From: Apostichopus japonicus
Taxonomy: Eukaryota > Echinodermata > Holothuroidea > Aspidochirotida > Stichopodidae
Direction: 5' to 3'
DNA: 64,000 bases
Assembly (NCBI RefSeq): GCF_037975245.1
Contig: NC_092580.1
Location: 4,810,501 to 4,874,500, forward strand
Each line of letters starts with the position of its first letter. Position 1 is the first letter of the stretch. Positions 1 through 64,000 of the stretch are shown here, piece by piece. Both the position numbers and the translations under genes were made by a program. The notes under the pieces were generated by a model, which saw nothing but the letters and a program-made list of their open reading frames with translations, searched no databases and was not told the DNA's origin.

Positions 1-710
1 ACGGCGTGTTTCGCGCCGAATGGTTTCTCGAGGGTTTGAAAGTTAAAACCCTAGCCAGTCGTGGGGTTTAGGAATTGTCTGTTTCGATATCCTGTTGAAG
101 TGATACATTTCCTGTGAACTGAGAGCGGCGGGCAAACGTTTAGTGCTCCCAGATTTTTTTCGTACTACCTACATTTTATAACCATCTATGCATAACCCGA
201 TTGCACTCACCTCGGTTGTTGTGTGTACAATACTGGAAGTAATTGGGTGAAGAGTCAACGGAGAAATTCAAGGTCTGGGGAGGAAGAAAAGACGGAAGGA
301 GAAATTAAGCACCCAAAAACAAATACAAACAGTCAAGAAAAGAGAGGGAGACCCTAACGACGGCTGAAGGTTGAACCAAATGAAAAATATGTCTAAAGAT
401 TAACCACAGCTTCCTTGCCTTTTTTTTTCTTTTTCTCTTCAAAATTCTTGAAAGTCTCATAAATGGTTAAAACCTTGATAATCTGCATAATGATATCATA
501 ACAGACAGTTTCTCCATGCTGTAAAAAAATATATATGTAAACGAGTCTTGTCATACTGATATCAACCAAGATGGGAGCAGTCGTACTGTAAATCCCATGT
601 GAATTCACGGTCTGTATTAACAAGGCTATTACCATCAATGTGGCCAGAGGAATTGTTCCGATGAGATTTCGCAACACCGAGGAAGAAAAGAGGGGTAACA
701 TGATAATACT
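1..710. other. non-coding stretch, no gene recognised
   Basis: Reading both strands shows only short open frames with no recognisable domain. A T-rich run near 420-440 is the only low-complexity tract. I see no convincing splice-site pair or conserved peptide. The stretch could be intergenic or intronic to a gene extending left of the window. Confidence 0.4.
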
Positions 711-731
711 GTGTGTGGGATCTATCTCTGC

Positions 732-923
732 ATGTCTCGCAAATACAGTAAATGCAACAAGACCATTACTTTCTCCCTGTTAACATGTCAACCGGTAGGA
801 AGGGACCAAACAATGGCTTTAACATGTCAGCCAATAGGAAGGGACCAAACAATGGCTTTAACTTGTCAACCAATAGGAAGGGATCAAACAATGGCTACTC
901 TAGTTTTTACATTGAGTAGGTGA
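732..923 (+). CDS. possible micro-ORF with three 13-residue repeats
   Basis: An ATG-started frame of 63 codons ends at a TGA (921-923). Its centre is three consecutive copies of a 13-residue unit, LTCQPIGRDQTMA (the first copy has V for I). The DNA repeat is 39 bp, so the frame is kept through all copies. Of the five base differences I count between copies within the unit, four are synonymous (third positions) and one is a conservative Val/Ile change, which is more protein-like than expected for a random satellite. There is no signal peptide, no known domain and no visible intron. Five substitutions are few, so this may still be a chance open frame in a minisatellite. Confidence 0.2.
   Translation: MSRKYSKCNKTITFSLLTCQPVGRDQTMALTCQPIGRDQTMALTCQPIGRDQTMATLVFTLSR
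781..896 (+). repeat. 39-bp tandem repeat, three copies
   Basis: Copies lie at 781-819, 820-858 and 859-896 and differ at only a few bases. Each contains the core ggaagggaccaaacaatggc, with one c/t change in the third copy. The unit length is divisible by three and the array sits inside an open frame. Confidence 0.85.
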
Positions 924-1763
924 CTCTGTGATACATTTCAATTGCAAAATATCTCTTCTTTATTTTTCGAATCATGATGTAGTGAATCACTCCAATATAC
1001 AAACCTTCAAGTCAAATAATTGCCATGTATATGCCTATGCCATTAACTACCATTCATCATCATACACAAAATTGTTACTTTTACTCTCTCCTCCCCCTCA
1101 ACCCCCCACCCATCCCGGCCAACGTCCTACACCAAATTTCCTTGTATCGATTGACAAAACTCCTTCATCGCTCACATCATCAATCATACGGCCAGCTAAC
1201 TCATCATTACCAAATTCATCTTACTCGCTATAAATTTAATAAATAAACAAATTGCCATTAATTTCTTATACATTTTGTCGCCGTTAAAAAAAACACAGCG
1301 AGAAGGAACGACCTGCCTCGTGTGACAAATGTTAGTGGGAGAGAACACGATTTTGCACGATCCCATGCGGATGATGCTGCCGGCATTCGTATCCCTTCAA
1401 ATTGCACCAGAATATCCCGAAACCATCTATTGGGTTCCCAGAGAACATTCTGTACATATTACATTACCGGCTCAGGGTTAGTGTTTACCTAGGTGAATCA
1501 CCAGATTCCTGTCACCTCTTTCGGGTATTACCGCCTAACACCTGACAAGATTGTGACAGCTTCGCCGAGACTAATACCCTGCAACAGTAGCGCTCTTTGC
1601 CGCTAGCCTTCACTGCAACGACGACGACGGCATTCTTCTCATTTATCATTTTTTCTTTTCTCTTTTCTTTTTCATGTCATTTCTCGACTGCTAATTCACA
1701 TGAAAAATCCTGCTTGGTGAAAATTAATTTCCCATGGAAGAAGTTACAAACCCAGGATTGAGA

Positions 1764-1773
1764 TATATAAAAG
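1764..1773 (+). promoter_or_regulatory. possible TATA box
   Basis: TATATAAAAG is a full match to the metazoan TATA consensus, with a GC-richer block upstream (about 1290-1620). I see no conserved exon downstream, so its use is unproven. In AT-rich DNA such matches also occur by chance. Confidence 0.15.
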
Positions 1774-4690
1774 CTCTGCAGAATTGTATATAACATCTCC
1801 CCGGCAGTAACTGGGCCAACAGCACCTGTGAGGGTATAATACTGGCTGCAGATACTACAAGAATCTGGGTCACGGTATGAAAATTCTTTTAAAAATGGAG
1901 GTAGTCAAGATCCCTACAGGTTGGGGCTTACGGTAATCCTTCTGTACTTACTACTTCGCCCCCGAGGCTGCTGTTGCTAGCTCTGCCAGTTTTTGTTTGC
2001 TGGCTTGCCCTAGTCATGTAACAGAGGAAACGTGCTGATGAAAATAGCCCAAATTTATGTTAAGGGGAAAATGTTCTTAGGCGAGACTATTTCCAAAACA
2101 ATCCAGATAGGAAGGCACGGATGACTAGAGTTGCAAAGAATGCAAAGAGGTATCGATGACATAATTAACTGAATCACTAGTAGGAAGTCAAATCTGAAGA
2201 TACTCTTCGTGAGATATCATGTTCTGAACAGGTTTCCAGAGTCAATTGTTCTTTTTGTTGATCTCAAACGACCACTGAAGTCCACTTTATAAAACAAGAT
2301 GGTTTTTTCCTATTTGATCAAAATATGAGAAATATTCATGTACGATGTATGAGATTCATCCCACTTCCTCTACTTAGGGTATTGTCTTTTACAAGGTATA
2401 CAGAAAATTACATAATTACTAAATATGAGGTACATCCATAGATCCAAGATTCCCTTCTTGTTTTGAGGCTTTGGTCTTTGCTGACCTCAAATGACCTTTT
2501 ATCTTTACTAAAAACTAATCATTTAGTCAATATGGGGCATCTCCACACCAATTGCAACATTCACCCAAGTTAACCCTACTTTAGATATTGCCTTCACATG
2601 CAAGTCATCACCTACACACATAAATATGCACGCAAACACATTGACACATAGGTATGTACAAACATAACATGATTGGATAACTTTGGTGGTTGCCTCAGAA
2701 ACAATAATTCATACTCTGAGATGCCTCATTAACAAATTCCAGCATGTCTTATCTATACACTGAACAACAAGGGAACGATGCTGCTGTTCGTACAAGCCCT
2801 ACCCAAATAAGCTGGTTACGCTTCAGAAATATAAATAGTGTTCTGAGTGGTGTGTATAATAATACCGACAGTGCTGGTCGGGCATAAACCAGAAATCAAA
2901 CAGACCACCTCAGACGGCAGCTGTATCACCTCCATTTGAAAATGTGTAGACAAACCCAGCTGTCTGGAATCACCTTAAATTACATTAGATGACTGAACAA
3001 TGACTTATACCTATGTTGTACCATTAACACATAACGAGGGGGGGGGGGTGGTGGTGGGAGGGATAGATGGATGCCAGGTTGGTTAGTCAGACCTTCAGTG
3101 TCCTAATCCTTAGTAGTTTGAGACTGCCAAGCCAGCCTAGACTTTGGTAACTTTAGGTACTTCTTGAAACATGCCAGTGCTTGATAAAACTAAAAGCTAA
3201 AATCAATTTTTCACTGGCATTTTTTCTGAATCACAAAACACCCATCAGTTACTGTACAGGGCTTTGATAGCAGCCCGACAACATCTGCTGATAATAGACA
3301 GCAATACAGGGCTTACGTTTATTAGGTACGGAAAATGATACTGCTTCTTTCACTGATGATGGTTATACAGCTTAAACTCTGAGGAGGAACCTGTGGGTAA
3401 AGATTTGTTTCGTTGAGAGTGCTTACAGGGGAAAAATTTTGTTTTTCTTCATGGGCCAATGTTTTAGCAAGGTCTCATTGATTGCTACATGAAGTGCTGG
3501 CTGGAGGTGTGGACAATCACCACTCAACAAGCAGTTAATTCCTTACACTATTTGAGTATAAACTAATTCGGACAGTAAATTAAATTGAGGAGCAGTCCAT
3601 ACCTCTCCATAATAATTCCACACCTGTTTTCTTCCCTCTCACACCAGCCAAACTGCACATCTCTCCTTCCCCCATGTACATTATAAACACACAGCTCTAA
3701 ATAAGCCGATATATCAAACCTGTTTTCGACCCATTGTATACATAAGCAACTCCATATTTCATGCGGCATATTTACATCCCTTCTCACCTGGGAGCCTACA
3801 TAGTAACCCTACAGCATTCAATGTAACAAACCATCAATCAACAATATAACCATATCAACCAAAAAAACACTTTATTCTTTTATCTTCTCCATCACCAGGT
3901 TTCATAAATTAATGATACTAAATCTTCAAATAGCAATTCCAAAAGATACTGAGTAAACACAGTATACACATTGCATTGTTTGTATTACCACCAGCAAAAC
4001 CCGATCGTGGTCATATTTTATATACCAAATCATGGATATATATCCATAAAATTGCCAAATTGAGTTTGTACAGGGAAGTGGGTGGACATCAAGACTCACG
4101 CTATTTATGAACAGGGAATAATTCATCCGGTATCGCATCGTAAAAAATGCTATGCAAAATGTGGCATATATCTGCTACAGTATATGTATGTAAGTGCAAA
4201 GATGCATAGCAATTTTTTTTTTGTACACAGGAACCAGAATATTTTGTCAGGGCATGTTCGGAGCCTTCAAAAAGCTGCTAGACAAAAATTTGAGCACTAA
4301 ATTATTCTCTGATGAATGACCATGCTTTCCTGTTGGCAGTTTCTCGGTTAGGGTAGAATCGGAGTGTGTACAATGTGTATGTATGCTTACCAGAGGACTG
4401 AGGTTGGTCACCAAATTCTCAATTGTTTATAGTACCATCAATGTTTATGAGAGTTTAATCCGTATGATATAAGCAAAGCAAGGAAATGGGGAATTGGGAA
4501 AGGTACACCTCTCGTAGATTCGCTTGATATCCCATTCCTGAAAATAAGTACGACAATATTGTGACTCTACACTTTTGAGACTGCAGATGTACAAGTACTG
4601 TTATTATGCAAATCCTCTGCATGGTAGAGACATACATTAACTATTAGTTGCACGCAAGGAACCTGGAAGGCAGAAAGGGTCTGCCACAGA

Positions 4691-4751
4691 GGTGGGTGGG
4701 TGGGTAGGATGGGTAGGTGGGTTTGTAGGATGGGTGGGTGGGTAGGTGGTT
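4691..4751 (+). repeat. GGGT-rich repeat with G-quadruplex potential
   Basis: Runs of GGG separated by single T or short TA/AT spacers are packed into about 60 bases, for example ggtgggtgggtgggtagg at its left end. Four or more G-triplets with one-base loops meet the usual sequence rule for an intramolecular quadruplex on the + strand. Confidence 0.7.
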
Positions 4752-7700
4752 TGAAGAGGTTCAAGTTTATCTGAGATAGATAGAGCTGTTCCCCAAATCC
4801 TACTGGTTTGGGATTTATGAGGCACGATACTGTATTTATCTGTCTCCCCTCCTCAACATCTGCACTTTCCCAAAACTACCTAAACTACTATTGGAACGTT
4901 TTAGCATTGCACCCTCACTCTCTGATTATACCTGTAGACACATCACACTTCGATTCATGAATTTTCAATTTAAATGATGCCGTAACAGTAACAAAAACAG
5001 TTGTAATTTCCAAATTTGCCACATGCAATGTGATTAAATGAGGAAACCTGTCTCAGAAAGAAAATCAAATCAAATTCATTAATCAGCGAAAAAGGTGAAA
5101 GAGAATATTTCTTATAGGTTTGATGAAATTTCAATGTCATTTTGAGTAATATTCGACAGATTTTGGTACATTCTTGACTAAACGAGGGCGGCCAAAAAGC
5201 TGTGATAGACACTAACGAGCCTAAAGGGAAATATAATTAATATATCTACGAAGCACAAAGTAATGGCCCTTTGAAATTTTTGAATCATAAATCAGAGAAT
5301 ATTCCTGTTTCTACTCACTATACCAATAGACTAGACCACAAACTATTTCTAACGCCCTTCAAATCTCTCAATAGATTTAAAAATTTGACGTTCCCACAAT
5401 ATTTCCCAAATATATGACAAGGAAGACTCCCCCAATTTGCCACTTCGAGAATATAACCTCTGCAGCTAATTGAAATACGTTCAAGCTCAGAGGACCGATT
5501 CTGTTTTTGCATCAACTCCGAACCAAAACAACCAGGGAAGACATAATTCAAGGTCACAAGTGGCACTTCCATCAACTTGGCAGCCACACCAATAAAAAAG
5601 AAACGGGGAAAAAAAATGGTTCATAACAATCCGTGTATCGTATTACATTTATTTCTTGCTACCACTGTCTACGACCAACTTCGTTTGCATAAACACTTGA
5701 GTGAATTTACTGTACGTGCTTCCTTCCACGGGAGTCCCGTCATTCCGAGAGGATGAGGCCCCCCTGCATCGGCGCATCAAAAATGGTGTCAATTCTAGAC
5801 CAAATTTAAATATTGCACAAGCAAAAAATGTGTGATCCCAGAGGAGTGAATCCTTCAGCTGACATGCTAGTAGCCAAGAGGTACTCTGCTGTACACTTGA
5901 GAGGGGACCCACCGATAAGAGGAGAATCAGTCTGGATGGGTGCAAGGTGCCTTCAAATATTCAAACCACATTGGTCGTTAATTGCCTATATACGTTATAC
6001 GCATTGTCTTCAGCAACGCCAAAATTCAACGGCAAGGTTCTAGGTTTTGTATAGCTTGATTGGACTACAAAAGTATTCACACTTTATTTACTTGGTCATT
6101 GTGGTAAGAACATTTTAATTAAAAACAAACTTGTTTTTGGTTTGTAATTCCTACATTCCTATGAAATCCTTCCGCACTGTGGAAAATGACACTATTGAAG
6201 AGGTTTCTTATTTAGCTAAGGAGATCAATAACATGTGTCTGCTAGGTACAACGTAACAGATGATGCCATATTTTGTTATTAACCCTCCACCTTCCGACCC
6301 TACCCCAACCACAACCCTACTTCAACCCTACCCCAACCCCATCACACCCCATCATTGCTGTGGGGGAGAAAACATTAACTGGAACTTTGTAATCAATCCA
6401 TCATTAAACTGACAACTGTGCTGGAAATTTTATAATTTTTGGGGGGGGAATCTGATTTGGTTTAAGCTGATCATGTAGTCACTCCCCCCAACCAACCTCC
6501 AACCCCCCTCCCCCCCCAATAACCCCCAACTAATCTACCAATCCTCTTGTCCTGGTAGCTGAAGATACATACAAGCATGTGACAGTCACACTTCCTTCTT
6601 CCAAATTGACATGCATGGGTTGCTACTCATAAAGACATTTAGCCTCCAGTGATAAAACACTAACGAAGCAGATCTCCTTCATTACAAAATAGGCAGAGGT
6701 GAATTTTAATCAACTCTCTTTTTCCGAGTTTTTATTCCCCTTTCGATATGAAAGAAGAACGGTGGCGAGGGGGGGGGGGGGGGTTTAATAAAAAACAGGC
6801 ATGATTCATACGACCAACTTTAAGTGCAGCGGTTATAGCACGCAACATATTTACTCCTAAAAAAAAAGTATGCAGTACACTTCAGCTAGCTTTAAAGATT
6901 GAGGTAATAATTCATGTCTGAAAGAGAAGCAGAGAGTAGGAGGATACTACACACTGCTTAGCGAGTCAATTTGTGGGATGATAACAATACTCCATCTGAC
7001 TTAAACTCTCTATAGTACGGCATTCTAGAGGATGAATGATGCGGAAAATTAAGAATGCCACTTCTGCTGCAGACATTAAATCCTAACGATTGATGCAAAC
7101 AGTGCGCCCGTCGACGCCGATAGGATCGAATCTTACAGTATGTATATATATAGCAAGGCTTACAGTACTGTTTGTGCTACACTTCCTGAATATCTCCTCT
7201 TTGACACTGAAAACGTTTTTTTTCTGATGGTAATAAAAACTCTTTCTTCATCTGTACGCAATCCCAAATTAATTGGAATTTTCGATCCTGATTAAAACAA
7301 ACTTACGGAATGTCAGAAAGGATCAGATGTGCGTGACGCCGAATAGCTATTAAAAAGCCACGTTTAGGAGATGTGGGGTGACGTTTAGGATTTGAATCAT
7401 TCATCTTGGCATTATCTCTAAAATGTAGGTAGGGACTTATCTGCACATGATTTGCAAAATTGAGAGATGCAAATGCGAGATGACTCATTTTAATCAGTCA
7501 CATTGGGACCCTTTAAATTCAAATTCTTTTTTTTTTTTTTGCTGTTTCCTTCTGCCTGTTAGACGCTTGCAGGGAAAGGAATACGAACCAAAAAAAAAAA
7601 AAGTTTTAGTTTTTCCACGAGATACCAACGCTCCCAATAATGTTCCCTCAATCATACAAATGAAAAGATTTCATATTTTCATTATCAAATGTTGTTTCTG

Positions 7701-8461
7701 TCCCCCCCCCCCCCCCCCATTCAGCATTTCTTGTAATATGAGCATCCATCACCGATCATGTTTCAAGTCTATTTTGTAAATAAATACCGTTCAACACCAT
7801 TAGCGTTCCTTCCTTTAACAAGCAATACAGTTTTTCTTTTCTTTTTTTTATTTCTAGCAACCTGTGGAATTGCAAAAACATAAATCATTGAAAATTATGA
7901 CACAGAATTTTAAGTCAGGAGTTAAGAAGTAGTAATACTTTTTGACATGCCTATATTTACTTTCTTCCTTCATATCTCTCCTCCTAATTGTTTAGGCTTT
8001 CATTCTATTTATACTGTTGTTCTTTTAATATTTTTAAAGGTTTTTTTGATACATAATATTATGATACGTACATCACTTTCTTGGGACTAAACAAGACTAT
8101 AACTCATAAATTTATGTCGTGAAGGCCCAACGAGGGAATTCTCTGCAGTTAAGAAAGGCATAGACAACGATCCGCATGTTATGACAAGGTATGATAATTC
8201 TGTACTTATAGACTGGTATATAACACAGATCAAAATCTGCATACAAAAACAGTGTTAAAAGCAATTTTTTTCCACAATAAATTACTACCGTATTATTTAT
8301 AAACAGAATATTTGATAAGGATTGGTACGGAGGAGAGCTACTGTACTGCGTTGAATCTTAACTTTGAAATACTATGAAACTTGCTGAAAAGTGGCTGTGT
8401 GGCGAGGATATCTGAAACGATGAAGATGATCTGTGATAGTACTGTATTTCTGGTTGAATTC

Positions 8462-8597
8462 AGGTAGAATAAAGAGGAAGGGCATTGACCGAAGAGGTCC
8501 GAATATAGAGGGCGCACTGTGCTAAAAGGTTACCGGTTCGTTCTAGGCACGGTAGAATGAGAGTGCTATGGTTGTGGGGAGACAGGTAAGTAAGAAC
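8462..8597 (+). repeat. dispersed repeat family, copy 1
   Basis: This segment aligns by eye with 12221-12358 and more weakly with 16205-16333, all on the same strand. Shared blocks include atagagggcgcac, aaaaggttacc, ttctaggcacggtagaa and acaggtaag. It carries no open frame and I see no terminal inverted repeats. It looks like a short interspersed element or a fragment of a larger transposon. The family is not recognised. Confidence 0.65.
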
Positions 8598-8820
8598 GAA
8601 GAAATTTACCACAAACCTGGTTAAAACAACTGCTGAATGCATCCTAAACCTAGCTGTGAAAAGAAAAGCTAAAAGGAATTGAAAACATACAGTACTTTAC
8701 ACTGTATCCAGTACTTTGGTAGGGGAAGAAAAATATTTGGGACAGGGATGGTTGGGGGGGGTGAAGAGGGGGGTTCTCTCTTTACTTAAAGTGGTGATTT
8801 TGTTGGAGGTGGAATACATG

Positions 8821-8870
8821 TTGTTATTGTTCTGGTTGCTGTTGTTGATGTTGTTGTTGTTGTTGTTGTG
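8821..8870 (+). repeat. (GTT)n microsatellite
   Basis: An imperfect run of GTT triplets, with occasional GAT or GGT interruptions. Confidence 0.8.
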
Positions 8871-11800
8871 TTTGAAGACAATTAACCTAGCGGTACTGAA
8901 ATGAAAACGCGAGTGATTCGGTTTAGATGTGGTTATTGTGTTATTGTTAATTTGTTATAGTTGTTGTTGTTTTTACTTTTCAAGGTCTTTCATCAGCTTT
9001 GGCCACAAATTTTACCTTTCTAAGTTTGAATCGTTTAAAAAGTACTTTCCTTATAAATGTTCTGAATTTATATTTCCCTGACATTAGAACCGACAATTAA
9101 AAGTCTCGGTGATGGAATATCCATCGAGGAATAAAACGAACAGGCCGATAGAAATTTAAGCATATTTAAGTGACCATTGTGATATGACTCTAGCATATTT
9201 GGGAACAACCGTCAAATTTAAAACAAAATGCTTTAATAATGACTCTGGTGAATGTTCTGTCCCATTTATCCAAAATAGAATGTAACCCTACAAAACTTTT
9301 TGAGAGAGACAAAAAAGTTTGAAAGTTGTAACCCGATTTGAAAAAGTGGGGTAAACTGTTGGAAAGCAATTCAATAGCCTAAAGCAAACTTCAATTGAAG
9401 CCCATGGTCCAGACCACTATATTACGATACAATGAGTGCTATAAAGTATTAAAGTCACCACGAGACAGTAGTATAACAAAAGCAACGCCTGAGGGCATAT
9501 AAATATACCCTCTCGGCAAATATCGAACGATATTGAACTTCCCAATACCAAGCAGGCAAAAGTTCAACCTCCAATCCCCAGAAAAGGGAAAAAGACATCA
9601 AACCACACAGCATCGATATTTAATTAAATATAAATGAAACTGGGCCTGCTCCCTTAACGATCAATTAATGACTCATTTGGCCGTGCTTCAACTGATCAGA
9701 ATGAAGCGGGATAAATAGCAAACGGTCAGACACAGCCTTGACTTCAGGCTGATCGAAGCAGACTGGAGCAGACATGGGCATTGACCTATTATGTCTGCTT
9801 CAATGGTCACTCAAATTTAAAAAAAAAAAAAAAAATTGCTCAAATAATTCCAGTGGTTTTTTCCCCTAAAGGGATAGAAGGGGTAGATCTCGGTAGATAC
9901 TTGCATGGGGTGGAGGGGGGAGGAAGGAGGGCACGAAAAGGGAAACATAATTGCTGAACTGAAAACGTGACAAAGCATTTTTTCTTAAATGCAATTCGTT
10001 ATAGCATCAAAGGATAAGGATGTATTAAGGATGTACAAAGACATATATCTTGACAGGTATTTGGCAAATCAATGAGTAAATAGTTCATAAATGATTCCTA
10101 TGGTTACATGGTCAATTTTGGGTTTTGGTTTTTTTTAATATTCATTAAATAATTTAATATTCCATTATGAGCAAATGTTATCTAAGATTCGATGAAGCGT
10201 TATATTATAGAGGTAGATAGAATGCTTACTGAATGTGTTGATGAGACAGCCAAGAGAAGGCTTGGTTATCAAATTTTTCCACCATTTTTTTTTTTTTTTT
10301 TACACTGTCACTTTTTAAAGAAAGACTCCAAAATTTGCTTTAAGACTTTATGTACTCAAACTTCTATTACCAATCGGTTCTGTATCACAGTTTTGTGTAT
10401 TGTTATTTCTTGTCCTTCTCCTACCCTCCTTCCTCTCCCCAACCCCTCCCCCTCCCCCACCCCCTAAAACACAAATTTTCCTTAAACCCGATGCAAAAAA
10501 ACGAATAAACCATTTTCCCCTCATACAGTGGTTTTACTTCTCACCAGACCTGCCGCCTTAGTTCTTCCTTGAACATAACTTTTCCATTTCTCACTCTCCA
10601 TTGGAAACCCCTCTATAACAATCTATTTGCATTGGAAAGTGACTGACCTTGTCATAAATCAAACTGCTGCTTCAGAATGGGACAGCATAGCTATACTGTA
10701 CTTCACTCAGGAAATAATATCTAGACTCCTCTTGCAAAAAAGCAAAACTGGAAAATTGTTAACAGGACACCGGTGCTGTCCAGCTGACACCCAACTTACA
10801 GTACCTAAAACTTAACATTTATACAGTATGCATGAATAGTAATGTGCAGCAAATTACAGTCATCTGTCAAGCTGACAAGCTCAGCGCCTCCCGCTGAACA
10901 GTTTGAGGGCTTCCCTTTTTTTTACTCAATATTCCTACTTTTACATAAAAAAAAAAATTTTTTTAAATAAATGAAAAAAACCTCAGGTGCTAATGCTAGA
11001 ATTTTGTTAGGCGTCTCAATGTAACTTCCAGAGCTGCATGACCTACCGTACCCTTTTATTTTAAAGTTCCTTTCTTGTTTTAATAATCACATCTTTTTTT
11101 ATTTATTATATCCACAGAGAAGGCAACGACCAGATGCCCCCTACCCAGTAGTCATCAATCACTTTCAAGCGTACAATCACACTATTGATGAACTCACTAT
11201 TAAAATGGGGTTCGGCGTAAGATCGTACGGTATCTGTGATGAAGTTCTGAAAATATTGTTCTACGTGATACCTATGTTTGAGTAGCTTGGCCCCCCCCTT
11301 TTAGGGGTACACAACTGGTTAGTATTCTGCAACAACTTCCTCCCATCGGCACCTCCTCCGTTCAACTATCAGTCAATTCCCAGCGGTTAGACCTAGCCTT
11401 GGAAATTTTATCATGACTCACTCTAAATTATCATAAATTTCTGATCTGGGGAAAATAAATGCGTGCATACCTCCATCGACGACGACGACATCCTTCAAAA
11501 ATACCAGCGTTTTAAAACTGTAACTGGTTTTCATCTTCGTGTGTCGTGCCAACTTTGCCACGTTCAGGGACGGGAAAAGTTTCAGAAATCGCTATCAACA
11601 AAAAGCAGGGGTTTTTTTTCACGCCTGCTTCCAACACACTTCCACTTAAAATACACATTCACCTCATGATTCTATTTTTGTTTTTTTCTTTTTTTTTCTG
11701 GATTTTCCCCCCCCCCACCTTTTTTTAGAGGTTAATTGATTTTCTTCTATTTTTTTTGAAAGACAGTTCTATTTTTTTTGTGAACACATGATACGCAATA

Positions 11801-12220
11801 TTACTAACATAAAACTTCATGTTTATAACGTACACACTCGCGCATACTCTGTTTAACTTTGAACTCACTATAACTTGTGTTGGGCCTTGGGTATTTCATC
11901 ATCATTTACAATAATAATAATAATAACAATAATATTGACAGTTGAACTTAAAACATAATCAAATCAAACTTAGGAAAACACATTGCATTTCATAATAGTT
12001 CATTGATAGCTCTACAAATTGTATCCTACTATTCACTGTACACAGAAGCCAAAAACTAGTTCACAGTAACTGGTGACCCTTGACCGAACATCACTTATCA
12101 CACATCCTTCCATTTTTCAAAGTTATTAAGCACAAAGAAAACTCTTAAAAATTATTACTATCATCAGAGGAAGAAAATCCACATTCCACTCGAAAAACTA
12201 AGATTCAGACACTTTGAATG
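8871..12220. other. gene-poor stretch
   Basis: Apart from a stem-loop at 9764-9802, A/T homopolymers near 9820-9835 and 10285-10300, and an (ATA)n run near 11910, no coding exon or RNA gene was recognised on either strand. Confidence 0.4.
9764..9802 (+). other. stem-loop
   Basis: The arm agcagacat (9767-9775) pairs perfectly with atgtctgct (9791-9799) across a 15-nt loop. The stem extends about three more pairs outward, including one G-U. The sequence shows a possible hairpin but not that it is transcribed. Confidence 0.35.
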
Positions 12221-12358
12221 GTAGAATGAGAAGGAAGGGCAAAGACCAGAGGGGTCGGTCATAGAGGGCGCACAGTGTTAAAAGGTTACCAGGACATTCT
12301 AGGCACGGTAGAACGAATTGCTATTGGTTGTGAGGAAACAGGTAAGCGAGGAGGAAGT
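12221..12358 (+). repeat. dispersed repeat family, copy 2
   Basis: This is the second copy of the element at 8462-8597, about 3.76 kb away. Conserved blocks (tagagggcgcac, ttaaaaggttacc, cattctaggcacggtagaa) are interrupted by point changes and small indels, so the copies are not recent. Confidence 0.65.
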
Positions 12359-15300
12359 AAATTCGTGAAACTATCGGTACAGCAGTTTGTCATACTATAA
12401 GCCACATCGTAAGAGCTTGTCAAAGCTTGTTTCGACCAGTACATGCATGCACATGGGTCATGCATGAACGCTATAAATGTTTACCCACTTGAAGTTCACA
12501 GTTGGACCGAATAGAGATACAGTAGTACTGTTGTTTAATACAAAGCAGAAAAGTTGATCATCCTTACATGCATTTTCTCCCACAGTAGTTGATAAAATAG
12601 ACTGAAAGTGTGTTTGCACATATATCTAACTATCTTCATTACAGACTAAACAGTATCCACACAGTTGGACAAAATAATTTAGTCTCTTAAAATTATGCAT
12701 TATAATCAGTTTTCAAGGATTTTGTTTGTCATGTTTGGTGACAGAATTATCTAGAATCCTTTACGAACAAAACGACACTCCGCATTTTTGTATTTGAGTA
12801 GCAATTTTTCCAATTTTGTTTTTCATTAAGTACCCGTTGCTATGCATAATGCAATAAATTACTCAAAGTAACACAACTTGTTATAATAACTGACTAGCGG
12901 CTCTATACAATCTATTGTATTAATTCAATGGTAATGTACTGTATAAATGCATATTAAAGGAAGAGCAGTTCTGCATGGTTCCTCTCACAGAAAAGATGGC
13001 ATATTTCTTTCAAATATCTGTGGGTGTGCGTATGGACGGAGTTTGATAATTAACAATTATAAAAGCATGTAGACACCATGACCATGTATATGATTCTTAT
13101 AAACTGTATATATATATATGTATGTACAGTAAATATGCTGTAACAAAAATAAAACTACGATTTGTTATTTGATCATTTTTAACTTTCAGAGGTGAAAGGG
13201 GGGATGGTTTGGTATTCTGGAGGGAAAGGAAAGCAAGCCATCTTGTCCTGTAACACCAGTGGTACTGTATTCAAAGTCAGTTTAGTTTGGTTTCATTAAT
13301 CCCATGGGTTTATAAGCAGCAAACAGAAGCTCATTTTGAAACACTTCAAGTACAATTTACACTCACAGGAATGCCATTTTTAATGTTACCCTCCCAACAG
13401 AGGAGGTTGTGGTTCACCTGCACTGAGGGAGTTGATGACTGTAGTACAGCCATGGTGAACAAAGCAGTCTTGAAATCACTGCAAAATACAGGGCCAAACC
13501 CCCATTTTGTTAAATCATCCTTCCTCATGCATGCAAAGCTATGATGTTATTACACGTTGACTAAATATAAAATGTGAAATTGTATGTCTCTTATACATCA
13601 CCACGGTAACACCTCCTTGTACAGTACAAATTCGCTACCCTCATCAATTCTAGACCAAATGTCTAGAACAAAGAGCTTTAATAATCAATATTTTAGATCA
13701 AATAATTTGAGATATTGAATCAATCTTCCATCAGATGCCTACCACAAAGGCCTCAATAGTTTTTTTGTAGACGACTTGTTTGTCTAGGATGTGCAAGTTT
13801 GTTCTCAAAGATGTTACTCAGGCTCTATCTCCTTAAAAGTTTATTTTTGCAATCTTTCGTTCTTTGAGAGGACGATGCAATTAGTCTGGCAAACATTCCA
13901 GTAGGTTAGAAAAGAAAGGGCAGCTAATCGTTCTACGTATCCCGCAAGCTTTAGAAAATAAGCCTTTACCCGTGACAAACACAATTTAAACTGTCCCTTG
14001 TATATAGCAGCCAGGTCAAAAGCTAATCCTATCGGTTCGTAGATATAGCCCTTCCTATCGGGAATGATAACAAATTTTGGGTCTGTTTACATCATTAAGG
14101 AAGTTATCCTAACCAATAAGTTCCTCAGATATTGTTCTATCTGTGTTTTTAACCACCTGCTATTGTTGTCAAAAACAATCCAGCACCTGGTGATACAGGG
14201 CAGATACGCAGACGACATCATCATAGCTTGAAATTATGGCATCACATCCATGAGTGGTGATGAATATGTCCTGGTGTATCAGTCATTCATTCATTCACTG
14301 ATCGTCTCAGCACCTTTAAATGTAATATTTGGATTTCCTATACCTCTTCTTGCCCTAGTTTTGCCAATTGAGCCTTTTTTTACTACCTGTGCTCAAAATG
14401 CTAGCGATTTGAAGCTAACAACACTGCAGCACTCTCAGATCATTCATGTAACCTAATCCCCCAGTGTCAAGTACCACAAACTTACGGGACTACCTGGTAA
14501 CTTTCAACAGGCATACGTATAAACGCACTGTGTGAATGTGCGCTATATTTACGATACTTTACAAACGAGCTATAATTTTGCAAGAATATGGAGAAGTCTT
14601 GGGAGTATATCGCACATAACGAGTGTTAAGTGACAGTATTATTGCAGACAAAATGTGCTTTATCAAAGTGGACACAAACGTATAACCATCACTTCATCTT
14701 AAGCTGTACCTGATAATTAGAGATCTTTGCAAAGAAATAGTGTACATACCCACCCATAGATACCGAAAATACAGAACTGAAAATGAAAATGAAAATTATA
14801 CTTATCGGAAAGGCCCTGGGGTTTCTCTCCTCGACTTCTGAAGCCGCAAAAATACGGAGGGATATATTTTAATACTGACAGCCAAGATACACAAAAGAAA
14901 GTAGAGACTTTGGGGACGTAAATAGAAAGAAAGTGGAAAGAAGAAAGGCAAGACATAGGTTTGAAATGTTTCCTTTTCATCCTACTGGGGGGTGTTCTGT
15001 ACTCTTTATAGCATTGAACCTAAAATATTGCTTTGAACATCCCTCAGATAAATAATCAAAATTCGGACAAAAGAAATTTTTCCCCCAATTTTGACGACCC
15101 TGCGCAGCATTGTATGATGATGGTCCGTAGATCTATTGAAGGGGAGCGAGATGCAGGTTCGGTCAGACATGATCATTCATCCCTGCTGCCATGGTTACCC
15201 CAGGTTATCAGACATGCTGCACATAGTTAAGAAACTTAACAAGCAGGACAATGTACCTTACAACCTATCCATTACCAATGTCATTAAATACATTACAGTA

Positions 15301-18300
15301 TGTCATTCTCGTTGACTTTGATAGAGAAATTTGATGGATTCTTCGTAACACCACGAGCAAGACGTTCACGGTGAACATGAGCAAGAGCGATCGGGGGGGT
15401 GGGGGGAATTTCTTCCCATCCATCATCGTAAAAACTTGCACGTTTAATAATAAATCGAAAGCACTGGCACGAGATGGTTGTACACAAACTGGATTGGAGA
15501 AGCAGGGAAGAGGTCACCCATCGCATGCACTGAGGGGTCCTTTCTCATCACCGTAAGCAAGTTTTTCGCTTGAAGGATTCACAAACTATTATTCAGCGAG
15601 AGTTTGAACTCCTTCGGTGATAGTAAAGAAGAAAAAAAATCATAAAAAAAAAAATTGACTAGTTACATTACATGAGTAATCCATTGCCTAAGGAGTAAGG
15701 AAGCACCATTGATGGTCTCATCCTCAATTGATGAGGTTCTTAATTATACACAGGGTAAGTCTTTTCCCTTTGTCAGAGAAGCATCACTCAAAAAAACAAC
15801 TTTCTTGTGAGGAGGCAGAGTGGTTCATTCCAAAACAGGAACATATTTCAAATGACAGGTTTAATATGGACAGGTTTAATATGCTAACTGTACTCATGCA
15901 TAACAATATACTGTATATAATGCCACGGTATATATGGGTTAGGGTCATGAAAACTTCCACAAGGCGTGTGCATGATTAACTGTGTGGATATAAACTGATT
16001 ATATACACAAAATATGTTACATGAAAATAATGATTACAAGCTTCATAAGCACTTAAAAATGGGGTGGAAGGGTGAGACGAGGAAAACAGTACGTACGAAG
16101 AACAAGGACTTTTCAAAAACTGAAAGAAATTATTTAAAACAGCTCATGCAAAACTTTTATATCCATGTAAAGTCGTTTTACATGAGGTAGAATAGTTTAC
16201 GTCCATTTCGGTCTGGTCCATTAACTGTACGGTAGTAGTATTAGGTCAGTGCTAAATGGTTAACAAGGCATTTTTAGACACAGGGAAACAAGAGTGCAGT
16301 TGTAGTGAGTGTACAGGGAAGTGGGGAGTGAAGTACATGGTGTGATGTTGCTAAAGAACGGTACTAGCAGCTTGAACATGTAGAGTATGTGATTTCTGAC
16401 TAATAGTAGCAATTTGCACCAAAAATTTCCAGATCATTTTTACTATGTCTGACTAAAAACCATAAATTTGCTTTCTTGATCTAGAGCCCCATAATACAAT
16501 CAAAATTTTGAAGTGATCATGTGCATACCGAAAAAGGGAAATAACATAAGATAATTTCTGATGTTATGTTTTTCTTTATGTTTTGATGTGCCACTGGTGT
16601 TGTTCATGGATGACACATGTCCTTCAATGACTGAAAATGACAGTGATAGTTGTCAAAACTGACGGAAACAGCGTAAAAAAGGTGACATTTTGAAAAAAAA
16701 ATTTGTTTAAACATTCTCATTAGAAGAGCTAGACCATGCCTAGATGTGAGTTTAGTAATGAATATACAAAACACTATACACTGTACATTGTACAACAGAC
16801 AAAGAGTGCAATGGTTTTTTGAGGAGCGATAATCGATAGGCCAACAATCATTTGAGATAAAAGTATATATCTCCTAAAGTCTGAGCAAGTGGGGCATCGA
16901 ACTACCCACACGTTCATGAAGATGGCAATAAGCCTTTAATACATTTCAAGATGGTGAGGAAGTTTAAGCAACTGGCATAACTTCCTGCAGCGCTGCATTG
17001 TGAAGAAATTCACACGATCTCAGTTTCCATAAATTCAGGGGATCGCGACATTTGTGACATTTTCTTATGTACCTTTCATGTAAGCCATGTGAAAACATTT
17101 GCTGAGTTAATTAACTAGAGAACATTTTTCTTAATAACAGGAACCAAGCCAAAAGCAAATGTGTCTGAGCCCAACAAAAAAAAAACGTATATCATAAAAG
17201 AGTACATTATATAACATTACATAAAAGTATGTAGAGTTATGTTAACCTTGTTGGTAATATTGTTACCAGACCGCTTTAGAAAAATTGTAGAACTACTGTG
17301 AGGTCAAACTAGTAGGTATATAATACAGTATACGTGTGTAACAAGGCATAAAGAGCTACAGTATATTTAGAAGGTTGTCGAAATTTGTCATTTGAATTTT
17401 ACCGTACTGAATGTTTGCCTATTAATGGAAAAAAAGGAACAAGAAAGCAAAAAAACTTCAACAATGCATCATAGATCAACTCAAAAGTACATTAATATTT
17501 AGCAAGTTCTCACAGGCAAAAAAGAATGCATGATAAGTGGGGTTTTTCAGGTTTTTTTCGTTGATATAACCTCCTTTGTAGTGAAAATAATGTACTCGAC
17601 TATTACACATTTTGCGCTCAAACAACTAATTGCCAGCGACGTAGATGGATATTATCGCAGTTGCACATCCAACGATGACGTTCTGAGGAGATAGCTGCCC
17701 GACAGACGATGTTTACGCAGCTTTAAGAAGCGTTGCCATGCTTCAATTGATTTCATTCATGACAGTGTCTAGAAGACGGAAAAAATGGCAGCAATTGGTC
17801 GGAGAAATGTTCCCTAGAAGTAAACGATGACATTTTTATTGGGGGGGGTAGGCGGGGAAAGGACAAAACGCAGATGTACTGTAGGTCAGTAGGTGGCCAT
17901 CGTAGTAGACGTAGCAATCTTGTAGTTGAGGAAACTTTTATTAGTAATGCATTAACTTGTGACTGCCATGAATTAGTTGGGAGATTACGTATAAACTATT
18001 GAGTACATAATAGTACAAGCAATAATAATAATAACAATAATAATACTAATACAGTGGATATATATAGTGCTAGTTTCAGAAACAAGAAGTAGCCTTTCTA
18101 GGCACTTTAACAAAACAAGTCAATCACAATCAAAAGAACAAGTAAAGATATGAGTCTTTGACATACAATATTTGGTCACCAATTGGCAACTTCTATGTGA
18201 AACCGTAACCTTGGAGATGATCATTTATACGGTAACGCATCGCAAAATGGTCAGATTGTTATACAAACTGTGTAAACATGTATAGCAGTGTCTTTATAAC

Positions 18301-19850
18301 CAGGTACAGAACCATAGCATTTTATAAGCGACAACAGTCAGAAAATTTCCAGAACTGCAATGACACAAAATTTGGACGTTACAGTTATTCCCCTGAAACT
18401 TAAAAACACAAACTGTGTTCAATGAGAACTTTGAGACACAAGTTAGTTATCAAGTTTTATTATTCATGAATATATAGTGCAGATATGCCATGTGTTTGCA
18501 AACACTTGTTGAAAAGGACTTTGGGTTTAATACAGCTGTGCAGTCCAATCTAGATACTGTGACCGTTATACAATAACGTAGCACTAGCTTAACTTAACGT
18601 AGCACTAACTTAGCTGCTGGTGCAGCCATAAGACCTCTGTTGGTACTTCTAGCTTTGCTTTCAACAATATCCACAGTTGGCTATAGTATATACACTAGAT
18701 CTGACCCTTCATTGCACCACAACAATCACCCAACTACTGTATCAAGATTACCCTCGGCCCAAACATTACATCGCAATCGAGATGAATACTGCTTCCGAAT
18801 TTTCCTCCCAATAGTAGTGCACTGACGTCTCTACAGCTGTGATTGTTTGAAAACACAAGAAGATCATTCTTGGATTACAACCAACACTTGTGCAGGTACT
18901 TCCGTTGTAATAAAGAATGTAGGAGGCTAGCGAACTTCAGAGGTGAAAGTGACCTGGTCACTCTAGTCAAGACAGTGCTACAGGGGTAGATCTGCCCAAA
19001 TCTCCAATGGGTAAAGTCAGGTATATACAGCTGTCAGGCCACAGGAGTGAGTGATGTTAAATAGTACACATTCATTATAATACCTATGAAAGGCAACACC
19101 TTAGCACACAAAAAGCCTAGCGCCGCTGCTGATATGAAAACGATTGTTCGTACGGAATGAAGTAGTATTAATGCAAGACTGTATCTCTGTCACTCTGAGG
19201 AGACATTTTATGCTACTCGAAAGTATTAGGCGTAATTATAATCCAGGGAAAAGATGCCTGACGCAATTCAGCGTATGTTAGGGCACAATCATTCAAATGT
19301 AGATATCGCTCGTAGCTATGAGTTCCATTTTCTGCATCACGATATATTAAGTGTTCTAAAACCTTCTCTCCCATTCTTTACAGTTCAGTTGACTTAGAAC
19401 AAACATTCGACGAAAGTGATCAACTTCTTCTTTCATGATAGGGCGGAATGTGAGAGAAAAACTTACGAGGAGTGAAGCACGCGATTGTAAAAAAAAAAAT
19501 TATAATAGAGAGAGTACAGAATGTCGTGAACTTAACCAGTTTGTGTTGAGCTTGGAGTTTTGACCAACTTTCTTTTTTCTGTTTTTCTTCTTTTTTTTCT
19601 TCCCTTCTGACTTTACACTACCTACATACTTTTACTGATTGCTGATTGTGGGTGGCAAGATTAAGATTGTGACAAAAACAGGTTATTTGGAGGGAAAACA
19701 GTAGCGAGGATACAAGATTTTGTCAAACAGCACCGACGATATAGGCCAACTGCTATTTCCCAACCTTTAAAAGTACCATGATCACAGACTGGCCTTGTGT
19801 CGTTCGATCATTATTACGATATTTTACTCTCTCTCCACTTAAAAAGTGCA
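12359..19850. other. gene-poor stretch
   Basis: No conserved exon was found. Contents are the third dispersed-repeat copy at 16205-16333, a poly-G block near 15390, ATA-type microsatellites near 18020 and AT-rich DNA. The open frame at 13287-13544 carries no recognisable domain. Confidence 0.4.
16205..16333 (+). repeat. dispersed repeat family, diverged copy 3
   Basis: The segment from cagtgctaaatggttaac (about 16247) onward follows the same order of blocks as copies 1 and 2: gtgctaaaaggttacc, then ttctaggcac, then ggttgtgagg and acaggtaag. Many substitutions are present. Homology is called by eye and is weaker than between the first two copies. Confidence 0.4.
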
Positions 19851-19859
19851 ACCGAATTA

Positions 19860-20012
19860 TTACTTAATATGACTTAATATACAAGTAGCCGTGTGTGTTC
19901 AGATGCATGCTTTTCTCATTTACTGCTTGATCTCTTTGAACCTAAGCGCATCTAGGCGGCTTGGCTTCAATGGTTTCTCAATTTGGCAAGAAAATGTGTT
20001 ATTACATTAAGA
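19860..20012 (+). repeat. local duplication, left copy
   Basis: This aligns with about 20327-20480. The near-identical end is caagaaaatgtgttattaca followed by ttaagattataa. Other shared blocks are aggcggcttggct and atggtttctcaatt. The offset is about 466 bp, with scattered substitutions and one- to four-base indels. Confidence 0.8.
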
Positions 20013-20326
20013 TTATAAGCTAACGACAATGCAGATAATTAGTTCTGTATATTTCAACTTCGTTCTAGCTTTATAGCTTTAGTGGCTTGATTTCATTTTT
20101 CTGAATTATTTCTCTCTCTTTCCTTTCTTTATGCCTGAAAAAATTGGGCAAATATCCGCATCTCATTAATATTCTCATCTGGGATGATTGCATGTAATTT
20201 GTTTTTTTTTTCCTTTTTTTTTTTCCTTTTCTGATACAAACAGATTGATGACTTAAGCTGTCTAATCGTTCAGCTACAGTATGATTCAATTCTTTTTTCT
20301 TTCTTTTTTCCAAATTGGCTATGATT

Positions 20327-20480
20327 CGAATTATTACTTTAAATACAAGTGCCATGTGTGTTCATGTGCGTGCTTTTCTCATTAATTGCTTGACTTCTTT
20401 GAACCTAGAAGCATAGGCGGCTTGGCTCGAATGGTTTCTCAATTGGCAAGAAAATGTGTTATTACATTAAGATTATAAAT
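20327..20480 (+). repeat. local duplication, right copy
   Basis: Partner of the segment at 19860-20012. A shorter echo (ggctatgattc plus aaatt near 20490) suggests part of the intervening DNA was also duplicated. Confidence 0.8.
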
Positions 20481-20499
20481 TACCTAATCGGCTATGATT

Positions 20500-23400
20500 C
20501 AAATTAACTTTATTGGTGATTGGAAAAATATCTTTCTTTCCTCATCTAACTTTGCTCAACTAAGAAAAAACAAAGGTTGAAAAGGTAAACAAAATGTGAG
20601 GTTTAATCCAACTGAAATCACACATGGAAAAGAGATCAAACAGGCAAATGCAAGAAAAAACATGTCCATCAATTTTGAATCTGATTTCAAAGTACAATAC
20701 TTAATGTGCTATGACTACAACACATCCATTTATGTTTTAATAACTTCATGCACAGTTACTTTCCTACACTTATATTACTATAACATGCTACTTTGAAAAC
20801 AACATTCACATAATTTGTCAAACTTTTTGTTTTCTTTTCAAATGAAATGTGACTAAACACAAGCTAATTAACTGTATATCGCTGCGGACTTTTTAGTGTC
20901 ATGTACGGTACAAAAAGTTTTTTAACCCCCAAAAAACACAGAATAAAACTCAAATAGACCGAGCTACTTTTGCTCTTTCTTTAATGAATGAGAATTTTCA
21001 CAAGAGAAGACCATCCACCCATCTTCCATCCTTCTAGACGTTGGCAGACGATAATTTGTTGACATCGATAACAACCCACGGTTGAAGAAAAGCTTAATTT
21101 TATCGCCCATGTTCTTTCGTAAACACTGCAGGCAAGCCAACCAGGGGGTGAGTCCAATGGTTTCGTAGGTTGTTAATCATGGAACATACAGAGCATGTAT
21201 ACAAAGTTAGCCAATGGTACTTGTGAGCGGCATCCACTATATATTTACAGCACTTCTCGATGTAACACACTCAGCACTCCCTGCGATGGCCAGAGAAATC
21301 AATGCAAGTTTTTTTTTTTTTTGTCTGTTAATCTAATTGGAGAGTTACATTGGTGATTCTCTAATTGAGAGGCCAGGAAATCAATTGCCTGTCTTGCTGT
21401 GGAGTGGGCAATCTCAATAAAGCTATATGACGAAAGGAGACACCCACGAACAAGACCGGAAATATTTACTACATGTATGTATGTCTACATTTATGTCTAC
21501 ATGTACAGTGCCTAGGAGGACAACCCTCAAACTGTGAATATCTCTTTATATACAAAATATGAAAATGATCTGTATTGTCCCCCAAATATGCCAGAAATGT
21601 AAGAGGTTATATCCCATTTGGTCAGAACCCCCAAACCTTCCATTTTATTGCACAGATATTAAAATCACAAATGATACTTACTGTACCTGTCTAACTTAAC
21701 TCTAACTAACTCTAACTAACACTAACTCTAACTTTAACTAACTTAACTCTAACTTAACCAACAGTCATGTAGTTTAGGTCGATGGGGGAAAGTCTGTATA
21801 CATGTGGTTTCCAATTGGGACATGTAAGAGAGTCCCGGGCAAAGTAAATCCCACCGATTCGAAAGTCTACAATTTATTTTATCTTCTAACACAGGCCTCT
21901 AGAATCTAGGTTAACAAATATGTTGTTTGAAAGTTGTCCAAATATATTCATGGTTTCACTGCCACCCCAAGAGTATCATCTCGGCATCAAATTTTTTCCA
22001 AACTGAGATTTCTGGCGATATTTTTTTGAGGAAAACGAACACCCGGGTGAAGAAAGTAATTTTGGTAAAAGACTATCAAATGGCATGCTCTAATTTCCAG
22101 GCACTGCTAACGACCTTTATCAAATACTAACTGCATCTACGAAAAGGAGGTTGTGCTTTGCTAAACACTTGCCTCAACTCCGAACACTCAAATAAAGATT
22201 TTTTTTGTCAGTCTGTTTGTAAAGGCATAAATAAAAGATGCTCGCACCTGATAGACATCGTCATAGTAACAACCTTTAGCATGAATGCCGATTTGAGAAA
22301 AAGGATTACTATCTACATATATATATAATATACAGAAGAGTCTATACATAACTGATTATAAATAAATCTACAGAATTTGATCTTCTGTAGATCTGACTCT
22401 CCTGAAAGAAAAGGCTGCAGAAAACTGATCGCAAATCTCAGCATGGTAACATTTGACAGCAACCACGATTTAAAACTGGGTAATTATTCAAACTTGCATG
22501 GCGCGTAATTCATAACTGTCGCAGGATGTTCGCAGACCTACACACTGTATTACACAATACCCCGCAATCAAAGATTTGCCATCTTGCCTAACGTGTTATA
22601 AACCGTGCCATACTATGTAAATGAACCGGTTCGGATGCATACATGCGGCCAGAATCATTTATCAATTATACTGTTTTATGCATGTAAATGTGGCACAATC
22701 TCGTGCTCTGTACTCTCCACATGAATCTCAAAGGCATGATTCCCCGAGCCGTGGAGATACGGCTAATCAGGTCAATACATGCCCAAAGACAGCTGCACAT
22801 TCACTCAGACTGCTTCCAAATTAAATTGTCCTTCATCGATACTGATGAACTTGGATAGTTCATCTCACTCCTCCATCAATCATCACCTACGTCCGTCTCC
22901 ATCTCCATCTTCATCTTTCTCTCTCTCTCTCTGCCCATCTTTTCCTCTCCGCTTCCCTCCTCAAAAAGCGAGAGATGGCAACAACCCAAAAATGTTTCAA
23001 AAATATTTCGGATACAATGTGATGGAGAGATACTATAAAGTAACAAAAACGATGGTTTCGCTCGTCATGACCTTCGCAAAGTTTTGGCCTGAAGTCTCCT
23101 GACAGAAGGGATACTTGGACGAGATCTGGTGATGAGTCATTTAAAGTGATTTCTGCATCACTAAACTGCCTAACGACATCATTCGTTTACCATATGCATT
23201 ATAATAAAATATATAAAAAAAAACACAGCAACCCCTGATACGAATCAACAAACCTAACTGTATTTATATAAATTCTACTAAAGATGAACGGCTTTTATGG
23301 GGCCGGTTTAGTTGTAACACTTTCAGACGGAACCGTCTTAAAGAACGAAGGCTGTAACGCGAAAAGACGAATCTTCGACAAACTCTTTGGAACGTGACTA

Positions 23401-23940
23401 GATTTATGAAATTCATTAGGGGATGTTTCCAGCAAGGCATACATGTATGTATGTGAGTTTGTTTTGGGTCACGGTATGCGAAGCAGTGTCAGGTTTAATT
23501 CATTTTACATCATTAGGCCTGCAGAAACGAACAGGAGAGGCAGAGTAGCCTACGGGCAGCCGGCATAAACACCTGACATCGAAATAATTGAGTCATAATG
23601 CAAAATAATATGCCATATAAGCACTTAGTATGGCTGTGTAAAACACTCAGAATTTCATTTTGTGACAGGAAGAAAACTGGGAAGATCAATTTTTTTTCGC
23701 TTTCGTCACGTCTGATTTAATAGTGTATCTTGAATAACAGGGAAATTTCACGCTTCGCAGAGTTGGATGAGAAAAGGCAATCAACAGTTGTCTTAAGGGC
23801 TAGAGCTAGTGTTTGCTTAAAACTATCTGAGTCAACTGAAATATTAACTACTGTACAGTAGATGGATTTTATTTATAATATTAACATGATTACATTCCAG
23901 ACAGATTCACTAATTTGTGTAAACTGTTCCCAAGTCTCCT
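20500..23940. other. gene-poor stretch
   Basis: No conserved exon was recognised. It contains a degenerate TAACTC/TAAC repeat (21691-21760) and CT-rich sequence near 22910-22960. Confidence 0.4.
21691..21760 (+). repeat. degenerate CTAACT short tandem repeat
   Basis: Alternating ctaact, ctaac and cttaac units fill about 70 bases. The unit is close to, but is not, the metazoan telomere hexamer CCCTAA. Confidence 0.7.
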
Positions 23941-23954
23941 GTAGTTGCCATAGC

Positions 23955-24736
23955 AGTAAAGTTCTTCTTCATGTCCTCTCAGTGAGGAAGGGAAATGATT
24001 CCTACTGTATAACTGAGTTCTTCTTCATGTCCTCTCAGTGAGGAAGGGAAATGATTCCTACTGTATAACTGAGTTCTTCTTCATGTCCTCTCAGTGAGGA
24101 AGGGAAATGATTCCTACTGTATAACTGAGTTCTTCTTCATGTCCCCTCAGTGAGGAAGGGAAATACATCTCTACTGTATAACTCAGTTCTTCTTCATGTC
24201 CCCTCAGTGAGGAAGGGAAATACATCTCTACTGTATAACTCAGTTCTTCTTCATGTCCCCTCAGTAGAAAGGGAAATGATTCCTACTGTATAACTAAGTT
24301 CTTCTTCATGTCCCCTCAGTGAGGAAGGGAAACAAGTCTCTACTGTATAACTGACTTCTTCTTCATGTCCCCTCAGTGAGAAAGGGAAATGATTCCTACT
24401 GTATAATTAAGTTCTTCTTCATGTCCCCTCAGTGAGAAAGGGAAATGATTCCTACTGTATAATTAAGTTCTTCTTCATGTCCCCTCAGTGAGGAAGGGAA
24501 CTACTGTATAACTAAGTTCTTCTTCATGTCCCCTCGAAAGGAAGGGAAATGATTCCTACTGTATAACTGAGTTCTTCTTCATGTCCCCTCAGTGAGGAAG
24601 GGAAATACATCTCTACTGTATAACTCAGTTCTTCTTCATGTCCCTTCAGTAGAAAGGGAAATGATTCCTACTGTATAACTAAGTTCTTCTTCATGTCCCC
24701 TCAGTGAGGAAGGAAACAAGTCTCTACTGTATCATT
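23955..24736 (+). repeat. minisatellite, 14 units of about 56 bp
   Basis: The core ttcatgtcccctcag (or ttcatgtcctctcag in the first three units) recurs 14 times, each time followed by an aggaaggga-like block, a variable segment (atgattcc, tacatctc or caagtctc) and tactgtataactgag. Variant types are ordered: the run tacatctc, agtagaaaggg, caagtctc occurs near 24150-24345 and again near 24590-24730, which indicates a higher-order unit duplicated as a block. Every unit also looks like a pyrimidine tract plus CAG. Confidence 0.92.
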
Positions 24737-27181
24737 AAGAATTGCAGGTCAGCTATCTCAGCCATTCCTTAAGACTTCCATGATTGTCCATTCGTACTAT
24801 CAGCTTCAACAGCTGCAGGGTGTGGTCAGTCAAAGAATTTCCCCTCTACCCCCCCTTCCCCTCTAGGAGGGTTACCTCAAACTTGGTCCCTCTACAAAGT
24901 TGTGGAGGAATACACAAATTTGCCATTTGATCTGATTGTATAATAGATGGTTTTAAAGTAGTTTTGGTTATATGATCTTACTAAGGAAGGTAAGATAGCC
25001 TCATACTTAAGTTAAACATATATTATATAGTGTACATATTACCGATATTACTAACAGACAGTTAACTAAATCTTAATTAGGATATTGGCACTCACAGAAC
25101 ACTGACCCAATTACATGTACAGTACAGCATATATGTCTAATATACCGTATCCTGGGTTACTGATCTCTATTAAACTTTAGGAAGCCAGGCATCTCAACGC
25201 TAAAAATTGTTATGTTCATATTTGCAGGTATGGTCGGCCTACTGTACATACAAGCTACCGTTGCAAAAGGCCCTTACTGTACGTTAGTAAAGCTTATCAA
25301 TCAAGATTAATTGCCAGCTGGAGCCGGCACCGATGCTGCAATAGTGTTATATATATATAAAGGAAATGAATAACTTATTACACCAAGCTTGTTACGCCTG
25401 GCAATGAACACAAACCGAGCCGGGAGTTTCGGTCTTCACAAATCCCCGTGGGCTCATAAGCTTCGAGTGTTCTGTTAATAACAGCGGGAGTGTAGCATAA
25501 AACAAATGATAAATGGAGTCTCGTCTTACGAGCTGATCGTCATTAATACGCAAATCTTGTTGCATGAACCAAAAGCCTGAGTTTTTAATGCCAGTATTGC
25601 AAGGTGATATTATTAATACGTAATTCTTTATACTAGGGGGTGGAAGGGAGGGGAATTTGTAGCCACACCACTGTATGTCCTTTATCAGGCCAAAACCCAG
25701 CATAGTGCTAAAAACAATTTACTAGTTAGTTGCAACACAAATCTGCTCTTTTACTTTTCAAATACGGACCTTGTAACTTTGTGACCAAACCATGCGATAC
25801 TTGCACATACTGTACAGTCTGGATACATCCCTCAATGAAATAGTGGGCACACCATCAACTTAACAACTGATCATAGTTGCTTCAAATTAACCAAATCAAG
25901 TCCATGTCCCACAAAATAAATTGAAATATCTGATTGTTTCATTCGCTGATCCCCTTAAAGTTCATTGTCTTTCTGGTATCATTTAACTTTTCCTTGGTAG
26001 ATTATCGTCCCACAAGATGGCCACAAATCCCCTTAAACGATGGCTTAAGCGTTTCACAGCTACATTCGGCACAACCCATTATCCTTCCGTAACTATGTAA
26101 CTAAATCAATTTCATTAGCTGTTTTCACATGAAGTACAACTAAGAAATCCCTTTGCATGTGAGTTGGTGTTCATGTGGACTTGGACACGTACAGTGTCAT
26201 ATATAATTAGGAATAAGGTAAAAACTTAAACAATGCAAATTGTCAATGATAGAGCAAAATTGGACTGATAAGCAATGGTCTGTGGCTATAAAAGGATCCT
26301 TACTTTCTCACTTTCTGCACCTCTATACCCCCCCCTCCCCTGCCCTTCTCCCTTTTCTTGTTTTTTATGTGATTATACTGTGGTAAGAAATGATTGCATT
26401 TAGAATTTACCATCATGGCAAGACACAATGTGAGATGGTTATAATCACAAACAAGTTTACATGAATATGCAACATTCCATCGAAGTACTCTTCTACCATC
26501 TATCACAAACAGTTGGAGAGTCACTCCAGGTTTCTTTAAAGCAAACCTCCGCACCTCATGATGACCACAGAGGGCAGTAGCGTCATCTCCGTAAGATACA
26601 TAGCAATGTCATCAGATCAGTTTCTTGCTGGAATGGTAAATGTCAATTACCTGTATAGTATCCCTCTCTTCAAGGACACCCCTCTCTGGTAACCTTGTCT
26701 CTCCATCAAAGATACTGGCTTTCCTTGACAACGGGAATGCAGCGGCGGCCAGAATGTAACCTGCTTGAATCAAGTAGATGGAAGCCAACACCTCTGACTT
26801 GAAATATGTATCCAGTACACCCTTCTAGTTCAAAGACCTTTTACCGTCGAACCAAACAGGATCATTTACATGTACAGTAGGGCCCTCTTGCATGACTTTC
26901 ATATGCAAATATTCATCAGTTGAACCCTGTCAGTCTTCTCGATTTCTAATATAGAAAAACTCTAGCAAGGATTTTTTTTTCCAAGCCACCAAATTTATCG
27001 GACATGTATTTGTAACACAAGTCTCATCTACATTCAATGGCATTGATAGTATGCATCAAACAGAACCAATTCTCCTGCACATCACACAAATAGCAACCCA
27101 ATTAATGCATGGCCATACTTAATGAGTTCTCATCCCTTCATCCACGCTTACACAGCTACATGACATTCAGTTGGGACTTTT

Positions 27182-27226
27182 TGTGTGTGTGTGTGTGGGG
27201 GGGGGGGGGGTTGTGTGTGTGTGTAA
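27182..27226 (+). repeat. (GT)n with poly-G insert
   Basis: A GT microsatellite is interrupted by about 15 G residues and then resumes as GT. Confidence 0.85.
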
Positions 27227-27424
27227 AGAAAGTATTTTTTAAGATTTTTGTTGTACTCTGGCCTCCAAATGTAGTACTGTTATTACCAGTTCAAAGAGAG
27301 AAACCATGGAAATACTTGCATGCCATGGCTGGCAGTTGTATCGCTGCTAAACTTCCATAACATGTCGACACTGTACATTACTGTGCTTTGATATCTGGCG
27401 AATAGTTATCGAGGACATTTGAAC

Positions 27425-27497
27425 CTCCAATTTCTTCCTCTCTCCCTCCCTCCCTTCCTCCCTCCACCCCTCCCTCCCTGCCTCCCTCCCGCCCCAT
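27425..27497 (+). repeat. CCCT/CCTC polypyrimidine tract
   Basis: Almost pure pyrimidine over about 70 bases, built of cctccctccc-like units. The complementary strand is a purine tract with possible triplex or quadruplex character. Confidence 0.8.
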
Positions 27498-30400
27498 TTG
27501 GTAAACACTGAGATGACCGGTGTTTAAGACCCTGATCTCATGAATAACAGTAAAGTGCAACAACTTCAAATTATCTACTTCATCTCTTTTGAATTACGTT
27601 TTGATTATATCCAATTATTTCCCTTTGTTTGTTTAATATTTTACCGTACAGTAGTTCCCAGGATGGCGGCGTTTCACACGTGTACGTGTGTGTGTGCCGG
27701 TATTTCCCTGCTGACCCTGTAGAAATTACCTTCATATAGATAGAGGCAATATAGCTGTGTTTTAATATGGCTGGTGTTTTAACTGGCAAAAAATTCTAAC
27801 ATGCAGTTTACACAGGCTCTCTAGTGGATAAGCAGTTTGCTAACAGTTTTATTTTATTTTGGATGCAGTTAACTAGACTGTTAAGAATAAATGGGATGTG
27901 ACCAGTAATTTGTTTTTTTAAGTTTTCAACTATCTTCCACGTAATGCTATGAACAGCAAGGGAAAGTAAATTCACATAAGCCTCACATAAGCCTAGATCT
28001 CTTCCATACTTATCTTGCTCCCAGGATAAGAGAAGGGGGGGGGAATAATTCCTATCGGATCTTACCCGACCGATTCCAGAATGCGTTACTAAATCCGTCT
28101 CATGAATTGCTTTGCCTTTCGTGTAACCCCAAGACTTGCGATACTTTTGAAACTCTCAATGGATCGGAGGCTGGCATCCCACCATGTCACACTACTGCAA
28201 CTGAAACCTGTCACGGTTCGGCATGGCAATGATTGTTTCAAGTATTTGAACAAACAGAGCAGGAGTCCGTTATTTCACCTGTGAGCAGCCTTCCTCAAGT
28301 ACTTCGCTCCGAGAGATACAGAGAAACCAGCAAGAAGACCATTAAAGGAATACACGCGTGTTAGTATTGAAGAAAACAAAATTTGTTTAGCAAGGCGCGT
28401 GTTAGTAAATTCAAGAAACAAAATTTGTTTAGCAAGGCCAGAGAGAGAGAAGGGGGAAGAAAAAAAGGCAGAAGTACTCGGCCATTTTCACAAATACGCA
28501 GCCTCGTTCAAGTAGTTGGGGGATGCACACATCGCGAGAAGTTCGTTCGACGGATGTACGCACGTTTGAGGAAGCGAAGTATTTGAGCGCAAACGGGAAT
28601 GAGTTTACAGTATTTCACCGGTAGAGCAAATTTCCTTTTGCTTACAGTTCTGATTTCTCTGAGAGACCTTCTGCAGAAAGAGGGTCATTTTAAAGGAAAA
28701 TATCATTATTTATAACAAGCATTTCTCTAAGAAGTGATGTTTGGTAAAACAGATACCTGGTTTGGATGTATTTTAAGCAACTAACTTAACAGTATCTAGA
28801 ACAAGTGTACAGTGGTTGTGAGGGATCAAAGTACAATTTACTACAAGTGTCACAGGACTTCCAATTTGAGATCAACACACAAAAACAATCCTTAATCAGA
28901 GGTAATTCTCCAAGAGATAATGGGTTAAAACAGGACCAAAAATAGGTGGAATGTGGAGAAAAAGAAATTTAAGAGAGATGAAAAGCTGCTGTTAATTCCT
29001 AAAGTTGCAAGGGATTGTAGGAAACTTGCGCATATCACCAACATACTGTAAGCATGCAGTACTTACTATGCAATATGCTGGGGTCTGTCCTTTCCATCAG
29101 ACCGTTTATTCTTTGTGGTTGTAAGTAAATTTGTGAGCAATTAAATACTCCTATTTTGTGATTTAATGTATGTACCATCATTTAATCTAATCCAAAAAAA
29201 ATGAGTTATATAAATGCAACAATAACTTAATAGCCACCTGAGCTACTTTTTACACTTTTAAGGCATTATCACCATTTTGTCCATAATGGATTCAATTATT
29301 GGCCCATTTCTGATAAGAAAAAACCACAGATCGCATGTTGTTGAAAACCAGTAAGTAAAAGGTATACTACTGCACAGCCTGGGAGACCTGGCTGATGGAT
29401 TGATAGATAAAGATGATGTATACCTCAACAAATGTTGCAAACCTCATCAAGTCGACCACCGTGTGCAGAACCTGTAAGATGTACCTGTAGTTTACAATGT
29501 ACAGTACACCCACCCACCTTGTAAATGATAATGCCAAACTTTCCGTGCTGGTGGTGCCAGCTGCAAAATTGATGAGAAGTACTGCAGGATGGATCAAGGT
29601 AACTCCCCAATCAGTCACATATAATTAAAAGGTCTGCGCATCAATTCACTCGACTACAGGTAATATATACATGAAAACATCGAGCCGTGTATACGTAGCC
29701 CCGGTGCAGCGCTTACTTTGATGTGAAAGTTGCAAAATTTCTCCCAAATGTGCGCGAGAAAGCAGACAAAAAATATGTACAATTATTGACTGATACAGTA
29801 CTTTGTCAAAGGATGTTTTTTTTTTTCATTTTTTTTTTCATTCAAAACATTCAACCTTGGATTTAAGAAATTTTGAAAGAAATAAAAAACAAGTAAGAAG
29901 TCTGTTATACAACTTTGAATGATTCATCATCATCAAAAACATCTTATTCCGGAACAACAATATTTTGTCAGTATTTCCCAGGAACTAGTGCTAGCAACGG
30001 GACTAAAAGAAATGTGGTGGTGTATTATTGTGATTTGAAGCAAGTCTCGAGACTCCCGCAAAAAATTGTTTGATTATGCATAGAAAAGCCAATCTTCAGC
30101 AGACTTTACAGATATGGTTTCAAGTTTCATTTCACACAATTTAACTCAATAAAAGGAAACCCATCAACCAGCAAAAGATCTCAAAAGGCGACTCTGAATG
30201 GGGTTCCATGGATTAATGAATAGAGCACCTTGAGGTGCTTCAAGACAATAAGGCAGCCGAAATGATACCCAGGGGTCTGAAATCTCCCCCCTATCAGCAA
30301 CACAATAGACCTTTTACTCGGTAAACCAGACGACACAAAAGGACTAACTGTCTCCTTCGGAGCAAGTCACAAGGATTTTGTGCGGGTGAAAATAATATTT

Positions 30401-33059
30401 GTCATAAAGACTTAAGGGAGGGGTTGTCTATAGATATTTCTTTGCGGGTTCTTTTTTTTTTATATGGGAGGCAGACTCTGGTTGAAGGCTGTTCTCCCTC
30501 GGGATATGACTTGCCCACTTTAATAACTTCAAAACCTTCAAAAATGGATGGAAAAAAATGTTGGTTTGAATTTATGTAGTAGGATGTTTGCTGTAAAGTT
30601 CAAATCAGGGAGATGTGTAGAGTTTGAGTCACCCAACTCAAAAGTTTTGGCTTTTGAAAATATAGGACACCTGTCCTCATACATCATGGTTTGCTCTAGC
30701 TGAGGGGGGGGGGGGGGGCAGTACTGTAGATAGTGGAAGAAAAAAACTTCATTGCCTTTTACAATAAATACAGACTTTAAAAGAGTACCAGGCAAAACTC
30801 TAATTTCTTTCTCAGAATCCTGCTTTTGTTTCAGAATATATTCATTTTCCCAATTTAACAAAGCTAACCGCAGATGTCACAAATATCAAACTTTTGAAAT
30901 GTTTGGACAAATGAGTACCTATTTAAACACAATCCAGACGAATTTATGTTACAATTTTCAAGTATTCACAGTAGCAGTACTACAGTATATGAACAAACAG
31001 ACCAACACTGTCACCTTGAGCAGTTATTATACAAACCAGACCATATTCCTACAATGTTTAAGTAGTACGGTAGGACCAGACCATTGCTGTCACACTTCTG
31101 AGTATACAGGCACAACCAGATATAAGAGTGTTACACATTTAGAAAAAAAATACTACAAGCACATAAACAAGTACTGCAAATTTATGTGAAACTTCAGCAA
31201 TGTATAACAACAACAAACCACTCCCATACAGTACTGTAAGTAACAGCACAGACAATATTACCGTTAAGTAATGTTCATTTACAGCCACAGCGCAGACGCC
31301 GCTATACTGAAACTTATGTTCATGCAAATCCGACTAAGTTGTGACTTACATTTTAATCTCCATTAATCCTTGTAGTTTGGTTATACACATGGGGCATGAC
31401 TAACTTGAGTGGCTTTCATATATAGTATATATGTGAAAAGAGATGAATTTGCAAGGAAAGCGGTGAGAGAGTGTTTGCTTCTCCCCCTCAGGTCGAGCAA
31501 TCACAGCAGTCTTGTATAGTGTAAGAAATGAGAGTGTATTACCCAATTCATTTTATAAAGTGGCCAAAATGCCAACAAAATAGGGCAGACATTATGTACT
31601 GTTTAACATGCTTGGTAACAGACTGAGAACAGGGGGGGGGGGGGTCAAATACAGTTGGTTTCACATGATTTGTCATGAGCCATGGAAAGGCTGCAGTCAT
31701 TACCGAAATAGTCCAATAGTCACTTCACTATATTATAGTATACTAGTAAGAATCACACACAACCTAACAGAGAGAAATTAATCGGATAATTTGCAAAGAG
31801 TACAATGTCCACTTCTGTGTTAACAAGTTACGCACGCATCAAGGCGCTGCATGCATGCACAAACAGTATATATGTAGATAAACTTGTCTGTTAACGTACT
31901 GTACTGTACCACCACTATCAAGAGAACCTCAAATCTGGAATTAAGATCAACTTTTGGACTGTATGAGATACATCTATCTGGGGTACATGAAACAAAAACA
32001 AAAAAGATCACAGCTTCATTTGCTACTGTAAGCCTTAAAAATCTGAGCTAGTTAAAAACAAAAAGTCTACCCTCAACAAAATTTCTTTACCGTTCAGAAA
32101 TGGATGACCTGAAACAATCTCACTGACTCACTCACACTAGTCTGACTAAATTACGAAGGCACAAACACTTCTGAAGCACTATATATACCAATTGTGCATA
32201 CACATGTTTTTAAGTTCTAATCTGAGTTATCAGTATTCTGTCCTACCTGGCAATAATTTGTAATATCTAGATGTGATTTCGAATTATTCGTTCTGATGGT
32301 CGACACTTCATCGTATGCTACCGCACAGTTAGCGCTACGCATGGTTAAGGCCCTGTTTAAGGTAGTTAAAGGCTTCGACTGCCTTAGGTGTGAAAAACAA
32401 GAAAAAAAGATTCAAGGATAATGAGGGTATATGTATGTATATATGCTGTACATCACATACTGTACTGTAATTCTGTTTATATATATAGACTATAATAAAG
32501 TTTACTACATGTCTTACACGAGTAAAAGCGTGCTGTAAAGTGCAAGGAGATGTCGCTATATATGACAAACAAGATATATTTCAGACATCCTTCTCCACGA
32601 ATTGACACAAACTGTTCACCTTTTTGAACTGAGTAAATGTGCAAAATGCGGGCCTACCTTGAGAAATCTAGACAGGTTTGTTCCTTCAGAAAAGTTTCAT
32701 TAAATGACAAGTGACTTTCCTCTGTCTGACAATAAAATCAACTCTGTTGCACATTCTATAAAACTTCATATATTATAAATATCTCATTTCAGTATAAATA
32801 AGTTAGAAACGATTGTGTTCAGACATATTCGTTTATATGGTCTGTTGCACCAGTACATCATGTACTGTAGGTACTGACATTATATTACTGTTAGTACCGA
32901 TGCGCACAGTGTAACAGAGACACAAACAAAGGACTCACAAAGTGGACAGTCAGTTTAATTTACATTATAAAGACCCCCATGATGTATGTATACAGAGAGT
33001 GTACTGAGTGCTATGTATTTATACTGACAAGTTCTACAAATTAAACGTTACATGATCCA

Positions 33060-33086
33060 TCGAAACAAACTGACAGTTTGTTTCGA
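33060..33086. other. perfect 13-bp inverted repeat
   Basis: The arms tcgaaacaaactg and cagtttgtttcga are exact reverse complements around a single central A. It lies about 110-130 bp before the first recognisable LINE codons. It could be a cruciform, a protein-binding palindrome or part of an older element. Confidence 0.8.
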
Positions 33087-33194
33087 AATTGAAGGTTGCT
33101 CATAAACTTGGGGTAAAGTGTTCATGATATTCTTGAAACCGTAGTGCAGAACAAGAAGGAAGCGAGAGCAGTACTTAAGCTCTATAACTGACTG

Positions 33195-33682
33195 AAGCTA
33201 CAGCGCATTCACAATTCAGCTGTTAGACTCATTACTAGGATGCCTAAACAATTAAACATAAGCCCCATACTTTACTAACTGCACTGGTTGCCCACAGAGC
33301 AGAGAGTTATTTTTAAGGTACTTATTATTATTTACCGTGCCCTTGTAACAAGCTCTCATTCTTATATCAAGAAGCTCTTGCATCCATATCAACCATCTAG
33401 ACATCTCCATAGTACAAACAACAATCTTTTGGTCATTCCAAATAGTCGACTCGTTCTCTCTGAAAATTTGTTCCCTTTCATTGGAACTCACTCCATTTAT
33501 CTATTAGAAATTAAGACTTCTGTCGTAGGTTTTTCGAGTCCAAATTAAGGTTGTTTCTATTTAATTGTGCTCTTTTTCTTAATTTTGTAATAGTGTAAAT
33601 TGTAACTTTAAAGCACTTTAGATAGTTGCTCTTCCAGAGTTGCATTTAGCGCAATATAAATGTATTGTGATTATTATTGTTA
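33195..33682 (+). pseudogene. 5'-truncated non-LTR retrotransposon (LINE) 3' end
   Basis: Translation gives the C-terminal end of a LINE reverse-transcriptase protein: LQRIHNSAVRLITRMPK, then LHWLPTEQRVIFKVLIIIYR, then YIKKLLHPYQPSRHLHS and LLVIPNSRL. The LHWLP(V)xxRIxFKxLLLxYKAL block followed by a PYxPSRxLRS block is typical of CR1/L2/Rex1-like LINEs (established knowledge). A stop codon directly precedes LHWLP, and the catalytic RT core is absent. After the ORF come an AT-rich 3' UTR and a tail of gcgcaatataaatgtattg and ATT-like repeats, the usual 3' terminus of such elements. This is a dead, truncated insertion. The clade cannot be fixed by eye. Confidence 0.85.
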
Positions 33683-35936
33683 AGCCGAGTCCATTACTAG
33701 ATTAGAGGAAAAAATTGTGTTGGAACAAGTAAAGACCATTATGTTCAACGGCAATGCCACTTTGATGCGGGTCATTTGTAACTTTATTTACAAACCACAA
33801 TGGACAAGTGTAGTATTATACAGTAACATGCTATCTGCAGTCTTGAGACATTCAGGAAACAATACTCTATGTTAATTTATACGTACTGCAGATAGTGAAG
33901 CCAAATTACATGAAAATTATTCATTGCTTTGCGAAGCATTTCTTAATCTGGGACATGTGTGCATCCCCTGGGGGATGCAAAACTAATTGGCGTAAACAAC
34001 AAATTAATGTGCAATGCAATCACTCGCCCTCTAGTAAAGGAGTGAAAGTATTTTTTTTTTTTCAATTGCTAAGGTGTACGAGTAGTGGTAAAGGTTAAAA
34101 GATTCCTATTATTTTTAATCAGATAACTTTGAGTGGTAAGGGAGCTTTCAGTCTGTTAATACATGTGGGTATAATTAATGTCATTTTACTTCACTATGGC
34201 TTGTGTGGGTACATAAAAGTATAAAGCAAGACTATCGCTTAAAAGTGGAAGTATCACTGTATTGTATTTTACTACATGTATGTATTCACGTATCATGTTC
34301 CAGAAGAGATGTACAATTCTATTTCTTACACTAGACATTATTTTCTGCACAAGTCTTTGTAATTGTTGTCATTAGCAACGTTCCTAACAGACAGAATGCA
34401 AAAAGCAAAAGCAGAAGTTACATTTCGAATACCAACTTTGTTTAAAAAAAATAAAAAAATAAGAATGTTACAACAAAATTTTGAAATTTTTAATGATTCT
34501 ATTATAAGCTAGCAAATTATTGCAATTTTACTATTTTCACTGTGCTGCAGTTTTTAGTCCCATGACTTAGTCAAAGAAGTGACATGTTAAAATAACTTGC
34601 CAAACGAATTAGAAACAGTGAACTAAAAAGTCACAAACAGTGAAGCTATAGAGAGCAGCAAAGAAATTTATCTCAATATTTCTTAACAAAATTCACAAAA
34701 GACAACTTACACATAGTAACCTGCGCTACCATTCACAGGCCTTGGTCCCAACTTTTTATAGGTCGTTACTAACACTGTAACAGACAGATTTAGGCAAATA
34801 GATTAGCCACTACCTTGCACTCCAAATTCTAAGACTAGCAAGTGCATTAATAGTTGGCTAAAAGGTAGGCCTTAGGATTTTTACACCTCTATTCTAAGCT
34901 ATAACACTGACTGACAGATGTACAGATGGCAACGATGGGCTGTACCATTCCCTACAATCGAATTTTTACATTATATACTACTAGTGCTAGGTTAGGCTAG
35001 TCTGGCTCATATTTGGGCCTCGGCATAGGGCCTAGTCCACTTTCAAAACATTGTCACTATTCATTCAGGGTGCCTAGGCCTTACAACTCAAGTTAGGTCT
35101 AACTTAGATGAAATTCTTAACAAACCTAATCGCAATCAAAATACAATAATAACGTATCCATATTCAAGCCCGGTACATTCTGCTCGTACGTAGGCCGTTG
35201 CCTTCTGCATGACATCGTAATCACATCTCTACGGTATCCACAACTTTCAAGTTGATGTCATATGTCTTGCAGGTAGTATAGGCTGCTGACAGTTCGGAAG
35301 CACAAACTTTTTAACTTTCAATGTTTACAAACTTACCGGGAAATGATGTCGTTCGAAAAAGTACGATATATCCAAACCGTCTATGCAATCCACATTAGAC
35401 ACTTAACTATGAAGAAAAGGTAAATGGTCTGTGTAAAGGGTTCCGAAACAAAAAAATTCCGAGCTGGAGGCAGAGAATACTACTCCCAATTGAGCAAATT
35501 AACACTCACTGGACCGATATACGTGCGTGTAGCTAGGTCTACACTTGTATTCAACCCTATATGTAATCGTATACTCAATACACACTACTACATACGTTCA
35601 ATATTTAGGTAATTGATGGTATGCAATGATACACACATGTGTGATACACCTTGATTAAGTACATGAAGCAACGACTTTGGAGCTACGGAAGCCTTTGATT
35701 TGATTTGGTTAATATTAAGCTTGTCTTCTCTCGATTTTAAATATATGCTCATATGATATTACATCCGTCATAACCTGTTTAAAATTAATATATTGTTCGA
35801 ATTCATGATTGAAGGGTACCATAGCCGCGTCTGAACTGTCAATTACGAAACTGAGGAACATCTCAGAGACCTAGTGTCCTGACAGTGCTTCCTTACACAA
35901 ACTTCTCCGTCATCGAACAGCTGTTTGGTAGGGAGA

Positions 35937-35944
35937 TGACGTCA
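35937..35944. promoter_or_regulatory. CRE palindrome (TGACGTCA)
   Basis: A perfect CREB/ATF-type palindrome. No gene start was recognised nearby, so a role is not supported beyond the motif match. Confidence 0.2.
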
Positions 35945-36249
35945 TCCGATACCAAACACCACAAATATGTTTACACGCGGTTGAAAATAGCGGGAGCCCC
36001 AGTCGTTCATGCTACAAATGAAGAACGCATTGGCTATTTCTGTCATCGTGAGGATTAACTATACATAGAGCCGAATCCCTGATAACATCCCTTACATTTC
36101 ATCACCAATTTTCTTCGGTGTACGAGACGAACGAAAGGAGTCAATGGGATTTGCCTCAAAATCCCGCAAACTCACAAAGTTATCAAAAATTGCAATTACT
36201 ATGAATGAGTGTGACTATGGGATTATGTGGAAACCTAGTGCAGACGACT

Positions 36250-36410
36250 GACACATGACAAAGATTAGCGATATGGTCTTGGGCTCCCTGGCTGCATAAC
36301 ACTGTCACCATCACAAGATTACAACTTCGGTATAAGGGGATAGGGTTGAAAGTGGATAAGGTTGTTTGGTTTTCGCCCAATCTTGGTTGATATTTCGTAA
36401 AAAGGGATCT
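36250..36410 (-). repeat. dispersed repeat, copy A
   Basis: The reverse strand aligns with the reverse strand of 43480-43640. The shared blocks are, in + orientation, gtggataaggttgtttggtt versus gtggaccaagttgtttggct, plus flanking similarity. Even the translated frames are similar (QTTLST versus QTTWST, PLYRSCN versus PLKRECN), which shows a common origin. The element type is not identified. Confidence 0.5.
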
Positions 36411-36597
36411 GGTTGCGCTTTAGTAACATAAATTAATTTACTATGTTCTATATTTCAACAGCCTGATATTATCAGTAGTACAAAGGTCTGTGTGTGTGAT
36501 CGAGTCTTTGCAACCGTTTCAACATTTAAGCCTCGATCACAAAACGTTTAAATGACTTTGTACCTTCTTACCAAAAAACAGTTAATGAAATTGTGCA

Positions 36598-36636
36598 CTA
36601 TAGGCAGGGAGCTGCTACTCTAGCTCCCTGCTATAG
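36598..36636. other. strong hairpin, 15-bp stem with one bulge
   Basis: The 16-nt left arm ctataggcagggagct pairs with the 15-nt right arm agctccctgctatag over an 8-nt loop. The only defect is one bulged G. No homopolymer T tract follows, and no transcript evidence is visible in the sequence. Confidence 0.75.
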
Positions 36637-37750
36637 GTATGATAGGCTATGTAAAGCAAGCTACACTATGGTACATCACTGTTGCCAAGGAAGTTGCATG
36701 CCGCGCTAAGTGTATACGTGTATCCATGCACGACGGGTACTGATGAAACATGGTTTGGTTTGCGAATGGAAACATTCACACATTTAAACAGCGATTTAGA
36801 TTCGTAAGTTAGATATAGGGTATACAATAACAACACGTGCATGCATACATTACGACCCTGGTATTCAAAGTGGGGATCGCGACCCTATTTTGGGGTGCTT
36901 CAAAAAGAATTAGGGTCGCAATATAAATAGGCAGAAAGACAGGATATTGTTGATATATGTGGATAGAAGCAGAAAACTCTTGAATATAATTTTCTTCAAA
37001 AGTTGCAAAATGTTTCCAATGTCAATAATATAGCAGTGTCTCTGTGGGGGTGGGGGCTGTTTTCGTAGACCCCCCTTCCCGGCCCAGGCCACAATGTCCG
37101 CTACTCGAGGGTCGCCAAGATAATGAGGGTGAAAACTGGGGTCACGAAGCAAAGAAAATTGAGCAATCCAGAGGGTATCCTAAAGTGCGTTAGAAAGTAA
37201 CTACAAACCGGGAGGCACTAAGTTGAAACATCAACGATCACATTACAAAGACAACTGACTTACAATATGTTTTAATGATTCAGTTAAGTATGTACGTCAC
37301 GTAATATAGCAAGCACAAACGTGTGCTGAATAACTTCGGACAACGATCGCATTTATTATCTGATATAGTATAGTGTTCTGTTCTTTTGTTCAGTTGTTGC
37401 CTTGTTCTTGCTAAATTACTGTAGTTCTTGTATTTTCTTCTATATGCATCATTCCATAGTATGAGTATAGTATACATGACAGTATACTTTCTGCTATAGA
37501 AACATACACAGCTTCAGCCTGTTTACTTAAAAAGATAACGAAAGAAAGAACGTTTTGAAGGCCGTTTAGACATCAGCATGGCGTATCACGAATCATTCTA
37601 GCATCGTCATAATTGAAAGGAAAAGGAGAACGGAACAAAGGAGAGTGAAATGAGAGACGAATGAAGATATAGGTGGCAGGAAGGTGACAAGAGAAAGTGG
37701 AAATATGATGAAGGAACATTTAACAACATCACAGGAAAATCTATATCTGT

Positions 37751-37798
37751 ATATATATATATATATATATTCATATATATATATATATATATATAATA

Positions 37799-37835
<37 letters not shown>

Positions 37836-37890
37836 GATATATATATATATATATATATATATTAATAATAATAATAATAATAAAAATACA
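37751..37890 (+). repeat. (TA)n microsatellite with AATATG interruptions, then (ATA)n
   Basis: About 110 bases of TA repeat are broken by tcatat and ataatatgat elements, followed by an ATA triplet run. Long open frames across it are composition artefacts. Confidence 0.95.
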
Positions 37891-40800
37891 TCTTTGACTG
37901 CAGTGAATATTTTTATCAATGAGAGTGTCAGGTTGCAGGTGCGAATAGTTTGATATTACAATACATTCACAATGGAACTGCAGGGTAATGTAAGAAAACG
38001 CCCGATACGGGGAGTCTACGTATGTGTGTATACCGTAGCTTCTCGTTGTGTATGATAGGGTTTTTTTCGGATTTGGTTAGCAGGATATGGCGGCTATTGG
38101 GCCTCCTTGGCTCTTGGGCACTGACTGATTGCCTTACCGGTCAGACCACCTCTGGTCACGACAAACCGTTAACATATCGAAAAACAGAAAAGGTGGACGC
38201 CTTCAGACACTATCATATACATCGCGCATTGACAAAATGACAGTTGCCTGGTATTTATTTCGACCCGTGATATTTTCCACATGAAACAAGAGTTGACCTG
38301 TGTGTTTGGGAATGTTCTTGATCACAGTCATGTTTATTCGTGACGCAAATGCTATTAGCGGCTTTTTTGTCTGTTGAAAATTAAAGAGAAGAGCTTGTTT
38401 GTATTTGCGCGGATGACATCACCTCAACATATCCAGACGATGAGTAACTTATTTAAAAAGAGGGCGCTATAACAAAACCAATCCCAGAGCCGTAATTCTA
38501 CTCATTTGATCACGTTGGCGACTGTTAAAAGACATGGAAACATGACATTCTACTGTCTTTAGCCCTTCGTCTCATCATACTTCTCTTTAATATATCTCAG
38601 GAAGAGTAGGGACATTGCCTTTCTGGTATCCTGCCAGAATGGTTTCCCTTTCCTAAGAAAGAATTTTCGGAATAGGGAAATATCTTTTACGTTTTAGCAT
38701 TACTAAGTAGCGGGGTTCTATATTGTTTCACACTATTGATTGATTGATACGACAAAACCTTGCTACAAATAATTAATAAATGACACGTTGAAAGTAAAGC
38801 ATAAAAAATATATATAAACAAATTGTTTCATGGCAATCAAATTGTGTCCATGCACCAAATTGTGTCATAACTTCCAAAAAAAAACAGTGTTTTTATTCAT
38901 CCAGTCATCTCCATCACGGATTCATGACTTAGATAGTCACGTTTTCCCCTTTCTCTCCCCCCCCCCCCCCTCCCTCCCTTTGTTTTCATTCTGGGCTACT
39001 CGGGAATATTTAGTACCCTTTACAACACCAAAACCTACTAACCCCTATTTACCCTCCTCCAATGACCACACACATAGGCCTACACAAAAAAGGGTCCATT
39101 ACATTCAGACTGAGGACCCATTGTTTGTTTCCATTGTTCGAATCCATGTTCCCTTATCTTATAACAATGACCCTTGACAATGAAATTCTTTTGAGGACTT
39201 CGTTATTTTTTTTGGGAAATCACTTCCTCAGCCTGAATACAAAACAAATTGCATATACACACACACTCAACCAATAATCACACAAACTAAGTCTGAGGTT
39301 AAACTCAGATAATACACATTATATAAATGTTTTCACCAAACAAATGAAAATGAAAGTTACTTATCCGAGTAATAAATGTGATTTTATCATAATCATTTCG
39401 TAGCGGCCAGCCGTTCTCCACATTCCATTATAGTAATCATACTCAAAATAAATTTGAAATATTTCGGAATTGTCGACGTTCCCTTCCTCATGCAAGTGAA
39501 ATCTCTTCTAAACAAACTTCTTCCACAAATTCGTCAAAACAACCACAGTAGAAGCTTTCAAACATACGCATGTGCATTTTCAGTGTATAAACTAATTGCA
39601 TATTAACTCGGTCAATTAGTTGAGATCCCAAACTGCTTTTGAAGTTGCTCCTAGAAACGTTGCTTCATTTCATTTCCACAGAAGCGATCCGTCATGGTTC
39701 TCACTGGAACCCGCACAATTGATCAGTTCAGGCAAATTATGCAGAGATACGAGGTACTGATATATTAGTTTGTACATTCACTGAGCACTATAAATGTAGA
39801 CCATGCTGGTCATATGGGATAAGTTTAGACTTTCATATAAAATGTAAGGTTTCTTATGTATTGCAGATCACGAAAGTAACACTTGTGATATCACGCATGA
39901 TTTCGACAGTTTTGTTTCTTGGAAAAGGAAATTTTCCTTCATAGATTAGTCGTTCTACAAAACAAAACAAAAAGAGACAAATTAAATAAAAAGAGGGCGC
40001 CATTAATAATTCGCTTCAAGCTGTATTTCCATTCAGTCTACTGATTTACTATTATGCCGATGAAATTAAAGGTAATCAGTATTGGCCCCATATTTTAGCT
40101 GCACGCTATACAAAATACTAGACGTTTTCGAATATACTTTCTGATCATCCAATAATTTCCAACCATTGAGGAGTGTAAACCTAGGCAATTAAGTATATCG
40201 TTGTGTAGATAACTAGGCATGTCCCAGTCAGGAAAATTTCCACGAAGGTTGTAATAAAAACAGTTTAAGCATTTCTGCCAAAGGTGACCATATTGTATAT
40301 CTAGCATATTTGGTGCCAATACAGCATATCTTTTAAGTTCGGAAGTGAGATGTTTGTGAGTGGATGACCATGTTCTGACCGTTTAGCATATTTAAAGACA
40401 ATAGCGAGGACCTATGGGCAGACTTATTAAATGATTGGAAATTGCGTTGAATGAAACGGTCAAAAACTCGTTTAAAAGAAACCAACAAATATAACGCACA
40501 AACGTATGGACGTTCACCTTCTATTACATTTTGTGCGTGTGTATGTGTTGCTACATGCATATTTGCGGATCATCGTGTAGCCTATATATATATATAGCTT
40601 GATGATTCAGTGTGGTCTGTTACTTTAAAGGGAAAGCGATCCCTCTATTGTATCGTTTCTAGTTACGTGATTACAACCATTTCCACTAACCCACCTATAC
40701 CCCCCCCCCCCCGCCCTGATCCCTTCTCCAGACATTTACAGTAGAAATAACGCAAGTTGAAAGCCATATCGGAAGACTCACTTTTTCCCAATTTGTCATA

Positions 40801-41030
40801 GAATGCATCAAAGTGCCCAAATATTTAGGATAGTTTTTTCTTCTTCTCTGGTTGACCTCGCTTCCTTCTCGGTATCGGTATAACCGAAAAGATGGGGTAC
40901 GAAAACGTGAGCCTGACGGATGATGGTATTGCATAGTCTAATATTTACACATGGAAGGAAAGGCTAATATAATTATACGATAGCAAGAGATACACCATCT
41001 TAGGGATTAATGGAAGATAATACAACACAT

Positions 41031-41101
41031 GCACTGTTAGTGTAGTGGTATCATGCAAGATTCCCATTCTTGCGACCCGGGTTCGATTCCCGGACAGTGC
41101 A
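41031..41101 (+). tRNA. tRNA-Gly (anticodon CCC), copy 1
   Basis: A 71-nt cloverleaf. The acceptor arms gcactgt/acagtgc pair fully, with A as discriminator. The anticodon stem caaga/tcttg encloses loop ttcccat, giving anticodon CCC, which reads GGG glycine codons. The T-arm has the box B sequence ggttcgattcc, and the D-arm region agtgtagtggta provides box A. No intron is present. A T-rich run within about 15 bases downstream can serve as the pol III terminator. The body closely matches the vertebrate tRNA-Gly-CCC type (from memory). It is the first of three copies within 1.6 kb. Confidence 0.97.
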
Positions 41102-41106
41102 CATGT

Positions 41107-41118
41107 TTTATTTTTTTT
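41107..41118 (+). terminator. pol III T-tract terminator after tRNA copy 1
   Basis: A run of T residues (tttattttttttc) starts a few bases after the discriminator base, as expected for RNA polymerase III termination. Confidence 0.6.
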
Positions 41119-42022
41119 CAGGCTAGCTTACAGGATGAAATTAAATCAATTTTTGATATGTTGTAGACCTTTAAAAAAACCAATATCACCACCAGCATAA
41201 TTTTTTTATTTTATTATTGTTTTGTACAATGAAATTCTCAATAAACTGAAAGAATCAGTAATATCAGTCCAGTTCTCCTATAAAGTCTTTAATGTTTGAG
41301 AAATGGTATAATTTCAACATCTGAGGGTCATCAATGAAAGTGACTGGACTACTTAGTCTAACACACAGACGATTACGTCAGTTCCTCAGATACAATATTA
41401 AACATGTGAAAAATAATACTTTTAAGGCCTATAATAATATGTTTAAAATGCATTACAAATTTCTCAAGCACACATAATGTTGTTTGTTATCCAATGGTGG
41501 ACAGCTGTCCATATGAAGTTAGAATAACATGTTTTGATTGAGTTATTGATAAAGAAGTGGAATAACATTAACATGAAGGTATGTACTGAGGGAAGTTAAG
41601 TAACCATCACCTTGGCGTTACAGGGGCCTTTCATATATGTATTGAGTTAGGGACAGGGTATTGACTTCCCCATACAAATGTCACACTGTCAGCCTCAGAG
41701 GTGAAAGAGTCAAATTAGTAAAAAGCAAAAAAAAAGAGCAGCATTGAATTGACTTACAACCTTTAGAGGTATATCATGTATGTGTCAAGTAATATCAAAA
41801 TTTGTGGCTGCTATGGTAACAAACGTCATCGGTCCGAGTTCACAGGTCACATTAAGAGAGTTTATGATCGGGATAACACTAAATAATATAATGAATGTTG
41901 GAGCATATCCTACATAATAGTTGGCTAAAGGAAACGGGGGAGGGTTGCCAGAAAAAGACAAGAAAAGAGGAAAAAGAAGAAGAAGAAAAACAAGCTTCTT
42001 GTAGTCCACGACAACAATAACA

Positions 42023-42093
42023 GCACTGTTAGTGTAGTGGTATCATGCAAGATTCCCATTCTTGCGACCCGGGTTCGATTCCCGGACAGTGCA
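42023..42093 (+). tRNA. tRNA-Gly (anticodon CCC), copy 2
   Basis: I see no base difference from copy 1 over the 71 nt: same acceptor stem, same CCC anticodon, intact boxes A and B. About 35-70 bases downstream, sequence similar to the 3' flank of copy 1 recurs (caatgaaattttcaataa versus caatgaaattctcaataa). The duplication unit was therefore larger than the tRNA itself. A weak T-run (ctttttaac) lies about 30 bases downstream. Confidence 0.97.
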
Positions 42094-42576
42094 AATATCT
42101 GCATAGATGTGCTACAACTTCTTTTTAACTGTTTTGTTCAATGAAATTTTCAATAATCTGAAACTCTAACTTTGCTTTCTTATGTATTTCCACTATTTAA
42201 CTGTTGTATATCTATTGTAGGCTATCATTTTGTTTAGTTATTACTGTTTTGTAGTACAAAAAAAATTCAAAGAAAATAAATTGAACGAAAATAATACTAT
42301 TAAATTTAAAAAATTGTACATTTCTAGAATGAAATTGTCGATATATTGTAAGAAAAGAATTCCTACAACCTATCCCACACAGTGTCTTATGTTCGTCTTT
42401 TCTTTAGGGGAAGGGGGGAGGGTGTCGGATGGGGTGGGCAGTATGAAATAATACAAAGACAATCCTGGTAGATGTACTTTTCTATTGAAAACTTGACTGA
42501 GGCCGAAATCCCTGACATGCAGAAGAAAACAACTTTTTGTGAGACAAGACAGCATTTCTTTGCACAATTGTTAACA

Positions 42577-42647
42577 GCACTGTTAGTGTAGTGGTATCAT
42601 GCAAGATTCCCATTCTTGCGACCCGGGTTCGATTCCCGGACAGTGCA
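42577..42647 (+). tRNA. tRNA-Gly (anticodon CCC), copy 3
   Basis: The third 71-nt copy appears to have the same sequence as copies 1 and 2, with intact pol III boxes. Its 3' flank differs from the others, and the first substantial T-run is about 50 bases away (attgttttacc). Termination may be less tight, or the copy less active. Copies 2 and 3 both have an aacag before the gene, so the 5' flanks are partly related. Confidence 0.97.
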
Positions 42648-42724
42648 GTTATGTATGCGTTAGTGTGGTATACAACTGAGTTGAGTCGGCCACACAAATT
42701 GTTTTACCTTTTCCAGAATCACTG

Positions 42725-42830
42725 AGTGATATCATTACAATGGTCCTTTTGTTTTCAAGAAGTCACCCAAGATAAAGCCATGGGCTCGAACCTACCACCT
42801 CCCAGCCCAAAAAAAAAAACTTAATTGGTC
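42725..42830 (-). repeat. possible tRNA-derived SINE fragment
   Basis: On the reverse strand the segment contains ggtaggttcgagccca, a full box B match (GGTTCGAGCCC). No good box A or cloverleaf could be drawn, so this is not a functional tRNA. A tRNA-derived SINE remnant is the most plausible reading, but it is uncertain. Confidence 0.3.
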
Positions 42831-43179
42831 TACTCTCATGCAAGCCCCATTTCCTTACACCGTAACCGACGTATGACGTTGACGTTTAGTCGAAAGAGAC
42901 AGTAATTTAGAGAAATTTGATGTCAAAGTTAGCAGATTAGATTTAGCATGTTTTTTAAGCTGAATATCTTGAGACTGCAATTGCTGGAGCAACGTTAGTA
43001 GCATTACAAATTGACTATGACATATCAAGACGAAGATTCTGCCGTATGCTTTCCTTCATTTCAGCCATCGGAACATTGACGCAATATCCATCGAAAAATA
43101 CATGCATCTATGAAAAATATCCATCTGAGGGAAATATCAATGGTTGGTGGCACGTAGCAATTATTGTAGCCTATTTAAA

Positions 43180-43335
43180 ATGGCTAGCTGCGATCATGTA
43201 CGTACCTTTCCAGTCGACCTTTTCCCAAACTCTACAATCTCGATAGCACTCTTTGATGGCATAAAAAATCATGATGAACTGAAAAAGAAAATAATCTCCG
43301 GTAAAATAGATGCAGCTCTTCTCTCAGCCAAAAAG
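43180..43335 (+). CDS. TPRKB: TPRKB coding exon 1
   Basis: 52 codons starting MASCDHVRTFPVDLFPN, ending SAKK before the donor GTAGGT. It covers the first beta-strand region, including LFDGIKNHDELKKKI, which aligns with human LFKDVKNAGDLRRKA. Confidence 0.93.
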
Positions 43336-46028
43336 GTAGGTGACCGGACATTGTACATTTATGATTTAATGTAGGGCCCTTTCTAGCCTACGGTAAGTTA
43401 GGGTACAGTGCTTGTACGGTTTCGAACTAGTACTAGTTACGCGAATTTGCAATCATTATGGCACTTACCAACCTTTAATCTGATCAATCGTATACATTTG
43501 CAAGGGACTCGTGAAACTAACCTGATGAGAAATCGTCATGATAATGTGGTTACACTCTCGTTTTAATGGGAGTGAGGTGAGAGTGGACCAAGTTGTTTGG
43601 CTTTCTTGCCCAGGTGTTATAATTTTGAGAAACTCCACAATGTTTGACATACATGTCACAGCAATGTTTTACCATTTTGAATCAAATGAAACTGAAGTTT
43701 AGTCACCTCTGAAGAAAAATCTAGTGGAGTAATTGCAGAATACACAGCAACTCGGAAGACACCCTCGAAAAAATTACTGGCATCATGGTCACCTTGCATA
43801 CAGACTGACATACATGTGGATAGTGAGAAAGATGCATATTTTGAGGGTGGCAATGACATCAATTAACAGACCAATGTAGCCTACTGCATTGCTGTTGTCC
43901 AAGTAGGCTAGGCTTGCCTATAGTCTATCCAGTGACTGCGAATGCAAAGCTGGCATCAAAGTGGAAACTACATGGTTGCTGGGTAGTCTGCACAGTTAAG
44001 TCAATCTTGCGATTGGCCACTTAAGACTTTGTTTTGGTAGGCCTATGCCTAACAATAATACAATATATTATTTTGTAATTTACAGAATGAGCTAAGGCTG
44101 TAGCATCAGAAATTCATTTGGTTGGTTGCTGAGGAGCTACAATATTTAAATTCATGTTTTCTGTGTAATATTAAACATTAGCCTAGTAAAATGAAGCAGG
44201 GGCCAAGTGGCATAGTATGCTACAGACCTGCTTTGTAGGATTTCGTGCTTTATCAGTGTCTTCCAACTTCATTCTGTGCAGTAGCACATGTACAGTATGT
44301 GGTATATGCTAATTGCTTTCCTTGTTTCCTTCTTCAGATATGTGACATATTCCAGGTTCTTGTGGCTGCAACCAAAGCAGTTGGTGCTAAAAGCAATGGC
44401 AAGCTGAAAACCAGAAGTATTAATTCTGAAGTACTCTTCAGTTTGTCACCATCCAATAATGTAAGTGCTTATTTGGACAGAACATGTGTCCATGGAACTT
44501 CACAGATTCTCTGCATAATGCTGCAGTGTACACCTCTGAGTCTTCTGTTCCAAATTTTCCAGTAGGAAGGTGCTGTTACCACATCGGTGTATTTGAACCT
44601 GATAGTGCTTGTTTTTGTTTGATTTGATAAATTTAAATATTGAACAGCTACCCACAAAATGCCTGCAATGGGATTTTTGGACTGATGGCACAGATGGTCT
44701 TTACAGTCGCTCCCCCTGCTCCCCCCCCCCTAGCTATATCCCTGGTATACACTTGGGTGAATCTGATTAGAAATAAAACATCATGTTCATGTGGTTTCAG
44801 TATAAACGAATGTTACCTGTTTCTTTGAGTAGGGAACCCTGTACCATGTTCACCATGCCAGGTCTGGGGAGGGGAGGGGGATTGGCTCCATGACTAAAGT
44901 TGAGCTGGACTCTATTTCATAAAAGTTACTAAAGAATGTTCCTAAATTAATGTTCCTAAATTCTCCTCTATTTAGTCTCATTTTGGCCAATTGCTTCCAT
45001 TTGTCGGAAGATTCTTGCTACTCTGTCCATGCCTACTCTAGTTCTGTTAGTCTAATTAATCAGGTTTTTTTTTGGGGGGGGGGGTAAAATCAATTTTCAC
45101 GCCCTAAAGGAGTTGCACTCCATGCTATTCGAGTGGGATACATTAAACATGCACAACTGTTCACCATGATTTTACTTTCTCACATACTGGTACCATACAG
45201 CTCTGCTCCTTCAAAACATCTTCCTCCAGTACATTAATGTTTCTTGCTTTTGTTCTCTAGATCACCGAGTCTCTGAGAACATTCGGAGTATCACCGTCGG
45301 ATAGCACCGTTGTAGCAGTCACCATCGATGATTTCGATGGACTCAAGATTCAGAATGTTGCCCAACAGATTAATGCGGAGATGAAACCCCTGGACCAACT
45401 GAATAGATACACCAATGAAGACATCATTAAGAAGGTTTGAAAATCTATTTGACTTCTTTACGATAATAAGTTATTTAAGGAATATTTGTAGTCTTTTATG
45501 TCGACCACCATCATGAGCACAAGAAAGCATTTGATGCTGGAATTTAGAAATGCACCTTGTAAGAAACTTTGTGCGATTGTTTCAGAACCTCGCTAGTCAC
45601 TTGATGTCAGAAACGATGGAAATTTGAGTATGGTGTCTCTAGAAATTAGTATAAGCATTTGACTTTCTGCTGGTACGTAAATCTTGGGTTTTATAGAATA
45701 TTTCCCAAGATTAATATTAAGAATGAAATAATACATTTTTTTTTCTTCAGAGCACGATCGACCGCACAATATTTTACTTCTGTTCAATATTGTTTGGGTT
45801 CCTCCAGATTTCCGATGACTGTAAATGTTGATTTGCAGTCTTTAGTTTTGTACAAGTGAAGAAAGGTCGTTACTGCTCGTTTGGTTTATATTTGATACCA
45901 TTTATTCATTTATTTATTCTTTCCTGTTTCTTTGGCAGGTCTACAAAATATCTGACGCTGAGCTAAAACACAGCAAGTTGTTAGATTCAGTCGCGACTAG
46001 GATTGCAGTCAAAGAATTTGCTACCTGA
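43180..46028 (+). CDS. TPRKB: TPRKB / Cgi121, EKC/KEOPS complex subunit (4 exons)
   Basis: Exons 43180-43335, 44338-44460, 45261-45434 and 45939-46028 join in phase 0 throughout to give 180 residues; human TPRKB has 175. Conserved blocks recognised against human TPRKB are DLFPNSTISIALFDGIKN near the N-terminus, DIFQVLVAATKAV then KTRSINSEVLFSLSPSNN in the middle, ITESLRTFGVSPSD and a final VYKISDAEL. By family knowledge this is the Cgi121-like subunit that binds the kinase TP53RK (Bud32) in KEOPS, the complex that makes N6-threonylcarbamoyladenosine at position 37 of ANN-decoding tRNAs. The start is the first ATG in frame, with A at -3. All introns are GT-AG. It converges with the IRAK1-like gene. 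AATAAA at 46980-46985 or ATTAAA at 46830 may serve polyadenylation. Confidence 0.95.
43480..43640 (-). repeat. dispersed repeat, copy B (in TPRKB intron 1)
   Basis: This aligns with 36250-36410 on the same strand over roughly 110-160 bases. The best block is gagtggaccaagttgtttgg. It lies in the first intron of TPRKB and appears to be an old insertion. Confidence 0.5.
44338..44460 (+). CDS. TPRKB: TPRKB coding exon 2
   Basis: 41 codons between acceptor ttcttcag and donor GTAAGT. It encodes DIFQVLVAATKAV and KTRSINSEVLFSLSPSNN, the best conserved part of the family (human DPFQILVAANKAV, KTRTLSTEIIFNLSPNNN). Confidence 0.95.
45261..45434 (+). CDS. TPRKB: TPRKB coding exon 3
   Basis: 58 codons after acceptor tgttctctag, ending IIKK. 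The donor is GAAG|GTTTGA, a weaker but valid GT site, and reading on without splicing meets a stop at once. It includes ITESLRTFGVSPSDSTVVAV. Confidence 0.93.
45939..46028 (+). CDS. TPRKB: TPRKB coding exon 4 (C-terminus and stop)
   Basis: 29 codons, VYKISDAELKHSKLLDSV onward, then TGA. The start aligns with human IYKLSSQEESIGTLLDAI. The acceptor is ttctttggcag. Confidence 0.93.
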   Translation, partial: VYKISDAELKHSKLLDSVATRIAVKEFAT

Positions 46029-47808
46029 GTCTGGCAATAATAGCTAGCTATAAACCACAGCAGAACTATGGCCAGACCAGTATGGAAAGGATATTAACAT
46101 TGGATGATGCAGCAGTGTTCTCTTTGCATCTAGAGAAACTGCTTCAACGGAGTTGGAGCCTTCCAAGTTTCATTGGCATCTCACGAAGGGAAAGACGATA
46201 ATCTAAAGATGCCAGTGATAAACATCATTTAAAACTGCAAAGAGCGGAAACCTGTTTGTGCAGCATTCAATCCTTGAGAATGGACTTTTGTAGAGTTCAA
46301 AGGAGAATGTGCACAAGCACACCCAAAGGTTAGCAAATGATGAGAGGTTCCAGTGATTTCAAAGGATGACTACGGCCACTTTCTTGATCCTGACACATTT
46401 TTGTAAGGATTTTGTTCCTGGTTGACCCTCAGACTACCGGGTCATACTCTTTGGTTGTCTGAACCACAAATTTGGTCGTATGAAAAAATGCATCAAAATG
46501 ACAAAGAATTACGAATATGTAAACTGCAGGAGAGATGTGAAGGTTTGGTGAATGGAACACCGTCCAACTTTTGGGCCAGTAAACTGCCCCTTTATGTGGA
46601 TCGTGGACTATTTTATGTTTATTTGAGTATCTCCAAAGTGATTGGGTGGGGGAGGGGCGGGGGGGGGTTGTTGACACCAATTTATTATTTCACCTATTTT
46701 GGGTTATTTAGTTTAGTTTCAAAGCAATCTGAATTTGATGTTATCAACAAGTCGTCTACCTGACAACCTGAAAAGCTTAATTTTGGTGGTCCGAACCGCA
46801 ATTTGGCCGTCTCAGACGACTGTATGCCCATTAAAACTTTACACTTTTAAGAACTGCTTTCAGTCAACGATGCATTTTTTTGAAATCACCTTTTGAACAT
46901 CAGAGGCTCATAAGTCAAAGTGACTGAACCGCCAAGCATAGTCCAAATAATGTTAGTTCCTCACAAGTCATATTTAGGAAATAAACATGCTTTCATAGCC
47001 TCAAAGGATTTGTTTCACAATGCAATTGGAAGCTGTTCAAGACAAGGGATTAATTTCATCTATATGTACTCTGTCACTGAATGGAAAGTTAAAGAGAACA
47101 TTTATCAATAGACATGTTAGTCTGTGTATAACGTCAGATTAAATGTTGATAATTTGGCTTCGAATGATTTAGGAGTCTACACCATCATTAGACTAGCAGT
47201 TAAAGGAGCAGTTCCATACACTTAATACATTAAAAAAGAAATATGAATATCTTGAAATGGTAAAATAGATACAGAAAGATGACATGCAGTACACTCACTC
47301 AAAAGTTTTTTTTGTTTGTTAAGTTGGACTTTGACATAAACATGACATAATATGTCATATTCCATTCCCCTCCACCTGCTCTAGCCACTCTGCGCACTGA
47401 CTCTCTCTCTCTCATTCTCGAAAAGTTGAAAGGACATAATTTGGCAGAAAGGTGATGCGGAGAAAAAAATCATTGTGGTTTGCAACAAGTCAAATAGACA
47501 CCAAGTCTCCTTAAACTGGGTGTATTCACTGATTGTGATGTTGGTTAAAACTGGCACAATTGTGAAGCGGGGGTGGGGAAGGGGATGGTTATGTCATAAA
47601 TTGTATGCAAACAAAGCTTGGATTTTAAAGATGTACATGGTATGAAAGCTCACATGGCATCAGCTCAACGGTACATCTATACAATTGTTTAAGTCATAAC
47701 CGCAAAGGTATCGTGGGGGATTTTGGAAAGGCACACTGATGGTGGGTAATTCAATCCGTTCTTCCTACTGTACATGGTCGTCATCTTCACTGATTGACTG
47801 ATTGCTGC

Positions 47809-47857
47809 AGGTGATGTGATGTAGGTGACGTGATGTAGGTGATGTGATGTAGGTGAA
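47809..47857 (+). repeat. 14-bp tandem repeat, 3.5 copies
   Basis: The unit aggtgatgtgatgt runs three and a half times. The middle copy has c for t, giving TGACGTGA, a CRE half-site-like sequence. Confidence 0.9.
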
Positions 47858-48946
47858 GTCTAAGCTCGCAAGGAGAAACGGGAGGTGGCAAAAAAGCCAT
47901 TGGAGAGTAAAATCCAAAAAGACAACAGGAAAATGTTAAATTAAGTTTAGTTTAGTACTGATCTATTACTAGAACGATCGAATCTAACAAATATTTATAA
48001 ATTATAGAAAGTTAACAACCTAAAAAAAGAAAACACATAGTTGGGCCTTCAAGGTACCGGACCCATTTCTATGTCATCGTCACTCGATCCGCACTGGAAA
48101 AAGTACTTTAAAATCATAAATAAAATTAAAAGACCACTTAAAGAATGCAATTTATAAGTGTGTGTCAAGACTACATGAAAAGAGCTACAACGTTTTGTAG
48201 AATCTCCAAACCAGTGAACAAATTGTATGCTCTAGTTTACTCAAATTTGATCGCATCCCATACTCCTTGTCCCACAGGGATGTGTGACACTTTACCGAGG
48301 CTATGAAAAAAATTCACCAATGGTTGTTCACACAAGTAATTTGTTTCACAAACTTCCCCACATCAGTTTGCATTGTAGCACTTTGTTTTTCTCTCATGGG
48401 AACTTAAAAATGTCGCTTCCCTAATGAAAAAAGCTCTCAATTTAAGCAGCATTTGACTATTTTATTTTAACGTGAAGACGAAGCAGTGTACATAAGAGTC
48501 TGTGCACTATGCTCACCTAGCCTAATACAGCCCTATACAAATTAACTGTGACTGGTTAGTATTAACATTTAGTGCCTATAAGAAAAGAAACCCCCAAAAA
48601 AACTTTGCGTTTGAATTTTCATTTACAACACTTTCAGGGGTAAAACTCAAAATGTTGGTTGGAAAATTTCAGTAGATTGGATATTCGGCATGCGATCTTT
48701 ACTTCGCATAATTAAGGAAATTATGTGGGGATTGTATTCAAGTACACAAAAGTTCCCAAACTAAAAAAATATTTGGAGGATCATCTATATTCCAAATAAA
48801 AAAAGTTTAGGCCCTCCTCCTTCCTTCCTTAGAAAATGATTTTTTTGGTTTTGCTTACTCTACCTTATGTATATGGGTAAAAAAATAGTACTTAGTGGCA
48901 GCAGATATTTATGTACAAGGAGAACTGTTTTGTTACCCACGTAGCA

Positions 48947-48948
<2 letters not shown>

Positions 48949-49031
<83 letters not shown>
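48949..49031 (+). repeat. (TA)n microsatellite
   Basis: About 80 bases of nearly perfect AT dinucleotides with one atacat interruption. Confidence 0.97.
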
Positions 49032-49656
49032 AACACATATTTATATATAAAATAAATAATACATGAATGAAATCTTTAATAATCATACAGGAAAATGTGT
49101 CACTAATGTAAAAAAAGGGCACTTCACATTACAAACTGTTACAACCCTTACAACAGGGAAATTGTTTTAAGGAGTAGTACTTGATTTGTGGTTAATCTTT
49201 ACAGGTCAGAATGAACATAGCACCAATGTATGAGGGAGGAACTTGGATAACAATTATTTCAGTTAAAAAACAATGATCAGAGCGTAATAGAAAAAGACAA
49301 AAATCGTTTGAATTTCTCAAAGTTTCGGACACCCTATGTATACACTATTTGTATTATAGGTCTCTTTAGATATTGGCCAACATTTTATAAGGTCTTTAAC
49401 TAACATTTTCCCCAATTTTTTTTTTAATGCCATTTGATTATAATGTTGAATTATGGTTTATATTGATTATACCAAAATAATATATTTATATACATCAATG
49501 CAAAACAATTGACAACCCAACTCTCAAAATCAAACTTAAGATGAGAATTTAACATCCCAGATCCCATATTCCATTATTATTAAAGACACACAAAAATATC
49601 ACTATAGATTAGATTTCTTTCTTGTTGAAGGATGATTCACTGTTTAGTATATTCCT

Positions 49657-50807
49657 TTACATTGGTTCTGTGGACTGCTGTGGTTCTTTCTGAAATCGGA
49701 ATTCATCGAGACTGATCGGTTTGGTCCTCAGCGCGGCGACCGACTTCTCGTGGGAATTCGTTTCGGACAGCTCACCAGAGGTGGTGATCTTTGCATCGTC
49801 CGTCTTATTGTTTGTCAGCGGTGAGTTGGCTCTGTTGGTCTGTCGGTCCACAGATACCAATTGTTTCATATCGTGGGCGGGGGCCCCGTAACCGAGATTC
49901 GCAGCGGGTGGGACGTGATTCATCGACGGAGAGACGGGACCCATCCTCTGAACGTTTTCTACTCTCTGGGGTAGAGATGAGAGAGGCCCCGGATGACCCG
50001 CGGGAGAAGATCGGGGATGCCCCGGGTAACTCTCGTGACCTGCTTGTGTGGAGGGGAACATTTGGTCGGGGGGTTGGAAGAGCCTCCCGGCGTCCTCCCT
50101 CCCCTGCTGCATAGCTCTCAGTTGCATCTGTTGGAGCACCGCCTCTTGGAATCCCTTCTGGAATCCAAGCCGGTAACCCTCGTAGAATGCTCTGTCCGTG
50201 GCTGTTTCTTTACCCCCCAGGTACCTATGGGTGTACGAGTAAGGGTTGTTTGAAGATCCAGATGTGCTGGAATTGTCCTGATACACGTTGCTAAACGGCG
50301 CGTCCCTAGCTCCACCCGGCGGCAATTTGCCTGCGTCGTAACATCCGTTCTGCTTGAATCCGCTCTGCGGACTCAACTGAGACTGGTACATTTCTGGCAT
50401 GTGTCTGCCTGAGTCGTCCCACCTGGGGCGATCTTCTCTAAGACCTGGCTGACTGGGTCCTAACATATGACCGCCACGGAAGGACGGTTCAGACAGGTCG
50501 GGTGGGTGCTCCCCACCGTATGGAGTGTCATTCTCTGTCCCCATGGTGGGGCGGTGTCCAGGGGGGTTACATTGTTCATTCTTCACCCCTAATGACATCA
50601 ACTCCAATTTTCTGTGAAAGTCTTCAATTGATTTTTGCCTCTGTAGCTCGTCTTCGGTGAGTGCTGAATCTTTAGGAAGGTCCCTCTGCTCCACCTTACC
50701 CATCACGGCTTGTTCTGACGGAGGCAGGCTGGCAGCCTCATCCTGTTTCTTTCCCAAATCTGACGACTCCAAACTTGAGAGGGAGTCGCCATTCTGTGCT
50801 GCATTGG
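49657..50807 (-). CDS. IRAK1: IRAK1-like exon 13: long C-terminal tail and stop
   Basis: One open frame of 382 codons after the split Ala, ending QKEPQQSTEPM then stop. It is rich in Pro, Ser, Gln and Gly, with a possible helix around FYEGYRLGFQKGFQEAVLQQ and MQLRAMQQG. GC is clearly higher than in the flanking introns. By eye there is no strict TRAF6-binding P-x-E-x-x-(aromatic/acidic) motif. The nearest is PPSEQAV. Confidence 0.92.
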
Positions 50808-52206
50808 CTGTCAAGACAAAAGAGAGATGATTTAGCGATCAACTCTGAACATTTTACAAGTCACCTGGTTTTGGTCAATCTCTCTCCACTTCATGTTACT
50901 TCACTCGTCAGTCAGTTCTGCAAACCATCCTCATCAGATATTTATTATAACTTAAGCTAGTAGTTAAAAGTTTCCATTCTGGCCAATCTGGCCACAGGTA
51001 GTACCTTTGAAACTATTAAGTTATATAGAGACCACAACCAAAATATCGTTCAGTTGAATTTTAAGCTAGTGAACTAGACAGGAAATTTAAATTTAAACCC
51101 AAAACCCCCCCCCCCCCCTTCTTCTAATTTCCCCCTGAAGGTTAATTCCAGCCCTTGACTTAAATAGATGAAACAGTTCTTGTGTACTGGACAATTAATA
51201 ATATTGTTTGTTTACCTTCATTTTCATTTCCAACCTCCTCACCGGAGAAAATGGCTTTTAAACAAGAGAGAACCTGCAGTAAAGAGAGAAATAAATAAAA
51301 AATGAGCAAAAATGAAATGATAGCTGTTTAGTTATCTCCAAAGAACAGACAGAATTATATTGGCTTGAATGAATGTAGCATCAAGCTAAACATGGTTTAC
51401 TATGACAAAATGTAACCATCAACTGCAAACCATCCTCCCAATACCTAGCCCCCCCCCCCTCACCAAATCCACTGCCCATTTCCCAAGATTAGTTAACCAG
51501 AAATCTTGATCAATGTTTTTAAGTATGTTAATACCTCGTCCATGTCTGGCCTCTGCCTGTACTTCCCGACCAATCTCTCTGCCAAGTTGAGCACTTGTCC
51601 GAACGGTCTGTCTGGCCAATCAGGGCACTGCTTATCCTTCAGCTGTTGTATGGACATCATCTTATTCTTGGTCACCTCGGTAACATAGCTCGACTACAAA
51701 TAGAGATCAATCATTAATTTTGCTAGCATCTCATACTGTTAACAGAAACACAAGAATTTTTCTGGTAGGAAATATTGGTGATATCATTCATTTTCATTGT
51801 GAGAAAATTTGTTGGGCTAAAGCCAATATCATTTACTATTTAAACTATGATTAAATGAAGCTTGAACTTTTTTTTTTTTAATATTATAAGTTAAGAAGAG
51901 AGATACTGTGGATCAGATAATGTAATGAGAATCCTTAGAATGGAATAACCAAATCACATCAGAATTCAACTGAATGTATCTTATTCCAATCGTTTTGTAA
52001 ATTATTTTTTCACTTACCAATAATTGATGAGGTTCTCGCCTCTCGTCGTAGGCCCTCTCTCCTGTCAGTATCTCCATCAACACCTGTAATTGAAAACGTC
52101 AATAATCAGTCATTTTGAACACAGTTCCTGCGGGAAAGTATCTTAAGTAAACATCATAACAATACGGTTGGTTTGTATATGTATATAAACATATATATGC
52201 ATATAC

Positions 52207-52256
<50 letters not shown>

Positions 52257-55200
52257 GCCCCAGAATCATGGGGGAGAGGTAAAGAAGTTTTCTCATTTTC
52301 AAAATATCTTTTAAGAAAAAAAATGACAAATTGAAAAGTGGGTGGCTCAGTGTGGTAGATATCCGCAGGTTCCAACCTGGTCAGATAACGGGAAGATACA
52401 TCATTTTCTGTCATGTCATCCACCATCGAAACAAGGCCTAGAACATTTTCAGCAATGCATCATAATACACATCATAATACACATCTCCCCATATATATAT
52501 AACGCCACCAAATATACACCTACCACGCCAAAACTGAATGAATCAACCTTGATAGATAGCTGCAGGTTCCTTTTGAACTCCTCGGGCAGATACGGGAGAG
52601 TGCCGTGAGCAAACTGTGTCCTCAGGAATGTGTGAGATCGCCCATCGGTAGGGCCCGGTCTAGCCAATCCAAAGTCTGCGATTTTGGGCTCAAAGTATTT
52701 GTCCAGGAGGATGTTCGCACTGGAAAGAAGAAGGATATTATAAACAGTACAGTCTTCGGAAAAACCAAAAGAGGAATGCAAATTCTCTCGGAGACTTTTC
52801 TCCGATGGATCGATTAAATGAGGTAAAATAAAGTCTTAGGTGGGTCATATGTCAAAGTGGGTTTTGTCCCCATAGGGGTAGATATTTACATAGAAGTGCT
52901 TTCACTTTTGGAAAGGGATGTACACCAAATACGAGGTATGATCTAGTCCTTCTGTAGACAGTAGCCTACTTCATTTCAAAATACAGGGGGGAAAATGTTA
53001 AATTTAAGTATCTGTAAAGATCCAACCCCCCTAACCCCCCCGGCCCCCACCCACCCATAAGTGGTGGTGTCTAAAAACCTTTGTGAAAATACTTTTATAC
53101 CAAGTACTTTCATTTTATACCACGAGGAAAATTATTACCTTTTAATATCCCCATGGAAAAGTGCTGAAGTCTTAAAAGCCTTTGTGAAGATGATTGCCAT
53201 TTTATAACAATTTGTGCACTGTGAAAGAACCATTTTTTTAGTACCCTTATTTAAAGGTGGTGTAGTCTCAGCTTGCGTAGATGGTCTTTACCCTGCACTT
53301 CTCCTTGTTGATATCCAATGTATACTTTTAGTAAGAATGGCTACCTTTTAATATCCCCATGTATAAGTGGTGCAGCCTTAGAGTCCTTGTGCATATTGGT
53401 TTTCACCAATCACTTCCATTTCATTACCAATGTATATCATGAGAAAGAACCACTACCTTTTAATATCCCCATGTATAAGTGGTGCAGTCTTCGAGGCCTT
53501 GTGCAGATGGTTAATACCAAGTGCTGCTCCTTCTGCGATTGAATGCCTTTTCTGCCATGAAAGTGGCTTTCTTCCTCCCTAAGAAGAAAACAAATATTGC
53601 ATGTTATATAAGTGAGGGAGTTTCACACAAGTGACCTTCAGATATACAGTGTATAGTTACAATCCCTTGATATCAACATTGGGGGAGTGGGGAAAGGAGG
53701 GGGCTTAACAGCAATATCATCACCACTGATATCCTGAAAGAATATGGTAACCTTACCTCAACCCCCCCCCAACCCCCATCCCCCTCCACATATTTTACAA
53801 AGTACAAACAAGTTTGTGACATCTGGGATTCACCCTGTGTCTATATCCAACCTAGGTGATGGACCCAGATCCAATAGCAACACTGTACAGATGTCTATTT
53901 GCCAAACGTATAGATGTTGAAATAAAACTTCAAATTCCTGACACTGTTTCATTGTTCCAACCTAGGTGGACCATAACCCCATAGAGACACTGTACAGATG
54001 TCTCTTTGCCAAACTTACAGATTTTGAATAAGACTTCAAAAACTCCAAGGAAAGTTTTGCCATTCCAAATTCCATACACGATTGAAACTCTGATTGTTTC
54101 AAAACAATTATTTATGCCGTAAATAACTTGAGGTGATTGAGTCCCTCAATCACATTTAACTTGGTTTTAGCGCAAGATAATTCTCTCCATTTTGTTTATT
54201 ATACTTGGCTAGACTTCCCTAACAATCCATTGTAAATCACAATACTACAATTTAGTGGTGCTGCATTGATGTACTGGTAAAGGGTCTGAAATATTGTTTT
54301 ACTATAATTGCTAGGAAGGGTTTTTTATGGTGGTGGGGGGGGGGCAATCAGGACCCAGCAGAAGTGGAACTAGAAATAATTTTGGCTGTCTAGAGAAACC
54401 GAATCTGCGACATCACAATCATGTCCGCACTGTTTAAACTTTGGGGGTTTAATTGTGGTAAATTTCAAATGTCACTTTCTCTCCAACCTGTAAAGCACAT
54501 ATGTATGAAAGCTTTGGCAAAGTGTTGTTTTGTATCTTTCGGGTTATCTAATTTTTAACATTAAAAACCTCTGGACTATTCTTTAACATCAAATGAAAAT
54601 ATCAGATAATACCTGGATCATTCAATAAGAGTGATTTATCTCCACAACCGAAAGAAAATTCAACTTTGAACTTTAACTTCCCTACCAATGCTCACCTTCC
54701 CTAAAAGGTTATCTTCTAGAGATCCGTTCTCCAAATATTCGTATATGATGCAAGGATTCTCACCGTCCACAGAGAAGAAGGACATTAAGACAATGTTTTT
54801 GTGCTTGAACCTGTCGGTGGAAAAATAGTGAAGGCTGAAGATTGACTCTAGTATTAAGGTGGTTATCGCTATGGAAACAGGAAACATGACATCATGTGCG
54901 GAACTTTTAGACTTCAAACTTCCTGCCTCGTGTGAGTTCCATGAAATGCTTGTACAGTATAAACTCATTCAATTACAGTATCTATATGTGGAAAGGTACA
55001 GCATGGTACCCTTGTGTTAACAAATTTCTCTATGGTGCCTTCTCTTTGCTAGTTTGCATAGGTCGATGAAAATACAAGTTAAACAATCCCCTTATATTGT
55101 CACTTTGGTGATTTGTTTCTACAAACATGTTGAAATGTTTCATACATGTGAAAGTTTAACCCTTTTTGTTGTTGTTGCTGTGACAGTGATGACAAATACT

Positions 55201-58200
55201 TCCTATCTTTTACACACATTCCTCTCAATGGCACCTCCCTCCCTAACCCTCCCCCTACCCCCTCCCTAACCCTCCCCCTACCTCCTCCCTTACCCCTTCC
55301 CACTGTCAACCATGCAAGCAGCAAACTAATTTATTCTAGCTTTTGTGAAACTGTTTGTTCGCCTTTTAGAAGCTTTGTGCATTGAAATAATGGAAGTTGA
55401 GGGGGAGAGGTGTATGGAGAAGAGGTGAAGGGGGGAATAGGTGAGGGGCACAAGGAAGATGGGGAGAGGGATAAATGGGTGAGGGGAAGAGGGGAAGGAG
55501 AGGGATGAGTCATATAACTGTAATGTACTTACTGTGCCAGAGCACTAAGTTCCTTTGACTGATCTGACCTGTGGTTATTGTGAAAAGCAACTTGTAATTT
55601 ATCATTCTGTCAAAAGAAAAAAGAAAAAGTTTCATGCAAACATTTGAATATTTTCCACCGACTTAAATACATATCAGATTAGCACATACCGTGCTCTTCA
55701 GGCTTGATCAAAGCTCCACAAGTCTCTAAAGAGTTTACTTTTCCGGACGATGCCACACGTACCTCCACCCATACGAACCCCACATGGGAAAATTGTCTTC
55801 ACAGCTAACTCGTTGAATGTCAGCACATGTCAGTCACTTGGTACTTCTAGCAGTGAGGGTGTGTAGCCTTATGGCCACCTCAACAGACCTTTAGCTTTGG
55901 TTTCATAATTTTTAATAAATATAAGGAATGCTTGCTGCATGTTTGTAGCAGTGAGGTATGCACCTCCATCCAACACTCTTGGTATGCATCCAAAAAAGAG
56001 GGAATGTTTTTTTGTTAAATTTGTATGAATACTGCAAAATTGTCGTTGCCATGGCATGAAGTAAATAGTATCAGGAATATAATGGAAGCAAGTTTAAATA
56101 CAGTATGTTTCTAGATCAATCCAGTGTTTTTCAGACTTTTCTTTGGTCACAATGAAATGAGTCAAGTTTAATACCCATAATAGAACTTTTACTGCAAATT
56201 TAAATATATTGCGATATTTTTGTTGCCATGGCATCAATAACAAGTAAACAAAGTCAGGTTATGGAAGCAAATTTTAATATGTTTCTAGAACAATCCTAGT
56301 TTCAGTTTTACAACTTTAGTTTTGTCACGAATGAAATGGATCAGTTTCAATACCTGTAAGAGAACTTTCACAGCATATTTCGTTTGGTTAATGTCGGCTA
56401 AGTAAACTTTTCCAAAGGAGCCTTCTCCTAGTTTGTTCTTCTCGTCAAAGTTGTTGGTAGCTTTTTTGATGACATCGTAATCCATGTGTAACGTTGTGTT
56501 AAAGACCACAAAGTCCAAAACTGAAAGAACAAACACACAGAATCACAAATTAACGGAGTTGCCATGGAGATGGTTTGAAATTTGCAGCTGTTGCAGTGAA
56601 AAATCAAAAAATTGTGGAAACGTGTGGATGTGGGGGCTAGCGTTGCTTATTAGATTATTTACCGATACTTCAACTGTAATGTTCACCTACATTTTTGTCT
56701 TTCTTCCCGACTGATGTCTGTGCTGGGCGGCGCGTGTGATTCCTGTGACTGCTGCTGCACATAGGGGCTACTCGGGGGACATAATCTGCTATCTGGGTGG
56801 TTGAACGGCTGATTGGGTCCCCCGACTGACATGGGGTTTGCTGTTCCGGGGGACATGCGGCTAGAACCCACAGTGTAGCCTGGCATGTACCGGCTGTGTT
56901 GCGAGGACAGAAAATAGTTGTTGGGTTCGACGGCGGACGGTTGATGACTTGGTCTGTACTGATCCTCGGGTCTGAGATAGTTCATGCTTGGCTGTGGGTA
57001 TCCAGGTGATGTGGGCATCCCTTTATCTGTCGGAGAGAACAATGAAACACCAATGGATGTGTTACAGAAATATAGAGAGAGCAAAAAAAAAGAAATAAAC
57101 AACAACAACATGATACCATTATAAGTTATAATTCCTGCCCGAAATCCAAGAATTAACACTAGGCTGAGTTAGTCAAGATTATTCGGCAAAATTTGGCTCT
57201 TTCAAAAGGGAAGATGTCCAACCATATTTGAAAGATAAACTGGCAGTGATGTGCACAGGAAGAGTGGGGTGGGAAGGTGTGGGGGGAGGGCAGGTGGTCA
57301 TAGCATGGGCCTTCCACCTAAATCATGAGTTAGGGGGATTAGTTTCAGTCAAGGGATCTCAGTTCACTCGCAGAAGAATGAAATCATTTCTCTGGGCCTA
57401 GAATATCCCATCCACGAAGGTTCATCCCTTCGCCACCTTTGTAATCATGTGCAGGTTACTGCATCATGGACAAGAAACTCTTTAAGAACAAAATTTTGTT
57501 TCATCTGAGTTCATAATTACTTATGGCTTCATAACCACATCTAAATATCACAGGAAAGTGATAAAGTAATGAATCGAGAAAATAGATGCTTGAAATGTCA
57601 TATTATCACTCAGTAAATTGCATTTTAAACCTTGGAAGATATCACAATATGAAAGGGTAAACTACACATTTACCCCAACTATAAAAATTATGTAAATTAC
57701 GTCAGATATTTTAAATCGGACTATAATTTTTGTTTTCATTACCTGGAGCCATTGGTGGCCCTGGTGGGCGAGTAGCGGGACTCATATAATTTGGTGGCTG
57801 GTGTCTACTCTCTGGTGGGTTATTATCCAATGGATTTCCCTGGATGTTATCAATCATATAGTGTAACTTTGGGTCAACTAAAATTAAAAGAAACAGGGGG
57901 ATTTAAAAAGAAACATTAATGGTGTTAAAAAGTAGTGAAAAGAGTAAAAATTATTAATTTGGAGAGTACAGACCTCCAGGAAAGTACTTTTTAAAAACTT
58001 ATATCAATTATAGCATGCTATAATTTGGGGCCTATACAGACTACCTTTAAACAACCTACACCATTAGATACATGCACAGGGGCTTAGTCTGCTTTGCAAA
58101 TAACTAGAAGGCTTATGCGTAAACTAGAGAATACGGTTATATTGCAACAGTTACCTTTCTAAATGGTAACTTAAAAAAACAAAGATTAAAATTTGTGCAT

Positions 58201-61200
58201 ACAAAAATAAAAGGAAAAACAAAAGAAAAGAGAAAGCAGAAAAAATATAAATAAATAAATAAAGTGAACAAGAAGACTCGAGCAAACGCTTTCCGAAAGG
58301 TCGTCATCAGTATTGTACCCCAAATATGCTGGTAAGTCCAATAATGGTCACCCATGCTTAATTTTCACTAGACACTTTATTGCCAAGTCTCCTAAAAGCA
58401 ATAGGTCTCCACACTGAGATAGTTTAATTGTCTATTTTCACAATCGTAAAGTTGACAGAATGATTTGGAGAATTCATAATTGTCACGAAATCGCTTTCCA
58501 AAACCTTCTTCGCAAGTTTACAGCATTTCTATAAAAAATTTGAGTCCAATACTGAACAACCGTTTCGTGGTTGGAAAAAGGAAAATTTATATACCGACCG
58601 TCAAACCTAACAAGCCGTGGTCCACTGTAAGACATTTTTTTCAGTAAGAAGTGTTTATAGTGATACTTTGGTAAAGTCTGACTTAAAAACATCCACTGAC
58701 TGTACTTTAATACAATATCCTGCTAAATGGTAATATATTAAGATTGGTATCAGCTTCTAACGAGTAACGAGTAAACGAGTCACTCAGGGTTTGTTTCAGT
58801 TCCTTGTTTTCTTTCTCAGCATTTTGGTATCCCCAAACTAATCTTACAATGAACTTAATTGTTCTAGTTTCAATTTGAATCGAGTCCCAAATTTCCTCAA
58901 ATATTGTTAAAGTTCTTTGCAACCTTTATCAAAGACATCTATAGGCAAATATTCTGGCTAATATAAATTTGTAAAATGGGTGATGTTCCAAGCATTGCAA
59001 AGAAAGAAAAGTAATATTAAGTGGAGGGGGGGGGAAGGGGGGATGTTTGCCTATTGATATCAGAAGGGACTTAACAACTTGAAATACCACTATTGCAACA
59101 GAGCATATATTGCTGAGTCCATTAAACAGGAACAATTGGTTCCTATTGTCATCACTTCCCTAAAGGAAGGAAAACTCCAAAATAGAAACGTCATACATCA
59201 CGTGTACACCTAAGCGAGTAATCCATATAAATATGGACTAGCTGAACCAGAATTATAATTACCAATAGATAAAAGGAACGTTATTTCCATTCACGAACAG
59301 AGTGAACATGAGGATACATGATTGCACAATCGTTGCTCAGTTTTGCTGGTAAAAGTGAAACAGCAAATATGCTTCAATAGTTAAAATGGTTACCTGTTAA
59401 ACTTGTTTAACCAGCAAGGCTTTGACAGAACATGAAACATTTCGAGGAATATTGTATATATTGTCATGTTCAACAACACAAGCACCAAATTTTTGGACCA
59501 ATTGACTGATGCAGAAGCTTTATCTTTAACTGCATGGGGATACAGTGTATATGTTAATATTTGTGTATATATGGCGTAACATCTTAAGTGCTGAACTTAA
59601 CCTAATTAAGCGCAATACCTATAACAGTGGTTAATTGCAGTTTCATGGAGGTACAGTATCTGCATTGCTCATCTAGATATATGTGTACTACAAACTGTGT
59701 AGATGTGGCTTACCTGAGTGTGTAATAACCTAAGTGCTTACCTTTAAGTACTTTTCTAGTTTCATGGAAACACAGTATGAATACAAACTGTGTAGATGTG
59801 GCTTACCTCAGTGTGTAATAACCCATGTGCTTACCCAAGTGCTTACCTAAGTGCTTCTATCTAGTTTCATGGAGACACAGTATGTGTACAAGTGTAGATG
59901 TGGGTTGTTTCTATCTTGAAGGAGAAGCTGCACATAGTAGGGTAACAGCACTTGTATTATCTCACAGATGGGTGGGAGTTTCTTACCCAAGTGCTGAATT
60001 AGTTTCAGGGGAAAACATATATTCATTGTGTGCGTAAAAATGGCTTAAGTGCTAAATTAGTTTCACAGGAAATACACTTAGGTATATATGCATTGTGTGT
60101 GTAAAATGGCTTGCCTACGTAAGTGCTGAATTAGTTTCACAGGAAATACCCTTAGGTATATATTCATTGTGCCTAAAAATCAGGCTTACTTTTGCGCTAA
60201 ATTAGTTTCACAGGAATTACGTTTAGGTACATATATTCATTGTGTGTCTAAAAACGGCTTACCTACCTAAGTGCTTGATAAGCTTCATGGCTTGTGCATG
60301 TCTCATTTGTGCGAGTGTCTCGTAGAGGTCGGTGACCCGGATATTCCTGTACCCCCACACTCTCAAAAGCTGTTCTGTCGGACTTCCTCCGCTGTACTTC
60401 GCCTTCTCAAAGCACTGTATGTCTCCCATACCAAATCCAGCATAGGCTCCTAAAATAATGTGTACAAAAGATCATTATTGACAAGTACGTAGTTTGCATT
60501 GATAACCTGGATCTTTTGCTATTCGTACGTGAATGTCTTAAATTTGCATACATCATGTTATTCATTCAAAGCCAAGCGTGCTACATTCCAAAGCAGATCT
60601 AGAATACAATTTAGGTTATACAGTCGTCATTGCGTTTGTCTGTCATATATTTAAGTTACTCTGTAGCTGTAATAGGTAATTATTTGGTATATTTTTTGCA
60701 CTACTATAATATAACATGTATACAGGCAATGAACCAGTACCATTGATGATTACATGATTCCTCACATTTTTCACATGCAGGCGTTGCTAAGGAAGTTCTA
60801 GCACAGCCTACCATGATTGGATGATCATCTTTCATTGGGGATATTCAGTGACATGACATGGGGTAGTATTTAAGATGTACCTTCAAAGAGACAGCTGGAA
60901 TTTTGAAGGCATCTAATTTTGGTGGTCAGCTAAAGGATACATGGTCAATTGCTAAACTTTTCAAACTGCCAACTTTGTACAAAAATTCAATAAACGTACA
61001 TGCTTTTAGTCTGAAATGCAATCCAGAATAAAAGAACTTAAAAATAACTGCAATTTAAGAAAATTGCAAAAAGATTATGTAAATTTGAGAATCAAAGCCT
61101 GTCAAATTATTCAGTGATCTGGATTACTGTTAACTTTTGTGTGTGACTGAACTTAATATGTAGCCTAGGTTAAGTTAGCAACCATGGCTTACCTTCAAGC

Positions 61201-61621
61201 TAAGAGATGAAGTTCTACATTATTCATAGCCTTTAAAAAAAATTGGGCTAACTTCCAGGGACACCAGTAACAGTCTGGGCACATTAAATCAACTATTTTA
61301 GCGGCTATGGTACAAGAACTCTGTGGACCGTCCCCGGAAATCAAACACTGTCACTCAAAATGAGAGACGTTGGGTCACCTAGCACTATGAATAGTGTCAA
61401 ATTAGTATTAATAATGGACTGCCGTGGCTAGGGGGGTGTAAAGTTGCAACTGAACAACAAACAACGTAATTTGCAGAGACCCAAGCAACCTGTTATGACG
61501 AATGAGTAACATATAGTAACTCACCCAACTCTCGCCAGTTATTTCGTGTGCCCGGTACGTCCAACATGTTGTACAGTTTAAACAGAATATTCGGAGGAAT
61601 ATCTCGAATGAATTGCGCCAT
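49657..61621 (-). CDS. IRAK1: IRAK1-like death-domain kinase (13 exons, 952 aa)
   Basis: This is a Toll/IL-1 receptor-associated kinase of the Pelle/IRAK family, by homology acting downstream of MyD88 in the cytoplasm. Exons: 61621-61525, 60449-60267, 57877-57743, 57026-56691, 56520-56354, 55606-55533, 54810-54696, 53578-53457, 52719-52524, 52083-52018, 51693-51535, 51273-51216, 50807-49657. All phases join and sum to 2859 nt. Layout: death domain about 1-93, Pro/Ser-rich linker about 94-260, kinase about 275-565, Pro/Gln/Ser-rich tail 570-952. Visible residues: GEGSFG 282-287, Lys302, Glu325, Tyr gatekeeper 354, HGD 405-407, Asn412, DFG 425-427, LPEE 454-457. HGDIKS, YLPEE and DSFSFGVV favour IRAK1 over IRAK4 (HRD, MAPE). 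The start has a strong context (A at -3, G at +4). The tail is longer than in human IRAK1 (712 aa in total). Confidence 0.95.
51216..51273 (-). CDS. IRAK1: IRAK1-like exon 12: end of kinase domain
   Basis: VLSCLKAIFSGEEVGNENE. VLSCLKAIF completes the last kinase helix after RPDMDE. Acceptor tttactgcag, donor GTAAAC, ending in phase 1. Confidence 0.9.
51535..51693 (-). CDS. IRAK1: IRAK1-like exon 11: kinase C-lobe
   Basis: 53 codons including QCPDWPDRPFGQVLNLAERL and VGKYRQRPDMDE. The RPDM motif is the conserved Arg-containing helix I region of kinases (IRAK4 RPDIKKV). Acceptor atttgtag, donor GTATTA. Confidence 0.93.
52018..52083 (-). CDS. IRAK1: IRAK1-like exon 10
   Basis: 22 codons, VLMEILTGERAYDERREPHQ then LL. 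It matches IRAK4 [20 protein letters not shown]. Acceptor ttacag, donor GTAAGT. Confidence 0.95.
52176..52254 (+). repeat. (TA)n microsatellite in IRAK1-like intron 9
   Basis: AT dinucleotide tract with atgcatatacat interruptions at its left end. Confidence 0.95.
52337..52400 (+). repeat. possible tRNA-derived SINE fragment
   Basis: gtgggtggctcagtgtggta resembles a box A region and gcaggttccaacctgg a degenerate box B about 20 bases later. The spacing is too short for a full tRNA. Low-confidence remnant in IRAK1-like intron 9. Confidence 0.3.
52524..52719 (-). CDS. IRAK1: IRAK1-like exon 9: DFG to APE region
   Basis: SANILLDKYFEPKIADFGLA then GTLPYLPEEF and KVDSFSFGVV. DFG is intact. YLPEE replaces the APE motif, as in IRAK1. 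Donor GTAGGT, phase 0. Confidence 0.96.
53035..53456 (-). repeat. tandem decayed copies of exon 8 (HGDIK end plus 5' splice site)
   Basis: At least two copies, with boundaries near 53345 and 53137, keep ccttttaatatccccatg, the reverse complement of the HGDIK codons and donor. Two others (around 53234 and 53040-53100) are recognisable only by gtggtgtagtct or gtggtggtgtct and neighbouring blocks. Spacing is about 97-112 bp. The 53345 copy translates in part as KDSKAAPLIHGDIK, but it has a one-base indel and an upstream stop, so it is not a working exon. Confidence 0.8.
53457..53578 (-). CDS. IRAK1: IRAK1-like exon 8: catalytic loop
   Basis: GGRKPLSWQKRHSIAEGAAL then GINHLHKASKTAPLIHGDIK. PLSW..R..IA.GAA.GI..LH matches IRAK1/IRAK4, and HGDIKS is the IRAK1 form of the HRD motif. 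Acceptor ttcttcttag, donor AAAAG|GTAGTG. The exon 3' half is the source of a decayed tandem series in the next intron. Confidence 0.95.
53847..54060 (-). repeat. two-copy tandem duplication in intron 7 (about 108 bp)
   Basis: On the + strand, ttccaacctaggtg, cactgtacagatgtct and ttgccaaac occur in order twice, about 108 bp apart, followed by aataa(a/g)acttcaaa. I could not relate the unit to an adjacent exon. Confidence 0.75.
54696..54810 (-). CDS. IRAK1: IRAK1-like exon 7: hinge region
   Basis: FKHKNIVLMSFFSVDGENP then CIIYEYLENGSLEDNLLGK. The Tyr in CIIY occupies the gatekeeper position, an IRAK-family hallmark. YxYLxNGSLED matches IRAK hinges. Donor GTGAGC. Confidence 0.95.
55225..55510 (+). 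repeat. polypyrimidine then polypurine tracts in IRAK1-like intron 6
   Basis: 55225-55303 is C/T-rich with a 23-bp period around ccctaaccct. 55396-55510 is G/A-rich. The two tracts have opposite purine/pyrimidine bias on the same strand and could pair imperfectly. Confidence 0.6.
55533..55606 (-). CDS. IRAK1: IRAK1-like exon 6: helix C
   Basis: NDKLQVAFHNNHRSDQSKEL then SALAQ. The Glu of SKEL aligns with the helix-C Glu of IRAK4 (QEIKVM). Acceptor cttttgacag, donor GTAAGT, ending in phase 2. Confidence 0.92.
55870..56350 (-). repeat. tandem units of about 178 bp downstream of exon 5, one copying the exon 5 end
   Basis: In + orientation, tttctagaacaatcc near 56281 pairs with tttctagatcaatcc near 56107. 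The exon-5 boundary tcaatacctgtaagagaact pairs with ttaatacccataatagaact near 56169. Repeated gttgccatggcat (56045, 56224) and tggaagcaa (56082, 56260) fix the period at about 178 bp. A third, weaker unit lies further left. The copied boundary still has a GT (sense gggtatta) but the coding part is degraded. Confidence 0.75.
56354..56520 (-). CDS. IRAK1: IRAK1-like exon 5: kinase N-lobe, glycine loop
   Basis: DYDVIKKATNNFDEKNKLGE then GSFGKVYLADINQTKYAVKV. The A/GTNNFD...LGEG signature preceding the glycine loop is characteristic of the IRAK/Pelle/RLK group. The ATP-binding lysine is in YAVK. The donor is GTATTG. Confidence 0.95.
56691..57026 (-). CDS. IRAK1: IRAK1-like exon 4: Pro/Ser/Gln-rich linker
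   Basis: 112 codons of low-complexity sequence: GMPTSPGYPQPSMNYLRP near the start, CPPSSPYVQQQSQESHAPPS near the end, then DISREERQK. It is rich in SP sites, a plausible phosphorylation region by analogy with ProST. Acceptor ctccgacag, donor GTAGGT. Confidence 0.9.
57743..57877 (-). CDS. IRAK1: IRAK1-like exon 3: linker
   Basis: DPKLHYMIDNIQGNPLDNN, then PPESRHQPPNYMSPATRPPG and PPMAP. This Pro/Ser-rich segment joins the death domain to the kinase, comparable with the ProST region of IRAK1. Acceptor attttag, donor GTAATG. Confidence 0.88.
59575..60266 (-). repeat. tandem array of decayed copies of exon-2 3' end and 5' splice site
   Basis: The exon 2 boundary reads, on the + strand, cttacctacctaagtgcttg then ataagcttcatgg. 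Related segments follow at about 75-bp spacing (near 59988, 60048, 60120, 60195). Each has aagtgct(g/a)aattagtttca, then caggaa, then an att(c)attgtg block and a gcttac/gcttgcc block. Two further units of about 110-118 bp (59641-59868) carry tagtttcatgg and cttacctgag or cttacctcag. Some copies keep donor-like sequence (sense gtaggcaag), others have lost it. Confidence 0.7.
60267..60449 (-). CDS. IRAK1: IRAK1-like exon 2: death domain C-terminal part
   Basis: Encodes AYAGFGMGDIQCFEK, then SPTEQLLRVWGYRNIRVTDL and YETLAQMRHAQAMKLIKHL. The W-x-x-R-N-x-R-V-x-D-L core is the conserved death-domain helix in IRAK1 and IRAK4. The donor is GTAGGT. Its 3' end has been copied repeatedly into the next intron. 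Confidence 0.95.
61525..61621 (-). CDS. IRAK1: IRAK1-like exon 1: death domain N-terminal part
   Basis: MAQFIRDIPPNILFKLYNML then DVPGTRNNWREL, ending in phase 1 before donor GTGAGT. The pattern IPPxxLxxLxxxLD...W..L matches helices 1-2 of IRAK/Pelle death domains. Confidence 0.92.
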
Positions 61622-61862
61622 GTTGTCTGACACAAGCTTGGGATTTATGTCAATTTCAGGCCTGGCTTGGTACTTGTTCCTCGTAATACTTGATTAATTG
61701 ACACAACCGTATCCTACAAGTGACTTACAAAACGCAGTAAGCTAGGCTTGTATGATATTGTGTGTAGCGGACAACGTAGTCTTTGTACTGTTACCGAGAT
61801 AATGCATGATGGTTAATGGTATGACGAATCTAGCACACTTTTCCAGTGTTCCCGGAACTTGA

Positions 61863-61870
61863 TGACGTCA
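61863..61870. promoter_or_regulatory. CRE palindrome upstream of IRAK1-like start
   Basis: TGACGTCA, a perfect CREB/ATF site, lies 242 bases upstream of the start codon of the reverse-strand gene. Confidence 0.45.
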
Positions 61871-61875
61871 TTCAA

Positions 61876-61885
61876 GGGAAACTCC
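61876..61885. promoter_or_regulatory. NF-kappaB consensus site upstream of IRAK1-like start
   Basis: GGGAAACTCC fits GGGRNWYYCC at every position and lies six bases beyond the CRE. The gene it precedes acts upstream of NF-kappaB, so transcriptional feedback is plausible. Binding is not shown. Confidence 0.45.
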
Positions 61886-62144
61886 CGAAGTTTTCCGTAT
61901 TTTTGTGAGGTGTACAGTGGTGTTATAGGGATTGTATATTGCTAGGTATGCGGAATGTACATGGAGCCAATATCCGACAAAACATTGGTCAAGCAGCATT
62001 TGTGGCTCTTTCTTGCGGACTGGTGCATCAATTGGTGCAGTAACACAATATCTTTGGCGTTTGCTTGTCCAGGTTCGGAATTTGAATAAGAACTGAGTAT
62101 ACGTCTTCAGTCATTATCTCATGTAGCAGTCTCGCGAAAGAAAG

Positions 62145-62166
62145 TTGCCGACTGCCCTAGTCGGCG
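62145..62166. other. stem-loop
   Basis: gccgact pairs with agtcggc across a 5-nt loop, with two further pairs outside, one of them G-U. Confidence 0.4.
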
Positions 62167-62981
62167 AATAAAAGCGTGAAAATGTGCGGTAACGAGCGAT
62201 GCGTCTGCTGCCACAATAGCTATAGAAAATATTTTTTGTTTCTTTTTTTGGACCACGACATATAAAGACTAAATTCTGGCCAAGGGCACCCTTTAGCACC
62301 CTTGGCAAAACATATTTCATCCTTATTTTTGTTCAAGTTTGAATTGAAATGTCAAAACGACGAAGGGCGAGCTTCATTCTTCATTTTTATACACTTAATA
62401 CTGGCAAGAAACTTTTCGTGAGATAGAACTTAAATCTGTGACAAAGGTATTGACTTTGCCCAAAATCTGCGATATCACAGCCAATCATTGACAGTTGGCA
62501 GCCTTGGAATGAAGGCCACAAATGCTTGCTAACCACTTGGAGAGACAAAGGGTCGATGGCTTTCCTTTAGTGAGATATTATTTGTGTTCAACCTAATGGA
62601 TGTGAATGGGACCCCGTGAGTCAGGGCTCTGAACCCTTTTCTTTAACAAGCAAGTTTCTTAATTGTCAATAGGGGCATTGTCTAATATACAAGACAAGTG
62701 TCGTGTTCATTCAAGTTAAAGAAATGTATGAGAACACATGAAAGATGAAGTAAAACTCGTTGAATAAATTTCGAGGTGGGTTTATTTGATCGGGTACCAA
62801 ACGGGACGAAGACTAACTGAGAACTCTCGAATATGAAAATCTGCATCTTTGATCATGCATTTGGTCACGCAAACTGGAATAGACCAGCATGTACCCACAC
62901 TCAGCTGATTGGCTGAAGTGCCGATAAGAACCAATAATAATAACTATTGATTGGACAAGCCATTCGAACGCGCACAGCTGA

Positions 62982-62999
62982 ATGCAAATATATGCAAAT
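62982..62999 (+). promoter_or_regulatory. two octamer motifs one helical turn apart
   Basis: ATGCAAAT occurs at 62982-62989 and 62992-62999, with a 10-bp period. This is the POU (Oct) factor consensus. Inverted and direct CCAAT boxes lie within 80 bases upstream, as in a promoter or enhancer. Confidence 0.4.
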
Positions 63000-63707
63000 A
63001 TATCATATCATGTCACGCACATTACGTACGCAGAACGACGAACAACAACGCGTAGTATAGATTCTCTCAACAGCGTTCTACATATTCTGGCGGGCTGCCA
63101 AGCAATGCTAGGAATAAAGAATTGAAGTTACTAAACAACTTTACATGTAAAACTATTATACGTCTCACACTTGCATTGTGTAATACAGTATCATGACTTC
63201 CCTTTAAATTATGCCACTGCCACTTGCGCAGCTAGAGAACGTATATGCACCCATGATATACTTACAGTAATTTTTACACTTTCACAAAATGGTCACAATT
63301 TTGCAAAAACGGCTTACGACAAAAAGCATGCGTTGAGAAACATTTCGACATGTGTGTACTTCGTGACTTGTCGTCTGTCATTCCCAACGCCCAGGGCCTT
63401 ACTGAACCAAAACTGGTAAGAAGTGAGAACTTGAACCGGAAAGGCCACTCTTTGCATTGCACTACCATCCATTTAGTAAATAAATAGCTTGTCGTAAGCC
63501 CTACCGAATCGCTGCTGGGAGTAATCATGGCCTAAAGTAAGGTCTAGGAAACTAGAGAAATACGACAACTTAGGCCTACTTAGGGACCTGGGACCCAACG
63601 TTAGGCTAGGCTAATGTTGCCCCATTTTGGAATATTGGGTAACTAAGACTTTCCTCACACGTTATAAGGAGTAATTATAGAATACAGGGCCACTCGATGA
63701 TTCTATC

Positions 63708-63733
63708 TGAGCATCCGGATGCGCGGATGCTCA
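63708..63733. other. 10-bp perfect inverted repeat
   Basis: tgagcatccg and cggatgctca flank gatgcg. Two further ggatgcgcggatgc-like repeats follow near 63795-63815. Confidence 0.8.
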
Positions 63734-64000
63734 GTCTCACCCCAGTACGTATGTAAGTAAAAAATGTCAAAGTCCCAGTTCTTTCTTTTTGAGTGGATGC
63801 GCGGATGCGTGGATGAGGTGTCAAAAATTTCCTAAGTCCTTTTCTAGTACTTCCGGAATTTTAGTGGGCGTCGCACATGTACGGATGCCTTTTAAGAACG
63901 ACACACTATTGATGTGGAATATCTTCGTACATACGGGACTTTCAGTATGGAAATACGTGATGGTATATGTTGAAACTTTTCGAAAATTATTTAAGTCCAT

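Follow-up and report, generated by a model that had tools for sequence, protein, structure and literature searches.

An IRAK-type gene with tandem arrays at three exon ends

The window analysed here, a stretch of 64,000 nucleotides, carries on its minus strand an IRAK-type gene that was modelled in 12 exons from 61621 to 49657. The model starts with the first exon in which an ATG was found, ends at the stop codon and leaves out UTRs. Splice phases agree at all 11 junctions of the spliced model, which yields an open frame of 945 amino acids. When residues 1-562 of the predicted protein were used to query PDB, IRAK4 chains ranked at the top (E 4.7e-54, residues 210-556), and IRAK1 and IRAK3 were also among the matches. 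Exon 2 corresponds to a Pfam Death domain match, the open frame of exon 9 lies above the cut-off of the Pfam kinase model, and exons 5 and 7 match kinase models below cut-off. By homology, the gene is predicted to combine a death domain with a kinase and to be an immune-kinase gene. Its exons 2, 5 and 8 coincide with those so numbered in a preliminary description of this DNA. The donor of exon 11 is weak (1.4 bits, according to a donor matrix not trained on the source species) and its placement may be wrong.

In the preliminary description, the 3' ends of exons 2, 5 and 8 were proposed to have been copied together with the 5' splice site and adjoining intron, and this is what we observed. We aligned an 80-nt probe placed on every splice site to the flanking 700 nt in both directions, with 100 shuffles per probe. 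The donors of exons 2, 5 and 8 gave downstream scores of 65.5, 63.0 and 93.5 against shuffle maxima of 29.5, 30.5 and 24.5 (z 17, 17 and 33), and these matches cross the exon-intron junction. Probes from the remaining 8 donors and all 11 acceptors of the gene scored within their shuffles; an extra upstream match of the exon 8 donor (26.0, shuffle 25.0) is confined to the intron side of the probe and falls in intron 7. In a local-repeat search of the whole window, the arrays of exons 2, 5 and 8 reached self-alignment scores of 171, 103 and 112; five shuffled windows gave at best a score of 30. Aligned stretches exceed the unit length (185 nt at an offset of 179, 174 at 110 and 201 at 58), so the copies abut head to tail in the manner of a tandem array. 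Copy boundaries were set manually before alignment.

Exon 2 (60267..60449, minus strand; donor TAG/GTAGGT) contributes its last ~21 nt to the repeat unit of an array that extends over 59571..60287 on the same strand and was delineated by TRF, direct repeats, self-alignment and an alignment of nine hand-cut copies. The exon-proximal part consists of units of about 74 bp, each comprising ~21 exon nt, the donor and the start of the intron; deeper in the intron, to about 59571, the units measure about 93-105 bp and are more divergent. A 12-bp tandem bearing the donor motif is nested within the array at 59821-59856. Intron 2 is 2389 nt long, of which the array spans 696 nt. Copies 3 and 4 are 93% alike, the remaining whole-copy identities range from 40 to 79%, and shorter stretches are up to 94% identical.

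The last ~27 nt of exon 5 (56354..56520, minus strand; donor CAG/GTATTG) lie within a 179-bp unit present in two abutting copies at 56017..56380, minus strand. These are 72% alike in the self-alignment (56017-56201 with 56196-56380), with a divergence of 28-30%; a third copy further into the intron was unsupported (47-50% identity).

In exon 8 (53457..53578, minus strand; donor AAG/GTAGTG), the last ~64 of 122 nt belong to the repeat unit, and the encoded sequence ends ...IHGDIK, directly ahead of the kinase motif ANILLD. The array, at 53035..53522 on the minus strand, comprises about five copies of a ~108-bp unit, with the donor GT present in copies 2 and 4 and absent from copies 3 and 5. Pairwise identities among copies 1-4 are 60-75%, i.e. 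25-40% divergence. The copy in the exon is 75, 67 and 67% identical to copies 2, 3 and 4, which are 60-61% identical among themselves, a pattern that constraint on the exon and drift of the remaining copies would produce. Copy 5 breaks this pattern, being nearest to copy 4 and 48-64% identical to the others. Third-position differences between exon and intron copies (7/14; 3/5, 3/6 and 1/3) gave no significant signal of constraint (one-sided P 0.15). We also considered copy 4 as an alternative exon: an 80-nt stretch at 53218-53139 has an acceptor-like AG, an open frame and fitting phases. This reading is disfavoured, since short frames are often open by chance and the first half of exon 8 is missing, and there is no sign that the stretch is used.

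Read unspliced past their donors, exons 2, 5 and 8 meet an in-frame stop after 2, 22 and 1 residues, respectively, so an intact protein needs the first donor. Its use is likewise suggested by frame and homology: the spliced exon 8/9 frame reads GDIK-S-ANILLD, in agreement with IRAK4, while the exon 5/6 junction falls where the kinase alignment is weak.

In intron 7 we found a further, two-copy tandem duplication (53846..54040, minus strand), with copies ~110 bp apart and 82% alike, that has no contact with an exon and is a counterexample, within the same gene, to an exon-edge location. We rejected its interpretation as a decayed array of the exon 7 donor, as it has no match to that donor (score 23.5, shuffle maximum 27.0). 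All six pairwise scores among the three exon-edge arrays and the intron 7 repeat fall within shuffles; the arrays thus have no mutual similarity, which bears out their proposed independence and led us to reject a shared mobile element as their source. Because the three are mutually unlike and each nevertheless spans an exon end, a donor and the start of an intron, the preliminary description's recurring mechanism is a fair reading if taken as one recurring kind of event. Across the window, counting islands without low complexity, with a score of at least 31 and offsets of 12-600 bp, we obtained ten islands, five in the IRAK-type gene (the exon 2 array accounting for two) and five elsewhere, of which one scores only 31 and one consists of tRNA genes.

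Position of the arrays relative to splice sites

The preliminary description also stressed that the copies were always expanded downstream and saw in this gene a bias toward the donor side. The copies do lie downstream, yet this position is automatic and no separate observation: a tandem duplication itself has no direction, and the spliced exon retains the first copy, as it must if the protein is to be unchanged. As for the bias, arrays occur at 3/11 donors and 0/11 acceptors of the gene (Fisher, one-sided P 0.107, two-sided 0.21). With a control gene added, the counts become 3/13 and 0/13 (one-sided P 0.11). This TPRKB/CGI-121-like gene (43180..45440, plus strand; exons 43180-43335, 44338-44460 and 45261 to about 45440) matches Pfam CGI-121 above the curated cut-off for exon 2 and below it for exon 3; exon 1 was placed from frame alone, and a later exon is possible. 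The same splice-site probe test detected no arrays at its two donors and two acceptors. It was the one further above-cut-off gene, beside two weak below-cut-off matches, yielded by a codon-usage scan and a Pfam search of 10 hand-picked open frames, most of the 175 listed frames being outside the search, so that other genes may be missed.

All three exon-touching arrays are on the donor side (P 0.125), and matches at 3/11 donors compare with 59/456 probes from intron positions (P 0.17). When the four islands were placed at random in the gene, at least three donors were hit in 11% of 20,000 trials. A donor bias is therefore unsupported, and a preference for donors over acceptors is unproven from one gene and a small control. 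When random placement was restricted to an exon contact of at most 75 nt with no whole exon included, a limit that was set after the arrays were known, at least three donor hits were obtained in 0.4% of cases, and at least three hits on edges of either kind in 3%. Arrays may thus contact exon edges more than expected. An excess of this type has a possible plain cause: in an array that includes part of an exon, one of the copies is constrained and hardly drifts, so the array would be recognisable for longer.

We regard as unlikely a process specific to donors, in which the donor sequence or its occupancy by protein or RNA, e.g. in an R-loop, would make 5' splice sites prone to duplication. Such a process would account for the donor-side position of 3/3 exon-touching arrays, the nested 12-bp donor-bearing tandem of intron 2 and the P of 0.004 for at least three donors under contact-limited placement, but the donor-acceptor, intron-probe and unrestricted-placement values speak against it, as do the location of one of the four arrays in the interior of an intron and the acceptor-side arrays included among the lancelet cases described in the available text of PMC3087553 and PMC3902484.

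Donor motifs retained in the intronic copies

In the 696 nt of the intron 2 array, 8 donor-like sites score 7 bits or higher, a density of 11.5 per kb against a background of 1.25, as scored with the matrix untrained for the source species. Five of these 8 sites outscore the real exon 2 donor (8.7 bits), and one of the five lies only 4 nt beyond that donor, at 60263; splicing there would change the reading frame. Copies 1, 2 and 4 of the exon 8 array share a block of 20 identical nt around the donor (longest-run permutation for copies 2 versus 4, 0/20,000). With the same untrained matrix, the real exon 8 donor scores 4.8 bits, and those of copies 2 and 4 both reach 5.4. The exon-derived parts of the intron-resident copies 2-4 are more alike than their intron-derived parts (120/178 versus 55/113; P 0.002 on the assumption that pairs and sites are independent). 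Weaker alignment of the intron-derived half may partly account for this difference. By that matrix again, which is not adapted to this genome, the exon 5 array has no donor-like site of at least 5 bits, the real exon 5 donor scoring 4.4.

Some copies, then, hold donor motifs more than plain decay predicts, which counts against simple neutral decay. Candidate causes are conversion from the exon, lower alignment quality in the intron part, and selection. Under the last of these, copies would be retained to act as decoy or regulatory donors, offering U1 additional sites downstream of the exon and modulating the splicing of an immune-signalling gene, for example by giving rise to a transcript with a premature stop. 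The abundance of donor-like sites in intron 2, five of them above the real donor, and the donor block shared without change by the intronic copies 2 and 4 of exon 8 are what such selection would leave; however, the intron 2 sites are themselves repeats and so not independent, the donor has been lost from exon 8 copies 3 and 5, the exon 5 array lacks any site of at least 5 bits and the scores derive from a matrix not trained on this species. We consider this explanation quite improbable.

A combination of the two preceding ideas, with donors as hotspots of tandem duplication in this genome, copied donors weakly selected as a reserve or decoy, and introns growing from their 5' ends, appears very improbable to us. 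The presence of three of the gene's four repeats at donors, the nested 12-bp tandem and the identical donor block would fit it; these counts are no proof.

Origin of the arrays and their relation to mirages

In our view the arrays are probably neutral, old and decayed minisatellites of the mirage type. On this account, introns 2, 5 and 8 would each independently have undergone head-to-tail duplication of a short segment that by chance spanned an exon 3' end, the donor and the start of the intron, the mechanism being slippage, unequal exchange or repair synthesis. Splicing would have stayed at the exon-proximal donor, copy 1 remaining the exon edge and later copies becoming intron; each duplication would have been tolerated because that donor was still used, leaving the protein unchanged and the intron longer. 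The arrays would later have grown by internal duplication and decayed by mutation. Their divergence suggests that they are no longer homogenised.

Mirages are minisatellite-like tandem duplications of exon-intron boundaries in the lancelet Adh3 and globin genes. As presented in the available text of PMC3087553, both 5' and 3' boundaries are open to duplication, Adh3 data and RT-PCR of globin transcripts suggest that splicing is undisturbed, and a model of intron gain is proposed. Repeats of 60 and 108 bp, called imperfect, are found at 5' and 3' splice sites of lancelet PGBD5 (PMC3902484, in part), and similar repeats in lancelet troponin C are cited in the mirage literature (PMC3087553, PMC3902484). 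The unit lengths given in those portions are 10-72, 60, 108, 157 and 150-160 bp. Boundary repeats being on record from lancelets, at boundaries of both kinds, the arrays are not the fresh kind of example that the preliminary description took them for.

As in these mirages, tandem units in the IRAK-type gene cover an exon edge, a splice site and adjoining intron, measure tens to about 180 bp and reside in a protein gene that needs normal splicing. Contiguous units span the exon-intron boundary at 3/11 donors, and units of about 74 bp (~nine copies) and 108 bp (~five) fall within the range of roughly 10-160 bp in several copies; the exon 5 array has only two copies, and its 179-bp unit is slightly above the examples in the published portions consulted. 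A large share of the copies, though not every one, carries splice signals (those numbered 2 and 4 in the exon 8 array, the 8 sites of intron 2), and frame and homology agree with use of the first donor, as far as sequence can indicate. Differences are also apparent when the arrays are set against the lancelet cases as described in those sources. Here three arrays occur in one gene, all on the donor side, whereas lancelets also have acceptor-side cases; the arrays are mostly strongly diverged (40-79%, one pair 93%), whereas the units of lancelet BflGb6 are 81-100% alike; and lancelet mirages have demonstrated length polymorphism and splicing, the IRAK-type arrays being known from one sequence.

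Two further origins have a negligible probability. An RNA-mediated one, in which DNA copied from an incompletely spliced or circular transcript was used to patch the gene, would explain the exon sequence in the copies, but a spliced RNA or lariat would not carry both sides of an exon-intron boundary, and we reject this origin because the units run across unspliced boundaries and follow one another directly in head-to-tail order. Chance similarity or an assembly artefact has in its favour only that a single assembly is concerned, against scores of 103-171 (shuffle maximum 30) and z of 17-33 at the donors, and most copies differ far more than would be expected of duplicated haplotypes or mis-assembly, the 25-40% (exon 8) and 28-30% (exon 5) divergence ruling out duplicated haplotypes or recent assembly error.

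Two other systems offer partial parallels. In the Rogers model, as outlined in PMC4974935, an intron arises when an exon segment bearing AGGT is duplicated in tandem, with a potato RdRp gene as a case. The arrays share with it a tandem duplication in contact with a splice site; however, in that model the duplicate becomes a new intron inside an exon, whereas here the copied donor comes from an intron that was already present, and we saw no split exon. For human paralogs in segmental duplications, changes of gene structure by internal tandem repeats are reported (PMC2812944), and these repeats likewise meet exon structure. We found no new intron within a continuous exon: each exon stops at copy 1, the other copies are intronic, the frame resumes in the next exon and read-through meets stops, which leaves intron gain unsupported. 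The suggestion that such events show how introns lengthen or new donors arise stands in so far as introns were lengthened and donor-like motifs laid down.

Splice-boundary repeats named mirages were reported only from lancelets in the open-access literature examined; if the source of this DNA is not a lancelet, the arrays would extend to it a structure hitherto restricted, in that literature, to lancelets. They also offer concrete tests of intron lengthening and of the choice of the real donor over stronger downstream copies. Three independent arrays in one gene indicate that exon-edge duplication can recur and can form a good part of an intron: including the intron part of the first unit itself, the arrays span 29% of intron 2, 45% of intron 5 and 57% of intron 8.

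Splice-site features of the IRAK-type gene

At the donor of exon 2 of the IRAK-type gene, a 4-nt tandem donor is found at 60258-60267 (GTAGGTAAG), in which the second site outscores the first and would, if used, shift the reading frame. Further downstream in the same gene, the fourth, intron-resident unit of the tandem array at the end of exon 8 creates an 80-nt open stretch (53139-53218, minus strand), in which an acceptor-like AG is present and whose phases are compatible with replacement of exon 8.

Other genes in the window

The TPRKB/CGI-121-like gene, used as a control in the splice-site repeat test, lies at 43180-45440 on the plus strand. Three tRNA-Gly (CCC) genes, detected with ARAGORN and Rfam, are located within a single 1.6-kb stretch (41031-41102, 42023-42093 and 42577-42647), the last two being identical over 76 bp.

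Repeats away from the IRAK-type gene

The highest-scoring array of the whole window (score 1049) occupies 23959-24739 and consists of about 14 tandem copies, approximately 90% alike, of a 56-bp unit; no adjoining exon was recognised. A duplicated 151-bp segment, with copies 464 bp apart and 87% alike, was observed at 19868-20478, where no gene was recognised. Finally, three copies of a 39-bp unit (780-896; 92% alike) are open in one plus-strand frame.
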